Positions 1 to 64,000 of a stretch of 64,000 nucleotides of DNA are shown here, piece after piece. This DNA is from Betaproteobacteria bacterium (GTDB lineage Bacteria; Pseudomonadota; Gammaproteobacteria; Burkholderiales; Burkholderiaceae_D): assembly GCA_025362735.1 (NCBI GenBank), contig JANYFL010000062.1:62001-126000 (forward strand), given 5' to 3'. The notes under the pieces were generated by a model. The model did no database searches and was not told where the DNA came from. It was given only the letters and a program-made list of their open reading frames with translations. The position numbers and the translations under genes were made by a program. The first letter of the stretch is position 1; the number at the start of each line of letters is the position of its first letter.

Positions 1-705
1 CTGGTCAATGCACTTCCTGAGCATTCCGAATCCGCACAATATTCCCTGTTTTATCTTCCCTGGAAAATGGGTGGTCGGCTTCTGGAAATCGGTTGTGGTT
101 CTGGTGCGCAATTGAAACTGATGCTGGATGCCGGCTGGGAAGCTGTCGGCATCGATTTTGATCTCGCAGCAGCCACAGCTGCTCGCGCACAAGGTCTGGA
201 AGTTGATGTCGGCGATGTTCGCACAATGAACTACCCGGAAAGCAGTTTCGATGCAATCGTCATGGCACATGTCATTGAACATGTCTACGATCCTGTCGGC
301 TTGCTGACCGAATGCACGCGTCTGCTTAAGCCAGGTGGAAGGTTGGTTTCAATTACACCCAATGCGGGTTCACTCGGGCATCGAATTTACCGTCAGGCAT
401 GGCGTGGTCTCGAGCCCCCTCGTCATATTGCGGTTTTTACACGACAAGCTTTAAGTTTGGCGGCCAAACGTGCCGGACTGAATGTGGATCGCGTGCGTGT
501 AACCGCCCGTGACGCAGCCAATCTGTTGCTGGCCAGTTCACGTATGGCGCAAGCAAAGGAGGGAGAGCAAATCCTCCACCCCAAAGCGGACAAGCTCCCC
601 CCTTTGAAGCTGCGCGCCTTGGCCCGACTTGAGTGGATCGCCAATCATTGTGGTCTTGCCTGGGGTGAGGAACTGGTTCTGATGGCGCATAAACCTTCAA
701 GATGA
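1..705 (+). CDS. Class I SAM-dependent methyltransferase, 5'-truncated by window edge
   Basis: The reading frame is open from base 1, so the true start lies outside the window; an internal ATG at 67 sits just before the SAM-binding loop and is not the natural start. The glycine-rich motif I (LLEIGCGSG) is followed by an acidic residue after strand 2 (GIDFD) and by a methyltransferase_11-like core with VIEHV and LLKPGGRL. The fold and the neighbouring glycosyltransferases suggest methylation of a sugar or polysaccharide chain, but the substrate cannot be read from the sequence. It is followed by a GT2 gene on the same strand and probably belongs to the polysaccharide locus. Confidence 0.85.
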   Translation: MVNALPEHSESAQYSLFYLPWKMGGRLLEIGCGSGAQLKLMLDAGWEAVGIDFDLAAATAARAQGLEVDVGDVRTMNYPESSFDAIVMAHVIEHVYDPVGLLTECTRLLKPGGRLVSITPNAGSLGHRIYRQAWRGLEPPRHIAVFTRQALSLAAKRAGLNVDRVRVTARDAANLLLASSRMAQAKEGEQILHPKADKLPPLKLRALARLEWIANHCGLAWGEELVLMAHKPSR

Positions 706-761
706 GGAACTGGGTCCGCAACAGCTCTATAGGATAATGTTGGCAATTTTCCCCGGATGTT

Positions 762-1676
762 TTGCCAAACTATTCGTACCCCACGCAGCTAATCGGCATT
801 GCCTTGTTTGAATTCATTTCTGAATCTTGTCTGGTATCCGTTTCGATCGTCAGCTATCGATCTGACGCCCGACGCTTGCGCGAAACACTTTTGTCGCTCG
901 CGCTTGCAGCCCGTGAGTTAATAAACCATCAAACCAATTCATCTTCGCATGGCGTCGATTTGTATATGATCGACAATGCATCAGGTGATCAACTGCAGAA
1001 GTTACGCTCAGAAGTTAAGATGGGCGCAACATTCCGAAGTTTTCAGCACATCACCATACTTTCGGGACACGGGAACATCGGGTACGGTCGTGGCCACAAT
1101 CTCGCTGTTGAAGCTTGTCATAGCCGCTTCCACTTGATTTTGAATCCGGATGTCTCGGTAGCACCCGATGCTTTGGCCAAGGCCATTGCATTCCTGGAAA
1201 AACATCCTGAAGCAGGTCTACTCGCGCCCCGAATTCTCGGTAATCAAGGCGAAATCCAGTACCTCTGCCGCCGCTACCCCACTGTGACCGACTTATTTGT
1301 TCGTGGGTTTGTTCCAAAATCCTGGCGAAGCCAGTTTGACCAAAGACTGGCACGCTACGAAATGCGCGATGAGATTGATGCAGCAAACCGCAATGGATCA
1401 GTCTATTGGGATCCACCAATTATCAGCGGCTGCTTCATGTTCTATCGCACCAGCATACTCAAACAACTGGGTGGTTTTGATCCGGCCTATTTTCTCTATT
1501 TCGAAGACTACGATCTGAGTCTGCGCACCGCTCGGGTGACCCGTATCGCTTATGTGCCCGATCTCTGCATCACACATTACGGCGGCGACGCTGCCCGCAA
1601 GGGTTGGCTGCACATTCGTTTGTTCCTGAGATCCGCTTGGACTTTCTTTAAACAAAATGGCTGGAAAATTTTTTGA
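762..1676 (+). CDS. Glycosyltransferase family 2
   Basis: This is a GT-A fold glycosyltransferase: an N-terminal nucleotide-binding strand (VSVSIVSYRSD), a first acidic motif (YMIDNASGD), the GHGNIGYGRGHN loop, the DxD-equivalent LNPDV, and a C-terminal GGFDPAYFLYFEDYDLSLR segment typical of rhamnosyl-type GT2 enzymes. It probably adds a sugar to a lipid-linked O-antigen or exopolysaccharide unit at the cytoplasmic face. No ATG precedes the first strand; the usable starts are TTG codons at 762 or 804, so the N-terminus is uncertain. Its TGA overlaps the ATG of the next gene by one base, which indicates an operon. Confidence 0.85.
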   Translation: MPNYSYPTQLIGIALFEFISESCLVSVSIVSYRSDARRLRETLLSLALAARELINHQTNSSSHGVDLYMIDNASGDQLQKLRSEVKMGATFRSFQHITILSGHGNIGYGRGHNLAVEACHSRFHLILNPDVSVAPDALAKAIAFLEKHPEAGLLAPRILGNQGEIQYLCRRYPTVTDLFVRGFVPKSWRSQFDQRLARYEMRDEIDAANRNGSVYWDPPIISGCFMFYRTSILKQLGGFDPAYFLYFEDYDLSLRTARVTRIAYVPDLCITHYGGDAARKGWLHIRLFLRSAWTFFKQNGWKIF

Positions 1677-2653
1677 TGCGCATACTCGTCACCGGAGCCA
1701 ACGGCTGGATTGGTCGCACCGTCTCGATTGAATTACAGCACCTGGGCCATCAAGTGACGGGTTTGGTTCGACGACCCATGAGTGTTGCGTCGGGCGTGCG
1801 GGAATGGCTTCATACTCAAGCTGATTTTTCGAATCTCAATATAGAACACCTTCACAAGGGGCATTTCGATGCCGTGATTCACACCGCCGCACGTGCGCAT
1901 GTGATGGATGAGCGCGCTGCTGATCCGCTCGCTCTATATCGTGCATCCAATACGGCAGCCACGTTACGGCTGGCTGAGGCAAGCAAGCAATCTGGCATTC
2001 CTCGCTTTGTATTTGTTTCAAGCATCAAGGCATTAGGTGAGGTTGAACCGGGGCGACCCTGGCTCGAAAACGATGGGCCAGTGGTGAACAAGCTGGATGC
2101 TTACGGACGCTCGAAGCATGAAGCGGAACTCGGCCTTGCAAAACTGGCTGATTCGACTTTTCAGCCCATCATCGTGCGCCCGCCCCTAGTATATGGCCCG
2201 GGTGTCCGTGCCAATTTTCTCAAGCTGATCCAACTGGTGGATCGCTGCTGGCCTTTGCCGCTCGGTTGTGCCACAGCGCCCCGCAGCATGGTGGCTCTTC
2301 CCAATCTGGTCGATGCCTTGATCCGCTGCGCACTCGGCCCCAGACTGAGCGAAACATCAACGCCAGTTTTTCATGTGACCGACACACAAGCTCTGTCGGT
2401 GCGTGATCTGATCCTGAAGATCGGTTACTTGCTCGGGAAGAAGCCTTCATTGTTCCCAATACCAGTCAGCCTCTTGCATCTCGCAGGAAAACTGTCTGGA
2501 CACAGTGCCCAGATTGACCGGCTGACCTCACCGCTGCGGATGGAAACTCAAGCGATACAAACTGCGCTGAACTGGACGCCTCCATACACAACTGACGCAG
2601 CACTGGGTGAGACCATCGCCTGGTATCGTTCCACGCAGTCAATCAAATCATGA
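1676..2653 (+). CDS. NAD-dependent epimerase/dehydratase (extended SDR, WbpV-like)
   Basis: This is an extended short-chain dehydrogenase of about 325 residues. The GxxGxxG nucleotide-binding motif is at residues 7-13 (GANGWIG), followed by the HTAARAHVM segment, the FVSSIKALGE strand and an active-site YxxxK (YGRSK). The family interconverts nucleotide sugars, for example by UDP-HexNAc C4 epimerisation. The downstream pair is WbpL- and WbpM-like, the same order as wbpV-wbpL-wbpM in Pseudomonas aeruginosa O-antigen loci, so a role in making a UDP-HexNAc-derived precursor is inferred. The ATG at 1676 is preferred over a TTG at 1673; it overlaps the upstream stop, and the downstream start overlaps this stop (ATGA). 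Confidence 0.85.
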   Translation: MRILVTGANGWIGRTVSIELQHLGHQVTGLVRRPMSVASGVREWLHTQADFSNLNIEHLHKGHFDAVIHTAARAHVMDERAADPLALYRASNTAATLRLAEASKQSGIPRFVFVSSIKALGEVEPGRPWLENDGPVVNKLDAYGRSKHEAELGLAKLADSTFQPIIVRPPLVYGPGVRANFLKLIQLVDRCWPLPLGCATAPRSMVALPNLVDALIRCALGPRLSETSTPVFHVTDTQALSVRDLILKIGYLLGKKPSLFPIPVSLLHLAGKLSGHSAQIDRLTSPLRMETQAIQTALNWTPPYTTDAALGETIAWYRSTQSIKS

Positions 2654-3645
2654 TCGATTCTGTCGACTTGTTCTCTAGCTTGTTATTGACCGCATTGTTC
2701 AGCGCCATTGCATGCGGTCTGATTCTGACCCTGTTGCTGCGGACCGGTCTAGCTTGGAAGCTGGCACTCGATCAACCGAATGCGCGTTCTCTGCATGTCG
2801 TTCCCACACCGCGTTGTGGCGGATGGGGGATCGTCCCAGTGATTGCAATCGCCATGCTGATCTTGGCCAGTTCCATATGGCCCTTGCTAACGGGCTTTGT
2901 CGCGCTTGCCTTGATCTCGTATCTGGATGATCGCGTCTGTCTTTCAGCGGGTCTGCGCTTTGCCGTTCATGCGGCAGCAGTGATTCTGGTTCTGGCCATC
3001 ACAGGTCAAGGCCTGCCGCTATGGACATTACTGATCATCGCTTTCGTATGGATCTGGAGCATCAATCTTTATAACTTCATGGATGGGGCCGATGGCCTCG
3101 CAGGCAGCATGACGTTGATTGGGTTTGCCGCTTATGCCATCGCAGGAAGAACAAACACCTCAGTGGCGTTGACTGCAGGAGCCGCGGCTGGAGCCGCGTT
3201 GGGTTTTCTGTTTTACAACCGTCCACCTGCAAAGATTTTTCTGGGTGATGTGGGCTCTGTCCCGCTCGGCTTTCTGGCTGCCGGTCTGGGTTACATCGGT
3301 TGGAAAGACGGACTGTGGCCCTTCTGGTTTACGTTCATGGCGTTCTCCCCCTTCGTACTCGACGCGACCGTCACTCTGCTCAAGCGCCTGTTGCGCGGCG
3401 AGCGTGTCTGGGAAGCGCATCGCGAGCACTACTATCAACGCATGGTTCGCTCAGGACTCAGTCATGCCCGGATGACAAGCATCTGGTTCGGCTTTATGCT
3501 CACTGGAGGCGCTTTGGCGATCATCTTGCTCAAACAAGCCCAGTGGATACAATGGACTGGCATTGCGTCATGGATGGTCATCCTTATCGTGGCAGGTCTC
3601 ATCATCGACCGGCGCTGGGCTCGTTTTGAACAGGAATCGTCTTGA
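2650..3645 (+). CDS. wbpL: Undecaprenyl-phosphate glycosyl-1-phosphate transferase, WbpL/WecA family
   Basis: This is a polytopic membrane protein of 331 residues in the MraY/WecA (GT4) superfamily, which transfers a HexNAc-1-phosphate from UDP-sugar to undecaprenyl phosphate and so starts a polysaccharide repeat unit. Family signatures are visible: the N-terminal HVVPTPRCGG segment, the Mg-binding NLYNFMDGADGLAG, the FLGDVGS motif and the C-terminal HREHYYQR histidine motif. About ten hydrophobic segments can be counted. It overlaps both neighbours by a few bases, so it is translationally coupled to the epimerase and to the dehydratase. Assignment to the family is secure; the exact sugar is not known. 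Confidence 0.9.
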   Translation: MIDSVDLFSSLLLTALFSAIACGLILTLLLRTGLAWKLALDQPNARSLHVVPTPRCGGWGIVPVIAIAMLILASSIWPLLTGFVALALISYLDDRVCLSAGLRFAVHAAAVILVLAITGQGLPLWTLLIIAFVWIWSINLYNFMDGADGLAGSMTLIGFAAYAIAGRTNTSVALTAGAAAGAALGFLFYNRPPAKIFLGDVGSVPLGFLAAGLGYIGWKDGLWPFWFTFMAFSPFVLDATVTLLKRLLRGERVWEAHREHYYQRMVRSGLSHARMTSIWFGFMLTGGALAIILLKQAQWIQWTGIASWMVILIVAGLIIDRRWARFEQESS

Positions 3646-5549
3646 AGACCCTCGGCAATTTTCGTCTCAGCTCAACTGCACTGCCTGTTGTCGCCTTCCT
3701 ATTCGACTTGTGTGCGGTCACGTCGGCTTGGGCCATTAGCTACTGGCTGCGTTTTGAAGGGAATGTCCCGCCCGATTTTCTGAGCACCGGCATTCTTGTT
3801 TATGTTTTGGGACTGCCGTTGCACGGGGTGATCTTCTGGGTGTTCGGCCTCTATCGTGGCCTGTGGCTGTTTGCCAGTCTTCCCGACTTGATTCGCATCG
3901 TCAAAGCCGTTGGAGTCAGTGCTTTGGTCATCATCGCCCTCGCCGTCCTGTTGCATCCCGTTCCGCCGGTCCCTCGCTCAATCTTGATCCTGCATCCCAT
4001 GCTGTTGCTTTGCATTATGGGCGGCGCGCGCTTTGCCTATCGGGCCATCAAGGAATTCAATCGTTACGGCGGCCTCATGGCACAGGGCAAGCCGATTCTG
4101 GTTTTGGGTGCGGGCCGCGCAGCTGCGGCACTGGTGCGTGAGCTGGCCCGTTCACCCGAATGGCGTCTGGTCGGGCTGCTCGATGATGACGAGAGCAAAC
4201 GCGGGCGCTCGCTGGGGGGCTATACCATTCTCGGCCCGATTGCCGATCTGCCCCTCTGGAAAGAAAAACTGCATGTCGATCATGTCCTGGTCGCCCTGCC
4301 CTCCGCCCCGCTCGAAACCCAGAAGCAGGTCTTTCAGCTCTGTATCGATCATGGCGTGCAGGCTCTGGTGCTACCAGCGTTGACCAGTCTTGATGAGGGC
4401 AAACCCTTCCTGTCGCGCATTCGCAGCATCAATCTGGAAGATCTGCTCGGACGCGATCCGGTGTCAATTGATACACCCCATGTGGAAGCCATTCTAAAAA
4501 GTCAGGTTGTGCTGGTCACCGGAGCAGGAGGTTCGATCGGTTCGGAACTGTGTCGCCAGATTGCCCACTTCAAACCCAAACGCTTGATCGCTGTAGAGCA
4601 GTCTGAGTTTGCGCTTTATCGACTGACTGAAGAATTCCGCGAATACCATGCTGACATTGAATTGATTTCGCTGGCCGGAGATGTCAAGGACACGCTGTTT
4701 CTTGATCACGTTCTGGCCCGTTACAGCCCATCAATCCTGTTCCATGCCGCTGCGTACAAGCACGTGCCGTTGATGGAGGAAGCCAATGCCTGGCAGGCGG
4801 TTCGCAATAATGTTGTGGGCACAATGCGCACGGCTGAGGCCGCCGCTCGGCATCGGGTCAGTCGCTTTGTTTTGGTCTCGACCGACAAGGCTGTCAACCC
4901 GACCAATGTCATGGGAGCGACCAAACGTCTTGCCGAAATGGTCTGCCAGTCCTTACAGCAATCCAGTCCCCGCACCGCTTTTGAAACGGTACGTTTCGGA
5001 AATGTGCTCGGTAGTGATGGCAGCGTCATTCCCAAGTTTCAGGAACAGATCGCCAAGGGTGGGCCAGTGACCGTGACTCATCCGGACATCACCCGTTATT
5101 TCATGACCATTCCGGAAGCAGCTCAGTTGGTATTGCAGGCTTCCTGCATGGGTTCTGGCGGCGAGATCTATCTACTTGATATGGGGAAACCGGTGCGCAT
5201 TGCCGACCTGGCCCGCGATCTGATTCGTCTGCATGGCTTCACCGAAGATCAGGTCAAAATTGTCTTTACTGGCTTGCGGCCCGGGGAAAAATTGTATGAA
5301 GAATTGTTGGCCGATGCGGAGACTACGCGACCCACACCGCATCCCAAACTGCGCATCGCCAAAGCACGCGAAGTGCCAGCCACATGGCTCGACAGCCTGC
5401 AACCCTGGTTGTTGCAGGAACGTATGCTGAGCGACGATGAAGTGCGAACCGATTTATGTAGCTGGGTCTCGGAATACACACCTGCTATTCTCGCGAAACC
5501 TGCACGGCGTCAGACGGATCGGATCGTCACTGCCACAGAAAAAATATGA
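3642..5549 (+). CDS. wbpM: WbpM/CapD-type UDP-HexNAc 4,6-dehydratase, membrane-anchored
   Basis: A long (635 aa) nucleotide-sugar dehydratase with four N-terminal hydrophobic segments (about residues 12-130), a first Rossmann-like domain (VLGAGRAAAALV) and a second catalytic SDR domain (GAGGSIGSELCRQ). The catalytic tyrosine of ordinary SDRs is replaced by methionine: the YxxxK position reads MGATK (about residues 424-428), as known for large WbpM-type enzymes, which use a Ser-Met-Lys triad. These enzymes make the UDP-4-keto-6-deoxy-HexNAc precursor of QuiNAc/FucNAc-type sugars. The start is TTG at 3642, overlapping the wbpL stop (TTGA). It ends the polysaccharide operon. Confidence 0.9.
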   Translation: MKTLGNFRLSSTALPVVAFLFDLCAVTSAWAISYWLRFEGNVPPDFLSTGILVYVLGLPLHGVIFWVFGLYRGLWLFASLPDLIRIVKAVGVSALVIIALAVLLHPVPPVPRSILILHPMLLLCIMGGARFAYRAIKEFNRYGGLMAQGKPILVLGAGRAAAALVRELARSPEWRLVGLLDDDESKRGRSLGGYTILGPIADLPLWKEKLHVDHVLVALPSAPLETQKQVFQLCIDHGVQALVLPALTSLDEGKPFLSRIRSINLEDLLGRDPVSIDTPHVEAILKSQVVLVTGAGGSIGSELCRQIAHFKPKRLIAVEQSEFALYRLTEEFREYHADIELISLAGDVKDTLFLDHVLARYSPSILFHAAAYKHVPLMEEANAWQAVRNNVVGTMRTAEAAARHRVSRFVLVSTDKAVNPTNVMGATKRLAEMVCQSLQQSSPRTAFETVRFGNVLGSDGSVIPKFQEQIAKGGPVTVTHPDITRYFMTIPEAAQLVLQASCMGSGGEIYLLDMGKPVRIADLARDLIRLHGFTEDQVKIVFTGLRPGEKLYEELLADAETTRPTPHPKLRIAKAREVPATWLDSLQPWLLQERMLSDDEVRTDLCSWVSEYTPAILAKPARRQTDRIVTATEKI

Positions 5550-5641
5550 AGTGCCTTATTCAGATTTGAAGACCTCATACTGAGAGCCACTTCGCCTCCC
5601 TCGTCTGTTCACGTTACCCCTACTTATTACTTTTTTCCAAC

Positions 5642-6460
5642 ATGGCCATTTATGCGATCGGTGATCTGCAGGGTTGTTGTGATCCGCTGGAACAACTACT
5701 AGCAGCCATCCGGTTCAACCCAAGTAGCGACCAGCTCTGGTTTACCGGCGATCTGGTCAATCGTGGCCCGGATTCTTTGCGTACGCTGCGCACCGTCAAG
5801 GCCCTCGGCAATGCGGCGATGACCGTACTCGGCAATCATGATTTGCATCTGCTCGCAGCGTCTATCGGCGTACGCAAGATCAGCGACAGCGACACACTGG
5901 ACGAGATTCTTTCTGCGCCGGATGCGAACGAACTGCTCGACTGGATTCGCACGCGCAAGCTGGCTCATCAGGGCAATGGGCATTTGCTGGTTCATGCCGG
6001 CGTGCTGCCCCAATGGAATGTATGGAGCACGCTGCGCTATGCCGCCGAAGTCGAACGCGAATTACGCGGATCGAACTGGCAACATTTTCTTGCGCATTTA
6101 TTCGGGAACCAACCGGATCGCTGGGATGAAAGTCTGGTCGGCTTCGACCGCTTGCGCGTCATCGTCAACGCCTGCACCCGTCTGCGCTTTTGCACGCCCG
6201 AAGGTCAAATGGAATTCGCCAGCAAGGAAGGGGCCGGTGCTGCGCCTGATGGTTATTTACCCTGGTTTGATATTCCAGGGCGGCAGACCGAAAAGGCTAC
6301 AGTCATCTTCGGCCACTGGTCAACGCTTGGCTTGGTGATGCGGCCCGATCTACTCGCGCTGGATACCGGTTGTGTCTGGGGTGGAAAACTCACAGCGGTG
6401 CGACTGGAAGATCGGGCGTTGTTCCAGGTCGAGTGCGCACCGTATCAACGTCCAGGCTGA
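5642..6460 (+). CDS. apaH: Symmetrical bis(5'-nucleosyl)-tetraphosphatase ApaH
   Basis: This calcineurin-like phosphoesterase of 272 residues hydrolyses Ap4A to two ADP. Metal-binding motifs are in the expected order: GDLQG (residues 7-11), GDLVNRG (36-42), GNHD (64-67) and a late FGHWSTLG motif. The length matches the ApaH family. It lies 92 bp after the polysaccharide operon and is probably separately transcribed. Its last 71 bp are overlapped by the convergent acyltransferase gene. Confidence 0.95.
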
Positions 6461-7223
6461 ATCCCAGTTCCTCGGCAATTGCCGCACGGGCCATCGTCGC
6501 GATCTCGTGGCGTTTGTAACCCGTTGGCGGAATGCTGTCGAGCAAGCGAATCTCGGCAATGATCGGTGCGTTATGAATGATCATCTTCAGTGAATCGAAC
6601 AGATTGACGGTATGGATATAGGCTGCGGCCGTGGTCGGTTCATCTTTGGATACTCCCTTACGGCCAGGTTTGAGATATCGCAATGCGGCTGGCTGCACAG
6701 GCACGCCCGCATCAACCGCCGCCTGAATCAGGTTGGCATGAAACGGCAGCAAATGGGTGCCATCCGTCGTTGTCCCTTCGGGGAAAACTGCAACAAAGCC
6801 ATCATTGCGCAATATTTCTGCAAGTGTCTTGTTGACGTCATGCACGGCATGCCGCCTGCCGCGTTCGATGAAAATCGTACCGGTTCGATCACACAGATAG
6901 CCAATGATCGGCCATGAACGGATTTCCGACTTGGCTACAAAACGCGCGGGCTTGAAGGCGTGAATCACATAGCTGTCGATCCAGGAAATATGGTTCATTA
7001 CCAGCATGCCCTGCTTGGTCGGCGCAGAAATGGTTTCCATGAACGCGGGCTTTCTGCCGACAATGCGCACCGTGATACCGCAAATGCCCAGTAACTTGCG
7101 CGACCACCAGCGAATCATTGCCTGGCGCCGACGAAATGAGCAAAAAGGAAAACCAATGGCTAGAATCAGAACGCCCACCAACAGATGAATAGCCGTGCGC
7201 AACAAACTCCAAATCAATTTCAA
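6390..7223 (-). CDS. 1-acyl-sn-glycerol-3-phosphate acyltransferase (PlsC family)
   Basis: A lysophospholipid acyltransferase with an N-terminal membrane segment (about residues 8-28), the catalytic HX4D motif NHISWID (H78, D83) and the acyl-acceptor motif FPEGTT (147-152). It is expected to acylate lysophosphatidic acid or a related lysophospholipid at the inner membrane. No ATG is available near the start; TTG at 7223 is preceded by an AAGGGG element about 6 nt upstream, which supports it. The 3' end overlaps the 3' end of apaH by 71 bp on the opposite strand, so the last 23 or so codons of each gene share DNA. Confidence 0.9.
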
Positions 7224-7352
7224 TTACAGCCCCTTGCTACAACAGTTAATCAACAGTCTGGCATCATATGTCAAAGTATGCAGATTCAATACTCGGACTT
7301 GACCGTATGACTGATCGGGCTCATTCTGGTCTCGACACCCGTCTCGATTTCC

Positions 7353-8006
7353 ATGAACACCCCCTCGACCATCCGCGAAGAAATAGCCATTCGTGCCGCA
7401 CGTCTCATTGCCGAAGACGGCCTGGATTATGGCAGCGCCAAGCAAAAAGCGGCGCAGGACGTTGTGGGAAACCGGCGCATTCAAGCCGACTGGATGCCCG
7501 ACAACGAAATGGTCGAGCATGAAGTGCGCCTGTATCAGGAACAGTTCCAGGCCGATACGCAACCACAACGCTTGCACGCTCTACGCCAGACCGCCGTTGC
7601 ACTGATGCAATGGCTGGCAGATTTTTCACCGTACCTGACGGGTGCCGTTCTGAACGGCACGGCAAGCGAACACAGCGACATTCATCTGCAATTATTTGTG
7701 GACAGCCCCAAGGATATGGAAATCTTTCTGCTCAATCAGAATATTGATTTTGAAGTCCATGAGACAACACGTGTCCTGTATGGGCCGGGCAATCGCTTGA
7801 GCAAAGTCGAAACCTTAAGTTTTATGTGGCAAAAACAACGCTCGATTCCCGCTGAAGGGGTGCACCTTTATCTATATGAAACGGATGCGCTACGTAACCC
7901 AACTAACGCCTTGAGCGGCAAGCGCAAGCATGAGCGTCTGGATCGTGCTGGTGTCGAACGCCTTCTCGTCCAACAACCCGAAACTGTATCAACTCCACCG
8001 GACTAA
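7353..8006 (+). CDS. Conserved hypothetical protein with nucleotidyltransferase-like motif
   Basis: A soluble protein of 217 residues with no signal peptide. The N-terminal half is helical and rich in Ala and Gln (it contains AIRAARLIAEDGLDYGSAK). The middle carries GAVLNGTASEHSDIHLQLF, which resembles the strand-loop GS...SDI.L signature of the nucleotidyltransferase fold, although the usual second acidic residue is not obvious. From memory, related proteins next to tlpA in Burkholderiales are sometimes labelled UDP-N-acetylmuramate-alanine ligase; nothing here looks like a Mur ligase, since there is no P-loop and the protein is far too short. It lies 5 bp upstream of the thioredoxin gene, so the two are probably cotranscribed. 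Function unknown. Confidence 0.75.
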   Translation: MNTPSTIREEIAIRAARLIAEDGLDYGSAKQKAAQDVVGNRRIQADWMPDNEMVEHEVRLYQEQFQADTQPQRLHALRQTAVALMQWLADFSPYLTGAVLNGTASEHSDIHLQLFVDSPKDMEIFLLNQNIDFEVHETTRVLYGPGNRLSKVETLSFMWQKQRSIPAEGVHLYLYETDALRNPTNALSGKRKHERLDRAGVERLLVQQPETVSTPPD

Positions 8007-8011
8007 AAGCC

Positions 8012-8542
8012 ATGACCCGAACCGCAAAAATCAGTCTGATCGCCCTGTTTGCTTTGGCTGCAGTCGCGGCCGGTATTTATGTCGGGCAAAAAAAATGGTC
8101 GTCCGATCCTGTACAACCCGGAAGTAGCAAATTACTTTTTGCCCAAACCCTGCCCGATGCAGAGGGAAATCCGCACGTGTTGGCAGACTATCGCAACAAG
8201 ATTGTCGTACTGAATTTTTGGGCCAGTTGGTGCGTTCCCTGCGTTGAAGAAATCCCGGAATTCTCAGCCTTGCAAACAGAATTTTCCGGTAAAGGGGTTC
8301 AGTTCATTGGCATTGGGATTGACAGTGCAAAAAATATTGCCGAATTCCAGAAAAAAGTCCCGGCCAGCTATCCATTGCTTGTAGCAGGTGCCACGGGCAG
8401 CGAACTCGCACTCCAGTTTGGCAATACGGTTGGAGGTCTCCCATACACCCTCGTGTTGGATCGCAATGGCGGGGTCAAAGCCAGCAAGATGGGACGGGTC
8501 AAGGAAAAAGAGCTGCGGGCCTGGTTACAGTCCGTACTTTAA
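8012..8542 (+). CDS. TlpA/ResA-like periplasmic thiol-disulfide oxidoreductase
   Basis: This is a membrane-anchored thioredoxin-fold protein of 176 residues. An uncleaved signal anchor spans about residues 7-25, and the redox motif WCVPC has C74 and C77. The core (VVLNFWASWCVPC...E.P) and a cis-Pro region (GGLPYTLVLD) fit the AhpC-TSA/Redoxin TlpA family. Such proteins reduce periplasmic disulfides, often during cytochrome c or cytochrome oxidase maturation. It follows the hypothetical gene by 5 bp and precedes aroQ by 115 bp. Confidence 0.9.
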   Translation: MTRTAKISLIALFALAAVAAGIYVGQKKWSSDPVQPGSSKLLFAQTLPDAEGNPHVLADYRNKIVVLNFWASWCVPCVEEIPEFSALQTEFSGKGVQFIGIGIDSAKNIAEFQKKVPASYPLLVAGATGSELALQFGNTVGGLPYTLVLDRNGGVKASKMGRVKEKELRAWLQSVL

Positions 8543-8657
8543 GTATTTCATACGAATCCAATTTCAGGCCTGAGTTTGATGCCCGAGCATGATTTTCTGT
8601 AGCTGACACAAGCAATTTCGGGCAAAATGCGGGCTTCTTGTTCCCAAAAAACTCCTA

Positions 8658-9098
8658 ATGACCCGATCCATCCTGGTTCTTCATGGACCCAACCTGAATC
8701 TGCTCGGGCAACGCGAACCAGAAATCTACGGCTCGTTGACCTTGGCAGATATTGACGCCATGTTATTGGCTCACGCCCAGGCTCAGAAGGCACAACTCAC
8801 TACATTTCAAAGCAATCATGAAGGTGTCCTGGTTGATCGCATTCATGCCGCTCGCAAGGAAGGAGTGGACTTCATCATCATCAATCCCGCTGCGTATACA
8901 CACACCAGCGTAGCGATACGCGATGCTCTGGCGGGAGTTGCTATCCCCTTTGTCGAAGTTCATTTATCCAATGTGCATCGACGTGAGGCGTTTCGCCATC
9001 ACTCCTACTTTTCTGATCTTGCAGTCGGTGTGATTTGTGGACTGGGTGCAGAGGGCTACCGACATGCCCTGGATTTTGCTTTGAAGCAGAAGCCTTAA
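8658..9098 (+). CDS. aroQ: Type II 3-dehydroquinate dehydratase
   Basis: The third step of the shikimate pathway: dehydration of 3-dehydroquinate to 3-dehydroshikimate. At 146 residues it has the standard length of the dodecameric type II enzyme. Diagnostic motifs are [17 protein letters not shown] at the N-terminus (catalytic Tyr24 in the lid), [17 protein letters not shown] and [11 protein letters not shown]. The start is an ATG at 8658. The tlpA-aroQ-accB-accC order is one I associate with Burkholderiales. Confidence 0.97.
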
Positions 9099-9130
9099 TA
9101 GAACCCCAATCATTTACTGGGCGATCTGTA

Positions 9131-9136
9131 TATAAT
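9131..9136 (+). promoter_or_regulatory. Candidate -10 element upstream of accB
   Basis: A perfect TATAAT hexamer lies about 64 bp before the accB start in an AT-rich tract (9125-9165). No good -35 hexamer is seen at 16-18 bp spacing, so this is a candidate only. It would give a leader of about 55-60 nt. Confidence 0.35.
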
Positions 9137-9199
9137 ATTCGCCAATATTAATATAAATTACGTCATCTTTAGTCTTCTCTAACAAAAAATGGGGCCACA

Positions 9200-9643
9200 A
9201 TGGATTTACGCAAACTGAAGACCCTCATTGATCTGGTTGCCGAATCGGGTATTTCTGAATTGGAAGTTCACGAGGGTGAAGGCAAGGTCAGAATCGTCAA
9301 GGCACCCTTGCAAGGTTTTGCACCACCGGTTCAATATGCGCCAGCTCCGGTGATCGCAGCCCCTGTTCCCGCCGCCACTCCCGTCGCAGAAGTACCGGCT
9401 GCGCCTACAGGCAATATCGTAACCTCCCCCATGGTCGGAACGTTTTACCGCTCGCCCGGTCCAGGCAAACCGGCCTTTGTCGAACTGGGTAAAGCAGTCA
9501 AGGCAGCTGAACCGGTCTGCATTATTGAAGCGATGAAGTTGCTGAATGAAATCGAAGCCGGGTTTGATGGCGTCATCAAAGAAATTCTGGTCGAGAATGG
9601 TCAGCCCGTTGAGTTCGGGCAACCGTTGTTCGTCATTGCCTAG
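9200..9643 (+). CDS. accB: Biotin carboxyl carrier protein of acetyl-CoA carboxylase
   Basis: AccB carries the biotin that AccC carboxylates and the AccAD transferase discharges onto acetyl-CoA, in the first committed step of fatty acid synthesis. The 147-residue protein shows the N-terminal helix region (MDLRKLKTLIDLV), a Pro/Ala linker (about 40-70), and the biotinyl domain with the thumb-bearing SPMVGTFYRSP segment and the acceptor EAMK motif with Lys113. It is the first gene of accB-accC. Confidence 0.97.
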   Translation: MDLRKLKTLIDLVAESGISELEVHEGEGKVRIVKAPLQGFAPPVQYAPAPVIAAPVPAATPVAEVPAAPTGNIVTSPMVGTFYRSPGPGKPAFVELGKAVKAAEPVCIIEAMKLLNEIEAGFDGVIKEILVENGQPVEFGQPLFVIA

Positions 9644-9816
9644 CCATTTAACCTAAGCCTTTTAGTTTTAGTTGAGATGCTGGTCAGATTTGCAATGACC
9701 TCTTTGTCCGTAACTGAACGGCAACTCTTTGTAGATAAGTTGGCACATGAGCCAATCAATTTTCAGTCTGAAGCTTGTCGGTCAATGATCGGCTGAAGTC
9801 ACCAACCAGGGCGACC

Positions 9817-11181
9817 ATGTTCGGAAAAATACTTATCGCCAACCGTGGCGAAATTGCTCTTCGTATCCAGCGGGCCTGCCGTGAAATGGGCATTCGCACC
9901 GTTGTGGTCTATTCAGAAGCAGACCGCGAAGCCAAGTACGTCAAACTCGCTGACGAATCGGTTTGTATCGGCCCAGCACAGTCCGCCAAAAGCTATCTCA
10001 GCATGCCGGCCATCATCAGCGCGGCTGAGGTCACGGATGCTGAAGCAATCCACCCCGGCTATGGCTTTCTATCTGAAAACGCTGACTTTGCTGAACGCGT
10101 CGAACAAAGCGGCTTCACCTTTATTGGTCCAACTGCAGAATGCATCCGCTTGATGGGCGACAAGGTTAGCGCCAAGCAAGCCATGATTGCGGCAGGCGTT
10201 CCCTGCGTGCCCGGCTCCGAAGGCTCCTTGCCGGAAGATCCGAAGGAAATCGTCAAGATTGCGCGGCAAGTCGGTTACCCGGTCATTATCAAAGCGGCGG
10301 GCGGTGGTGGCGGTCGCGGTATGCGGGTAGTCCATACCGAAGCGGCACTGCTGAATGCGGTAACGATGACGCGCTCGGAAGCGGGTGCCGCCTTCGGCAA
10401 TCCCATGGTCTACATGGAAAAATTTCTGGAGAATCCGCGCCATGTGGAAATCCAGGTGCTGGCCGACACGTTCAGGAATGCGGTCTGGCTGGGAGAACGC
10501 GATTGCTCGATGCAACGCCGCCACCAGAAAATTATCGAAGAGGCACCAGCACCCGGCATTCCTCGCCGCATCATCGACCGCATTGGTGATCGCTGTGCCG
10601 AAGCTTGCCGCAAGATTGGTTATCGCGGCGCAGGCACCTTCGAGTTCCTATACGAGAACAACGAGTTCTATTTCATCGAGATGAACACGCGCGTTCAGGT
10701 CGAGCATCCGGTCACCGAAATGATTACCGGCATCGATATCGTGCAGGAACAGATCCGCGTCGCAGCCGGTGAAAAGCTACGTTTCCGTCAGCGCGACATC
10801 GTGCTCAAAGGCCACGCTGTCGAATGCCGTATTAATGCGGAAGACCCGTACAAATTCACCCCATCGCCGGGCAAGATTCTGACCTGGCATGCACCCGGTG
10901 GCCCTGGCATCCGCGTCGATTCGCATGCCTATGCGGGCTATTATGTACCGCAGCACTACGATTCGATGGTCGGCAAGGTCATCGCTTACGGTGCTGATCG
11001 CAATCAGGCGATTGCCCGCATGCGCATCGCCCTGTCGGAAATGGTGGTCGAAGGCATTTTGACCAATATCCCTTTGCATCGTGAACTGATGGCCGACGCA
11101 CGCTTCATTGAGGGCGGCACCAGTATTCATTATCTTGAAAACAAACTTGCCGACCGCAATCTTGGCAACACCGAAAAGTAA
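9817..11181 (+). CDS. accC: Biotin carboxylase subunit of acetyl-CoA carboxylase
   Basis: An ATP-grasp enzyme that carboxylates biotin on AccB. The ATG at 9817 ([16 protein letters not shown]) is chosen because it begins exactly at the conserved N-terminal strand and gives 454 residues, close to E. coli AccC; the frame is open further upstream to a TTG at 9775. Conserved elements include the glycine-rich [12 protein letters not shown] loop, [26 protein letters not shown] and [12 protein letters not shown]. It follows accB after 173 bp and is followed by prmA after 12 bp. Confidence 0.97.
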
Positions 11182-11193
11182 TGCGCGCAGGGC

Positions 11194-12108
11194 ATGTTCA
11201 CCGAAATTGTCTTTCAGACTGATCGCAGCCATGCGGATGCGCTGACCGACAGCCTGCTCGAAGCCGGTGCACTGTCGGCCACTGTTGAAGACGCAGATGC
11301 CGGTTTACCGGATGAGCAACCCTTGTTCGGCGAACCCGGGGGCGAGCCCGAGTTGCCTGCCTGGAATCGCAGCAAGATCGTCGCCTTGTTCGATGACCAG
11401 AGCGATGCCGACGCCATAGTCACCGAAGCTTTTCAAACGGCTGGCCTCAAGGCCGTGCCTGTGCTGGAACGCCGAAGTGTCGCCAACGCAGACTGGGTGC
11501 GTTTGACGCAAGCCCAGTTCGATCCGATCCATATCGGCGAGCGGCTCTGGATTGTTCCGTCCTGGCATGATGCACCAGCTGATGCACTTCAAACCGATAG
11601 CATTATTCTTGAACTCGATCCCGGTTTAGCTTTCGGCACGGGTAGTCATCCCACCACACGCCTGTGCCTCACCTGGCTGGAGTCGCACGTTGGCCCGGGG
11701 CAGTCGGTGATCGATTATGGTTGTGGCTCCGGCATTCTCGCCATTGCCGCAAAAAAACTCGGTGCTGGTGAAGTGGTCGGAACTGACATTGATGAACAAG
11801 CAATTGCAGCGTCCATCGACAACGCGCAGATCAATCACTGCGATGTAATGTTTTCGACATCGAAGCAATTTGAACACGTCCCCGCCGACATCGTGGTTGC
11901 CAATATTCTCTCCAATCCGCTGAAAGTGCTGGCACCGCTGCTATGCAGTCTGGTCGCGCCGGATGGACAACTGGTTTTGTCCGGCGTGCTGCTGCGTCAA
12001 TGGGAAGAAGTCGCGGCAGCTTATCAGCCCTTCATCCGCCTGGAGGTGTGGCGCAGCGAAGAAGATTGGGTTTGCCTGGCTGGGCAAAAACAAGTGGCTA
12101 CAGCCTGA
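11194..12108 (+). CDS. prmA: Ribosomal protein L11 methyltransferase PrmA
   Basis: PrmA trimethylates ribosomal protein L11. The protein has 304 residues: an N-terminal substrate-recognition domain (about 1-60), a linker, and a class I methyltransferase domain with the family-specific GTGSHPTT (148-155) and the SAM loop GCGSG (176-180), followed by the post-motif NIL (VVANILSNPL). It begins 12 bp after accC and is probably in the accBC operon, a common betaproteobacterial arrangement. Confidence 0.96.
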   Translation: MFTEIVFQTDRSHADALTDSLLEAGALSATVEDADAGLPDEQPLFGEPGGEPELPAWNRSKIVALFDDQSDADAIVTEAFQTAGLKAVPVLERRSVANADWVRLTQAQFDPIHIGERLWIVPSWHDAPADALQTDSIILELDPGLAFGTGSHPTTRLCLTWLESHVGPGQSVIDYGCGSGILAIAAKKLGAGEVVGTDIDEQAIAASIDNAQINHCDVMFSTSKQFEHVPADIVVANILSNPLKVLAPLLCSLVAPDGQLVLSGVLLRQWEEVAAAYQPFIRLEVWRSEEDWVCLAGQKQVATA

Positions 12109-12139
12109 TTACTGCCCTAATTAACAAGCGATTCGACCA

Positions 12140-13273
12140 ATGACTTTGGCCACACGCTGCCCGTCATGCGAAACTATTTTTCGCATGACCACCCAGGAAG
12201 CAACCGCACGCGGCGGCACCGTACGTTGCGGTGTTTGCGGCACCGCCTTCAATGCACTTGACGCACTGGTCAACGTCGAAACCCTACGCGCACAGGCACC
12301 GGCCACGGTCCCCCATCCGCCGGTTGAAGAGCAGACGCTCATTGATAACACCGGCATTGACTCCACACATCCTGATACGTCGCAGCCCGATACATCACAG
12401 CCCGTTTCAGATGATGAAGATTTGGAAATTAGTCTGGCACCGGAACCGATAGAGCCAATATCGGATCAAGACGAGAAGCGCGTAGTCGAAACGACGGAAT
12501 CTTCATCCACATCAGAACCTGGACCCGAGGAAGAAACAGAAACGTCCTCTGAAGTGCAATCAGATCGTGATAGCGATACACAAACCGATACGCCCAGCGA
12601 ATCCGGGCTTGCAACGGTCGAACCTGAAACACAATCCGAGCCAGTCATCGAATCGAGCTTTGCAGACACGATGACTGGGCCGCAACAAGATATGGCAAGC
12701 CCCGAGGTTGCTGTAAGTTCCTCAGTTTCAGCAACAGATGCCCTGCTTCTTGCGCCAGTTTCAAAAACCTATGAGCCCAGTGGCAAGCCAGGGCGTCGCA
12801 GCTTGTTTGTTTCCCTCTGCGCTGTAGCCTTGATGCTGCTCACAGCACAGGTGATCTATGTCTGGCGCGACACCTTAGCTGCCAGTTGGCCGGCGGCCCG
12901 GCCGCTGCTAATCAAGACTTGCGCGTTACTGGGCTGTCGGGTTGATCTCCCGATGAACCTTGATGCATTGGCAATCGAATCCTCGGAATTGCAAGCTGTG
13001 CCGCAGGCCACGAACAGCTACACATTCAATACGCTGCTGCGTAATCGTGGCCAACAGGCCTTGCGCTATCCGGCTCTGGAATTGACCCTCACCGATGCGC
13101 TCGACCAGCTCGTGCTCCGCCGGGTCATTCTTCCGGCGCAATATCTCGGCCCCGCCCAGCGTAACCAGATCGGCAATGGCATTGCTCCGAATAGTGAGTT
13201 GCCGATCCGTATCAGTTTCGACGTCGCAGGCACTACTATCGTCGGTTATCGCGTTGGCATTTTCTATCCCTGA
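12140..13273 (+). CDS. Zinc-ribbon (MJ0042) and DUF3426 membrane protein
   Basis: The N-terminus has a CxxC...CxxC zinc ribbon (C7, C10, C30, C33) in the MJ0042 style. It is followed by a long acidic, Ser/Thr/Pro-rich region (about 45-215) that looks disordered, one transmembrane segment (about 221-241), and a C-terminal DUF3426 beta-rich domain ending in GYRVGIFYP. It therefore probably sits in the inner membrane with the ribbon in the cytoplasm. It is a constant neighbour of prmA in many betaproteobacteria, but its function is not established. Confidence 0.85.
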   Translation: MTLATRCPSCETIFRMTTQEATARGGTVRCGVCGTAFNALDALVNVETLRAQAPATVPHPPVEEQTLIDNTGIDSTHPDTSQPDTSQPVSDDEDLEISLAPEPIEPISDQDEKRVVETTESSSTSEPGPEEETETSSEVQSDRDSDTQTDTPSESGLATVEPETQSEPVIESSFADTMTGPQQDMASPEVAVSSSVSATDALLLAPVSKTYEPSGKPGRRSLFVSLCAVALMLLTAQVIYVWRDTLAASWPAARPLLIKTCALLGCRVDLPMNLDALAIESSELQAVPQATNSYTFNTLLRNRGQQALRYPALELTLTDALDQLVLRRVILPAQYLGPAQRNQIGNGIAPNSELPIRISFDVAGTTIVGYRVGIFYP

Positions 13274-13299
13274 CATTTATTCCTAACAAGCAAAAATAT

Positions 13300-14244
13300 A
13301 TGCGCACACTAATCTGCGGTTCTCTCGCTTATGACACGATCATGGTGTTTGGCGGCCGTTTCAAAGACCATATCCTGCCCAATCAGGTTCACATCCTGAA
13401 TGTCTCTTTCCTGGTTCCCGACATGCGCCGCGAATTTGGCGGATGCGCTGGCAATATTGCGTACAGTCTGCGCCTGCTGGGTGGCGCGCCGCTGATCATG
13501 GCCACCGCCGGCAGCGACGCTCAGCCCTATCTGGATCGCCTGCAAGGTCTCGGGTTAGATACCGCGCACGTGCAAATGTTGAAGGACGCCTTCACCGCGC
13601 AGGCCTTCATCACGACCGATCTGGACGATAACCAGATCACAGCCTTTCACCCAGGCGCGATGAGCCGGTCTGCTGAACTTCGAGTCAATGACATTCAGAA
13701 TGTCGAAAACGTGAAGCTGGGGATTGTTGCCCCCGACAGCCGCGAAGGCATGCTGCAACACGCCACCCAGATGGCTGAGGCTGGAATCCCATTTATTTTT
13801 GATCCGGGCCAAGGTTTACCGATGTTTAACGGTGATGACCTGATGCACTTCATCGATCTGGCCGATTACGTCACCGTCAACGAGTACGAAGCCCAATTGC
13901 TCGCCGAAAAAACTGGCCGATCTTTTGAAGCACTGGCGCAGTCGGTCAAGGCGCTGATTGTCACGCAGGGTGGTCTCGGCTCGGTCATCTATGCCGACGA
14001 CAAAGGCCATGTCATCCCCAGCCTCAAGGCTGAAAAAATTGCAGACCCCACCGGTTGCGGTGACGCTTATCGCGGTGGGTTGTTGTACGGGATCGCCAAC
14101 GGCATGGACTGGGCCACGACAGGACGTCTGGCCAGTACCATGGGCGCGCTCAAGATTGCTTCGATGGGTCCCCAAAACTATGAACCTTCACGCGACAAAA
14201 TTGCCGAAGTCTTCAACGAGGCTTTTGATTACCGACCTTGGTAA
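13300..14244 (+). CDS. PfkB-family carbohydrate/nucleoside kinase
   Basis: This is a ribokinase-fold kinase of 314 residues. PfkB signatures are GGCAGNIAYSLRLLGG near the N-terminus and the ATP/anion-hole motif DPTGCGDAYRGG at about 249-260 with the catalytic base Asp255. The closest family flavour is adenosine-kinase-like sugar kinases found next to prmA/DUF3426 in Burkholderiales; the substrate cannot be deduced. It lies 26 bp after the zinc-ribbon gene. Confidence 0.88.
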   Translation: MRTLICGSLAYDTIMVFGGRFKDHILPNQVHILNVSFLVPDMRREFGGCAGNIAYSLRLLGGAPLIMATAGSDAQPYLDRLQGLGLDTAHVQMLKDAFTAQAFITTDLDDNQITAFHPGAMSRSAELRVNDIQNVENVKLGIVAPDSREGMLQHATQMAEAGIPFIFDPGQGLPMFNGDDLMHFIDLADYVTVNEYEAQLLAEKTGRSFEALAQSVKALIVTQGGLGSVIYADDKGHVIPSLKAEKIADPTGCGDAYRGGLLYGIANGMDWATTGRLASTMGALKIASMGPQNYEPSRDKIAEVFNEAFDYRPW

Positions 14245-14337
14245 GTATTAAATGAGTTGTAAATGATTGTAAGCAAGCCTTGGGTTCCGGGCCGCATCGC
14301 GTTATATCGTGATGTATTAACATTTTGGAGCGTTCAA

Positions 14338-14817
14338 ATGAAATCCCTTATTTCTTCTGGCTTGCGTATGACCGGCCTTTGCTTGGCCTTGGCCGGTTCC
14401 CTTTTCATTACTGGCTGCGCTACTCGCAATAACTCCAGTGCTATCTACACTTCGGGACAGACGCAGCGTGAACAGATCGTACGCATGGGCGTGGTTGAAA
14501 GCGTGCGTCCCGTCACGATTCAAAATCGCGAAACTGGCGTCGGCACCGTGACCGGAGCTGTGGTCGGCGGTGTTGCGGGTGGTGGCATGGGTGGCGGCCG
14601 GGGCAGTGCGGTGACTGCGGTTATCGGTGCAGTCGCTGGCGGGATCGCCGGACAAGCCATCGAAAATTCGGCGAACAAACAGAATGGACTCGAGATCACG
14701 GTCCGCCTGGAAAACGGCGAAATGCGCGCCATCGTTCAGACTGCCGATGAAGTCTTTCAACCGGGGGAGCGAGTACGCATTCTTTCAAGTGGTGGCGTCA
14801 GCCGGGTGACGCACTGA
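14338..14817 (+). CDS. Outer-membrane lipoprotein with glycine zipper (SlyB / 17-kDa antigen-like)
   Basis: A 159-residue lipoprotein: a signal peptide ends in a lipobox (ITGC, lipidated Cys27), and a Gly/Val-rich 2TM glycine-zipper segment (about 77-107) is followed by a small beta domain (EITVRLENGEM...QTADEVFQPGERVRI). The ATG at 14338, preceded by TTGGAG at good spacing, is preferred to upstream starts. The family helps maintain outer-membrane integrity. The palindromic repeat described below begins at its TGA stop. Confidence 0.88.
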   Translation: MKSLISSGLRMTGLCLALAGSLFITGCATRNNSSAIYTSGQTQREQIVRMGVVESVRPVTIQNRETGVGTVTGAVVGGVAGGGMGGGRGSAVTAVIGAVAGGIAGQAIENSANKQNGLEITVRLENGEMRAIVQTADEVFQPGERVRILSSGGVSRVTH

Positions 14818-14960
14818 CAGGATGTTGCAAAACTACTGCGCGACTGTGATGCGGCGTTGGGCAGTGCTCGAAATCCTCGTGTACGTCCCAGTACACTCCG
14901 GTTTCTGCGCGCTGTCCACCTTGCCTCACAGCCGCTCGCTACGTTTTTCAACACCCTGTA
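14818..14960 (+). repeat. Long-palindrome interspersed repeat, copy 1
   Basis: An element of about 143 bp that starts directly after the lipoprotein stop codon and is about 95% identical to the reverse complement of 45113-45251; the main difference is a 5-6 nt insertion after the ACTCCGG near 14900. Its ends form an imperfect terminal inverted repeat (ACAGGATGTTG versus ACAGGGTGTTG). The two halves are complementary over most of the length, around a GTGTAC-n6-GTACAC centre (near 14880-14898), so the RNA would fold as one long hairpin. It has no coding capacity. It resembles a MITE-like or intergenic palindromic unit. Confidence 0.85.
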
Positions 14961-14989
14961 ATTAATTTTTGCGCAGAAATCACACTTAC

Positions 14990-15547
14990 TTAAATCGGCC
15001 CAATGCTGCCTAATACAAGCAGCGCAATCTGGATCAGCACAAACAAAACCAGTAGCGACAGATCCACCCGGCCAATTGGCGGCAGCACGCGGCGCAATGG
15101 GCGCAGCAGTGGAACGGTGAGCGCATCAAATATCGGCAGGAAGGGTGAAAACGGATTCACCCAACTCAGAACGGCCGCAATCACAACGATCAATTGCAGC
15201 ATGTACAACATCCACTTGATCATCCACAACAGCGCTACCCACAGGGTTTGTAATATATCCGGCGGCCCCGCCAAGCCCGCGCTCAGACCCAACGCAGCCC
15301 ACACGATCAAGACCGCCACCACGCTCAGCGCATAGGCAGCAACCAGACTGGCCCAATCGACATTGCCATAAGCTGGCAGCAAACGCCGCAAGGGCCGCAC
15401 AATCCAGTCGGTGAGCGCCATCACAAAATGACCAATCGGATTCTTGGCGTTCAAGCGCAACCGTTGCATCCACAAGCGCAGCAGACAAGCGCCGACGAGC
15501 AAGCCACCGGCCACATCGATAATCAGTTGAATAATTCGATAGAGCAT
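14990..15547 (-). CDS. YggT-family integral membrane protein
   Basis: A 185-residue protein with two YggT modules, each a pair of hydrophobic helices followed by a basic, Pro-containing loop (WIVRPLRRLLP at about 48-58 and VPLLRPLRRVLPPIG near the C-terminus). YggT proteins are inner-membrane proteins; some have been linked to osmotic-shock tolerance, but the biochemical function is unknown. It is transcribed away from the H1-like gene region and converges on the lipoprotein gene. Confidence 0.9.
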   Translation of the reverse strand: MLYRIIQLIIDVAGGLLVGACLLRLWMQRLRLNAKNPIGHFVMALTDWIVRPLRRLLPAYGNVDWASLVAAYALSVVAVLIVWAALGLSAGLAGPPDILQTLWVALLWMIKWMLYMLQLIVVIAAVLSWVNPFSPFLPIFDALTVPLLRPLRRVLPPIGRVDLSLLVLFVLIQIALLVLGSIGPI

Positions 15548-15649
15548 GGATCAGTCCGGCTCAGAGTTGTAGAGCGGCTATTGTAGCCGCGCAATCTGCA
15601 GAAGAAAGTGCGGAAGAAAGTACGAAAGACAGCACAACTGGCTGCCGAA

Positions 15650-15682
15650 ATAAAAATCCCACGCAATGCTCTGCGTGGGATT
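15650..15682 (-). terminator. Intrinsic terminator of the histone H1-like gene
   Basis: A perfect 11-bp stem (15655-15665 with 15672-15682, 6-nt loop) is followed on the minus strand by a U-rich tract. A second hairpin, ATCGGGG/CCCCGAT (15700-15706 with 15718-15724), lies between it and the stop codon. Confidence 0.85.
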
Positions 15683-15731
15683 GATCACTGCAAACAATCA
15701 TCGGGGCAGGATCACCACCCCGATGACTGCA

Positions 15732-16172
15732 TTACGGACGGCTGCCCGTGGGAAACGGCCATGCGGCGGCTGGGTTCAGCGCGCTTTTTGCCGGGGCAGC
15801 AACTGCAGGAGCAGGTGCTGCTGCAGGCTTGGCAGCAGGCTTTTTGGCGGCCTTTTTAGCAGCAGGCTTTTTGGCAGCTTTCTTGGCAGCCTTTTTAGCG
15901 GGCTTCTTGGCAGCGGCTTTTTTAGCCGGAGCCTTTTTCGCTACTTTCTTTGCAACCTTTTTGGCCGGTGCTTTTTTAGCAGGGGCTTTCTTGGCTACTT
16001 TCTTCGCAGCTTTTTTGGCAGGAGCCTTTTTGGCTACGGCTTTCTTTGCAACCTTTTTGGCCGGTGCTTTTTTAGCAGGGGCTTTCTTGGCTACTTTCTT
16101 GGCCGGGGCTTTTTTGGCTGGAGCTTTCTTTGCTGCGGGTTTCTTTGCTGCGGCTTTCTTGGCAGTTGCCAT
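15732..16172 (-). CDS. Histone H1-like Lys/Ala/Pro-rich DNA-binding protein (AlgP-like)
   Basis: A 146-residue protein made almost entirely of KKAPAKKxxxK-type repeats, with a C-terminal tail ending in [13 protein letters not shown], as in betaproteobacterial H1-like proteins. It is expected to bind and condense DNA without sequence specificity. The ATG at 16172 is chosen because AAGGAG lies 7 nt upstream, rather than an in-frame start 5 codons earlier. The DNA is internally repetitive: 15945-16004 is identical to 16041-16100, a 96-bp (32-codon) offset, so length variation between strains is likely. Confidence 0.9.
15945..16100 (-). repeat. Tandem duplication inside the H1-like gene
   Basis: A 60-bp segment at 15945-16004 is repeated exactly at 16041-16100. 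The 96-bp period is in frame. The nucleotide identity is complete even at third positions, so the duplication is recent or maintained by slippage. Confidence 0.9.
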
Positions 16173-16375
16173 TTGATACTCCTTCACGTGAAGTTACAGA
16201 ACAAGTTAAAGAAACCCGTCCACCGGACAGCGCGCTGTTGGTGGTACGGATTATTCATCGGCGCAAACTGTTGCACGCTGTTCTGTGCGTCGAGCTGGTT
16301 TACGCTAATGAATGCTGCACTTGGCCTGCTGATTCGACGGCTCGGCCTGTTGCCAAGGCGACGAATCAATCGGCC

Positions 16376-16405
16376 AAAAAAAACGCCGGGCAATGCCCCG
16401 GCGTT
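16376..16405 (-). terminator. Strong intrinsic terminator, minus strand
   Basis: A 9-bp GC-rich stem (16382-16390 with 16397-16405) is followed on the minus strand by eight U residues. It lies about 380 nt beyond the nrdB stop and would end the nrdB transcript or an unannotated small RNA from 16406-16787. It also insulates the H1-like gene. Confidence 0.85.
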
Positions 16406-16787
16406 GATATTCGATGTAGTAAATAATGCTGCAAACTGTTTGCTAAACGATACGACAGAAAATTTTTGCAGACCAGTGTGAAGCCAGTGTTGCTTTTGTG
16501 CAGCAAATGCGGCTGAAAGATTGAAGGGAAAGCGTCCCTGCTCCCGTTGTAAACGGAAACTTGTTGCGTTGTCGTATTCAATCTGTTGCTGCATGCGTAT
16601 GAACGCTTTCGCTCCTTACTGCATTGACTTGATCAATTCTGATTTCTTCTTGATCCGCTTCTTGCTCACTTCACTGCTCTTTACGGCTACCGCTCAACTC
16701 TCTTTACTTCTTGCAGATTCTCTCTATGAGAATCACTTGCCTGTTCTACTGTTGATGATCTGAATCTGAGCTCAACTAATTCCAATC
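16406..16787. other. Non-coding interval between nrdB and its terminator
   Basis: No convincing gene is seen in these 382 bp. Short open frames on both strands lack ribosome-binding sites, and the minus-strand ones run through the terminator stem. A small hairpin (GATTCTC/GAGAATC, 16716-16734) is present. The stretch may be a long 3' untranslated region of nrdB or contain a small RNA. Confidence 0.5.
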
Positions 16788-17999
16788 TCATTCCCAACTC
16801 AGCGCGCCACCAGTCTGATATTCAATCACACGCGTTTCAAAAAAGTTGCGTTCCTTCTTCAGATCAATCATCTCCGCCATCCACGGAAACGGATTGTCCT
16901 CTTGCTCGAACAAGGGGTCAATACCTATTTGCTGACAACGACGATTTGCGATGAATCTTAAGTAGCCTTTGAACATCGGCGCGTTCAATCCAAGCACGCC
17001 GCGCGGCATCGTATCTTCCGCATACGCATACTCCAACTCAACACCTTGCTTGAACAGCACACGAATTTCTTCACGGAATTCCGGCGTCCACAAATGCGGG
17101 TTCTCCAGCTTGATGGTGTTGATCAGATCGATGCCGAAACTGCAATGCATCGACTCATCACGCAGGATGTATTGATACTGCTCGGCCGCTCCCGTCATCT
17201 TGTTCTGCCGACCCAGCGCAAGAATCTGCGTGAAGCCCACATAGAAGAACAGACCTTCCATCAGGCAGGCAAAAACGATCAGCGACTTCAGCAGCTTCTG
17301 ATCATTCTCCGGCGTACCGGTCTTGAAGTTCGGGTCGGTCAGCGTGTCGATGAAAGGAATCAAGAACTCATCCTTGGCACGGATCGAAGCGACCTCGTGA
17401 TAAGCGTTGAACACTTCGCCCTCGTCCAGACCGAGCGACTCGACAATGTACTGATAGGCGTGCGTGTGGATCGCTTCTTCAAACGCCTGACGCAACAAAT
17501 ACTGACGGCATTCCGGCGCAGTGATGTGGCGATAGGTGCCAAGCACGATGTTGTTGGCGGCCAGCGAATCGGCCGTCACGAAAAAACCAAGGTTGCGTTT
17601 GACCAGACGACGCTCGTCATCGGTCAGCCCTTGCGGGTTCTTCCACAGCGCGATGTCGCGCGACATGTTGATTTCCTGCGGCATCCAGTGATTAGCGCAA
17701 CCAGCCAGATACTTTTCCCAGGCCCATTTGTATTTGAACGGTACGAGCTGGTTGACGTCGGTCTGGCCGTTGATGATGCGCTTGTCCGCAGCGCGCACGC
17801 GGCCCTCGTCACGTTTGGCTTCGCTGGCGGCGAAGGCAGCCACGGCGGCGGTGTGAGCGGCTTTGGGGAAGGCGGCCGAAGACAGCGGCGAACCGGCGGT
17901 ATCCGTATGCGTGGCGAGACGCGGCGGCTCGGTCATCGGTGGCATGGTAGCCAGGATGGGGTTAGGGGTATTGCTGATTTCATCATCCCAAGAGAGCAT
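16788..17999 (-). CDS. nrdB: Class Ia ribonucleotide reductase beta subunit
   Basis: This protein houses the diiron-tyrosyl radical cofactor for reduction of ribonucleotides by NrdA. The ferritin-like core shows the ligands Asp144 (TADS), Glu175 and His178 (EEAIH), the radical tyrosine Tyr182 at H+4, and the later DESMHCSFG motif. The 403 residues include an Ala/Pro-rich N-terminal extension (about 1-68) before the conserved [19 protein letters not shown] segment. It is encoded downstream of nrdA on the same strand but is separated from it by about 1.17 kb of repeats, so the two may not share one simple transcript. Confidence 0.96.
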
Positions 18000-18436
18000 G
18001 GATCTTTCCTTTCCGGTTTTGCTTTACTACTTAATTATTGAGTCACTCGTTAACGCTTGGTTCCCTCTCCCACTGGGAGAGGGTTAGGGTGAGGGCCGCT
18101 TTTAAGCTTGTCCTTACCTTTACTTCATTCTTTATTAACTACTTAACTGCATTGCACATCGCCCTGCAGGCGCCGCGCCCTTCTTTCTTTGCTTCGCCAA
18201 AGAAAGAAGGCAAAGAAAGGCGAGCCCCGTCACCGCCCGCCTTCAGCGGGTTCCCATGCTTGCACTTCCAAGACGGCGGGGGCTGAAACTCGCTACGCTC
18301 AAACAACAGCCCCCTCAAAAGACTCCGTCTTGAAACTACAAGCCCGGCGGTGCCAAAGGGCAGCTTGCTGCTGAGCTACCTGTTTCAAAATCTTTACTTC
18401 CATTGCGGTTCAAACATTCGGCGCAATGCGCTTTGC
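18000..18436. repeat. Repeat cluster downstream of nrdA, part 1
   Basis: There is no gene here. The stretch holds a CCCTCTCCC/GGGAGAGGG palindrome with a GGTTAGGGTGAGGG tail (18063-18099), present again inverted at 19110-19147. Next comes a TTCTTTCTTTG-n6-CAAAGAAAGAA hairpin (18181-18208) followed by about 120 bp that look like part of a larger mobile or intergenic repeat. Last is a GC-rich palindromic motif at 18419-18450 whose GTAGGGTGCAATAAGC-type core is widespread in proteobacterial intergenic DNA. Confidence 0.65.
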
Positions 18437-18736
18437 TTATTGCACCCTACGATTCTGATCTAGAGATGTAATAACAAACTCCCGATCACTACGACGCTCT
18501 AAAAAATAATTTCGTTTTGCGCCAATAGTGAAAGATTCAGACTCGCCGGGTTTTAGCTTTTGCCCTGTTTCGTGCATTACCCCAACCAGATCACGGTGTT
18601 TAAGACGATCAAACGCAGGGCTTTCATTTGACTCTTGTTCATACAAATAAGTGTATGTTGTAGAGCCTTTGGCAATGTTGATCTTGTGGCTGAAAATATG
18701 GGCCAGTTGAGCACTATCAGAAATCAAATTAAACAA
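18437..18736 (-). CDS. Small hypothetical protein in the nrdA-nrdB interval
   Basis: A 99-residue open frame starting at a TTG with AGAGGTG a few bases upstream. The protein is soluble and mixed in charge, with a segment such as KPGESESFTIGAKRNYF, and has no signal peptide or membrane helix. It lies between two repeat clusters, and its last codons fall inside a common intergenic palindrome (18419-18450), which suggests that it is a fragment or a marginal gene. I do not recognise a family. A real small gene and a chance open frame are about equally likely. Confidence 0.35.
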   Translation of the reverse strand: MFNLISDSAQLAHIFSHKINIAKGSTTYTYLYEQESNESPAFDRLKHRDLVGVMHETGQKLKPGESESFTIGAKRNYFLERRSDREFVITSLDQNRRVQ

Positions 18737-19165
18737 AGTACACCTCTTTCTTTATTCAGAATCGCCAAAAATTCGCGGCAAACTATTGCCCTCTAAAGCG
18801 CTACGCAGTCGGCGCGACAGACGGGGATGTCGGGCATCGGCTGTTTGAGCGCAGCGAGTTTCCGATGTCCGCCGTCTGTTGTGTTGACTGCGTGGGAACC
18901 CGAAGGGCGCTGTAGCGGGCGCGACTTTCTTGGCTTACTTTCTTTGGCAAGACAAAGAAAGTAAGTTGCTGCCGGGCAAGCCCCGGCTCTGCACTTCGAT
19001 CAACCACGACGCTCATATCAACCAAAGGAACCCATCCCCCAACCCAACCTCCCCCTTGAAAGGGGAGGGACTGTTGCTTGTATTAAAGCTTGTCTGAATG
19101 CTGGCACCTGCGGCCCTCACCCTAACCCTCTCCCAGCGGAAGAGGGGATCAATCAGTAAGGCGCG
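18737..19165. repeat. Repeat cluster downstream of nrdA, part 2
   Basis: No gene is seen. Features are a 13-bp perfect hairpin CTTACTTTCTTTG-n6-CAAAGAAAGTAAG (18934-18965), related to the one at 18181-18208; a GACGG...CCGTC-bearing region (18808-18880); a CCTCCCC/GGGGAGG palindrome (about 19049-19069); and the inverted partner (19110-19147) of the 18063 repeat. These are families of short intergenic repeats common in betaproteobacteria. Confidence 0.6.
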
Positions 19166-22123
19166 TTACTGGCACGCCTCGCACTCTTCATATCCCGAAT
19201 CCCCCGGCTTCAACATGCACACCTTCCCCATGATCTCCGGCTCAGGAATCTGCATTGCAGCCATCGCACTGGCGCCAACCATGCCACCCCCAACAGGCAC
19301 TGCATTCAACTCACCACCCCGCCCCGTCGACTTCTCTGCACTCGAAGCCGACAAGGTCCGCAGGTAATACGTCGTCTTCAAACCCCGCAACCAGGCATGC
19401 TTGTACGTCTCATCCAGCTTCTTGCCCGACGCGCCGGCCATATAGATGTTCAGCGACTGCGCCTGATCAATCCACTTTTGACGACGTGACGCCGCATCGA
19501 CCAGCCACTTCGGCTCGACCTCAAACGCGGTCGCATAGAGCTGCCGCATTTCCGCTGGAACACGATCAATCTTGGCGAGGCTGCCGTCGAAGAACTTGAG
19601 GTCAGAGACCATCACTTCATCCCACATGCCAAGCTTTTTCAGGTCACGCACCAGGTAGTCGTTGACGATGGTGAACTCGCCCGACAGGTTGGACTTGACG
19701 TAGAGGTTCTCGAATGTGGGTTCGATGCAGGCCGACACGCCGATGATGTTGGAAATGGTGGCGGTCGGCGCGATGGCGACGCAGTTGGAGTTACGCATGC
19801 CGTGCTGCTTGATGCGCTCACGCAATGCGGTCCAGTCCAGGCTCGACGACATGTCGACCTCAACATAGCCACCGCGTTCCTGCTTGAGCAACTCGACTGA
19901 ATCTTGCGGCAGGATGCCGCGATCCCACAGCGAGCCGCGATAGCTGGAATAGCGGCCGCGTTCTTCGGCCAGTTCGCTCGAAGCCCAGTAGGCGTTGTAG
20001 CAGACCGCTTCCATCGAGGTGTCGGCGAACTCGACCGCGGCTTCGGACGCATAGGGAATACGCAGCATGTGCAGGCAATCCTGGAAGCCCATGATGCCGA
20101 GGCCGACGGGACGATGACGCAGATTGGAGTCGCGCGCCTTCTTGACCGCGTAGTAATTGATGTCGATGACGTTGTCGAGCATGCGCATCGCGGTGTGGAT
20201 GGTGTTTTTCAGCTTGGCATGATCGAGAACATAGGAACCGTCCGCTTGCTTCGCCATGTGCGCGACCAGATTGACCGAACCCAGATTGCAGACGGCGATT
20301 TCGCTGTCGCTCGTATTCAGCGTGATCTCAGTGCAGAGATTGGACGAGTGCACGACGCCGGTATGCTGCTGCGGCGAACGGATGTTGCACGGGTCCTTGA
20401 AGGTGATCCACGGATGGCCGGTTTCGAACAGCATCGACAACATCTTGCGCCACATTTGCAGCGCGGGCACTTTCTTGAACAGCTTGATGTCGCCGCGCGC
20501 GGCCTTGGCTTCGTAGGCAACGTAGGCTTCTTCAAAGGCCTTGCCGTATTTGTCATGCAGGTCGGGCACGCTGGACGGCGAGAACAGGGTCCAGTCTCCA
20601 CCTTCCATCACGCGGCGCATGAACAGGTCGGGAATCCAGTTGGCCGTGTTCATGTCGTGGGTACGGCGGCGATCATCGCCGGTGTTCTTGCGCAGCTCGA
20701 GGAATTCTTCGACGTCGAGGTGCCAAGTTTCCAGATAGGTGCAGACCGCGCCCTTGCGCTTGCCGCCTTGATTGACCGCAACTGCGGTGTCGTTGACCAC
20801 TTTCAGGAAAGGCACAACGCCTTGGGATTCACCATTGGTGCCCTTGATGTGCGAACCCATCGCGCGCACCGGCGTCCAGTCGTTGCCCAGGCCGCCCGCG
20901 TACTTGGCCAGTAGCGCGTTTTCCTTGATGGCTTCATAGATGCCGTCGAGGTCGTCGTGAACGGTCGACAGATAGCAGGACGATAGTTGCGAGTGGCGCG
21001 TGCCGGCGTTGAACAGTGTCGGCGTGCTGCTCATGAAATCGAAGGTCGAGAGGATTTCGTAGAACTCGATGGCGCGCGCTTCGCGGTCGATTTCATTCAG
21101 CGCCAGACCCATGGCCACGCGCATGAAGAACGCTTGTGGCAATTCGATACGACGGCCTTCCTTGCTGTAACCGTCATTACGGTCGATCAGGAAATAGCGG
21201 TCGTACAGCGTCTGCAGGCCGAGATAGCCGAATTGCAGATCGCGGCGCGCATCCATCGCAGACGCCAGACGCTTCAGGTCGTACTGGCCGAGCCGTGCGT
21301 CCAGCAGTTCGATTTCGATGCCCAGTTTGACAAAGCGCGGGAAATATTCGGCGTAACGCGTCTGCATCGCGGCCTGCTCGATTTCTTCGCCGATGACTTC
21401 CTTGCGGATCGTATGCAAGAGCAGACGCGCGGTGACCTGGCTATAAGCTGGATCGTTTTCCAGTTGTGAACGCGCGGCTAGAATCGCCGACTTGTGTACT
21501 TCTTCAATCGGCACGCCGTCGTACAGATTCTTGATGGTCTCGGCGACAATCTTTTCCGGGCTCACAAATTCCTTCAGCCCTTCGCAAGCCGACTCAACCA
21601 GCGCCTCAATACGGGCCGGTTCGAACACCACGCGCATGCCGTTTTCAGTGACATGCAGCGCAGGCGGAACGATACCTGCAGCGATTTGTTCTTTCTTCGC
21701 CTGCGCGCGCTCCTGCGCACGGCGTTCGCGATACAGCACGTAGGAACGCGCCACTTCGTGTTCGCCCGAACGCATCATCGACAGTTCGACCTGATCCTGA
21801 ATGTCTTCGATGTGCAGCGTGCCGCCCGACGGCATGCGACGCATCAATGCGGACACGACGCTCAGTGTGAGTTGCTCGACCACTTCACGAATACGGGCCG
21901 AACCCGCACCCTGGCCGCCGTTGACGGCGAGAAAAGCCTTGGTCATCGCCAAAGCGATCTTGGCGGGCTCGAAGCCCACAACACTGCCATTGCGGCGAAT
22001 AACTTTATAGTCACCCAGCTCGGTCTTGCCCGACAATCCGCCGTAACCGGCTGAAGCGCTCTCAGGCAAGGTGCCGGGAATTTTTGACGATTGATCTGGC
22101 ACAGCTTGATTGGCCCATTGCAT
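19166..22123 (-). CDS. nrdA: Class Ia ribonucleotide reductase alpha (catalytic) subunit
   Basis: NrdA reduces ribonucleoside diphosphates using the NrdB radical. The 985-residue protein has two N-terminal ATP-cone domains (about 39-130 and 155-245), the catalytic ten-stranded barrel with motifs such as FNAGTRHSQLSSCYL, NLCTEI and RPVGLGIMGFQD, and a C-terminal redox tail EECEAC. The start is placed at 22123 (MQWANQ) because GGGAG lies about 9 nt upstream; the open frame extends further only into the regulatory region. Upstream lie two NrdR boxes and a DnaA-box-like array. Two ATP-cones imply allosteric control by dATP/ATP. Confidence 0.96.
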   Translation of the reverse strand: MQWANQAVPDQSSKIPGTLPESASAGYGGLSGKTELGDYKVIRRNGSVVGFEPAKIALAMTKAFLAVNGGQGAGSARIREVVEQLTLSVVSALMRRMPSGGTLHIEDIQDQVELSMMRSGEHEVARSYVLYRERRAQERAQAKKEQIAAGIVPPALHVTENGMRVVFEPARIEALVESACEGLKEFVSPEKIVAETIKNLYDGVPIEEVHKSAILAARSQLENDPAYSQVTARLLLHTIRKEVIGEEIEQAAMQTRYAEYFPRFVKLGIEIELLDARLGQYDLKRLASAMDARRDLQFGYLGLQTLYDRYFLIDRNDGYSKEGRRIELPQAFFMRVAMGLALNEIDREARAIEFYEILSTFDFMSSTPTLFNAGTRHSQLSSCYLSTVHDDLDGIYEAIKENALLAKYAGGLGNDWTPVRAMGSHIKGTNGESQGVVPFLKVVNDTAVAVNQGGKRKGAVCTYLETWHLDVEEFLELRKNTGDDRRRTHDMNTANWIPDLFMRRVMEGGDWTLFSPSSVPDLHDKYGKAFEEAYVAYEAKAARGDIKLFKKVPALQMWRKMLSMLFETGHPWITFKDPCNIRSPQQHTGVVHSSNLCTEITLNTSDSEIAVCNLGSVNLVAHMAKQADGSYVLDHAKLKNTIHTAMRMLDNVIDINYYAVKKARDSNLRHRPVGLGIMGFQDCLHMLRIPYASEAAVEFADTSMEAVCYNAYWASSELAEERGRYSSYRGSLWDRGILPQDSVELLKQERGGYVEVDMSSSLDWTALRERIKQHGMRNSNCVAIAPTATISNIIGVSACIEPTFENLYVKSNLSGEFTIVNDYLVRDLKKLGMWDEVMVSDLKFFDGSLAKIDRVPAEMRQLYATAFEVEPKWLVDAASRRQKWIDQAQSLNIYMAGASGKKLDETYKHAWLRGLKTTYYLRTLSASSAEKSTGRGGELNAVPVGGGMVGASAMAAMQIPEPEIMGKVCMLKPGDSGYEECEACQ

Positions 22124-22309
22124 GAAAATCTCCCGATGAATACTGTAAAAAGAATTTTGTGAAATTGTTGAGATATCGATCTGCGTCGATTCGTTGCCAG
22201 CCCGGAAGTTCACCTGCAGCTCATTCAGGCTTGGGCTATTTCTTTGGAAATTGATTGGAAATAGCGCGCTGGCAATCGTTTTTTGTAGAGTTGCGCAAAG
22301 CAACATAAA

Positions 22310-22325
22310 ACACTAGATGTAGTGC
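22310..22325. promoter_or_regulatory. NrdR box 1 upstream of nrdA
   Basis: The 16-bp sequence ACACTAGATGTAGTGC matches the NrdR operator consensus (acaCwAtATaTwGwgt) closely and is nearly palindromic. It pairs with box 2 at a start-to-start distance of 31 bp, three helical turns, the spacing known for NrdR repressor sites on ribonucleotide reductase promoters. Confidence 0.85.
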
Positions 22326-22340
22326 ATAAATTGCAACTCA

Positions 22341-22356
22341 CCACTAATTCTAGTGG
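22341..22356. promoter_or_regulatory. NrdR box 2 upstream of nrdA
   Basis: The sequence CCACTAATTCTAGTGG is a perfect 16-bp palindrome matching the CTA...TAG core of NrdR boxes, 31 bp from box 1. Together they predict repression of nrdA (and perhaps nrdB) by ATP/dATP-bound NrdR. Confidence 0.8.
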
Positions 22357-22384
22357 TCTGAGCGATGCGACGCAAGCGCTTATT

Positions 22385-22482
22385 CAATATTTATTTGTGG
22401 TTTTTTTAATTATTTTTTTATGCGGGATTTATGCACAGATCATGCACAAATCGTGCACAGCCCATCCACAGACTCATCCACA
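22385..22482. promoter_or_regulatory. AT-rich tract plus phased array of five DnaA-box-like 9-mers
   Basis: Five NNNTSCACA 9-mers begin at 22429, 22440, 22451, 22462 and 22474. The first (TTATGCACA) fits TTWTNCACA fully; TCATGCACA and TCATCCACA differ by one base; TCGTGCACA and CCATCCACA differ by two. All point the same way at 11-12 bp steps, that is, on one face of the helix. A 40-bp tract of almost only A and T (22385-22420) lies next to them. DnaA regulates nrdAB in E. coli, so DnaA control of nrdA is the simplest reading; iteron-like binding by another protein is possible. The rest of 22124-22514 holds the NrdR boxes and the leader and no gene. Confidence 0.6.
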
Positions 22483-22514
22483 AGTAACGGGTTAGTGACC
22501 ACTTATCCTGCAGA

Positions 22515-23117
22515 TCAAACAAGGAAAGGCGTGTCGATCTGTGATGGAAGAAAAGAACGGTATTGGGGCCAGTCGAAATACGGGCCCGGATCGGTTTTGC
22601 GGTCCGGCGCAATGTCGCTGTGCCCCACAACAGCGCGAACCGGGTAAGTCTCGGCCAAAGCGCGAGTCAGTATTGCCAAAGTCTGATACTGGGAAATTTC
22701 AAAAGCCTGGGTATCACTACCTTCAAGTTCGATGCCAATCGAAAAATCATTGCAACGCTCACGTCCCTGAAAGCATGAAAAGCCTGCATGCCAGGCGCGG
22801 TCATCGCAGGATACAAACTGGATCAACCTGCCATTACGACGAATCAGAAAATGGGCCGAGACGCGCACATCGCGAATCGTTTCAAAATAAGGATGTGCAT
22901 CCCAATCCAGCGTATTGGTAAAAAACTGTTCGATGGCATTGGTCGAAAAATCATCGGGCGGCAAGCTGATGTTGTGAATCACCAGCAAATCGGGACGCAT
23001 GCCTTCAGGACGCGCATCGAAGTTGGGCGAAGCGCAATGCCTTGCGCCACTCAACCAGCCACCCTGCCAACCGTTCTGCCACAGTGGCTCACTGTCTACT
23101 TGACCGCCAACGCCCAT
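22515..23117 (-). CDS. ampD: 1,6-anhydro-N-acetylmuramyl-L-alanine amidase AmpD
   Basis: A cytoplasmic zinc amidase of peptidoglycan recycling that cleaves the peptide from anhydroMurNAc. The zinc ligands are His48 (VIHNIS), His166 and Asp176 (GHSDIAPDRKTDPGP), and the catalytic-region Glu130 is in GIELEG. At 200 residues it has the usual AmpD length and no signal peptide. Its ATG overlaps the pilR stop by one base (TAATG), so it is coupled to pilSR. By removing anhydromuropeptides the family limits AmpR-type beta-lactamase induction; no ampC or ampR is seen here. Confidence 0.94.
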   Translation of the reverse strand: MGVGGQVDSEPLWQNGWQGGWLSGARHCASPNFDARPEGMRPDLLVIHNISLPPDDFSTNAIEQFFTNTLDWDAHPYFETIRDVRVSAHFLIRRNGRLIQFVSCDDRAWHAGFSCFQGRERCNDFSIGIELEGSDTQAFEISQYQTLAILTRALAETYPVRAVVGHSDIAPDRKTDPGPYFDWPQYRSFLPSQIDTPFLV

Positions 23118-24637
23118 TATTGAATGTTCAAACGCTGCATGCGGTAACGCAATTGACGAAAGGTGATGCCCAGCAGATTGGCCGTAGCCGAACGACTGTA
23201 GTGGGTATGCAGCAAAGCGCGCTCGATGATTTCTTTTTCGAGCATATCGAGATGATCGGGCAGCGTGCCTTTGAGGCCAAGAACATTGCGGGCGGCGGGA
23301 TCGACGCTTTGCGTCACGCTTTCTCCTGCATCCTGATCGGAGGATGAGACGGGCACAGCACGCACGTTATTGGAGAGGCCCGCAGACTGGCCGCTCGATC
23401 CGCCTACCGGCAACTGGAGATCGTTGGCATCAATGCTGTCAGTCTCGGCAAACGCAACGGAACGTTCCAGAATATTGCTGAGTTCGCGCACATTGCCGGG
23501 AAACTCATAGGCAGCCAATTTATCCATCGCCGCCTGAGACAGCTCCAGGTCTGGAGCAATCTGCTGGAGCAGATGCTTCGCAAGCAGCACAATGTCTTCA
23601 CGCCTCTCGCGCAAAGGCGGAATGTAGATATCAATCACGTTGAGCCGATAGAACAAGTCCTGCCGGAATCGTCCCTGCGAAACACATTGCCCAAGATCCT
23701 GATGCGTCGCGCTGATGAGGCGCACATCGACCGCCTCTTCATTCATGCCACCCACGCGGCGCACAGTGCGTTCCTGAATCGCACGCAGCAACTTGACCTG
23801 CATCGCCAGCGGCAGATCGGCCACTTCGTCCAGAAACAGCGTGCCGCCCTTTGCCGTCTGGAAGTAACCATCGCGGTCATTGTCGGCACCGGTAAACGCG
23901 CCTTTGCGATAACCGAAAAATTCCGCTTCCATCAAATTTTCAGGAATGGCGCCGCAGTTTACGGCGACAAACTGTGCTTCGCGACGGCCACTGCAATCAT
24001 GAATCGCGCGTGCCACGAGTTCCTTGCCGCTACCCGATTCGCCGCTGATCGAAACCGGCGCCTGCGAACGCGCGACTCGCTTGACCAGTGATCGCACCTC
24101 GCGAATGGCGACCGACTCACCCAGTAACCGATCCAGCAGCAAACCACTTCGGCGTGCTTCAGTCGCACTGGCGCGGGCCACGCCGCGAAACTGGGCGCGT
24201 TCACCCGCAGCAAGTGGCTCTTTACGGAAAGAGCGCAAAGCCGATTGAACCAGATTGCGCAACTGATCCAGTTCAATCGGTTTGGAAAGATAGTCGAAGG
24301 CCCCGGCCTTGAGCGCAGCAATCGCATTGTCGGTACTGCCGTAAGCCGTAATGACTGCGACCGGCGTAAACGTATATTGCTCGGCGATGGTTTCCACCAG
24401 GGTCATGCCCGTCCCATCGGGCAGTCGCATATCCGTCAGACAAAGCGCATAGGTATTTTCGGTCAGATGCTTCAAGGCATCGGCCACGGTGGCGACGCTA
24501 TCGACATCCAGACCCATGCGCACCAGCGTCAGCTCAAGCAGTTCACGCAAATCGGGTTCATCGTCCACGACCAGTACGCGTGGGCTGCGCGTTGCAGTAC
24601 GGCCGCTTTGCGAACTGGAAGAACTGTTTGCATCCAT
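23117..24637 (-). CDS. pilR: Sigma-54-dependent response regulator PilR
   Basis: An NtrC-family activator of 506 residues. The receiver domain has the acidic pocket Asp25/Asp26 and phospho-acceptor Asp69; the AAA+ domain has Walker A GESGSGKE (199-206) and the sigma-54 contact loop GAFTGA (246-251); a Fis-type helix-turn-helix lies at the C-terminus (about 465-506, LLGITFRQLRYRM). Together with the adjacent membrane kinase it is assigned as PilR, activator of pilin transcription. The symbol rests on context as well as on the domains. Confidence 0.9.
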   Translation of the reverse strand: MDANSSSSSQSGRTATRSPRVLVVDDEPDLRELLELTLVRMGLDVDSVATVADALKHLTENTYALCLTDMRLPDGTGMTLVETIAEQYTFTPVAVITAYGSTDNAIAALKAGAFDYLSKPIELDQLRNLVQSALRSFRKEPLAAGERAQFRGVARASATEARRSGLLLDRLLGESVAIREVRSLVKRVARSQAPVSISGESGSGKELVARAIHDCSGRREAQFVAVNCGAIPENLMEAEFFGYRKGAFTGADNDRDGYFQTAKGGTLFLDEVADLPLAMQVKLLRAIQERTVRRVGGMNEEAVDVRLISATHQDLGQCVSQGRFRQDLFYRLNVIDIYIPPLRERREDIVLLAKHLLQQIAPDLELSQAAMDKLAAYEFPGNVRELSNILERSVAFAETDSIDANDLQLPVGGSSGQSAGLSNNVRAVPVSSSDQDAGESVTQSVDPAARNVLGLKGTLPDHLDMLEKEIIERALLHTHYSRSATANLLGITFRQLRYRMQRLNIQ

Positions 24638-24698
24638 GCGAGTTCCTAAAACAATTGATTAATCAGTGTGAGTGCAATCCGGGCCGTGACATTTTCAA

Positions 24699-26483
24699 TC
24701 ACAGGCGATACAAGGCCGCTGCCGCATTGACCACAAAGCGACCCTTGCGCTCTTCATCGGAATGCACCACGTAATTCAGGGTCGCGCCATTGGCCACACA
24801 CAACTCCCGCGCCAGATACAAGCCCAGCCCGGTGCCCTTGTGATCGGTCGTGAAGAAGGGCTCAAACAATTGCGGACGCACCTCGGGATCGACGCCTGGG
24901 CCATCATCTTGAACCATCACTTCAATGCGTTCAAGTTTAACCCGCGCATGCAGCGGTTGCTGGCGCGCCATCAAACCAAAATTACCGGAAACCGGCCCGG
25001 CCGAGACCTTGATGCTGCCCACGCTTTCAGTGGCATAGCGGGCCGCGTTTTGTAAAAGATTGATCAGCACCTGACGCAATTGTTCTGCGTTGAAGCGCAA
25101 CATCGGATCACCCTGCACCGATATCTCAAAGCGCTCGCGCGGCAGGGATTGGTCGCGGCAGAATTCCTGGACGATTTGATTCAGATACTCATCCAGAACA
25201 ATTGTGGCCGGTTCGGTCGTTGTCCGGCGCGACAGTTGCAGAATATCCTGGACGATGCGATCCAGCCGACGGGTATTGTCTTGCACGATTTGCAGCATGC
25301 GCAGTTGTACTTCTGCCGACTTGGTCTGCAGCACATGCTGTTGGGCGTCAATCGTATGCGCCTGAACTCCGATTCGTTCGAGTTGAGTCGCCGTCTCTTC
25401 GGCCAGCAAGGCACTGGCGTGATTGATGGCCGATAGCGGATTACGAATCTCATGCGCGATGCTCGCTGTCAATCGGCCCATTGAGGCCAGCTTGAGTTGT
25501 TGCGCGCGCTCTTCCAGGCGTTGCAAATCTTCCAGCAGCACCACATGATCACCGCCCGTGATGCGGCGCGCATGCATGTAAAAGCGTGCACGAATGCGGT
25601 ATTCATACACCCCATCCCGACGTACCGGACTGTTATTGGTCACGATCAATTCCAGCGTGTCGCTCACCATGCCCGGTTCCGCCACCCATTCCCAGAAATG
25701 ATTGCGTATCGCAAGCCCAGCCGCATGAACACCCCAGCCATCACGCAGCAGGGGATACTCATCTTCGATGAACAACATCCGACAGGCAGCGGGATTCAAT
25801 GCACGCGGTTCGCCTTCTTCGGACAGAATCAACACGCCGTCCTGCATGTCGGCAATCACCAGTCGATTGATTTCCTGCTGGTTCTGCAAGCTGACGCCGC
25901 GTTCTTCAGCAATGCGTTCTTGCGTCATCAGTCGAGCCGCCAATCGATTCATCACCAGTGCCATGGCAAAACAGGCCACGCCATAAACCCCTGACTGGAA
26001 GAAACTGACGTCGGGAACATTGGACAATTCGCGCCAGATTGCCTCGCCCAGAATCGCCAGCACACAGGCCGCCGCAAAACCAATCGCCCAAAGGTTGGGC
26101 ATGAGTATGGCTGCACCGGCAACCGGCAGGAGGAACAGCACGCCCAAACCACCACTGACGCCCCCGCTGGCATAACTCAACGAGGTCAGTACCGTCAGGT
26201 CGAGCAGCAACTGCGCAGTAAGTTGGGCGTAGAAATAATACGGGCGGTTCACCGCCAGATAGGACAGCACCGCCGCCAGAATGAAATAAGAAAAGACGCT
26301 GCGCTGAAACAGGCCAGGCAAGAACTGGCCAAGATTGGCTTGCGCGCTGCCGACCAACACGGTACCAATCAGAATCGCCGCGACCACCAGGCGGGCGATG
26401 CTGAAATAGCGCAGCGAAGTCCATAGTGCTGGCGTCGGCTTCTGAAAGCCGCCTTTGCTGGACTGCGCGCCCGGATCGGCCAT
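24699..26483 (-). CDS. pilS: Membrane sensor histidine kinase PilS
   Basis: This is a 594-residue kinase with six hydrophobic helices in the first 180 residues, a PAS-like region (about 205-320), a HisKA domain with phospho-accepting His344 (SIAHEIRNPLSA) and a HATPase_c domain (N box NLLQNAARYA, G1 DDGPGVDPE, G2 GTGLGLYLA). In characterised systems PilS senses pilin levels in the inner membrane and controls PilR. It begins pilS-pilR-ampD, with 61 bp to pilR. Confidence 0.92.
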   Translation of the reverse strand: MADPGAQSSKGGFQKPTPALWTSLRYFSIARLVVAAILIGTVLVGSAQANLGQFLPGLFQRSVFSYFILAAVLSYLAVNRPYYFYAQLTAQLLLDLTVLTSLSYASGGVSGGLGVLFLLPVAGAAILMPNLWAIGFAAACVLAILGEAIWRELSNVPDVSFFQSGVYGVACFAMALVMNRLAARLMTQERIAEERGVSLQNQQEINRLVIADMQDGVLILSEEGEPRALNPAACRMLFIEDEYPLLRDGWGVHAAGLAIRNHFWEWVAEPGMVSDTLELIVTNNSPVRRDGVYEYRIRARFYMHARRITGGDHVVLLEDLQRLEERAQQLKLASMGRLTASIAHEIRNPLSAINHASALLAEETATQLERIGVQAHTIDAQQHVLQTKSAEVQLRMLQIVQDNTRRLDRIVQDILQLSRRTTTEPATIVLDEYLNQIVQEFCRDQSLPRERFEISVQGDPMLRFNAEQLRQVLINLLQNAARYATESVGSIKVSAGPVSGNFGLMARQQPLHARVKLERIEVMVQDDGPGVDPEVRPQLFEPFFTTDHKGTGLGLYLARELCVANGATLNYVVHSDEERKGRFVVNAAAALYRL

Positions 26484-26498
26484 CAGGAAATTTTCCGA

Positions 26499-26756
26499 TC
26501 AGGAAGCATGAGGACGATGCGCTGCATCACAATGCGGCTGGCCGCAAAAGACACGTCCATCCTCAGAAGTCACGCCCTCAGAACGAGGAAAGTGAATACC
26601 GCAATACGCACATTGCGACATGGAAATATTTCGCAGCTCATCATCGGTCTTGGTGGCCTTATTACCGGCGCCATTTTTGCGCGATGACCCAAGGCTGATA
26701 CGTATCGCCAGCCAGCACAGCAGACCGACCACCAACCAGAACAGAATTCTCCCCAT
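26499..26756 (-). CDS. PP0621-like small membrane protein with zinc ribbon
   Basis: An 85-residue protein with an N-terminal transmembrane segment (about 3-21) and a C-terminal ribbon with four cysteines spaced C-x2-C...C-x4-C (MSQCAYC and FCGQPHC). Small proteins of this type are conserved just upstream of pilS in betaproteobacteria and pseudomonads. The function is unknown; the context suggests a link with type IV pilus regulation, but that is only positional. The gap to pilS is 15 bp. Confidence 0.8.
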   Translation of the reverse strand: MGRILFWLVVGLLCWLAIRISLGSSRKNGAGNKATKTDDELRNISMSQCAYCGIHFPRSEGVTSEDGRVFCGQPHCDAAHRPHAS

Positions 26757-26788
26757 CTTGCTCAGTGCTCCTTGAAAAGCTTTTGGTC

Positions 26789-27739
26789 TTATACCCGGTG
26801 CAAAACCACTTCGAGTACAAAACGGCTACCGGCATAGGCCAGCAGCATGACGACAAAGCCCGAGAGTGTCCAGCGTAGAGCGACGCGTCCGCGCCAGCCA
26901 TAAAAATGTCTGCCCACCAGCAGTGCCCCGAAGATCAGCCAGGAGATCAAGGTAAACACGGTCTTGTGATTGAACTGCAGAGGCTTACCGAACAGTGCCT
27001 CGGAAAACACAATGCCGGTCAGCACCGTCAGGGTCAGCAACACAAACCCGGCAGCAACCAGACGAAACAGCAGACGCTCCATGGTCAGTAATGGCGGCAA
27101 GCGTCCGAGAACAGCATTCTCGACTTTGTCCCAGCTGCTTGCATTCGCGATAAAGTCCGGCGAATTTTCCTGATGCAGCCAGCGATCCAGCGCCGTCATC
27201 AACAGCGCATGCAAAGCCGCAAGCGTCAGCAAACCATAAGCCGCGAGGGCGACGATCAAGTGCGCGACCAGCTTGCCATCAAGCTGGGTCGGGGATCCTT
27301 CTCCGACAGGCCCCAACAATGCCGTGCTGCCAGGAAACCACATTGGCAAAAGACTGCACAGCCCGGCCAGCGGCAAGACCAGCAGACGCATGTGAGCAAG
27401 GCCAAAGTACAAACTTTCAACCCATATCACCGCGACGGCAAGCCAGAGCGTGGCCGACAGCGCAATCGCAAACCCCAAACGCAGACCTTCCGGACTGAGC
27501 AACGCACCATGAATCAGCGCGCCATGGGCCAGCAGGACCAGCAACAGCAACACGCGCTCCCAAACAGGAACAGTCGCCGGAGCCGTGGCAGAAACCGGCA
27601 TCGGCAGCATCATCGATCCGCCGGGCAGCCCCGCCTCAGAGTCCGATGGCGCACCCTGAGCCAGAGCGTTGCGCCAGCCCCAGACGCTCAGACCAAAATA
27701 TAAGGCGGCAACCAGTGCATAAAGTAAAATAAGCATCAT
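26789..27739 (-). CDS. CcsA/YpjD-family inner-membrane protein (cytochrome c assembly-like)
   Basis: A 316-residue polytopic protein of the CcmC/CcsA superfamily with about eight membrane helices and conserved histidines in helices such as KLVAHLIVALAAYGLLTLA and FNHKTVFTLISWLIFG. Its position, divergent from ffh, is where YpjD (also called CorE) is found in many proteobacteria. The family name implies haem handling, but YpjD proteins lack a proven cytochrome c role. Two adjacent ATGs at 27739 and 27736 are possible starts, with GAGG upstream. Confidence 0.88.
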   Translation of the reverse strand: MMLILLYALVAALYFGLSVWGWRNALAQGAPSDSEAGLPGGSMMLPMPVSATAPATVPVWERVLLLLVLLAHGALIHGALLSPEGLRLGFAIALSATLWLAVAVIWVESLYFGLAHMRLLVLPLAGLCSLLPMWFPGSTALLGPVGEGSPTQLDGKLVAHLIVALAAYGLLTLAALHALLMTALDRWLHQENSPDFIANASSWDKVENAVLGRLPPLLTMERLLFRLVAAGFVLLTLTVLTGIVFSEALFGKPLQFNHKTVFTLISWLIFGALLVGRHFYGWRGRVALRWTLSGFVVMLLAYAGSRFVLEVVLHRV

Positions 27740-27815
27740 TCAAGTTTACCTCAGGAACTCAGGCGCAAGCGCTGCGCTGATGGCGGTCTCAATGCCCTAA
27801 CAGCGCCCCACCCCC

Positions 27816-27841
27816 TTTGAACCAACAGTCTGAACCAACAG
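27816..27841 (+). repeat. Two tandem 13-bp repeats in the ffh leader
   Basis: The units TTTGAACCAACAG and TCTGAACCAACAG lie in tandem 15 bp before the ffh start. They may be a simple slippage product; no regulatory function is evident. Confidence 0.6.
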
Positions 27842-27855
27842 TCCGGACCCACACC

Positions 27856-29235
27856 ATGCTCGATAACCTGTCCCAACGCCTTGCCCGTGTCGTCAAGACC
27901 ATCCGCGGTGAAGCACGCCTGACTGAAGCCAATACGCAGGAAATGCTGCGCGAGGTGCGCATGGCTTTGCTCGAAGCCGACGTCGCCTTGCCGGTCGTGC
28001 GCGACTTCATTGCCCGCGTCAAAGAAAAAGCGCTGGGCGAAGAAGTCATCTCCAGTTTGTCCCCCGGCCAAGCCCTGGTCGGCGTGGTGCAACGCGAGCT
28101 GACCAATATCATCGGGGGCGATCTCGGCCCCGAAGCCAATCAGCTCAATCTTGCCGTCACGCCGCCCGCCGTCATCCTGATGGCGGGTCTGCAGGGCGCG
28201 GGCAAGACCACCACAGTCGGCAAGCTCGCCAAGCTGCTGAAGGAAACGCACAAGAAAAAAGTGTTGGTGGTATCGGGTGACGTCTATCGCCCCGCCGCCA
28301 TCGAGCAGTTGAAGACCGTGGCCGCGCAGGTCGGTGCCGATTTCTTCCCGTCCGACATTTCGCAAAAGCCGGTCGACATCACCCTCGCCGCCATCGACTG
28401 GGCCAGGAAGCATTATCACGATGTGTTGATCGTCGATACCGCCGGACGCCTCGCCATCGACGAAGCGATGATGAGCGAGATCAAGGCGATTCACGCTGCC
28501 GCCAAACCGGCTGAGACGCTGTTCGTCGTCGATGCCATGCTCGGTCAGGATGCGGTCAACACCGCCAAGGCCTTCAACGATGCACTGCCGCTCACCGGTG
28601 TGGTCGTCACCAAGCTCGATGGCGATTCACGCGGTGGCGCGGCGCTGTCCGTGCGTCACATCACCGGCAAGCCGATCAAGTTTGTCGGCGTCGGCGAAAA
28701 ACTCAACGGTCTCGAAGTCTTCCACCCCGAACGCATGGCCAGCCGCATTCTCGGCATGGGCGACATCATGGCGCTGGTGGAAGAAGCCCAGCGGGGCGTC
28801 GATGTGGCCGAAGCGCAAAAGCTCGTTACCAAGCTCAAGTCCGGCGACCGCTTTGATCTCAACGACTTCAAGAGTCAGCTCCAGCAAATGAACAAGATGG
28901 GTGGGCTGGGCGGCATGCTCGACAAACTGCCCGCGCAACTGCAAGCCAAGGCCGGTCAGGCCGACATGGGCAAGGCCGAGAAGGACATGAAGCGCATGGA
29001 AGGCATCATCAACTCGATGACGCCGCTGGAACGCGCCAAACCCGACCTCATCAAAGCCAGCCGCAAACGCCGCATCGCCACCGGTGCCGGCGTGCAAGTC
29101 CAGGAAGTCAACCGCATGCTCAAACAGTTCGAGCAAATGCAGGACATGATGAAGATGATGAAAAAAGGCGGCCTGATGAAAATGATGCGCGGCCTGGGCG
29201 GACTGAAGGGCGGGTTTCCTGGGATGGGCGGGTAG
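27856..29235 (+). CDS. ffh: Signal recognition particle GTPase Ffh
   Basis: Ffh binds 4.5S RNA and signal sequences and delivers ribosomes to FtsY. The 459-residue protein has the N domain, the G domain with P-loop GLQGAGKTTT (111-120), DTAGR and TKLDGD, and a Met-rich M domain (about 325-455) that ends in clusters of MMKMMKKGG. The ATG at 27856 (MLDNLSQRL) is chosen over an upstream in-frame TTG because it matches the family start. Confidence 0.97.
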   Translation: MLDNLSQRLARVVKTIRGEARLTEANTQEMLREVRMALLEADVALPVVRDFIARVKEKALGEEVISSLSPGQALVGVVQRELTNIIGGDLGPEANQLNLAVTPPAVILMAGLQGAGKTTTVGKLAKLLKETHKKKVLVVSGDVYRPAAIEQLKTVAAQVGADFFPSDISQKPVDITLAAIDWARKHYHDVLIVDTAGRLAIDEAMMSEIKAIHAAAKPAETLFVVDAMLGQDAVNTAKAFNDALPLTGVVVTKLDGDSRGGAALSVRHITGKPIKFVGVGEKLNGLEVFHPERMASRILGMGDIMALVEEAQRGVDVAEAQKLVTKLKSGDRFDLNDFKSQLQQMNKMGGLGGMLDKLPAQLQAKAGQADMGKAEKDMKRMEGIINSMTPLERAKPDLIKASRKRRIATGAGVQVQEVNRMLKQFEQMQDMMKMMKKGGLMKMMRGLGGLKGGFPGMGG

Positions 29236-29312
29236 GTTTTTGGTCAGCTAACTATGAGTCATTCGCCCTGTATAGACTGCAAGACCCATCATCGTAGGGT
29301 AATCAGAAAACA

Positions 29313-29522
29313 TTAAGCCGCGAAGAGATCAGCTTCCAAGGGCTTGTCCTTTTTAAACTGACTCACGCCCATGACGCTGAAGCCAATAACTTTACCTTGC
29401 GCATCTAGACGCTCCATCACCGCGTCATGCGCCGTTTCTTTCTCATAACCGGCGGCATCGGAGAAACGGACTTCGAGGAAATCCGCCTCGGCATCAAACC
29501 AGACTTTTATTTTATCGGCCAT
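29313..29522 (-). CDS. DUF2283 small protein (possible antitoxin)
   Basis: A 69-residue protein with the DUF2283 pattern: KIKVWFDAEADFLEVRFSD at the N-terminus and a later GKVIGFSVMGVSQF segment. Small DUF2283 proteins are often encoded next to RelE-like or other nuclease-like partners. Its start overlaps the end of the upstream gene by 16 bp, so the two are coupled. An antitoxin role is inference from the pairing, not shown by the sequence. Confidence 0.75.
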   Translation of the reverse strand: MADKIKVWFDAEADFLEVRFSDAAGYEKETAHDAVMERLDAQGKVIGFSVMGVSQFKKDKPLEADLFAA

Positions 29523-29818
29523 AAATCTTCTCCTGCTTTAGGTTTATCGGTCAGGTAAGCCGTGACCACAAACGCATCCGGCTCAATGTATTTAACCACA
29601 ACACAAAGCCACTTGCCACCAACAATAGTCTGCGCATAATACTCATAAAACAATCGCACTTCAGTATCCGAACGTGAGCGCCGTACCAACTGTGGCTCAC
29701 TCACTACCCGCTCAATTTCCGCAGTCATGCCTTTCATTTCCGGATGTTCAAGAATGTGCGCCAACCGTTCATCCGTTAGTCGAACCGGGTGGCCGAAACA
29801 ATCTTGCAGTGTTTTCAT
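29507..29818 (-). CDS. Small PBECR/RelE-like protein (possible toxin)
   Basis: A 103-residue protein with GHPVRLTDERLAHILEHPEM near its start, a VRLFYEYY strand and a WLCVVVKYIEPDAFVVTAYL C-terminal region. This strand pattern, with an early H-I-x-x-HPE motif, resembles the phage-type barnase/EndoU/colicin/RelE-like nuclease group (PBECR). I chose the ATG at 29818, preceded by GGAG at 6 nt, over the in-frame start at 29830. With the downstream DUF2283 gene it forms a likely toxin-antitoxin-type pair; the catalytic residues are not certain. Confidence 0.65.
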   Translation of the reverse strand: MKTLQDCFGHPVRLTDERLAHILEHPEMKGMTAEIERVVSEPQLVRRSRSDTEVRLFYEYYAQTIVGGKWLCVVVKYIEPDAFVVTAYLTDKPKAGEDLWPIK

Positions 29819-29943
29819 TGCCTTCTCCATGAACCATTCGACTTTATCGAAAAATGCTCCTCTCGTCTTGTTTTACTTTGACCAGATAAACGGAATGGGC
29901 GGAAAGCTCGCAGCGTAGCGTCGGGCGGTTCAGAAACAACGCC

Positions 29944-31245
29944 TCAAGCGGCAATCAATGTGCCGGATTTGTTTATACGCACGGATGTCAGCGGAAAAGC
30001 GGTCGCATACACACGGCAAGCGGGACGCCTGAAGCGATCCACCGCATGCGCCAGCGTCAGATGCAATACGTCGCGCTGCGCGTGGCTGCCGCCGAGCCGG
30101 TGTGCAAATGGCGGCAAGCTCGCTAGCAAGGTGATGGCAAGAGAGTCGTCACCCTGTCCGTAAGCGATCAGTGCGCGGCCAGCGGGCAGGCCGAGTAAAC
30201 GTGTGGTTCTGCCGTGACGGGTCGGTTGGGAACTATTGATTACCAGAGACCGTTCGAGGCGCTGCGCAGTGTCCCAGTCGCCCGCTCCGACGAAGGCCAG
30301 CATCGCGTGTATATCGGTGAAGCTGCAGTAAGCATCATCGATATGTGGCGCCCATGCGGCCGCAAGTTCTTCCCAGCGCGAGCCGCTCTCTCCACCGGCA
30401 AGGTCGACACGCCAGAGCAGCGCAGCGGCATCAATCAGGTCGGCGACTTCATTTGAGAAGCCTGCGCGGATACGCCGGTCATACAAGCCCAGTGCTTCAT
30501 CGATCTGCCCTTTGGCTAGGTGGAACAGGGCGAGATGCCACCAGCAGTGCGTGGCCACGACGGTGTCGATGCTCCAGCTTGCAGCGTTTGCATTCAGCCA
30601 GCGGATTCCTTCGTCGGGTCGTTCGCTCATCTCGAACACATGCGCCATCACGTGATGAGCGCGCGCGTCGAGCGGATTCAACTCTAGCGCCGCCAGGGCG
30701 ACCTCTTCGGCACGCGCATACTCGCCGTTCTCTTCGAGCCCGAAGGCGTGCATGGCCAGCACCGCGTGATAGCCCGGCAGATCGTGCGACCACGCGGGTA
30801 GCACCGACGGAACGCGATTGGCCAGGCATGCCGAGTCGCCAGTGAGATAGTCGAACACATGCGCCACTTGCAACGCGAGCGCGTCGCGCGGCTGTTCGCG
30901 CAGCAAGTCACCGAGCAACGCCTTGCAACGATCAAGGTCGTCGTTCAACACCGCACTCAGTGCGGCGAGATGGCCCTGTTCGCGCTCGTTACCCGGCAAA
31001 TTGATCGCACGCGCCAGCCATGCACGTGCGGACTGGACTCGCTGCAGATCACGGCTGCACGTCAGCAGCCAGGCCTGCAGCACATACGCCATCACAAAGT
31101 CGGGCGCTTCACGCAACGCAAGTTCGATCTGCACTTCAGTGCCAACGCGCCAGCCCTGGAACGCGGCGAGTGCGCGTTCGTAGGCGTCAAGGGCGGCAGG
31201 CGTGGCGCCACTGATATGACATTCTCGTGCGTCAACCAGACTCAT
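29944..31245 (-). CDS. TPR-like protein, TTC38 family
   Basis: A 433-residue cytoplasmic protein built from helical pairs; repeated motifs such as ALALQVAHVFDYLTG, ARAHHVMAHVFEM and HCWWHLALFHL match the TTC38-type tetratricopeptide family. There is no signal peptide or catalytic motif. It starts 4 bp inside the end of the flavin oxidoreductase gene (ATGA overlap), so the two are translationally coupled. TTC38-like proteins are uncharacterised in bacteria; the context suggests it acts with the oxidoreductase or its substrate. Confidence 0.8.
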   Translation of the reverse strand: MSLVDARECHISGATPAALDAYERALAAFQGWRVGTEVQIELALREAPDFVMAYVLQAWLLTCSRDLQRVQSARAWLARAINLPGNEREQGHLAALSAVLNDDLDRCKALLGDLLREQPRDALALQVAHVFDYLTGDSACLANRVPSVLPAWSHDLPGYHAVLAMHAFGLEENGEYARAEEVALAALELNPLDARAHHVMAHVFEMSERPDEGIRWLNANAASWSIDTVVATHCWWHLALFHLAKGQIDEALGLYDRRIRAGFSNEVADLIDAAALLWRVDLAGGESGSRWEELAAAWAPHIDDAYCSFTDIHAMLAFVGAGDWDTAQRLERSLVINSSQPTRHGRTTRLLGLPAGRALIAYGQGDDSLAITLLASLPPFAHRLGGSHAQRDVLHLTLAHAVDRFRRPACRVYATAFPLTSVRINKSGTLIAA

Positions 31246-32687
31246 GATGACCTCGCATATGGTTTTGCTGCTGGTTCAATATTCAGATTCATGCGGAACA
31301 GATTGCTCGGGTCGTAACGCAGCTTTACCGCTTGCAGGCGCGCGTAGTTCGCGCCGTAACTCGCGGTCACGCGCTCGGCTTCGTCTTCGGTCAGAAAGTT
31401 GACGTAGCCGCTGCCAGTTGCATACGGTGCAGCGCTCTCGAAGACCTGACGCGCCCATGTACGCACGCGCTCATCGTCACGCGCATCGGACCAGCGACCG
31501 TGAACGTTCATGATGTAATGGGCATCGCGTCCAACGAAGGCCGTGGCCGTCGGGTGCACGCGCGCCATCGCACCACCGAGTTGTGCCAGGAAGATTTCAC
31601 ACTCCGGCCCCGGCAGATGCGCAGCAGCATCGATCACCAGGTCAAGCGCCGCATCGCTCAGTGCGTTGAAGTTGTTCGACTTCCAGTAGTTGCGGCCGCC
31701 TGGCGTCAGCAACGGATCAAATGCCTGCTGAAATCCAGCGTAAGGGTTCGGTCCGAGCGCGCTCGCAATCGGATCGACGAACTGCAGCACCGGTGCGACT
31801 ACACGCCGACCGGTTTCGACATCACCGCAGTAGACCAGCGGCAACACCACCACCTCCGTGCCGTGCACCGATTCCGGCAGGAAGGGCAACGGTGGCGCCT
31901 TGCGCAGCACGGCCCAGACGCTCAATTCATCGGGCGCACTCGCGTTGAAGTCGCGCCACGCACGCAGCACCTGGCGCGCTTGCGCAAAGGGATAGACGAC
32001 CAGACCCGAGTAAACCTCAGGCCCCACCGGATGCAAGCGAAATTCAAACGCGGTCACCACACCAAAGTTGCCGCCACCGCCGCGCAGGGCCCAAAATAAA
32101 TCGGGCTCCGAATCGGCCGAGACCTTACGCACGACGCCATCCGCCGTCACGATCGTTGCGCCAAGCAGGTTGTCGATGGTCATGCCGTAACGGCGCGTCA
32201 ACCAGCCGAAGCCACCGCCGAGCGTGAGACCCGCAACGCCGGTGGTGGAGTTGATGCCCAAAGGCGTCGCCAGGCCATGCGCCTGCGCTTCACGGTCGAA
32301 GTCGGCCAGCAGCGCACCGGGGTCGACGCGCGCAGTGCGCTTGGCGGCATCGACGCTGATCGCACGCATGCCGGACAGGTCGATCATCAGACCGCCTTCA
32401 GCGACAGCATTGCCTGCGATATGATGACCGCCGCCGCGCACGCTGACCAGCATCTGATGCGCAGCGGCGAAGCGCACGGCAGACTGAACATCGCTATCAT
32501 TCAAGCAACGCGCAATCAGAGCCGGACGGCGATCCACGGTGGCGTTCCAGACCTTGCGTGCTTCGTTGTATGCGTCATCGGTTGCATCCAGTACGCCGCC
32601 GCTGATCTGCGCTGAAAATGTATCAACGTCTGACTGGCGCACTTGCCTGACATCCTTGTCGAGGGTAAGGTAAGTAAGGGATTGCAT
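31242..32687 (-). CDS. FAD-binding oxidoreductase, PCMH/BBE type
   Basis: A 481-residue flavoprotein with an N-terminal PCMH-type FAD domain and a C-terminal berberine-bridge domain (YVNFLTEDEAER...LKLRYDPSNLFRMN). His88 in the RGGGHH loop is the expected covalent FAD attachment site; the second (Cys) attachment site of bicovalent enzymes is absent, the region reading NSTTGVAGLTLGGGFG. Such enzymes oxidise sugars, alkaloids or other alcohols with O2. The start is ATG at 32687 with GGAG 6 nt upstream. It is transcribed divergently from an AraC-type regulator. The substrate is unknown. Confidence 0.9.
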   Translation of the reverse strand: MQSLTYLTLDKDVRQVRQSDVDTFSAQISGGVLDATDDAYNEARKVWNATVDRRPALIARCLNDSDVQSAVRFAAAHQMLVSVRGGGHHIAGNAVAEGGLMIDLSGMRAISVDAAKRTARVDPGALLADFDREAQAHGLATPLGINSTTGVAGLTLGGGFGWLTRRYGMTIDNLLGATIVTADGVVRKVSADSEPDLFWALRGGGGNFGVVTAFEFRLHPVGPEVYSGLVVYPFAQARQVLRAWRDFNASAPDELSVWAVLRKAPPLPFLPESVHGTEVVVLPLVYCGDVETGRRVVAPVLQFVDPIASALGPNPYAGFQQAFDPLLTPGGRNYWKSNNFNALSDAALDLVIDAAAHLPGPECEIFLAQLGGAMARVHPTATAFVGRDAHYIMNVHGRWSDARDDERVRTWARQVFESAAPYATGSGYVNFLTEDEAERVTASYGANYARLQAVKLRYDPSNLFRMNLNIEPAAKPYARSS

Positions 32688-32902
32688 GGCATTCTCCAAA
32701 TTGAGCGTGTTATAGAAATTAAAGAAAGGAAGTCGCCGCTTTTTTTGATCGCGACGATTGGTTTCATGCTAGTCACTCAGCTTCCAAAACACTTATCTCA
32801 GCGTCGTCTGCGCTTGATCGTTCGTCCGCCATTGTTCGCGCACGCGCATCGGCTTGATCGAGCGTCCTGCCGACCCTACCGAAACTCCGCCGAGGCCGCG
32901 AA

Positions 32903-33897
32903 ATGACTCAGGACACGCTCTCTGATGTGTTGCGCGTCGTGCGCTTGCGCGGCGCGGTTTTTTTCAACGTCAGCGGCAAAAGTCAGTGGGCCGCCGAAGC
33001 CCCGCCCGCGAAGGAACTTGCGCCGCTTTTGATGCGCAGCGTTGACCACGTGATGGAGTACCACGCGGTTGCGGAGGGAAGTTGCTGGGCCGGCATCCCC
33101 GGCGGGCCGTCGGTGCAACTGTTTGCGGGTGACGTGGTCATGTTTCCGCACGGCGACGCCCATGTGGTTTCGAGCGCACCCGGCATGCGCGGCAACCCCG
33201 ACATGAGCTGGTACTCCGGTACAACGATCAGTCAGTTGCCGCTGCGCCTGGCCATCAACGGCGAGAACATCTTGCTCTCGGCCCCCTCCGATAGTGATGC
33301 CGACGCCAACATCGTTTGCGGCTTTCTCGGTTGCGATGTGAATCCCTTCAACCCCTTGATCGCTGCACTACCCCGCATGCTGCATTTACGTGCGACCGAA
33401 GAAGACGCGTGGATCGGAAGCTTCACCCAGCAAGCCGTGGCCGAGTCGCATGCCAAGCGCGCGGGCGGCGAGGCGATGCTCGCCCGCATGAGTGAAATGA
33501 TGTTCGTCAATGCCGTGCGCCGTTACGCGGATCAACTCCCCGAACAAAGTATCGGCTGGCTCGCGGGCCTGCGGGATCGTTTCGTGGGTCGTGCGTTGGC
33601 GCTGATGCATGAACAGCCCACCCATGAATGGACCATGGACGACCTCGGGCAGCAGGTCGGTCTGTCGCGCTCAGCCTTGCATGAACATTTTGTGCGGCTG
33701 ATCGGCATACCCCCATGCAGTACCTCACGCAGTGGCGCATGCAAATCGCCGCGCGCCTGCTGCTCGACTCACGCGCCACCATCGCCTCCATAGCATTCGA
33801 CGTCGGCTACGATTCCGATGCCGCATTCGCGCGAGCGTTCAAGCGACTGGTTGGTAAGCCGCCAGCGGCATGGCGCCGCGAGCGTGATGACACTTAG
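32903..33897 (+). pseudogene. AraC-family regulator with N-terminal cupin domain, frameshifted
   Basis: The first frame (32903-33793) encodes a cupin_6-type sensor domain and the first helix-turn-helix (MDDLGQQVGLSRSALHEHFVRLIGIPP), then runs into a nonsense C-terminus. The missing second helix-turn-helix (YLTQWRMQIAARLLL...IASIAFDVGYDSDAAFARAFKR) continues from 33715 to 33897 in another frame. The break falls at a run of five C (33710-33714); one more C would restore a normal protein of about 330 residues. It is therefore a frameshifted gene, a recent mutation or a sequencing error. The divergent position predicts control of the oxidoreductase/TPR pair. Confidence 0.8.
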
Positions 33898-33977
33898 TGA
33901 AGATATCCATGGTCGCAGCACCCCTGTCTGCAATTGAATGCCTTGGAGTTCCGTCAATAACTGTACGGATCACAGCA

Positions 33978-34793
33978 CTAATTAGGCTCCATTGCATTTT
34001 TACCAAGCGCTTTACAAAGCGGCGCGTGATCTTCCACATTGCTCGTTAATACCACAGAGCCAGCTGGGCACATCGCCGCAAAATATGCATCTCCCAATGC
34101 TCTGCACATATTCTTGTTGAATTTTTCTGGGCCTTTTAACTGCAGTTCTTTGAGTGCTTTACGTCTTTGTGCGTTTTCATTTTTATGTGCCGCTTTTTCA
34201 TCTAACCGACTCGGGTGCAGTGAATCGATCATCTTAGCTAAATCGCTGTTATTGTCATAAATGTATCCAGCAGCAGCGCATCGTTCTGATTGAACGCAAT
34301 TAAAAGAATTGTTTGGTCCACGAAGTTCGCCAGACAATCCGTAGGTTAGTTTCCCTTCATTGAAACAAGCTAACGACTGGACTTTCTTGACCCCCTGAAT
34401 CTTTTGAGCTTTCGTCCATAACCGTTGGACTTTCATCGTTATAGCTTGCAGCATTTCTCGCTTCATATCAGAACGGGAGCCATCCGGATTTCGTTGGAAG
34501 ACTTGTTTGAGCGATTCTGCAAGCGCTAGTAATTTCCCTTCTCTCTTACGTCCCTCAGCAGGTGAAATGCTTAATAACCCAAGCAATGCCTCCCCTGGAT
34601 CAGTAGACCCATGCAATTTGTTGTGAGCATCACAGAGGACTCGCATTCGCCCAGCTTGAAGTTCTCGAAGTGCATAGTAGGGCATCTCAGAAGGTTGATT
34701 CACTGCAATGAAAGCCTCGCCCTTTGAATTATTAGGTTTAATGCCTTCAGCAATATGAATTACAACTGTGGTGTCAAGAAAGGTGCCAGTCAA
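33978..34793 (-). CDS. PIN-like domain protein of AT-rich cassette
   Basis: A 271-residue protein with the outline of a PIN nuclease: a first acidic residue after a hydrophobic strand (FLDTTVVIHI, Asp7), a conserved glutamate (YYALRELQAG), then near the C-terminus LGDAYFAAMC followed by a strand and VLTSNVEDHAPLCKALG, where PIN domains place their last acidic residues. The long, charged helical middle (about 60-215) is an insertion compared with small VapC toxins. The start is a TTG at 34793. It is the last gene of a three-gene, low-GC unit. A nuclease function is inferred from the fold pattern only. Confidence 0.65.
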   Translation of the reverse strand: MTGTFLDTTVVIHIAEGIKPNNSKGEAFIAVNQPSEMPYYALRELQAGRMRVLCDAHNKLHGSTDPGEALLGLLSISPAEGRKREGKLLALAESLKQVFQRNPDGSRSDMKREMLQAITMKVQRLWTKAQKIQGVKKVQSLACFNEGKLTYGLSGELRGPNNSFNCVQSERCAAAGYIYDNNSDLAKMIDSLHPSRLDEKAAHKNENAQRRKALKELQLKGPEKFNKNMCRALGDAYFAAMCPAGSVVLTSNVEDHAPLCKALGKNAMEPN

Positions 34794-34809
34794 ATTTTCT
34801 CTAATCTAG

Positions 34810-35496
34810 TTAGTTATTATGTTCATTAAATAATGATACTTGCACGTCCTCAGTTTTAACTACATCTACTTCATCAAACAGCGCAGAAATCAGCGCATCG
34901 GTAACGTCATGGTTACCGACCCACCCGTGCCCCTCTAGCTGATCGATCAGCTCCGCAGCCTCCTCAATATCGACCATTGGATTCTTATCTATCGCCCGCA
35001 ACACCAAAACCAAAGCATTCAACTCCGACCTGGATATCTCGGCGCTCGACGCAATCAATGTTGCCCTACGAATAAAAGAAACTACTGCTCCGAGACTTTC
35101 GTTGAAAGTTGTATTTTTGTGAGCCTGAGCCATCCCACTAGCAATGCAAGCTAGAGAACTTCCAATTAATTCATAGTCTAGTTCACCAAATGCATTGAGG
35201 GCGCGTTGAGCATCCTTTAAGGCCCCGCCAATATGAATACGAACTTGACCTTCAGTGGTACTTTCATCGAATAAATGCGGATAAATTCGATCAATTGGCA
35301 ATGTCTCATTGCTTTCTGCAAAGTCTATTTTTTCGGTACCGCCGGTGCCTGAGAAATTGTTGTGACTGCGAAGCAGCTTATATTTGAAGGCAAATGTTTC
35401 CAATTCAGTTTGATGTGCTGAAGTTCGAACGATCTTCCCATCACCAGCCGAATCGTTCGATAAATTGTTGATGCTAGTTGTCGATTCTACTGTCAC
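34810..35496 (-). CDS. Hypothetical protein, middle gene of AT-rich cassette
   Basis: A 228-residue soluble protein, acidic, with a helical C-terminal half (AEISRSELNALVLVLRAIDKNP and EEAAELIDQLEGHGW). It has no known family that I recognise, no signal peptide and no membrane helix. The start is a GTG at 35496, only 2 bp after the stop of the upstream gene, and the PIN-like gene follows after 16 bp, so all three are probably one operon. Base composition is clearly more AT-rich than the flanking genes. The function is unknown. Confidence 0.65.
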   Translation of the reverse strand: MTVESTTSINNLSNDSAGDGKIVRTSAHQTELETFAFKYKLLRSHNNFSGTGGTEKIDFAESNETLPIDRIYPHLFDESTTEGQVRIHIGGALKDAQRALNAFGELDYELIGSSLACIASGMAQAHKNTTFNESLGAVVSFIRRATLIASSAEISRSELNALVLVLRAIDKNPMVDIEEAAELIDQLEGHGWVGNHDVTDALISALFDEVDVVKTEDVQVSLFNEHNN

Positions 35497-35498
35497 AT

Positions 35499-36233
35499 TT
35501 ATGCCTTTATTACTTTTCCGATGTCCCTGCGCATAAGGTGCTGAAAACCCTTAATCCAATCATCCATCCGAAATTTTTCGGCATTCACTGACCCCAGCAG
35601 GCCACGATCAAAATCAAGAACTAGTCGATTTTTCGTTTTTCTGATTTCTGGCTCATCAACAAAATCAGGATCAAGATCGGCTTCAAATTTAATTAGTTCT
35701 GTTTTTAACCTTAGGAATGCGAAAGAATTTGCATCTTCAAATTTATACGCGATCTCAAACGTGTTGAGTTCCGCGTCCATTGGCTGATCAAACACCTTCT
35801 CTGTCGGCCAGTGAACCATGTTCAGATTAATCAATTCGGAATTTAATTCTTTAATTGAAGCCAATTCCTTAACGTAAATTGCACGCGTACTAATTCGTTT
35901 AACCTCCTCCAGTCCTAAGATTTTTCGCCAAATTTCAAAGGTATCTTTTATCTGTTGTTGTTTCCGTTGATCGAATGAATTCGAACCTGTAAGCGTTAAT
36001 GTAGCTTGATTAAATCCCGTTTGGATTTGGACCCCGGGCCCTTTGAGAGATTGTTGTTGTGGCTGCCCCTCGAGAAGTTGTAGGTCGGGCCAAATATTAC
36101 AAAATTCACGCCCGACGGCCCCAGCTCGATCCCATAGTTCAAAAGCATCAGCGTATCTGAGCTGGACAATCACATTTCTGAGCTTAAGTGAGTCAAGAAT
36201 CATATTTTTATCCGGCCGAGAAGATGGTGTCAC
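35499..36233 (-). CDS. Hypothetical protein, first gene of AT-rich cassette (TIGR04255-like?)
   Basis: A 244-residue soluble protein. The N-terminal VIVQLRYADAFELWDRAG, the central RISTRAIYVKEL strand and the C-terminal LVLDFDRGL...MDDWIKGFQHLMRR recall the sporadically distributed TIGR04255 family, whose role is unknown; this is a weak resemblance judged by eye. The start is uncertain: GTG at 36233 or ATG at 36203. It leads the three-gene unit that ends about 270 bp from tRNA-Thr. Its AT-rich codon use suggests acquisition by transfer. Confidence 0.6.
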   Translation of the reverse strand: MTPSSRPDKNMILDSLKLRNVIVQLRYADAFELWDRAGAVGREFCNIWPDLQLLEGQPQQQSLKGPGVQIQTGFNQATLTLTGSNSFDQRKQQQIKDTFEIWRKILGLEEVKRISTRAIYVKELASIKELNSELINLNMVHWPTEKVFDQPMDAELNTFEIAYKFEDANSFAFLRLKTELIKFEADLDPDFVDEPEIRKTKNRLVLDFDRGLLGSVNAEKFRMDDWIKGFQHLMRRDIGKVIKA

Positions 36234-36463
36234 ACTAACGCCGTCCTCATTATGAAAGCCGCGTATGCGTTTAATGGGAACGTCATAATTCTAAATCAAG
36301 TCAAATGATGGCTTCTCCGATGCCAATTGCAGAGTTGAAATAAAACCATTTTGCGCATTGAGTGGAAATGCTTTTCGAATACCTTCTATTTTTTGTAATG
36401 CGCTATGCAAGCAACTACCCGCAAATTCTCGTTTCGTTGCCTACTAGGAAGGCTCCGGAAATA

Positions 36464-36494
36464 AAAAAGGGGCTAGCGATTAAGCTAACCCCTT
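36464..36494 (-). terminator. Intrinsic terminator of tRNA-Thr
   Basis: The stem AAGGGGCTAGC (36467-36477) pairs with GCTAACCCCTT (36484-36494) with one mismatch. On the minus strand it is followed by six U. It lies 7 bp beyond the tRNA 3' end. Confidence 0.85.
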
Positions 36495-36501
36495 AAATAA
36501 T

Positions 36502-36577
36502 TGGTGCCGGCTGCAGGACTTGAACCCGCCACCCCCTGATTACAAATCAGGTGCTCTGCCAGATGAGCTAAGCCGGC
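36502..36577 (-). tRNA. tRNA-Thr (anticodon UGU)
   Basis: 76 nt including an encoded CCA. The 7-bp acceptor stem GCCGGCT/AGCCGGC, a D arm with AGCTCATCTGGCAGAGC, an anticodon stem CCTGA/TCAGG with loop TTTGTAA (anticodon TGT) and a T arm with GGTTCAAGTCC all fit the cloverleaf. Its 3' end faces the AT-rich cassette, a common place for island insertion, but no direct repeat of the tRNA end was found at the far side. Confidence 0.97.
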
Positions 36578-36645
36578 TTGTGTTGTGAACGAGAGTCCAT
36601 CAAAACGGACGCCATTCTAACTGATGTGGCTGACGCGTTCTTGTT

Positions 36646-37125
36646 TTATTTGATGACGGTCAGTTTTGTGCGGCCTTTAGGTGAGCCGCCGGGTTTGTCC
36701 GGTGGTGGCTCATTGTCGACAACGGTGAGGCCCTGACGGTCTGGCGTCGTTGGCGTGTTGCCGAAATCGGTCAAGGAAGTTGGCGCGTCGTGGCCCTGCC
36801 CTTCGTTAGATTTCAGGATTTCGAAAGCCATGCCTTGACCGTTCTCACGTGCATAGATGGCAGTCACGTTGGCAATGGGTACGGTGATGATGCGTGCGAC
36901 GCCGCCAAAGCGGGCTTGAAACTCGACCCATTCGTTACCGAGTTCGAGCTTGCTGGTGGCCAGTGCGCTGATGTTGAGCACGATCTCGCCATTCTTGACG
37001 TGTTCCATCGGCACACGGGTGTTCTCGTCGACCGTGACTGCGAGATACGGCGTGTAGCCGCTATCCGTGCACCATTCGTAAATGGCGCGGATGAGATAGG
37101 GCTTGGTGGACGGCTCGGCGGACAC
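36646..37125 (-). CDS. sspB: ClpXP protease specificity-enhancing factor SspB
   Basis: SspB tethers ssrA-tagged and other substrates to ClpXP. The 159-residue protein has the folded substrate-binding domain (TKPYLIRAIYEWCTDSGYTPY..., NISALATSKLELGNEWVEF, FGGVARIITVPIANVTAIYARENGQG) and then a flexible Pro/Gly-rich tail ending in a short basic ClpX-binding peptide (KGRTKLTVIK). The start is GTG at 37125. It follows sspA by 19 bp. Confidence 0.95.
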   Translation of the reverse strand: MSAEPSTKPYLIRAIYEWCTDSGYTPYLAVTVDENTRVPMEHVKNGEIVLNISALATSKLELGNEWVEFQARFGGVARIITVPIANVTAIYARENGQGMAFEILKSNEGQGHDAPTSLTDFGNTPTTPDRQGLTVVDNEPPPDKPGGSPKGRTKLTVIK

Positions 37126-37144
37126 GCTGGCTCTACACCCCGGA

Positions 37145-37756
37145 TTAGCGACGCATCACTTTTTCTGAAGGGGTCAGCGCTTCGATATAGGCGGGGCGCG
37201 AGAAGATGCGCTCGGCGTATTTCATGATGGGCGCTGCGTTCTTGGAGAGTTCAATGCCGTAATGATCCAGGCGCCACAACAAGGGGGCGATGGCGACATC
37301 GAGCATGGAGAAATCTTCGCCGATCATGTATTTGTTTTTCAGGAAGACCGGAGCGAGCTGCGTGAGGCGATCACGAATGGCGGTGCGCGCTTTTTCGTGG
37401 GCCTTTTCCTGCGCCTTGCCGGACATTTTTTCGAGGACGCTGACGTGGACGAACAGCTCTTTCTCGAAGTTGTACAGGAACAGGCGGGTACGAGCGCGCA
37501 TGACGGGATCGGCCGGCATCAGTTGCGGATGCGGGAAGCGCTCGTCGATGTATTCGTTGATGATGTTGGACTCGTACAGGATCAAATCGCGCTCGACCAG
37601 GATGGGCACCTGGCCATAGGGATTCATCACGGAGATGTCTTCCGGTTTGTTGAACAGGTCAACATCGCGGATTTCAAAGTCCATGCCTTTTTCAAACAAA
37701 ACCAGGCGACAACGTTGACTGAATGGGCAGGTCGTGCCCGAGTAGAGAACCATCAT
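37145..37756 (-). CDS. sspA: Stringent starvation protein A
   Basis: A GST-fold RNA polymerase-associated regulator. The start is placed at 37756 (MMVLYSGTTCPFSQRCR), where the family begins; an in-frame ATG 13 codons upstream lies inside a terminator. The N-terminal thioredoxin-like domain carries the non-catalytic TCPFSQRC motif, followed by NPYGQVPILVERDLILYESNIINEYI and the helical C-terminal domain. The sspA-sspB pair directly follows petABC, the standard betaproteobacterial order. Confidence 0.95.
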   Translation of the reverse strand: MMVLYSGTTCPFSQRCRLVLFEKGMDFEIRDVDLFNKPEDISVMNPYGQVPILVERDLILYESNIINEYIDERFPHPQLMPADPVMRARTRLFLYNFEKELFVHVSVLEKMSGKAQEKAHEKARTAIRDRLTQLAPVFLKNKYMIGEDFSMLDVAIAPLLWRLDHYGIELSKNAAPIMKYAERIFSRPAYIEALTPSEKVMRR

Positions 37757-37771
37757 ATTAAGTGTCCCGAT

Positions 37772-37801
37772 AAAAACAAATGGGTGAGTCTGCACTCACC
37801 C
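37772..37801 (-). terminator. Intrinsic terminator between petC and sspA
   Basis: A perfect 8-bp stem GGGTGAGT/ACTCACCC (37782-37789 with 37794-37801) has a 4-nt loop and a U-rich tract on the minus strand (37772-37780). It would end the petABC transcript just before sspA. Confidence 0.8.
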
Positions 37802-37810
37802 TGTTGCAAC

Positions 37811-37862
37811 GCCGGTCATGGGGCATGACCGGCTGGTCTTGATGTGCGATCCGACGGATCGC
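37811..37862 (-). other. Two further tandem hairpins after petC
   Basis: GCCGGTCATG-n3-CATGACCGGC (37811-37833) and GCGATCC-n3-GGATCGC (37846-37862) are perfect stem-loops without U-tracts, placed between the petC stop and the terminator. They may protect the petABC mRNA 3' end or act as a processing site. Confidence 0.7.
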
Positions 37863-38627
37863 TTATTTGACATCCTTCCAAAATGAAGCATTCAGACGCC
37901 AAGCGATGACCATAAAGACGGCGAGGAAAAGCAAGACCCACACACCCAATTTCTTGCGGGTGGTTTGTGCCGGTTCAGCCATATAGCCGAGAAAGGCGGT
38001 CAGGTCGGCCACGGCGACGTCATAGTCAGCCTGACTGAGTTTGCCGGGTTTGACGCTCTCGAATTTCTCGAACTCGTGAATCGTCTTGCCTTCTTCATGC
38101 GGATTCGCTTTGTCTTCGTACTTGGCGATATTGGTGCCTTGCAATTCCCACAGCACATGCGGCATGGCGGAATTGGGATAGGCCAGATTGTTCCAACCGG
38201 TCGGACGAGTCTCGTCACGATAGTAGGTGCGCAAATAGGTGTAGATGTAATCTGCACCGGCGCCACGCTCGGAAGACTTCGCGCGCGCAATCACGGAAAG
38301 ATCAGGAGGCGCGGCACCAAACCATTCCTTCGCATCTTTCGAATTCATGGCCACCTTCATTGTCTCGCCGACTTTGTCAGTGGTAAACAACAGGTTCTGT
38401 TTGATCTGGTCATCGGTCAGCCCGATGTCGTGCAGACGATTGAAACGCATTGACGAAGCGCTGTGGCAGCTCAGGCAATAATTCACAAATAGCTTGGCGC
38501 CATTTTGCAGGGCGGCCAGATCGCCAGAGCGATCCGGTGCTTTTTCAAGTTGGAAACCTTCTTCGGCTCGTGCACCGGCAGCGAGCAGCAGTAGGGAAAG
38601 GGCCAATAGGCGGAACAGTTTGTTCAT
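37863..38627 (-). CDS. petC: Cytochrome c1 of the bc1 complex
   Basis: The membrane-anchored c-type haem subunit of ubiquinol-cytochrome c reductase. The 254-residue protein has a signal peptide (about 1-21, ending in ARA), the haem-binding CLSCH motif (51-55), the RPTGWNNLAYPNSAMPH region containing the axial Met, and a C-terminal anchor helix (about 228-246). It is the last gene of petA-petB-petC. Confidence 0.96.
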   Translation of the reverse strand: MNKLFRLLALSLLLLAAGARAEEGFQLEKAPDRSGDLAALQNGAKLFVNYCLSCHSASSMRFNRLHDIGLTDDQIKQNLLFTTDKVGETMKVAMNSKDAKEWFGAAPPDLSVIARAKSSERGAGADYIYTYLRTYYRDETRPTGWNNLAYPNSAMPHVLWELQGTNIAKYEDKANPHEEGKTIHEFEKFESVKPGKLSQADYDVAVADLTAFLGYMAEPAQTTRKKLGVWVLLFLAVFMVIAWRLNASFWKDVK

Positions 38628-38686
38628 GTGCGATCCAGTTACTCTTGTTCTTGGGTGGCGCTAGGTAATCTCAAATCTTCTTCAGC

Positions 38687-40111
38687 TCAGTGCGCATGAA
38701 ACGTCACGCGATCCGGCACTCTCTTGAATGTTCCCATACGGCTCCACCAGGGCATCAGGAGGAAAAAGCCGAAGTAAACAAATGTGAATATCTGCGAGAT
38801 CAATCCGCCCACTTCAGAAGGCGGCTGGATGCCCAGATAACCGAGCACGAAAAAGGAAATGACGAACAGGATATAGACATACTTGTGCCAGGTTGGGCGA
38901 TAGCGAATCGACTTGACCGGCGACTGATCGAGCCAGGGCAGCAGCACGAAAATCACGACGGACAAGCCCATCAGGACCACGCCCCAGAACTTGGGTTCAA
39001 GGACAAACAACAAGCCCAAGACAACGACCCCAATCACCAGACTCAAAAACTTGGTCATTCCGCTCTTTGCCGAAACCAGCAACAGCGCGACATAAGCGGC
39101 AACGCCGGGGACCAGACCGTACATAACGAACTGGGAAGTCGTGGCGCGCAGGATCGAGTAGTAAGGGGTGAAGTACCAGACCGGCGCAATATGCGGCGGG
39201 GTCTTGAATGGATCGGCCGGGAGGAAGTTGTTAAATTCCAGGAAGTAGCCGCCCATCTCCGGCGCAAAAAACAGGATGGTACAGAAAATCAGCAGGAAGC
39301 CCGCCACACCCATGATGTCATGCACGGTGTAGTAGGGATGGAAAGGAATGCCGTCGAGCGGAATACCTTTGGCGTCTTTCTTTTCCTTGATCTCGACCCC
39401 ATCAGGATTATTGGAGCCCACTTCGTGCAGCGCCAGAATATGCGCAGCGACCAGGCCCAGCAAGACCAGCGGAACAGCGATCACATGGAAGGAGAAGAAA
39501 CGGTTCAGGGTCGCATCGCCGACCACATAGTCACCACGAATCCAGAGCGACAAATCAGGCCCGATGAAGGGGATGGCGCCGAACAGATTGACGATGACCT
39601 GTGCACCCCAATAGGACATTTGACCCCAGGGCAGCAGATAACCCATGAAGGCTTCGCCCATCAGGCACAGGAAAATCAGCACGCCGAAAATCCAGATCAG
39701 TTCGCGCGGTTGACGATACGAACCATAGAGCAAGCCGCGCATCATGTGCAGGTAAACGACGACGAAGAACATCGACGCGCCGGTGGAATGCATGTAGCGC
39801 ACCAGCCAGCCCCAAGGCACATCGCGCATGATGTATTCGACCGAAGCAAAGGCTGTGGGAATACCTGAAGCATTCAGCGAGGCGTCTGGCTTGTAGTGCA
39901 TCACCAGGAAAATACCGGTGACAATCTGGATCACCAGCACCAGCATGGCCAGCGAGCCAAAGAAGTACCAGAAGTTGAAATTCTTCGGTGCGTAATATTC
40001 TGAGAGATGGGCTTTCCAGTTCGACATCAATGGAAAACGTGCATCAACCCAGGTCAGGACACCATTAAACGGGCCCGCTCCGACAACGGGTTGCTTATCG
40101 GCTGCGGCCAT
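38687..40111 (-). CDS. petB: Cytochrome b of the bc1 complex
   Basis: The 474-residue, full-length (b6 plus subunit IV-like) cytochrome b oxidises ubiquinol at the Qo site. Eight or more transmembrane helices are visible, with the haem-ligand histidines in helices B and D (MHSTGASMFFVVVYLHMMRG and FFSFHVIAVPLVLLGLVAAH) and the Qo PDW-equivalent region DPFKTPPHIAPVWYF. It starts immediately after the petA stop (TAAATG). Confidence 0.97.
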   Translation of the reverse strand: MAAADKQPVVGAGPFNGVLTWVDARFPLMSNWKAHLSEYYAPKNFNFWYFFGSLAMLVLVIQIVTGIFLVMHYKPDASLNASGIPTAFASVEYIMRDVPWGWLVRYMHSTGASMFFVVVYLHMMRGLLYGSYRQPRELIWIFGVLIFLCLMGEAFMGYLLPWGQMSYWGAQVIVNLFGAIPFIGPDLSLWIRGDYVVGDATLNRFFSFHVIAVPLVLLGLVAAHILALHEVGSNNPDGVEIKEKKDAKGIPLDGIPFHPYYTVHDIMGVAGFLLIFCTILFFAPEMGGYFLEFNNFLPADPFKTPPHIAPVWYFTPYYSILRATTSQFVMYGLVPGVAAYVALLLVSAKSGMTKFLSLVIGVVVLGLLFVLEPKFWGVVLMGLSVVIFVLLPWLDQSPVKSIRYRPTWHKYVYILFVISFFVLGYLGIQPPSEVGGLISQIFTFVYFGFFLLMPWWSRMGTFKRVPDRVTFHAH

Positions 40112-40726
40112 TTACGCTTCTCCCTTTTCGTCTTTACCAATCACAATTTTAGAATCGCTCAGGTACATGTAACGTGGCACGTCAAGGTTGTTTGGTGCCG
40201 GTTTGTTTTTAAATACGCGGCCTGCGAGATCGAATGTAGAACCGTGGCAGGGGCACAGAAAGCCGCCTTGCCAGTTGTCCGGCAGCGAAGGCTGTGGACC
40301 AGCCTGAAACTTGGAACTGGGCGAACAGCCCAGATGCGAGCAGATGCCGACAACGACCAGAATGTCTTTGTGCTCGGCACGCGAACGGTCTTCGTTCTTG
40401 CAGTATTCGGGCACATCCATCGTATAAGGCTTTTCCGACTTGGGATCGGCGACTTCGGCGTCAGTCTTGGGAAGGCTCGCGAGCATTTCCGGCGTGCGCT
40501 TGAGAATCCAGACGGGTTTGCCGCGCCATTCCGCGACTTTCATATCGCCCGGCTTCAAATCGCCGATATCCACCTCAACCGGTGCGCCTGCTGCTTTGGC
40601 GCGCTCAGAGGGTGCGAAGGTACAAACTAGCGGTAAGGCCGTGGCCACTCCCGCTGCGCCACCGCTAACACAGGTTGCGATGATCCAATTTCGGCGCGAA
40701 CTATCCTTGGCCTGACCGTCACTCAT
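40112..40726 (-). CDS. petA: Rieske iron-sulfur subunit of the bc1 complex
   Basis: The ATG at 40726 (MSDGQAKDSSRRNWI) is preferred because GGGGAA lies 5-6 nt upstream; the frame extends six codons further. A twin-arginine signal anchor (RRNWIIATCV) fits Tat export, and the tatABC genes lie only 3-4 kb away. Cluster ligands are C129/H131 (CSHLGC) and C158/H161 (CPCHGS), with the disulfide cysteines C134 and C160. 204 residues. Confidence 0.97.
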   Translation of the reverse strand: MSDGQAKDSSRRNWIIATCVSGGAAGVATALPLVCTFAPSERAKAAGAPVEVDIGDLKPGDMKVAEWRGKPVWILKRTPEMLASLPKTDAEVADPKSEKPYTMDVPEYCKNEDRSRAEHKDILVVVGICSHLGCSPSSKFQAGPQPSLPDNWQGGFLCPCHGSTFDLAGRVFKNKPAPNNLDVPRYMYLSDSKIVIGKDEKGEA

Positions 40727-40959
40727 AGATTCCCCACATTGCAATGCACAATTATTATTAGAGAGCGAATTCTACCGGATTCGAAAACCAAACGGAAGCG
40801 CTCGTAGGCTAACACGATCAATAATCGGGTGCCAAATCAGCCGAAGCATCAGAGCCAAGGCTCGACTTCAATTTATGCGCGAATGTCTTGTGCAGTCCCG
40901 AAAAACAGGAATCAATCCGATTACAATGGGATTCACTATCAATTTCCGGGGGGAACAAG

Positions 40960-41391
40960 ATGAGCATGATGAAAGAATTTCGCGACTTTGCAGTCAAGGG
41001 CAACGTCATTGACTTGGCTGTCGGTGTGATCATCGGCGCTGCGTTCGGAAAAATTGTTGATTCGCTGGTCAAGGATCTGATCAATCCCATCATCGGTTTC
41101 ATCATGGGCAAACCGGACTTCACCAATCTTTACGTCGTATTGAAGGCCCCAGAAAAAGCCATTGAAGGCGCCGTGACTTACGATTCACTGGTCAAGGCCG
41201 GAGCCACCGTCTTTGGATATGGCGCTTTCTTAACCGTGCTGATTAATTTCATCATCCTGGCTTTCATCATTTTTCAGATGGTCAAGGCAGTCAATCGCGT
41301 GAAACGCAAAGACACGCAGGAAGCTCCGCCTGCACCGACTCCTGAAGACGTTTTGCTGCTGCGCGAAATCCGCGATTCGCTGAAAAAATAA
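40960..41391 (+). CDS. mscL: Large-conductance mechanosensitive channel MscL
   Basis: A pentameric inner-membrane channel that releases solutes on osmotic downshift. The ATG at 40960 follows a strong GGGGGGAA element and gives 143 residues beginning [22 protein letters not shown]; the first helix has the glycine-rich [11 protein letters not shown] gate, and the second helix is [21 protein letters not shown]. It is divergent from petABC (233 bp between them). Confidence 0.96.
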
Positions 41392-41413
41392 GTTTTCAGT
41401 TGCGCTCAAAGCA

Positions 41414-41440
41414 AAGGCGGACGGGTTCCGCCTTTTTTGT
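41414..41440 (+). terminator. Intrinsic terminator after mscL
   Basis: The 8-bp stem AAGGCGGA/TCCGCCTT (41414-41421 with 41427-41434) with a 5-nt loop is followed by a T-run, 22 bp after the mscL stop. Confidence 0.9.
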
Positions 41441-41583
41441 TTTGGCTGTTTGTGTCACGAACGGAAGAATTGCTTCACTACGAACAAATCCATTTTGGGC
41501 AATAATCTCTTTTCTGATTTCGGCTTCATTTCTGCTGTGAATATTCACCTTATTTTCATCTTACCCTGACAGGCTTTTGAATC

Positions 41584-42780
41584 ATGTTGCGCAAGTTCTG
41601 GTTACTTTTTGCTCAAACCGCTACGGTCTGTGTGGCGGCGATCTTCATTGTCAGCACGCTCAAGCCCGAGTGGCTGCCCCAGAAAATAGGCGACTGGCAT
41701 ACAAACTCCGGCGGTATAACGATCCAGCAGGCTCCTGCAAGTTCTGGTGCCGCGAGCGCAGGTAGTCAGGCGAATAGTGTCGTCTCGTATAGTGCGGCGG
41801 TTCAATTGGCCATGCCGACGGTGGTCAATGTCTATACCTCCAAGGAAGTTCGCGTTTCGCGCAACCCGTTTGGCAACGATCCATTTTTTCGTCGATTTTT
41901 TGGCGATCAGTTCGGCACACAACGTCAGCAAACATCCAGCCTCGGCTCCGGCGTCATCGTCAGCTCACAGGGTTATATCCTGACCAACAATCATGTTGTG
42001 GAAGCGGCCGATGAAATTGAAGTGGCTTTGTCGGATGGACGCAAGACCACAGCCAAAGTGGTCGGCGCTGACCCTGAGACCGATCTGGCGATCATCAAGA
42101 TTGATTTGCCGAATTTGCCAGCGATTACTTTGGGTAATGTAGAACAGGCGCATGTGGGCGATGTGGTGCTGGCGATCGGCAATCCCTTTGGTGTCGGCCA
42201 AACCGTCACGATGGGTATTATCAGCGCGTTGGGCCGTAGTCATTTGGGAATCAATACGTTCGAAAATTTTATTCAGACTGATGCGGCCATCAATCCGGGA
42301 AATTCGGGGGGTGCGCTGGTTGATACGTCGGGCCATTTGCTCGGTATCAATACGGTGATTTATTCGCAGTCGGGCGGATCGCTCGGGATTGGTTTTGCCG
42401 TTCCGGTTTCCACAGCGAAACAGGTGATGGAAAGCATCATTGCCACGGGTCAGGTCGTACGTGGCTACATCGGGGTGGAGCCTCAGGACATTACGCCTGA
42501 AATGGCGGAGGCGCTGAAGCTACCGCGCACCAGTGGCGCGATGATGGTGGCGGTGCAACGTCGAGGTCCCGCAGACAAGGCAGGATTGAAACCGGGTGAC
42601 ATCCTGATCGGCATAGAAAATCAGGACGTACCCGATACCACCAGCATGTTGAATCAGGTGGCTCAACTCAAGCCAGGCACCACAGCGAAGATCAAGGTCT
42701 TGCGCGGGAACAAGGAGATTGATTTGACCGTCACGGTGGGCCAAAGGCCCAAGGCCGTACCCGTTGCGCAAGAGCAATAG
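41584..42780 (+). CDS. DegS/DegQ-type periplasmic serine protease with one PDZ domain
   Basis: A 398-residue HtrA-family protease. An N-terminal membrane anchor (about 8-26) has no clear cleavage site; the trypsin-like domain holds the triad His137 (NNHVV), Asp167 (TDLAI) and Ser241 (GNSGG); one PDZ domain lies at about 285-385. The single PDZ and anchor resemble DegS/AlgW, the site-1 protease of the sigma-E response, more than the two-PDZ DegP. In Burkholderiales the orthologue next to tatC/petA is commonly annotated DegQ or trypsin-like peptidase. Confidence 0.92.
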   Translation: MLRKFWLLFAQTATVCVAAIFIVSTLKPEWLPQKIGDWHTNSGGITIQQAPASSGAASAGSQANSVVSYSAAVQLAMPTVVNVYTSKEVRVSRNPFGNDPFFRRFFGDQFGTQRQQTSSLGSGVIVSSQGYILTNNHVVEAADEIEVALSDGRKTTAKVVGADPETDLAIIKIDLPNLPAITLGNVEQAHVGDVVLAIGNPFGVGQTVTMGIISALGRSHLGINTFENFIQTDAAINPGNSGGALVDTSGHLLGINTVIYSQSGGSLGIGFAVPVSTAKQVMESIIATGQVVRGYIGVEPQDITPEMAEALKLPRTSGAMMVAVQRRGPADKAGLKPGDILIGIENQDVPDTTSMLNQVAQLKPGTTAKIKVLRGNKEIDLTVTVGQRPKAVPVAQEQ

Positions 42781-42789
42781 GTAACCGCC

Positions 42790-43479
42790 ATGCACACCAG
42801 TGCGCTGATTCAGTATTTGCAGGGGCTGGCTGAAAATAACAACAAGGCCTGGTTTGTGATGAACAAACCCAGCTACGACATTCTTCGTGAAGAGTTTGTT
42901 GCGCTCGTTGCGGAGGTCATCAAAGGGATCGCGAAATTCGATCCCTTGATCGCAGGCGTCGATGCAAAGAAAGCCTTGTTTCGCATTAATCGTGACATGC
43001 GGTTTTCCAAGGACAAGAGCCCGTACAAGACGACCTTTTCTGCAGCCATTAGCAACGGGGACAAGAAGGGCAGCGTGCCGATGTATTACTTTCATATCGA
43101 CGCCAAGGGAACGCTATTGATCGCTGGCGGCTGCTATCTACCCGAGAAAGAAGTTCTGGCGGCGATTCGTGCCGGTATTGCGGCCGAACCCAAGGAATTA
43201 TCCAAACTGATACGCAACAAGAAACTGATGGCAGGTTTTGGCGGTCTGGACAAGAGCGACGCTCTGGCGCGTCCACCGAAGGGCTATGCCCCCGATACGC
43301 CAATGATTGAGTACATCAAGCTCAAAAATTTTATTGCGGTAACGGAGGTGGATTTGAATCAACGTATGCCTAAATCCTTAAGCACTGAAATCGTCAAGAC
43401 CTTTAGTGACCTACACCCGCTGATCGTTTGGTTGCGCTCGTGTCTGAAATCAAAAGGCGCAAACGAAAACTCAAACTGA
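42790..43479 (+). CDS. DUF2461 (TIGR02453) family protein
   Basis: A 229-residue protein with the family hallmarks: ALIQYLQGLAENNNKAWF at the start, FRINRDMRFSKDKSPYKTTF, YYFHIDAKGTLLIAGG and a late KNFIAVTEVD. The function of the family is unknown. It begins 9 bp after the protease gene and is probably cotranscribed with it. Its last 9 bp overlap the convergent tatC end. Confidence 0.9.
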   Translation: MHTSALIQYLQGLAENNNKAWFVMNKPSYDILREEFVALVAEVIKGIAKFDPLIAGVDAKKALFRINRDMRFSKDKSPYKTTFSAAISNGDKKGSVPMYYFHIDAKGTLLIAGGCYLPEKEVLAAIRAGIAAEPKELSKLIRNKKLMAGFGGLDKSDALARPPKGYAPDTPMIEYIKLKNFIAVTEVDLNQRMPKSLSTEIVKTFSDLHPLIVWLRSCLKSKGANENSN

Positions 43480-44250
43480 AGCGGCTTCCGTCTTTTCGCG
43501 CGGCTTGACCAGGCGTGCTGCCAGCAAACCAATTTCAAACAATAGACAAAGCGGGATCGCCAGCAGCATTTGCGACATGATGTCCGGTGGCGTCACCACC
43601 GCAGCGACGACAAACGCGCCCACGATCACATAAGGTCGTACTTCTCTGAGTTTTTCCAGGCTAACCAGCCCGAAGCGCACCAGAACGACCACGACAATCG
43701 GTACCTCAAACGTCAAGCCAAACGCCAGAAACATCGACATAACAAAACTAAGGTAACTGTCAATATCGGGCGCCACATTCACGGAAGCAGGCGCGAACTG
43801 GTTGATGAAATGAAATACGGTTCGGAATACGAAAAAATAGCAGAAGGCAATGCCCGCAAGAAACAGCAGATAGCTCGAGACAATGATGGGGAGCGCGAGC
43901 TTTTTTTCATGCGCGTACAAACCTGGCGCGATGAAAGCCCAGGCCTGATACAAAACCACCGGCAAGGCGATCACAAAGGCAAGTAACAGGGTGACCTTGA
44001 CCGGCACAAGGAAGGGTGTCACGACTCCGGTTGCGATCATTCGTGTTCCAGCAGGCAAGGCACTCAGCATCGGCTGCGCCAGCAAATCATAAATATGCGC
44101 GGCAAAGGGCATCAGACATAAAAACACGACCAGGATGGCGATTGCGGCACGGATCAGGCGCGTACGCAGTTCAATCAGATGCGACATGAAACTGTCGCCC
44201 GCTGGTTCAGCATTACTGCCGGAATTGGAATTCAAACGAGGATCCGTCAT
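43471..44250 (-). CDS. tatC: Sec-independent translocase subunit TatC
   Basis: The polytopic receptor for twin-arginine signal peptides. The ATG at 44250 (MTDPRLNSN) is preferred; an in-frame start 31 codons upstream overlaps tatB. The protein has six helices, the N-terminal SFMSHLIELRTRLIRA motif, the P-rich FIAPGLYAHEKK loop and the conserved VVTPPD near the last helices. 259 residues. It is the third gene of tatA-tatB-tatC. Confidence 0.96.
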   Translation of the reverse strand: MTDPRLNSNSGSNAEPAGDSFMSHLIELRTRLIRAAIAILVVFLCLMPFAAHIYDLLAQPMLSALPAGTRMIATGVVTPFLVPVKVTLLLAFVIALPVVLYQAWAFIAPGLYAHEKKLALPIIVSSYLLFLAGIAFCYFFVFRTVFHFINQFAPASVNVAPDIDSYLSFVMSMFLAFGLTFEVPIVVVVLVRFGLVSLEKLREVRPYVIVGAFVVAAVVTPPDIMSQMLLAIPLCLLFEIGLLAARLVKPREKTEAASV

Positions 44251-44264
44251 GCGTGCATATGCTC

Positions 44265-44729
44265 TTATTTTGGACGGTAGCGCGCAACCCGAGCAGCGCC
44301 GGATAAAACACGTGATCGCTTGCGATTGCTGGCGCGATACCACTGCGGCATGGCGCTCTGTTTGGCGACCCGATTACGATGCCAGTTCTTGCGTTTGGCC
44401 GGCGACACCTCGCTGGCATGACCAGCCTTCGACTCCATATCACTCATTGCATGCAAAGCCGAGTCCAGCTCACTCTTGGTTTTTTGCAGTTCGCTGTGGA
44501 TGGTGTTCTCGACCTCCTGCGCAGCCTGCTGGACATTCTCTTTCATCTTGCGCAACTCATCGAGTTGCATCTCGCGGCTGACTTCGGCCTTTACATCAGA
44601 AACATAAGTTCGCGCACGCCCGAGCAAGGTGCCCACCGTGCGCGCAACCTTGGGTAAACGCTCTGGGCCGATGACGACCAGAGCCACCACACCGATCAAG
44701 CCCAATTCGGAAATTCCGATGTCAAACAT
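44265..44729 (-). CDS. tatB: Sec-independent translocase subunit TatB
   Basis: A 154-residue protein with a short N-terminal helix (FDIGISELGLIGVVALVVIGP), the conserved PERLPK hinge and a long amphipathic helix (about 25-100), then a basic, probably unstructured tail. With TatC it forms the substrate-binding complex. It lies 14 bp upstream of tatC and 98 bp downstream of tatA. Confidence 0.95.
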   Translation of the reverse strand: MFDIGISELGLIGVVALVVIGPERLPKVARTVGTLLGRARTYVSDVKAEVSREMQLDELRKMKENVQQAAQEVENTIHSELQKTKSELDSALHAMSDMESKAGHASEVSPAKRKNWHRNRVAKQSAMPQWYRASNRKRSRVLSGAARVARYRPK

Positions 44730-44827
44730 AAATGATGATCATGAGGTGACCATGCGCCTCATGGAGAGGTTTGCAGAAGACACTGCCTGGAAGAAATAAA
44801 ACAAAAGTGAGGGTTGACGTGGCTCAC

Positions 44828-45055
44828 TCAGGAATGATTTTTTTCCTTGGCCTCAACATCAATGACGGTCTTGTCAGCCACTTGCTGGGGCGGGGTCGTA
44901 CCGTCCTTTTTTTCGCTGCCTTCTTTCATCCCGTCCTTGAAACCCTTGACCGCGCCTCCGAGATCTTCACCGATGTTGCGCAGTTTCTTGGTGCCGAAAA
45001 CCAGCAATACGATGACCAGTACGATCAGCCAATGCCAAATACTGAAGCTACCCAT
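44828..45055 (-). CDS. tatA: Sec-independent translocase subunit TatA
   Basis: A 75-residue pore-forming subunit: an N-terminal helix ([15 protein letters not shown]), the [19 protein letters not shown] amphipathic helix with the typical FG hinge and a charged tail. It is the first tat gene; the palindromic repeat (copy 2) lies about 60 bp upstream, between it and the HIT gene. Confidence 0.96.
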
Positions 45056-45112
45056 TTTCGATCTCCTGCGGAATGAATCCGCGAAACAATCTAATAAATT
45101 AAACTAACAGAC

Positions 45113-45251
45113 TAACAGGGTGTTGAAAACGTAGCGAGCGTCTGCGAGGCAAGGCGGACAGCGCACCGGAGTGTACTGGGACGTACACGAGGATTTCGAG
45201 CACTGCCCAACGCCGCATCACAGCCGCGCAGTAGTTTGCAACATCCTGTTA
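45113..45251 (-). repeat. Long-palindrome interspersed repeat, copy 2
   Basis: The reverse-complement counterpart of 14818-14960 (about 95% identical). Read on the minus strand, it starts with TAACAGGATGTTGCAAA, of which the first three bases are the TAA stop of the HIT gene, and ends with TTTTCAACACCCTGTTA. Terminal inverted repeats of about 12-13 bp (TAACAGGATGTTG and TAACAGGGTGTTG) and near-complete self-complementarity are visible. It occupies most of the HIT-tatA intergenic space. Confidence 0.88.
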
Positions 45252-45626
45252 GCGGGGCTGCCAAGGGCGCGAACCGCCAAGCACATGAATGTGTAGATGA
45301 TAGACCTCTTGCCCGCCCCCCGGGCCAGTATTGATAAAGGTCTTGAAACCACCCTGACCGCGACTTGCCCCGCTTGGGTCAGGTTGATAACCGCAACCCA
45401 GCTCGCGTGCCAACCTGGGTGCCAGTCCCAGCATTTTACCCAACAGGGCGTGATGCGCCTGTTCACACTCGGCCAGCGTCGCAATATGCAGCTTGGGAAC
45501 AATCAGAAAATGAATCGGGGCAGCGGGATTGATGTCATGAAAAGCAATCGCATCGTCATCCTCGTAAATCTTTTTCGAGGGAATTTGACCCGCTGCGATT
45601 TTGCAGAACAGACAATCCGCGTTCAT
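45249..45626 (-). CDS. Histidine triad (HIT) nucleotide-binding protein
   Basis: A 125-residue HINT-type purine nucleoside phosphoramidase. The triad is H110-L-H112-I-H114 ([10 protein letters not shown]); the N-terminus [17 protein letters not shown] and the [13 protein letters not shown] segment are typical. Its start overlaps the hisE stop by 4 bp (ATGA). Its own TAA is the first three bases of the palindromic repeat. Confidence 0.95.
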
Positions 45627-45982
45627 TTTCCTTCCTCTCTCTGTTGGCTCTTGCGTGCCGCAAACTCATCCAGCCCCGACAATCCTTCACGCCGTGCCAA
45701 TTCAGCCAGCACATCATCGGGTGACAAATCATGCTGAGCCAGCATGATGAGGCAGTGAAACCAGAGATCGGCGGTTTCGGCAATGATGCGCTCCGGCACA
45801 CCATCTTTTGCCGCCATCACAGTTTCAGTGGCTTCTTCACCAATTTTTTTCAACACAGCATCCGGCCCCTTGGCAAACAGCCGCGCCACATACGACTTGT
45901 CCGGGTCACCATTCTTGCGCGACTCGATTACTTCAGCCAGCCGCTTGAGTATGGAGTCTTTATTTCCCTGTTCGTTCGTCAC
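45623..45982 (-). CDS. hisE: Phosphoribosyl-ATP pyrophosphatase
   Basis: This enzyme hydrolyses PR-ATP to PR-AMP, the second step of histidine synthesis. The 119 residues form a helical MazG-like fold with [15 protein letters not shown] and [18 protein letters not shown] (metal-binding acidic residues). The start is GTG at 45982, overlapping the hisI stop by 4 bp. Confidence 0.95.
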
Positions 45983-46377
45983 TTGTACATTCCCTCAGGG
46001 TCTTTCAACACCGGCTCGACCGTTTCCCAGATGCGCACACCGTCTTTGGTATCGAGTTTCTGGAAAAAACAGCTATGACGACCAGTGTGGCAGGCGATTC
46101 CTTCGATCTGCTCGACCTTCAGCAGCACCACGTCCTCATCACAATCGAGACGGATTTCGTGCACTTTCTGGATATGCCCCGACTCTTCGCCTTTATGCCA
46201 GAGTTTCTTGCGCGAGCGGCTCCAGTAAACGGCTTCACCGGTATCGGCAGTTCTTTGCAAGGCTTCGCGGTTCATGAAGGCAAACATCAGCACATCATTG
46301 CTGCCCACTTCTTGCGCGATGACGGGTACGAGGCCTTGCTCGTCCCATTTGATTTTATTTAACCAGCTTTTGGGCAT
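45979..46377 (-). CDS. hisI: Phosphoribosyl-AMP cyclohydrolase
   Basis: The third step of histidine synthesis, as a stand-alone cyclohydrolase (132 aa) separate from hisE. Motifs are [30 protein letters not shown] and the zinc-binding region [11 protein letters not shown]. It lies 24 bp after hisF. Confidence 0.95.
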
Positions 46378-46401
46378 TGCTTTCGTCTTTCAGATCAACT
46401 T

Positions 46402-47175
46402 TCAATTCAAACGCATGGGAATACCAAGTTCGGACATGTATTGCTTCGCCTGACCGACCGTGTACTCCCCATAGTGAAAAATACTTGCTGCAAGCACGGC
46501 ATCGGCACGACCTTCGAGCACGCCGTCGGCCAGATGCTGGAGATTGCCGACACCGCCGGATGCGATCACGGGAATCGGCACTGCATCGGCAATAGCACGC
46601 GTGAGCGGCAGATCAAAGCCCTGCTTGGTACCGTCGCGATTCATGCTGGTCAGCAGAATTTCGCCTGCGCCGAGTTCGGCAACTTTTTTGGCCCATTCAA
46701 CCGCGTCCAGGCCAGTGCCTTTACGCCCGCCATGCGTAAACACTTCCCAGGTGCCGAGAGCATCGCTCCACTTGGCGTCGATCGCCACGACAATGCACTG
46801 CGAGCCATATTTGCCTGAAGCATCGGCAACCAGTTGCGGGTTCTGCACGGCGCTGGAGTTCATGCTGATTTTGTCCGCACCTGCGTTGAGCAAGCGACGC
46901 ACATCCGCCACTTCGCGCACGCCACCACCAACCGTCAGCGGAATAAAGACCTGTGACGCGACGGCTTCAATGACATGCAGAATGACATCGCGCTGGTCAC
47001 TGGTCGCCGTAATATCGAGAAAAGTAATTTCGTCCGCACCCTGATCGTCATAGCGCTTGGCGATTTCAACCGGGTCACCGGCATCGCGCAGCTCGACAAA
47101 ATTGATGCCCTTGACCACGCGGCCAGCGGTGACGTCAAGACAGGGAATGATGCGTTTCGCGAGCATGGGAGTCAT
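46402..47175 (-). CDS. hisF: Imidazole glycerol phosphate synthase cyclase subunit
   Basis: The TIM-barrel partner of HisH that forms IGP and AICAR from PRFAR. The 257 residues include the catalytic Asp in IIPCLDV near the N-terminus and a second Asp in LLTSMNRDG, and two phosphate-binding glycine turns. The start may be ATG 47175 or ATG 47166 (MLAKR). Confidence 0.96.
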
Positions 47176-47194
47176 TCTGGCGCATTCGCGCCGA

Positions 47195-47938
47195 TCATTC
47201 TTCGACGTAAGTGTCGGCCTGCTCCTGCGCTGCCTTGAAATTCAAGTCACCAGAATAAATCGCACGACCGCAGATAACGCCTTCAATGCCTTCGTCTTCA
47301 ACACCGCACAGGGCTTCAACGTCTTTGAGATTCGACAAGCCTCCGCTCGCAATCACCGGCACCGTCACAGCCTGAGCCAGCTTCACAGTAGCGTCGATAT
47401 TAATGCCACTCAGCATCCCATCACGGCCGATGTCGGTATAAATGATTGCCTCAACACCATAGCCTTCGAACTTCTTGGCCAGATCGACGACTTCGTGACC
47501 GGTCAGTTTGCTCCAGCCATCAGTGGCGACTTTACCGTCCTTGGCATCGAGTCCTACGATGATCTGACCTGGAAAGGCACTACAGGCATCGTGCAGAAAA
47601 CCGGGATTCTTCACAGCAGCGGTGCCAATGATGACGTAAGCCAGACCATCATCGAGATAGCGTTCGATGGTATCCAGATCGCGAATGCCACCACCGAGTT
47701 GCACCGGAATCAGATGGCCGACGGCCTGGACGATGGCCTTGATTGCGGCCTCGTTCTTGGGCTTGCCGGCAACGGCGCCATTCAGATCAACCAGATGCAG
47801 GCGTCGCGCGCCCTGCTCCAGCCAGTGCAGCGCCATGGCAGCAGGGTCCTCGGAAAACACCGTCGCATCATTCAAATCGCCTTGTTTCAGGCGGACGCAA
47901 TGACCATCCTTCAGGTCAATCGCAGGGATAAGCAGCAT
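47195..47938 (-). CDS. hisA: ProFAR isomerase HisA
   Basis: This half-barrel-duplicated TIM barrel (247 aa) catalyses the Amadori rearrangement of ProFAR. The catalytic Asp is in [11 protein letters not shown], and the second conserved Asp in [10 protein letters not shown]. It lies between hisH and hisF. Confidence 0.96.
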
Positions 47939-48000
47939 GTTGTTTGGGAAGTAACTGGGAAGGGGATTTCAATTGGAAGCGACCGGAAGATCCCGATTAA

Positions 48001-48654
48001 TCAGGGATTCCAGGTGACAAAATTCTTGTAGAGGGCGAGGCCAGCGGCGGCACTTTTCTCCGGATGGAATTGCGTAGCGAAAATATTATCGCGTGCAATG
48101 GCGCAGGTAAAGGGTAGACCGTAAACACTTTCCCCGGCTGTTGCTTTGGCGTCAGCCGGAACCACATAGTAACTGTGGACAAAATAGAACCAGCTTTCGT
48201 CCGCAATCCCCTGCCAGAGCGGGTGATTTTTTCCATTTTGCGCCACTTGTCGCACCCGGTTCCAGCCCATGTGCGGCACTTTCAGGCGCGTACCGTCGGG
48301 CTGTGCCATCAGCTCGGGACTAAAGCGGATGCAACGTCCAGAGATTAACCCTAGCCCAGGCGTGTCACCTTCATCGCTCCAGTCGCACAACATTTGCTCG
48401 CCGACACACACGCCCAACAAAGGCTTGCTCTCGGCGCTTCGCAGGACGGCTTCAAGCAGTCCAGATTCACGCAGATTGCGCATGCAGTCCGGCATTGCGC
48501 CCTGGCCGGGAAGAATTACGCGTTCGGCATTGAGAATTTCGGCAGGGTTCGACGAGATGCGCACATCGGCCTCAGGCACGACCGCGTACACAGCCTGAGC
48601 CACCGAGCGCAAGTTGCCCATACCGTAATCAACAATGGCAATCATGGAAGACAT
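48001..48654 (-). CDS. hisH: Imidazole glycerol phosphate synthase glutaminase subunit
   Basis: A class I glutamine amidotransferase (217 aa) that supplies ammonia to HisF. The nucleophile is Cys in [11 protein letters not shown], and the C-terminal His-Glu pair lies in [13 protein letters not shown]. The N-terminus is [13 protein letters not shown]; the start is ATG 48654 or 48645. Confidence 0.95.
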
Positions 48655-48710
48655 GGAAGTGTGCGTTTCAAGCTAGATGCAGAAAAACCGCATCAAGTTT
48701 TATAGGCGGA

Positions 48711-49298
48711 TCAGAGACTTCCTTTGGTGCTGGGAATCTGGCCCGCGGCGCGTGCGTCCAGTTCCACGGCCATGCGCAAGGCGCGACCAAAGGCTTTGAA
48801 TACCGTCTCGCATTGATGGTGGGCATTCTCACCGCGCAGATTATCGATATGCAATGTGACCAGCCCGTGATTGACAAGGCCCTGAAAAAATTCATGGGTC
48901 AGATCAACGTCGAACTGACCGATCATTGCGCGAGTGAAAGGCACATGAAATTCCAGGCCGGGCCGACCAGAGAGATCGATCACGACCCGCGACAAGGCTT
49001 CGTCTAATGGCACATAGGCGTGACCGTAACGACGCAGACCCTTCTTGTCGCCCAAGGCCTTGATCAGCGCCTGACCCAGCGTAATGCCAATGTCTTCCAC
49101 GGTGTGATGGGCATCGATATGTAAATCGCCTTTGGCTTCGACATCCAGATCAACCAGCCCGTGACGAGCGATCTGATCCAGCATGTGATCCAGAAAGGGA
49201 ACGCCGGTCGCCAGCTTGGCTTGACCTGTGCCATCCAGATTGATAGCAACACGAATTTGCGTCTCGGCGGTGTTACGGGAAACTTCTGCGGTTCTCAT
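48711..49298 (-). CDS. hisB: Imidazoleglycerol-phosphate dehydratase
   Basis: A monofunctional dehydratase of 195 residues with the two metal-binding DAHHTVED and ENAHHQCE motifs and [13 protein letters not shown]. The ATG at 49298 ([10 protein letters not shown]) matches the usual family start; an in-frame ATG at 49328 is an alternative. It is divergent from hisC (123 bp between them), so hisBHAFIE must have its own promoter here or depend on transcription coming through hisC in antisense. Confidence 0.94.
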
Positions 49299-49421
49299 GG
49301 GGTTTGGGGTGATCTGGCGGGGCACCATGATAGCATTGGCTGCACTTAAGCCTCGCGTGAAGTCTCATCGTTTTACTTTACGTAAACCCTTTTATTTAGA
49401 GTACGTTTTACAGCCAATTCC

Positions 49422-50492
49422 ATGAGCCGCTATTGGAGCGCCGTCGTTCACGGTCTTACCCCCTACGTTCCTGGCGAGCAGCCCAAGCTGCCCGACCTGA
49501 TCAAACTCAACACCAACGAGAACCCCTACGGCCCGTCGCCCAAGGTGCTGGCCGCGCTGCAAAAGGAATGCGCCGATACGCTGCGGCTCTATCCCGACCC
49601 GACCGCCGACAAGCTCAAACAGGCCATAGCCGACTACTACGGGATCGCACGCAATCAGATCTTCGTTGGTAACGGTTCCGATGAAGTGCTTGCCCATGTT
49701 TTTCAGGCGCTGCTGAAGCATGAGCGGCCCATTTTGTTTCCAGATATCACCTACAGCTTCTATCCGGTCTATTGCGGTTTGTATGGGATTGAGTACAAAG
49801 AGGTGCCGCTTGATGAAGCTTTCCAGATTCGCATCGACGACTATCTGAAACCTGACGCTGGAAAAAATGGCGGCATCGTGTTCCCGAATCCGAATGCACC
49901 CACCGGTAGCGCCTTGCCCCTCAGTGAAATCGAGCGGCTACTCAAAGCTAACCCTGATTCGGTCGTCGTCATTGACGAAGCTTACGTTGACTTCGGTGCT
50001 GAAAGCGCCATCGCGCTGATCAATCGCTATCCGAACGTGCTGGTCACGCAATCCCTGTCCAAATCACGCGCGCTGGCCGGATTGCGCATTGGACTTGCCA
50101 TTGGCCATCCTGATTTGATCGAGGCGCTGGAACGTGTCAAGGACAGTTTCAATTCCTATCCGCTGGATCGCTTTGCCCAAGCTGGGGCCGCTGCCGCTTT
50201 CGAAGATCGCGCCTACTTCGAAGAAAAACGCAACGCCGTCATCCAAAGCCGTGAAGCCTTGGTGGCCAAATTGAAAAAACTCGGCTTCGAAATTCTGCCG
50301 TCTGCCGCCAACTTCGTGTTCGTACGCCATCCCAAACACGATGCAGTCAAACTCGCTGCCGCTCTACGCGAACGCTCGATCATCGTGCGGCATTTCAAAC
50401 ATGCGCGGATCAATCAGTTCTTGCGGATTACGGTTGGAACCGATAAACAGTGTGCAGCCTTGGTCGCTGCGATGAGCGAAATATTGGCTTAA
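49422..50492 (+). CDS. hisC: Histidinol-phosphate aminotransferase, inverted within the his cluster
   Basis: A PLP-dependent fold-type I aminotransferase of 356 residues. Signatures are [31 protein letters not shown], the [10 protein letters not shown] segment and the PLP lysine in [14 protein letters not shown]. It sits between hisB and hisD but on the opposite strand; its TAA overlaps the hisD TAA by 4 bp (palindromic TTAA). In the usual betaproteobacterial cluster hisC is co-directional, so a local inversion or a replacement is inferred. Confidence 0.95.
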
Positions 50493-51799
50493 GGTTTCAG
50501 CCTGAATTCGGCTGACTGCGCATGGGCTTGCAGGCCCTCGCCATACGCCAGTTCGGCGGCGATCTTGCCCAGCGTCTGCGCGCCAGCAGGACTGACTTGA
50601 ATGATGCTGGAGCGTTTCTGGAAATCGTAGACACCCAGTGGCGATGAGAAGCGCGCGGTGCGGGCGGTGGGCAAGACGTGATTGGGTCCGGCGCAATAGT
50701 CGCCCAGGGATTCGCTGCTGTAGATGCCCATGAAGATGGCGCCGGCGTGGCGGATTTTCGGCAACAGCGCTTCAGGGTCTTGAACCGACAACTCCAAATG
50801 CTCAGGTGCGATGCGATTGGAAATCGCGCAGGCTTCGTCGAGATCGCGCACCTTGATCAGCGCACAGCGGTTTTTCATCGAAGTACGTACGATATCAGCA
50901 CGCGGCAAGGTGGGCAGCAGCTTTTCAATGCTGGCGGCAACCTTGGTAATGAAAGCCGCATCGGGACAGAGCAGGATGGCCTGTGCCACTTCGTCATGTT
51001 CGGCCTGAGAAAACAGGTCCATCGCGATCCAGTCCGCGTAGTCTGATACCTCTGCCGCGCCATCGGACAGAACCAGAATTTCGGAGGGCCCTGCAATCAT
51101 GTCGATACCGACCGTGCCGAACACGCGGCGCTTGGCGGCTGCCACATACGCGTTGCCGGGGCCGACGATTTTGTCGACCGCAGGAATCGTCACCGTCCCA
51201 TAAGCCAAAGCGCCTACTGCTTGTGCACCCCCGATGGCGAACACACGATCGACTCCCGCAATCGCCGCAGCCGCCAGGACCATGCCATTGCGCTCGCCGC
51301 CGGGGGTGGGTGTGACCATGATGACTTCCTGCACGCCTGCCACTTTGGCGGGAATGGCGTTCATCAACACCGATGACGGATAGGAGGCTTTACCACCCGG
51401 CACATAGAGGCCGACACGATCCAGCGCAGTAATGCGTTGACCCAGCACCGTGCCGTCGGCTTCGGTATAGCGCCAGGACTCGCTTAATTGTTTTTCGTGA
51501 AAACTGCGCACACGCGATGCGGCTGCTTCAAGAGCCTTGCGTTGCGTGTCAGGCAAAGCAACTAACGCAGCCTGCAGTTCGGCTTGAGTGATTTCCAGCT
51601 GGCTTGCTTGTTGAACGTCAACGCGGTCGAACTTGCGTGTGTAGTCGAGCAAGGCCGCATCGCCACGCTGCTTGATATCGGCGAGTATGGCAGCGGCCGC
51701 TTGATCGACGGTGCTGTCGTCGTCCGTGTCGAATTGCAGCAGCGCAATGAGCTGGGCTTCGAAGTCGGAGGACGTCGTATCGAGTTGGCGCGCAGACAT
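50489..51799 (-). CDS. hisD: Histidinol dehydrogenase
   Basis: This zinc enzyme (436 aa) oxidises histidinol to histidine. Family motifs are [48 protein letters not shown] and the catalytic-region FSQAEHDE...APEHLEL. It starts 5 bp after hisG and is convergent with hisC. Confidence 0.97.
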
Positions 51800-51804
51800 G
51801 AATA

Positions 51805-52455
51805 TCAGCCCTTGGCGACCGCAGCCTTGAACACATCCAGCAGCGGTTGCAACTGCTCACGTTTCAACTTCAATGCAGCCTGATTGACGATCAGGCGCGA
51901 TGAAATCGCCATGATCTGTTCTACCTCGACCAGATTGTTCGCGCGCAGGGTGCCGCCACTGGAAACCAGATCGACAATAGCATCGGCCAGTCCTACCAGC
52001 GGCGCGAGTTCCATTGAGCCATAGAGCTTGATCAGATCAACGTGCACACCTTTCGCAGCAAAGTGTTCGTGCGCGGTCTTGACGTACTTGGTCGCCACAC
52101 GCAGACGCGCGCCTTGGCGCACGGCGTTTTCGTAATCGAAACCGGCGCGTACTGCGACCGACATACGACATTGGGCGATCTGCAGGTCAATCGGTTGATA
52201 CAAACCTTCGCTGCCATGTTCCAGCAACACGTCCTTGCCCGCCACGCCAAAATCGGCCGCGCCATATTGCACATAGGTTGGCACATCCGAAGCGCGCACG
52301 ATCAGCAGACGCAGCTTCGCATTCGAAGTCGGCAAGATCAACTTGCGCGAGCTTTCAGGATCTTCGGTCACCTCGATGCCCGCCGCTTTCAACAGCGGCA
52401 AAGTCTCGGTAAAGATGCGACCTTTGGAGAGTGCGAGGGTTAATACGTCATTCAT
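51805..52455 (-). CDS. hisG: ATP phosphoribosyltransferase, short form
   Basis: The first step of histidine synthesis. The ATG at 52455 ([15 protein letters not shown]) is chosen, with GGAATTGAG just upstream, giving 216 residues: the short form, which lacks the regulatory ACT-like domain and normally needs HisZ. The motifs [19 protein letters not shown] and [20 protein letters not shown] are present. No hisZ is seen in this window. It follows murA by 25 bp. Confidence 0.95.
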
Positions 52456-52468
52456 CTCAATTCCATCG

Positions 52469-52480
52469 TGCAACATCCTG

Positions 52481-52483
<3 letters not shown>
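52469..52483 (-). repeat. 15-bp fragment identical to the palindromic repeat end, at murA stop
   Basis: Minus-strand TAACAGGATGTTGCA equals the first 15 bases of the repeat element of 45113-45251 and begins with the murA stop codon, the same placement as in the two full copies. It could be a remnant after loss of the element, or the type of site the element prefers. Confidence 0.5.
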
Positions 52484-53996
<1,513 letters not shown>

Positions 53997-54023
53997 GTGC
54001 TTATTCTCAAACTTATTCTCAAG

Positions 54024-54815
54024 TCAGTGTTTGATCTTGTAACCCGATTTGAGCATCTGAATCGTGACCGCCGAAACCAAAAGGAATGTCATCAAGATGA
54101 TGCCAAAACTGATCAGCGGATTCACATCCGATACGCCAAAGAATCCGTAGCGAAAACCATCGATCATGTAGAAAAAAGGATTAGCGTGCGACACCGTCTG
54201 CCAGAACGGTGGCAACGAATGAATCGAATAGAACACACCAGACAGAAATGTCGCGGGCAGGATCACGAAGTTCTGGAAGGCCGCAACCTGATCAAACTTC
54301 TCGGCCCAGATACCGGCAATCGTGCCGAGTGCGCCCATCGTCGCACTACCCAGCGCCGCGAAAATGATGATCCACCATGGCGCAGTGAAATCGGGAATGG
54401 CAAAGAATAGCGTTACGACAAAAACGCCGAAGCCGACCATCAAGCCGCGCACCGTGGCCGCCAATACATAGGCCGAATAAATCTGCCAGTGCGACAGCGG
54501 CGGCAGAAGAATGAAGACCAGATTGCCGGTAACTTTAGACTGGATTAGTGAAGAGGTACTGTTGGCAAAGGCATTTTGCAATGCTGCCATCATCACGAGA
54601 CCGGGAATCAAGAATTCGGTATAGGGAATCGTTCCGTATACCTTGACGTGGCCTTCTAGTGCGTGAGCAAAAATAAGTTGATACAACACCGTCGTCAGGA
54701 CTGGCGCGCCGATGGTCTGATAAGCCACTTTCCAGAAGCGCAGCGTTTCCTTGTAGAACAGGGTGCGAAAGCCAATGTAGCTGCTATAGCTTTGAATATT
54801 ATTGGTCTGGCTCAT
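54024..54815 (-). CDS. ABC-2 type transporter permease (YadH-like)
   Basis: A 263-residue inner-membrane protein with six helices of the ABC-2 permease family, including FLIPGLVMMAALQNAFANSTSSL and the FQNFVILPATFLSGVFYSIHSLP motif, as in YadH/NodJ-type exporters. The ATG at 54815 overlaps the ATPase stop by 4 bp. The substrate is unknown; it may export a cell-surface component. Confidence 0.9.
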   Translation of the reverse strand: MSQTNNIQSYSSYIGFRTLFYKETLRFWKVAYQTIGAPVLTTVLYQLIFAHALEGHVKVYGTIPYTEFLIPGLVMMAALQNAFANSTSSLIQSKVTGNLVFILLPPLSHWQIYSAYVLAATVRGLMVGFGVFVVTLFFAIPDFTAPWWIIIFAALGSATMGALGTIAGIWAEKFDQVAAFQNFVILPATFLSGVFYSIHSLPPFWQTVSHANPFFYMIDGFRYGFFGVSDVNPLISFGIILMTFLLVSAVTIQMLKSGYKIKH

Positions 54816-55750
54816 GCGGTCACCTCTGCCATGGTCGGTGACGCGCCCTGCATGATCTGAATAAAGACATCTTCGAGATCGGCTTCTTGTAGCTGAACCT
54901 GGTCGACGATGGCGCCGGCATTGCGACACTGAGCCAGGATAGCTTCCAGCTCGGTGTGGCCGGACAAACGCAAGGCAACGCGACTAGAAGTTGTTGCCGC
55001 TTCAGGATCAATGGCCATGGCACGCAGGTTCTCAGGCAAACGTCCCGATGAGAAACTCAGCACCAGTTGGGTCGCTGAAAAACGTTTGATCAGGTCTGCC
55101 GTTGCTTCCAGTGCAACGATTTGTCCTTGCTTGAGCATGGCAACACGTTTACAAAGCGATTCCGCTTCTTCGAGGTAGTGCGTGGTCAGAACGATGGTGT
55201 GACCCTCGCGATTCAAGCGGGAAATGAATTTCCATAGCGTCTGGCGCAGCTCGACATCGACACCCGCCGTGGGCTCGTCCAATACGATGACAGGGGGTTT
55301 GTGGACGAGAGCTTGAGCAACCAGCACGCGTCGCTTCATGCCGCCGGACAAGGCACGCATATTGGTATCGGCCTTGTTGGTCAGATCGAGATTGGCCATG
55401 ACTTCATCAATCCACGCATCGTTATTGGTCAAGCCAAAATAACCGGACTGAATGCGCAGGGTTTCACGCACGGTGAAAAAAGGATCGAACACCAACTCTT
55501 GCGGCACGATGCCCAATGCACGACGGCTGGCACGAAAGTCGGTGATGACATCATGACCCAGAACGTCAACACTGCCTGAATCGGCGCGAGTCAAACCTGC
55601 AATGATGGAAATCAGCGTGGTCTTGCCTGCGCCGTTTGGCCCGAGCAGGCCGAAAAACTCGCCTTGCTCAATTTCGAGGCTCACACCTGCAAGCGCCTGT
55701 AATTTCTTGTAGCGCTTGGTGACGTTGCAGATGCTGATGGCGGCCGACAT
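54812..55750 (-). CDS. ABC transporter ATP-binding protein (YadG-like)
   Basis: A 312-residue ATPase with Walker A GPNGAGKTT (37-45), the signature LSGGMKRR, Walker B VIVLDEPTAG and a C-terminal extension of about 80 residues after the core. It pairs with the ABC-2 permease that follows directly. In betaproteobacteria this pair often sits between mlaB and bolA. Confidence 0.93.
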   Translation of the reverse strand: MSAAISICNVTKRYKKLQALAGVSLEIEQGEFFGLLGPNGAGKTTLISIIAGLTRADSGSVDVLGHDVITDFRASRRALGIVPQELVFDPFFTVRETLRIQSGYFGLTNNDAWIDEVMANLDLTNKADTNMRALSGGMKRRVLVAQALVHKPPVIVLDEPTAGVDVELRQTLWKFISRLNREGHTIVLTTHYLEEAESLCKRVAMLKQGQIVALEATADLIKRFSATQLVLSFSSGRLPENLRAMAIDPEAATTSSRVALRLSGHTELEAILAQCRNAGAIVDQVQLQEADLEDVFIQIMQGASPTMAEVTA

Positions 55751-55852
55751 GATGGCGATGGAGGAAAATCAAAGAGAAGGGAACGAATTATAAGACAAGG
55801 GTCAGGCCAAAGCGGCCTAAGCCCCTAATACCACGATGAGCCACGAGGGGAA

Positions 55853-56158
55853 TCAGTGGTGGTGGTGGTTGTGGGGAGGTGCGGCAACAGACGCCGACGT
55901 AAAGCCGTTCAGTACAGTGTCAACCCCATACACGGCAGCAAAGCTGAGCAATGTGCCGGGAATATCAGTGAAGTTCAGATTTTGATTTTTTTTCTGAGCC
56001 TGGCGCTGCCAGTCAAGCAAGACGGCAATGGCTGAGGAATCGGAACCTTTTAGTTCAGCCAAAGAGAATTCTTGCTCGCCAGCCGCTATTGCGTGTGCGC
56101 CATCCACCAATGCCAGTTTGGCATTGTGCATCTGGATTGGCGCTGTGGGGCGATACAT
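55853..56158 (-). CDS. mlaB: STAS-domain protein MlaB
   Basis: The cytoplasmic STAS subunit of the MlaFEDB lipid transporter. The 101-residue protein has a STAS core (ALVDGAHAIAAGEQEFSLAELKGSDSSAIAVLLDW). It ends in a natural His-rich tail, PPHNHHHH, encoded by a run of GTG/ATG-like repeats on the plus strand, which is unusual for the family and could bind metal. It lies 20 bp after mlaC. Confidence 0.85.
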   Translation of the reverse strand: MYRPTAPIQMHNAKLALVDGAHAIAAGEQEFSLAELKGSDSSAIAVLLDWQRQAQKKNQNLNFTDIPGTLLSFAAVYGVDTVLNGFTSASVAAPPHNHHHH

Positions 56159-56178
56159 ATGCGTTGATCAGAATGGTG

Positions 56179-56820
56179 CTATGCCTTGCCCTTTTGGGCA
56201 GCAAGGGCCTTGTTCTTGTCGGTGAGCAGTTTGATCAATCCATCAACACCACTCTTGTTGATCTCCGAAGCAAAAGAACCACGATAGGTTTCAACCAGCC
56301 AGACACCAAGGACATTGACGTCGATGATCTTCCAGCTATCGCCATTCTTTTCAAGACGGTAATTGAGTTGGACCGGTTCCCCGCCCTTCGGGTTAATGAC
56401 CTGCGAACGAACTTCAACCGAAGCATCATTCACGTCACCTCGAAATGGACGGAACTGCACTTGTTGATCACGTACATCCGACAAAGCACCCGAATAGGTA
56501 TAAGTCAGCAAGAGGCGGAATTGCTCGGTGATCAGCTTTTGCTGTTCCGGCGTCGCTGTGGACCAAAAGCGGCCAACCGCATTCGATGTCATTTTCTGAA
56601 AATTGACGTAAGGCAGGATCTTGCTTTCAACCAGCGCATTGATTTTGCCCAGATTGCCAGCCTGGATTTCCTTGTCCGATTTAACCGTGCTCATCACATC
56701 GGTCGTCAACTGCTTGATCAGTTCATCCGGCGCTACAGGTGCTGCACTGGCGCCCTGCACCATCAGTCCTGCGAACACAGTCACGATCAAAGATTTCCAC
56801 ATGTTTAGAACATTCTTCAT
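56179..56820 (-). CDS. mlaC: Periplasmic phospholipid-binding protein MlaC
   Basis: This protein shuttles phospholipid between MlaA and MlaD. The ATG at 56820 (MKNVLNMWKS) with GGAG 5 nt upstream gives a 213-residue precursor with a signal peptide cleaved after ASA. The Tol_Tol_Ttg2 domain shows LPYVNFQKMTSNAVGRFW and YRLEKNGDSWKIIDVNVLGV. Confidence 0.94.
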   Translation of the reverse strand: MKNVLNMWKSLIVTVFAGLMVQGASAAPVAPDELIKQLTTDVMSTVKSDKEIQAGNLGKINALVESKILPYVNFQKMTSNAVGRFWSTATPEQQKLITEQFRLLLTYTYSGALSDVRDQQVQFRPFRGDVNDASVEVRSQVINPKGGEPVQLNYRLEKNGDSWKIIDVNVLGVWLVETYRGSFASEINKSGVDGLIKLLTDKNKALAAQKGKA

Positions 56821-56909
56821 ACAAACTCCGTTGTTTCTGTTTGTTTCAATTGTTACTACATAAGGACTCATCGGCTGATGAGTCGCATGAAGCCATTTGA
56901 ACCACCAGT

Positions 56910-57893
56910 TTATCTTTCGTTCCCGCCAACTTTGAGATAGGCAGAGCTATTCGACTCGGACTGACTGGACGTCGTCTCTTTGTCCTTTGAATCCGAAGCG
57001 TTTGCAGTCGTTCCAGCTGAGGCGGGTATATCCATACTGGCCGTCGGCTGTTGAACAACCTGATCACGTTCCTCATCTTGCGCGAATGAACTGGTCTGAC
57101 CATCACTAATCATGTTGCGCCGACGTCCCAGATAAGCTTCCCGCAGGAAAACGTAAGGATCAAGGGCTGCGCCTTCAAGGAAACTGCGGGCATCCAGGGA
57201 TGACGCACGGCTATCCACTGCATTCAACACATAGGTTTGATTGCGCGACTTCACCGGATCAATGTAATAGATCGCATTGGTACGGGCATCGACAGTAAAT
57301 GTAGCAGCAGCATCACGTAAGGTACTTGGGCCGAGGAAGGGCAGCATTAAATATGGCCCGGAAGGCACACCCCAATAACCCAGGGTCTGTCCAAAATCTT
57401 CTTTGTGCTTCTCTATGCCCATCTCGGACGCCACGTCAAAACAGCCCAGTATTCCGACCGTAGAGTTGACAACGAAACGTCCAGCATCCGAAACAGCGCT
57501 TCCAAGCTTGGCCTGCAAGGTGTTGTTGAATGCCGCAGGAATGTCGGCCACATTGGAGAAGACATTGCGCACGCAGTTGCGTAACGGCAATGGCACGACA
57601 TTCGTATAGCCTTGGGCAACGGGCTGAAGTAAATATCGATCAAAAGTATCGTTGAACTTGTAAATTACGCGATTGACCGGTTCGATTGGATCATCCGGTG
57701 ATACGTCATCCGTGAAGGTATCCTTTACGGTATCTTTTACCGTCGCCAGGTTGCTATTTACGGTGGCGCAAGCACCCAACACCCCCACCAGTAAACCCAG
57801 CGCGAGCAAGCGACCGATCCTGACCTTATTCAAGCCAGAGCAGATGTTTATTAATATCGCGACGTTCTTCATAATTTTCGTGTGTATTGCCAT
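56910..57893 (-). CDS. mlaA: Outer-membrane lipoprotein MlaA (VacJ)
   Basis: MlaA removes phospholipids from the outer leaflet of the outer membrane. A lipobox LGAC (Cys42 from this start) follows a hydrophobic signal; the core has DPIEPVNRVIYKFND, GYWGVPSGPYLMLPFLGPSTLRD and AAATFTVDAR. A Ser/Thr/Asp-rich tail of about 65 residues is extra. The start is ATG 57893 or ATG 57872. It lies inside the mla operon between mlaD and mlaC. Confidence 0.94.
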   Translation of the reverse strand: MAIHTKIMKNVAILINICSGLNKVRIGRLLALGLLVGVLGACATVNSNLATVKDTVKDTFTDDVSPDDPIEPVNRVIYKFNDTFDRYLLQPVAQGYTNVVPLPLRNCVRNVFSNVADIPAAFNNTLQAKLGSAVSDAGRFVVNSTVGILGCFDVASEMGIEKHKEDFGQTLGYWGVPSGPYLMLPFLGPSTLRDAAATFTVDARTNAIYYIDPVKSRNQTYVLNAVDSRASSLDARSFLEGAALDPYVFLREAYLGRRRNMISDGQTSSFAQDEERDQVVQQPTASMDIPASAGTTANASDSKDKETTSSQSESNSSAYLKVGGNER

Positions 57894-57905
57894 TTATTAC
57901 TTCTA

Positions 57906-58412
57906 TTACTTCTTATTACCTTCACCAACTCCGCCTTCAGCAGCCTTGCTGAACAAAAACTGGCTGATCAAATTCTCCAGTACGACTGCTGATTGAGTAC
58001 TGACGATACGGTCGCCATTCGCCAGGGAAGCGGCATCACCACCTGGCTCAAGCCCAATATACTGCTCGCCCAAAAGTCCCGAAGTCAAAATCTTTGCAGA
58101 CGTATCTTTCGGAAATTTGTACTCGGGCTCCAACTGCAACACCGCAACCGCCTGGTAAGTCTTGTCATCAAAACGAATCTCGGCCACCCGCCCAACCACG
58201 ACCCCTGCACTTTTCACTGGAGCGCGCGGCTTCAAGCCACCAATATTGTCGAACTTGGCGTTTACCTGATAACCCTTCTCCAAGGAAAACGAAGCCAGGT
58301 TTCCAGCCTTCAGCGCCAGAAACAGCAGGGCACAAAAACCAGCCAGAACGAACAATCCCACCCAGAAATCGGTTGCCCTGATTGACAAATTCGGTGACCC
58401 ATTCGCAGACAT
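57906..58412 (-). CDS. mlaD: MCE-domain protein MlaD
   Basis: The membrane-anchored hexameric MCE subunit. The 168 residues comprise an N-terminal anchor (DFWVGLFVLAGFCALLFLAL), the MCE domain (VNAKFDNIGGLKPRAPVKSAGV...KILTSGLLGEQYIGLEPGG) and a short C-terminal helix (LENLISQFLF). It lies between mlaE and mlaA. Confidence 0.95.
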   Translation of the reverse strand: MSANGSPNLSIRATDFWVGLFVLAGFCALLFLALKAGNLASFSLEKGYQVNAKFDNIGGLKPRAPVKSAGVVVGRVAEIRFDDKTYQAVAVLQLEPEYKFPKDTSAKILTSGLLGEQYIGLEPGGDAASLANGDRIVSTQSAVVLENLISQFLFSKAAEGGVGEGNKK

Positions 58413-58444
58413 GATCGTTCCTGTTCTGTTTTATTACGGCAAAT

Positions 58445-59260
58445 TCAGATACTGCTGAACATCAGGGCAGTCAGAATGAAATCCAGACCCAGCACCGCTA
58501 ATGAAGCACTCACCACGGTACGTGTCGTCGCCCTGGAAACACCTTCCGGCGTCGGCTTCGCCTCAAAACCCTGATACAAAGCAATAAACGTCACGGCAAT
58601 GCCAAAAATAATACTTTTGATCACGCCGTTCGCCACATCGTTCCAAACATCTACGCCGCCCTGCATTTGCGACCAAAACGCACCGCTGTCGACTCCAATA
58701 AGCTGCACACCAACAATGTAGCCACCGAAAATACCCACCGCAGAAAAAAGTGCAGCCAGTATCGGCATGCTGATCAAACCGGCCAGAAAGCGCGGCGCAA
58801 TCACTCGTTCGAGCGGATCAACAGCCATCATTTCCATTGCCGACAATTGCTCGCCCGCTTTCATCAGGCCGATTTCAGCCGTGAGTGATGTTCCGGCACG
58901 CCCCGCAAACAGCAAGGCCGTGACGACAGGCCCCAACTCACGCACCAGCGACAACGCAACCAGCAAACCCAAGGCCTGTTCCGATCCATAGCGCTGCAGG
59001 GTGTAATACCCCTGCAAGCCCAACACAAAACCGACAAACAATCCAGAGACAACAATAATGATCAGTGAATAATTACCGATGAAATGAATCTGGTCACGCA
59101 CCAGACCAAAACGTCGCAGACTGTGTATGCTTTTCGAGACAACCCCGAGAAAAAAACGAGTCGCGTGTCCGATTCCAATGATCTGGCTTTTTACCGAAGA
59201 TCGAACCCAATGACCGATACGGCTAATCAGATTGATCGGATTCATCCCTTGCGCATTCAT
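58445..59260 (-). CDS. mlaE: Lipid ABC transporter permease MlaE
   Basis: The 271-residue MlaE permease has the family features [42 protein letters not shown] and a C-terminal [19 protein letters not shown] segment, with about five hydrophobic helices. Its ATG overlaps the mlaF stop by 4 bp. Confidence 0.95.
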
Positions 59261-60069
59261 TTGAGCAGCCCCAAGTCACTTGCATAGGACTGCGCCGGGT
59301 AATGAAACGGCACAGGCCCATCGGGTGCGGCATCGACGAACTGGCGAACAAAAGCATCCGTCGATTGCGTCAGTTCTTCGGGTGTGCCTTCCGCTGCCAC
59401 TTTGCCGTTGGCGATGAAATAGACGTAATCAGCAATCGCGAACGATTCCTTGACATCGTGCGTGACCAGCACCGAAGTTGCGCCCAGCGCATCGTTGAGG
59501 CTACGAATCAGATTGGCGGTCACACCCAGCGAAATCGGATCCAGCCCAGCAAACGGCTCGTCATACAAAATTAGTTGCGGATCGAGTGCAATCGCTCTTG
59601 CCAACGCCACGCGACGCGCCATGCCACCGGAAATCTCAGCTGGTCGTAGCTTGTGGGCTCCGCGCAAACCGACAGCATTCAGCTTCATCAGAACCAGATC
59701 ATGAATCAGCGCTTCGGGCAGGTCGGTGTGCTCCCGCAACGGAAAAGCCACATTGTCGAACACACTCATGTCGGTAAAGAGAGCGCCGAACTGGAACAAC
59801 ATGCCCATTTTGCGGCGCATTCTGTACAAGCCAGGCTTGTCGAGCGTATGCACAGTCTCGCCATCCACCTTGACCGAGCCAGACTGAGGGCGAATCTGGC
59901 CCCCGATCAAACGCAAGATCGTGGTCTTGCCCGAACCAGACCCCCCCATCACGGCCACCACTTTGCCGCGACCAAAATGCATATCGATCCCGGACAAAAT
60001 CGAACGATCTCCATAACTGAAATTCAGTCCAGAGATTTCGACAAGAGCTTGTTCGGAATTGGGGGGCAC
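59257..60069 (-). CDS. mlaF: Lipid ABC transporter ATPase MlaF
   Basis: The ATPase of the Mla system, 270 residues: Walker [10 protein letters not shown] (42-50), signature [14 protein letters not shown], Walker [16 protein letters not shown], the switch histidine in VTHDV. The start is GTG at 60069. First gene of mlaFEDACB. Confidence 0.95.
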
Positions 60070-60280
60070 TTAAAGTTTGAAGGTAATTAATGATGCAGAA
60101 AAAATCGACCGAAGCTAACTAACCATCAGGTCAATAATTATACTGCGCAGCAACATAACCCATTCCGAATCGCATAAGAACAGGCCTCCATCCTACAAAT
60201 GCGTTGCGGCATCAACACACTTTCGGTTGATGTACGTCATTCCAAGGTCGCCATGGAATCGCCTGATTCTGGATCATGAC

Positions 60281-62275
60281 TTATTTACTCAGCAAACGCT
60301 CTTCAGCTAAGGCCAAGGCCTCTGGATCTCCGCGCAAGACCACTGCATCCCCCGCCATCAAGCGCGCATCAGGGCCTGGGTCAACGCCCCGAATCCCTCT
60401 TCTGCGAATCGCGGTTACGCTTACCCCCATCAATTCCAGACCCAATTCCCCTAAAGGCTCGCCCGCCACGCGGCTACCCACAGGAATCGTGACCGAATGC
60501 AAACGGACCTGGCCCTGATCGCCCATTTCAATATCGGCATCATCGGCACCATGAAAAAAGCCGCGCAACATTTGATAACGAGACTCGCGCGTTTCGCGCA
60601 CGCGATTGAGCACTCGGGAGATAGGAACTCCAAGCAAGACCAGTGCGTGCGAGGCAAGCATCAAGCTGCCCTCAAGTATTTCCGGCACCACTTCTGCCGC
60701 GCCAGCTTCTCGCAATTTTTCCAGGTCGACATCGTCGTAAGTTCTCACAATGACCGGCAGATTGGGTTCAAGTTGATGCGCAAAGTGCAGGACTTTTAAG
60801 GCCGAAGGCGTATCGGCATAGGTGATGACCAATGCCGCCGCCCGATGAATACCGGCGGCAACCAAAGATTCTCGCCGTGCCGCATCGCCATAAACAACGG
60901 AATGCCCTGCAGCGGCAGCTTCATGAACACGCTCTGGATCCAGATCCAAGGCCACGTATGAAATCCCCTCCTGCTCCAGCAAATGGGAAAGATTCTGACC
61001 ACTGCGACCAAAGCCGCAGACGATTACATGTGATCGGGTCATGAGACTTTGCGAAGCAATCTGCGTCAGTGCCAACGATTGCTGTAACCATTCCGTAGAG
61101 GAAATGCGCATCACTATGCGGTCGCTGTACTGAATCAGGAAAGGAGCCACGAGCATCGAGAGCACCATCGAAGCCAGAACAAGCTGATTCAACAGCGGAT
61201 TCATCAGGCTCAGATCGCTGGCCTGATTAAGGAGAACGAAACCGAATTCACCTGCTTGCGCCAGGGCCAAACCAGTGCGAATAGCCACACCGCCGGGACA
61301 TCCGAAAGCTCGGGCCAAAAAAGTAATGAGTGCAAACTTGAGCAAAACCGGGCCGATCAATAGCACTAGTACCCAGCCGATGTGATCCACCACGGTTCGG
61401 ATATTCAACAACATCCCAATGGTGATGAAAAACAGCCCTAGAAGCACATCGCGAAAGGGTTTGATGTCCTCTTCCACTTGATGCCGGAATTCGGTTTCAG
61501 AAATGAGGACTCCGGCGACAAAGGCCCCCAGCGCCATTGACAAGCCCGCCAACTCGGTCAACCAGGCTAACCCCAACGTGATCAGGAGCAGATTCAACAT
61601 GAATAACTCTTGCGAGCGGCGCCGCGCCACCACATGGAACCATTTGCGCATCAGTTTCTGGCCGAAATAAAGCAGCAAGGCCAACACCACCACCACCTTG
61701 ATTGCAGCAAGGGTCAGGGTCCAGACAAGATCCTCGGTCGGGTGGCTCAGTGCCGGTACCAAAATCAGCAGGGGGACGACGGCTAAATCCTGGAACAAGA
61801 GGACGCCCATGATCTGTCGACCATGCTTGGAATCGATCTCAAGGCGTTCGGTCAATAATTTGACGACGATGGCCGTCGATGACATTGCCAGAGCGCCGCC
61901 CAGTGCAAAAAAAACAATCAGGGAAGTCGATTTAGCCAGAAATGGAATCAGCATCGCTGCAAGCGAGCCCGCGATCACCGTGGCAAGAACGGTCAATGTC
62001 ACCTGGGCAAGGCCCAAGCCAAAAACGATATTGCGCATCGCGCGCAACTTGCCAAGGCTGAACTCCAGTCCAATGGAAAACATCAGGAAGACCACGCCGA
62101 ATTCGGCCAGATGACGTGTCTCTTCGGCATCTGGCACCAGACCCAGGGCATTCGGACCAATGACGATGCCGACCGCCAGATAACCCAGCATCGGCGGCAG
62201 GTGCAGTATGCGAAACAGCACCACACCCAGCACTGAGGCAAGCAAAAACAGCAGCGAAAGCTCAAGTACTGTCAT
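60281..62275 (-). CDS. CPA2-type monovalent cation:proton antiporter with RCK domain (KefB/KefC-like)
   Basis: A 664-residue protein: a CPA2 Na+/H+ exchanger domain of 12 or so helices (about 1-395; LGYLAVGIVIGPNALGLV, FSIGLEFSLGKLR), a TrkA-N/RCK nucleotide-binding domain (about 415-535; VIVCGFGRSGQNLSHLL) and a TrkA-C domain (about 570-660). It probably exchanges K+ for H+ under control of a bound nucleotide. There is no ancillary KefF/KefG oxidoreductase gene beside it. It is divergent from kdsD. Confidence 0.93.
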   Translation of the reverse strand: MTVLELSLLFLLASVLGVVLFRILHLPPMLGYLAVGIVIGPNALGLVPDAEETRHLAEFGVVFLMFSIGLEFSLGKLRAMRNIVFGLGLAQVTLTVLATVIAGSLAAMLIPFLAKSTSLIVFFALGGALAMSSTAIVVKLLTERLEIDSKHGRQIMGVLLFQDLAVVPLLILVPALSHPTEDLVWTLTLAAIKVVVVLALLLYFGQKLMRKWFHVVARRRSQELFMLNLLLITLGLAWLTELAGLSMALGAFVAGVLISETEFRHQVEEDIKPFRDVLLGLFFITIGMLLNIRTVVDHIGWVLVLLIGPVLLKFALITFLARAFGCPGGVAIRTGLALAQAGEFGFVLLNQASDLSLMNPLLNQLVLASMVLSMLVAPFLIQYSDRIVMRISSTEWLQQSLALTQIASQSLMTRSHVIVCGFGRSGQNLSHLLEQEGISYVALDLDPERVHEAAAAGHSVVYGDAARRESLVAAGIHRAAALVITYADTPSALKVLHFAHQLEPNLPVIVRTYDDVDLEKLREAGAAEVVPEILEGSLMLASHALVLLGVPISRVLNRVRETRESRYQMLRGFFHGADDADIEMGDQGQVRLHSVTIPVGSRVAGEPLGELGLELMGVSVTAIRRRGIRGVDPGPDARLMAGDAVVLRGDPEALALAEERLLSK

Positions 62276-62445
62276 GTTGCGAACTTAAACGCCATGACGA
62301 TTCTGCATCGCAACTGCGTGCGCATGTCGCTGCTACCTGAAGCAAGCTTACCCACGCCCCCCCCTTAATTTATGCCTACAGTTTTGACGATTTTTGGATT
62401 GAGTCGAACTCAGAAAAGCGCGACACTAAGCAATAAGCATGCCTT

Positions 62446-62460
62446 TGCTATACTCAGTCT
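62446..62460 (+). promoter_or_regulatory. Extended -10 promoter directly in front of kdsD
   Basis: TGCTATACT (62446-62454) is an extended -10 element. The ATG of kdsD begins 7 nt after the hexamer, exactly where a transcript would start, and no Shine-Dalgarno sequence is present. No good -35 is seen, as expected for extended -10 promoters. Confidence 0.5.
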
Positions 62461-63498
62461 ATGCCTATCAGCAATGTACCGCAGGGCGCTCGTGCGCCGC
62501 AAATCGAAAGTGCCGCCACATCATCGGCAAGCTCAACGCGCCAAATCAATTTGGGCCGTGAGGTTCTCGAAATCGAAGCTCAGGCGATCCTGGACTTGCG
62601 CGCGCACGTCGACGCTACATTTGTCGAAGCAGTCCAGTTGATCCTCCAATGCCGAGGCCGGGTTGTGGTCAGCGGAATCGGAAAGTCGGGCCATATCGCC
62701 CGCAAGATTGCCGCCACATTCGCAAGTACCGGGACACCGGCATTTTTTGTTCATCCGGCCGAAGCCAATCACGGCGATCTGGGTATGGTGACCAAAGACG
62801 ATATCTTTTTAGCGCTCTCCAACTCTGGCGAAGCCGCCGAATTACTCACCATCCTCCCCATACTCAAACGCCAGGGTGCAAAGCTGATTGCCATGACGGG
62901 CAATACTCAATCTTCACTAGCCGCATTGGCCGACGTGCATCTCTATGCGGGCGTTCAAAAAGAAGCTGGGCCTTTGAATCTGGCGCCCACGGCTAGCACC
63001 ACAGCGGCACTGGCTCTGGGAGATGCGCTTGCGGTGGTGCTGCTCGATCAGCGCGGCTTCAGTGCCGAAGACTTTGCCCGCTCACATCCTGGTGGTGCGC
63101 TCGGGAGGCGATTACTGACGCATGTACGCGATGTGATGCGCAGCGGCGCTGCCATTCCTTCTGTGGGTCTGGACGCCACACTTACCGATGCCTTGCTGGA
63201 AATCAGTCGGAAAGGTCTGGCGATGACGGCCATAGTCGATGCCAATGGCAAAGTCGCGGGGATTTTCACCGATGGCGACCTGCGCCGTTTGGTCGAGCGT
63301 ACGCAGAACTTCTCGAATCTTAAAGTGGCCGACGTCATGCATGTACATCCGCGCCTGATTGGTCCGGAACGTCTGGCTGCCGAAGCCGCAGACCTGATGG
63401 AACAACATCGCATCAATCAGCTTTTGGTCGTCGATGCATCGGGAGTCCTCGTCGGCGCTCTGCATATTCACGACCTCACTACGGCGAAGGTAATCTGA
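62461..63498 (+). CDS. kdsD: Arabinose-5-phosphate isomerase (KdsD/KpsF family)
   Basis: This enzyme converts ribulose 5-phosphate to arabinose 5-phosphate, the precursor of Kdo. The 345-residue protein has an SIS domain (about 50-190; SGIGKSGHIARKIAATFASTG, ALSNSGEAAELL) and two CBS repeats (about 225-345). The first 30 residues are Ser/Ala-rich and look disordered. It is followed 2 bp later by kdsC, so both Kdo steps are in one operon. Confidence 0.95.
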   Translation: MPISNVPQGARAPQIESAATSSASSTRQINLGREVLEIEAQAILDLRAHVDATFVEAVQLILQCRGRVVVSGIGKSGHIARKIAATFASTGTPAFFVHPAEANHGDLGMVTKDDIFLALSNSGEAAELLTILPILKRQGAKLIAMTGNTQSSLAALADVHLYAGVQKEAGPLNLAPTASTTAALALGDALAVVLLDQRGFSAEDFARSHPGGALGRRLLTHVRDVMRSGAAIPSVGLDATLTDALLEISRKGLAMTAIVDANGKVAGIFTDGDLRRLVERTQNFSNLKVADVMHVHPRLIGPERLAAEAADLMEQHRINQLLVVDASGVLVGALHIHDLTTAKVI

Positions 63499-63500
63499 GC

Positions 63501-64000
63501 ATGAACGATGCGCTCAAAGATCGCCTGAAAAATATCGAACTCATGATTTTCGATGTCGATGGCGTGCTGACCGATGGCCGTTTGTACTATGGCGAGCAAG
63601 GTGAGCTGATGAAAGTTTTTCATGTACTGGATGGACATGGCATCAAGGCGCTTGCGAATGCCGGTATTGCCACCGCCATCATGTCGGGACGTTCTCATCC
63701 AGCTGTCGACAAGCGTGCGCGCGATCTGGGCATGACCCACGTTCTTCAAGGCATTACGGACAAATCGGTAGCGCTTGACCAGTTACTGCAAGCAACCGGC
63801 AAAACGCTGAAGCAATGCGGCTTCATGGGCGACGACATCATCGATATTTGCGTCATGGAGCGGGTCGGTTTTGCAGCGACGGTACCGAATGCGGCTGATC
63901 ATATTGCCCAGTACGCACATTGGACCAGCCGCAGATCTGGAGGCTTGGGTGCGGTACGCGAAGTCTGTGAACTGATTCTGGAAGCCAAAGGCCATCAACC
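63501..64000 (+). CDS. kdsC: 3-deoxy-D-manno-octulosonate 8-phosphate phosphatase, 3'-truncated by window edge
   Basis: A HAD phosphatase that makes free Kdo. The visible 166 residues contain motif I MIFDVDGVLTDGRLYY, motif II IMSGRS, and motif III/IV with KQCGFMGDDIIDICVM; the cap-less C1/C2-type length fits KdsC (about 170-190 aa). The reading frame is still open at the end of the window. Confidence 0.95.
   Translation, partial: MNDALKDRLKNIELMIFDVDGVLTDGRLYYGEQGELMKVFHVLDGHGIKALANAGIATAIMSGRSHPAVDKRARDLGMTHVLQGITDKSVALDQLLQATGKTLKQCGFMGDDIIDICVMERVGFAATVPNAADHIAQYAHWTSRRSGGLGAVREVCELILEAKGHQ

Follow-up and report, generated by a model that had tools for sequence, protein, structure and literature searches.

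In E. coli, DnaA can activate or repress nrdAB depending on its level and bound nucleotide, and a review counts three DnaA boxes in all at this operon and describes DnaA control of ribonucleotide reductase (RNR) genes as proposed in B. subtilis and C. crescentus (PMC8203912). According to a ChIP-seq study, E. coli DnaA binds preferentially to boxes paired at a spacing of 2-3 bp, at purH one base added to the 3-bp spacer strongly lowers DnaA binding, and this double-box spacing rule mirrors that of the low-affinity pairs of oriC (PMC11317965). RNR promoters regulated by NrdR are described as carrying a pair of 16-bp palindromes with 15-16 bp between them (PMC12176259). At E. coli nrdA one closely spaced pair, TTATCCACA-AAG-TTATGCACT, lies in sense orientation 142 bp above the nrdA start. 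Cell-cycle regulation of E. coli nrd also reportedly needs an AT-rich sequence upstream, going by the title of Sun et al. 1994. The principle of DnaA control of nrdAB is already known from E. coli, and most of what is known about how dNTP supply is matched to replication comes from that organism, where control rests on two or three boxes. For organisms other than E. coli we found no description of phased DnaA arrays at nrdA in literature titles and abstract openings, in a search covering few of the subscription journals.

The window analysed here, the whole 64-kb stretch of DNA, carries such an array between ampD and a conserved nrdA promoter. It comprises five DnaA-box-like 9-mers, all on the forward strand and so reading antisense to nrdA, which start at 22429, 22440, 22451, 22462 and 22474 (steps of 11, 11, 11 and 12 bp) and depart from TTWTNCACA at 0, 1, 2, 2 and 1 positions, respectively. 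Direct reading and rescoring thus bear out the initial annotation, which had reported these same-strand sites with their positions and steps, a tally of one full match, two sites with one mismatch and two with two, and an adjoining AT-rich tract. The features of the locus are as follows, box scores (PWM) being from a matrix built solely from 26 E. coli ChIP-seq DnaA sites (table of PMC11317965).

19166-22123, reverse strand: nrdA, class I ribonucleotide reductase large subunit with ATP-cone (PF02867, E 1.1e-190; PF03477; PF00317)
22310-22325, reverse strand: NrdR box 2, GCACTACATCTAGTGT, 31 bp from box 1 with a 15-bp linker
22321-22329, reverse strand: extra DnaA-like 9-mer TTATGCACT, sense to nrdA, overlapping NrdR box 2
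22341-22356, reverse strand: NrdR box 1, CCACTAGAATTAGTGG, containing the -10
22347-22352, reverse strand: predicted -10, TAGAAT, within NrdR box 1, with a 17-bp spacer to the -35
22370-22375, reverse strand: predicted -35 of the nrdA promoter, TTGCGT, read from the sequence, with a conserved TTG
22380-22421, no strand: AT-rich tract between array and -35, 84% A/T over 22380-22424, not seen in the array-bearing relatives compared by eye
22429-22437, forward strand: DnaA box 1, TTATGCACA, full consensus, closest to the promoter, PWM 12.8
22440-22448, forward strand: DnaA-like box 2, TCATGCACA, PWM 7.2
22451-22459, forward strand: DnaA-like box 3, TCGTGCACA, weak, PWM 3.5
22462-22470, forward strand: DnaA-like box 4, CCATCCACA, weak, PWM 6.2
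22474-22482, forward strand: DnaA-like box 5, TCATCCACA, PWM 8.9
22515-23117, reverse strand: ampD, upstream neighbour of nrdA (PF01510, E 2.7e-33)

The start of nrdA is likely 22123 rather than 22306, where the longest open reading frame has its ATG, because three relatives (G010, G034 and G020) align from residue 1. This would place the array 306-359 bp upstream of the start codon, 53 bp above the predicted -35 and about 89-142 bp above an inferred transcription start near 22340. The boxes (22429-22482) lie within the promoter region of nrdA (promoter 22347-22375) and, as in DnaA-regulated nrdAB promoters of the E. coli type, are on one strand and 2-3 bp apart. From the array toward nrdA follow the AT-rich tract, the -35, the -10 and the two NrdR boxes. 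A scan with the sigma-70 consensus detected no promoter at nrdA, and the promoter call rests on conservation: of 200 nrdA upstreams, 178 have a TTG 16-18 bp above the -10, and in 184 the -10 itself is TAGAAT, TACAAT or TATACT. The NrdR boxes, located with a search string that we take to represent the NrdR motif, form two palindromes (22310-22325 and 22341-22356) with a 15-bp linker, and a pair, with the 15-16 bp linker described in PMC12176259, is present in 200/204 nrdA upstreams. Promoter and NrdR pair had both escaped the initial annotation. The overlap of TTATGCACT with NrdR box 2 was considered as a composite DnaA/NrdR site and dropped, as enrichment in relatives is slight (for TTAT beside NrdR box 2, a mean of 1.50 matches vs 1.26 expected, with at least 3 matches in 23/200 loci).

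Chance does not account for the array. Dinucleotide shuffling of the 703-bp upstream of the window's own nrdA never produced five CACA chained at 11/12 bp (20,000 shuffles), nor four (5,000 shuffles). With the E. coli matrix the array scores 23.6, the highest null score in 4,080 shuffles being 14.7. By the same matrix three of the five boxes are weak, with scores of 3.5-7.2, which counts against reading the array as one for DnaA. The consensus 9-mer by itself is unremarkable, being found once in the 64-kb window vs 4.1 expected, and the genome has 118 full TTWTNCACA matches vs 89 for the reversed control. The phased core TNCACA-N5-TNCACA-N5-TNCACA, however, occurs at this locus only in the genome (3,010,911 bases, 93.6% complete; reversed control 0), as does a looser 11/12-bp triple pattern.

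Among the nine genomes closest in nrdA, this one counted in, eight carry a phased array, in all of them antisense and upstream of the NrdR boxes. Chains of three to five CACA with 11/12-bp steps, none of them reproduced in 2,000 shuffles, are found in L085, L145, L086, L146, L090 and L147; L088 and L089 pass by the matrix and fail the CACA-only test, and L087, which has no array, counts against the DnaA reading. Judged by eye, the sequence around the array, AT tract included, differs among the eight. Across the family the triple-phased pattern is present in 49 of 145 genomes, with 87 matches vs 44 for the reversed control. As this is about a twofold excess, the pattern alone is not diagnostic; its excess at nrdA is. 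The 87 matches, merged by hand, fall into 68 places, six of them within 700 bp upstream of nrdA (G000, G010, G074, G008, G097 and G073).

A broader survey drew on 222 nrdA upstreams from titled genome records, mostly Burkholderiales going by their titles, and from genomes of the window's own family and order. Of these, 204 were kept after 18 near-duplicates sharing more than half of their 12-mers were dropped; the family contributed from 140 genomes with an nrdA match, leaving out same-genus repeats (G146, G159), contig-edge loci (e.g. G109) and weak matches. The 99.9% null limit by matrix is exceeded in 27/204 of these Burkholderiales-type upstreams (0.2 expected), counts that are not independent events since 11 of the 27 are titled Paraburkholderia or Burkholderia. 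By mismatch counting, at least three same-strand boxes at 10-13 bp occur in 24/204 upstreams vs 1 of 4,080 dinucleotide shuffles. The initial annotation had named a lack of conserved 11-bp phasing in relatives, together with absence of DnaA binding in vitro, as refuting its reading; on the first point, phased arrays do recur upstream of nrdA in relatives. Upstream of ffh, none of 30 loci from relatives passes the limit vs 6/30 upstream of nrdA; the ffh loci are from the 30 of 60 genomes that yielded a locus, a set that overlaps the nrdA relatives without being identical to them, and its null of 600 shuffles, like the 1,000 used for the class set described below, puts the 99.9% limit at or close to the null maximum. 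Among the titled records, one metagenome-assembled genome under the name Chitinophaga pinensis (L048) has an nrdA close to the Burkholderiales ones, 58% identical to the window's, and is probably misnamed.

The spacing of the boxes is specific to 11/12 bp. In the 204 loci, pairs on one strand are commonest at distances of 11 bp (18 loci) and 12 bp (23 loci), with further peaks at the multiples 22-24 and 33-36 bp, vs one locus each at 11 and 12 bp for opposite-strand pairs, which are otherwise scattered, reaching 8 loci at 37 bp. Steps of 11,12 recover 27 loci, the overlapping choices 10,11 and 12,13 recover 15 each, and those from 13,14 to 19,20 recover 0-2. In chains of at least three, TTTT is found in 12/204 loci and CACA in 11/204, the TTTT count being that expected of T-runs.

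Arrays are not confined to this order. In a class set of 50 nrdA upstreams from 50 further families (L260-L309; from 62 class genomes with a match, leaving out the window's own genome and 11 weak or contig-edge matches), 26 exceed the 99.9% limit, 18 with three to six sites and 8 with pairs only. That 177/204 Burkholderiales-type and 24/50 class upstreams fall below this strict limit counts against the DnaA reading. Orientation is uniform among the 26 significant arrays of other orders, every one being sense to nrdA; of the 27 in the Burkholderiales-type set, 20 are antisense and 7 sense. Position within the 27 is variable, with 5 upstream of the NrdR pair and 22 downstream, and this too counts against a DnaA array. 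In 19 of the 22 the array begins no more than 5 bp from where NrdR box 2 ends, in some cases overlapping that box, at offsets of -5, -3, 0, +4 and +5 (L024, L026, L040, L041, L046, L051, L053, L054, L057, L061, L063, L060, L112, L177, L180, L182, L255, L256 and L258), hinting at shared or competing binding of DnaA and NrdR. It is possible, if a little short of an even bet, that DnaA control of nrdAB by phased arrays is ancestral in the class (GTDB Gammaproteobacteria), with the sense orientation fixed outside Burkholderiales, and that in the window's lineage the array was rebuilt longer, weaker, antisense and above the promoter, a steep multi-site DnaA-ATP threshold replacing a two-/three-site switch.

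What binds the array, and to what end, can be read in more than one way. Another regulator with a TGTG-type half-site might be the true ligand and the likeness to DnaA boxes secondary: the core most often shared by the near kin is CACA/TGTG repeated at 11 bp, the 5' halves being weak, and boxes 2-5 deviate from the consensus in its first three positions. We regard this as improbable, given that full consensus boxes (TTATGCACA, TTATCCACA) occur in arrays of Paraburkholderia and of other orders at the same 11/12 step and the same gene. Moreover, none of 200 permuted motifs reaches the 24 loci observed; four gave 16, 16, 12 and 6, and the top-scoring ones look like shifted forms of the repeat. 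If DnaA is the ligand, the array could mainly titrate it or change its nucleotide state, the neighbourhood of nrdA being incidental. Sites of the datA/DARS type combine DnaA boxes, an IHF site and an effect on the DnaA-ATP level. The uniqueness of the triple-phased core in the genome would fit such a role, and box pairs 2-3 bp apart are reported as bound also at E. coli datA and DARS (PMC11317965). Recurrence at the nrdA promoters of many genera and families is, however, not what a free titration site would display, and five mostly weak sites would probably hold few DnaA molecules. A titration effect is not needed to explain the array, and we consider this account unlikely, though less so than that of another regulator.

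Least credible of all, and very improbable, is a secondary unwinding site or replication start at which DnaA on the array would open the adjoining AT tract, the origin-like role raised in the initial annotation. The layout does resemble described origins (PMC8287927): the tract is among the most AT-rich of the window (4 of 63,955 45-bp windows, itself included, are equal or richer), and a few GC-containing bases, GCGGGA, stand between it and box 1. In the basal unwinding system as outlined in the same source, at least three DnaA-trios, TAG being commonest, come after the boxes at a distance of up to about 16 bp (PMC8287927). By eye, A-rich triplets follow the first box here, trivially so in an A-rich tract, and none is TAG. 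The tract is also missing from the array-keeping relatives compared by eye, it sits where a UP-element-like sequence above the -35 would, and the arrays recur at nrdA promoters, so that the unwinding proposal is not supported. The genome's own dnaA region (G000:C13 47500-52729; L163, L003) has three boxes above PWM 9.5, at C13 50015, 51831 and 51955, and no chain of boxes was found upstream of dnaA; with few strong boxes and no chain there, the likely origin region looks less like an origin in its layout than the array at nrdA does. For the same reason, and because the genome is in 71 contigs, the origin is not placed well; GC skew is shallow over the 64 kb.

We therefore favour, at a probability of roughly 80%, a cooperative DnaA-binding regulatory element of the nrdAB promoter that couples transcription to DnaA-ATP alongside the NrdR pair. 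The sites, their spacing, the promoter, the NrdR boxes and the recurrence at nrdA are read directly from the DNA, and from them DnaA binding, its dependence on ATP and an effect on transcription, with its direction, are predicted. The DnaA control that the initial annotation had proposed at nrdA, with binding as a prediction, is well supported by spacing, motif, gene context and recurrence in relatives. DnaA would nucleate at the sole consensus box (22429) and then fill the four weaker boxes head to tail, cooperatively across the 2-3 bp spacers, as suggested by the 2-3 bp preference in E. coli, the two-way control of nrdAB and the genome's own DnaA, whose DNA-binding domain resembles that of E. 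coli DnaA (1j1v, E 1.5e-32). Such cooperative filling would make occupancy rise steeply with DnaA-ATP, and occupancy would tune nrdAB transcription to the replication cycle from beyond the -35, while the NrdR pair over the promoter would repress nrdAB at high dATP. Activation at moderate DnaA is slightly favoured over repression because the array does not overlap the promoter.

The array resembles those of Paraburkholderia nrdA in that its boxes repeat in tandem on one strand with 11/12-bp steps, read antisense to nrdA and stand near an NrdR pair. Eighteen loci have Paraburkholderia or Burkholderia in their titles, and 14 of them carry 3-7 boxes on the downstream side of the NrdR pair, within what is presumed to be the transcribed leader, mostly at 12-bp steps and with near-consensus sites, whereas the window's array lies upstream of the pair; the other four of the 18 (L025, L047, L072 and L084) have no such array. 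In Paraburkholderia polaris (L052, among the near-duplicates set aside above) seven DnaA-like boxes at exact 12-bp steps lie about 389-308 bp above the nrdA start, four of them TTATGCACT, which is also box two of the pair at E. coli nrdA. Like the low-affinity arrays of E. coli oriC, the array has closely spaced sites favouring cooperative binding; unlike oriC, it has no conserved unwinding element and is not at a known origin, and a promoter lies alongside. With the nrdAB promoter of E. coli K-12 it shares the gene, the motif class, the 2-3 bp spacer and the NrdR boxes at the promoter, as these are described in PMC11317965 and PMC8203912. It differs in copy number (five vs two or three), orientation and position: the E. 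coli pair is in sense orientation directly beside the -35 (by eye), whereas here five boxes stand antisense, 53 bp above it. A recurrent, lineage-specific rebuilding of copy number, orientation and position would offer natural variants for relating the number and direction of DnaA sites to the nrdAB response, for a control known chiefly from the two or three boxes of E. coli.
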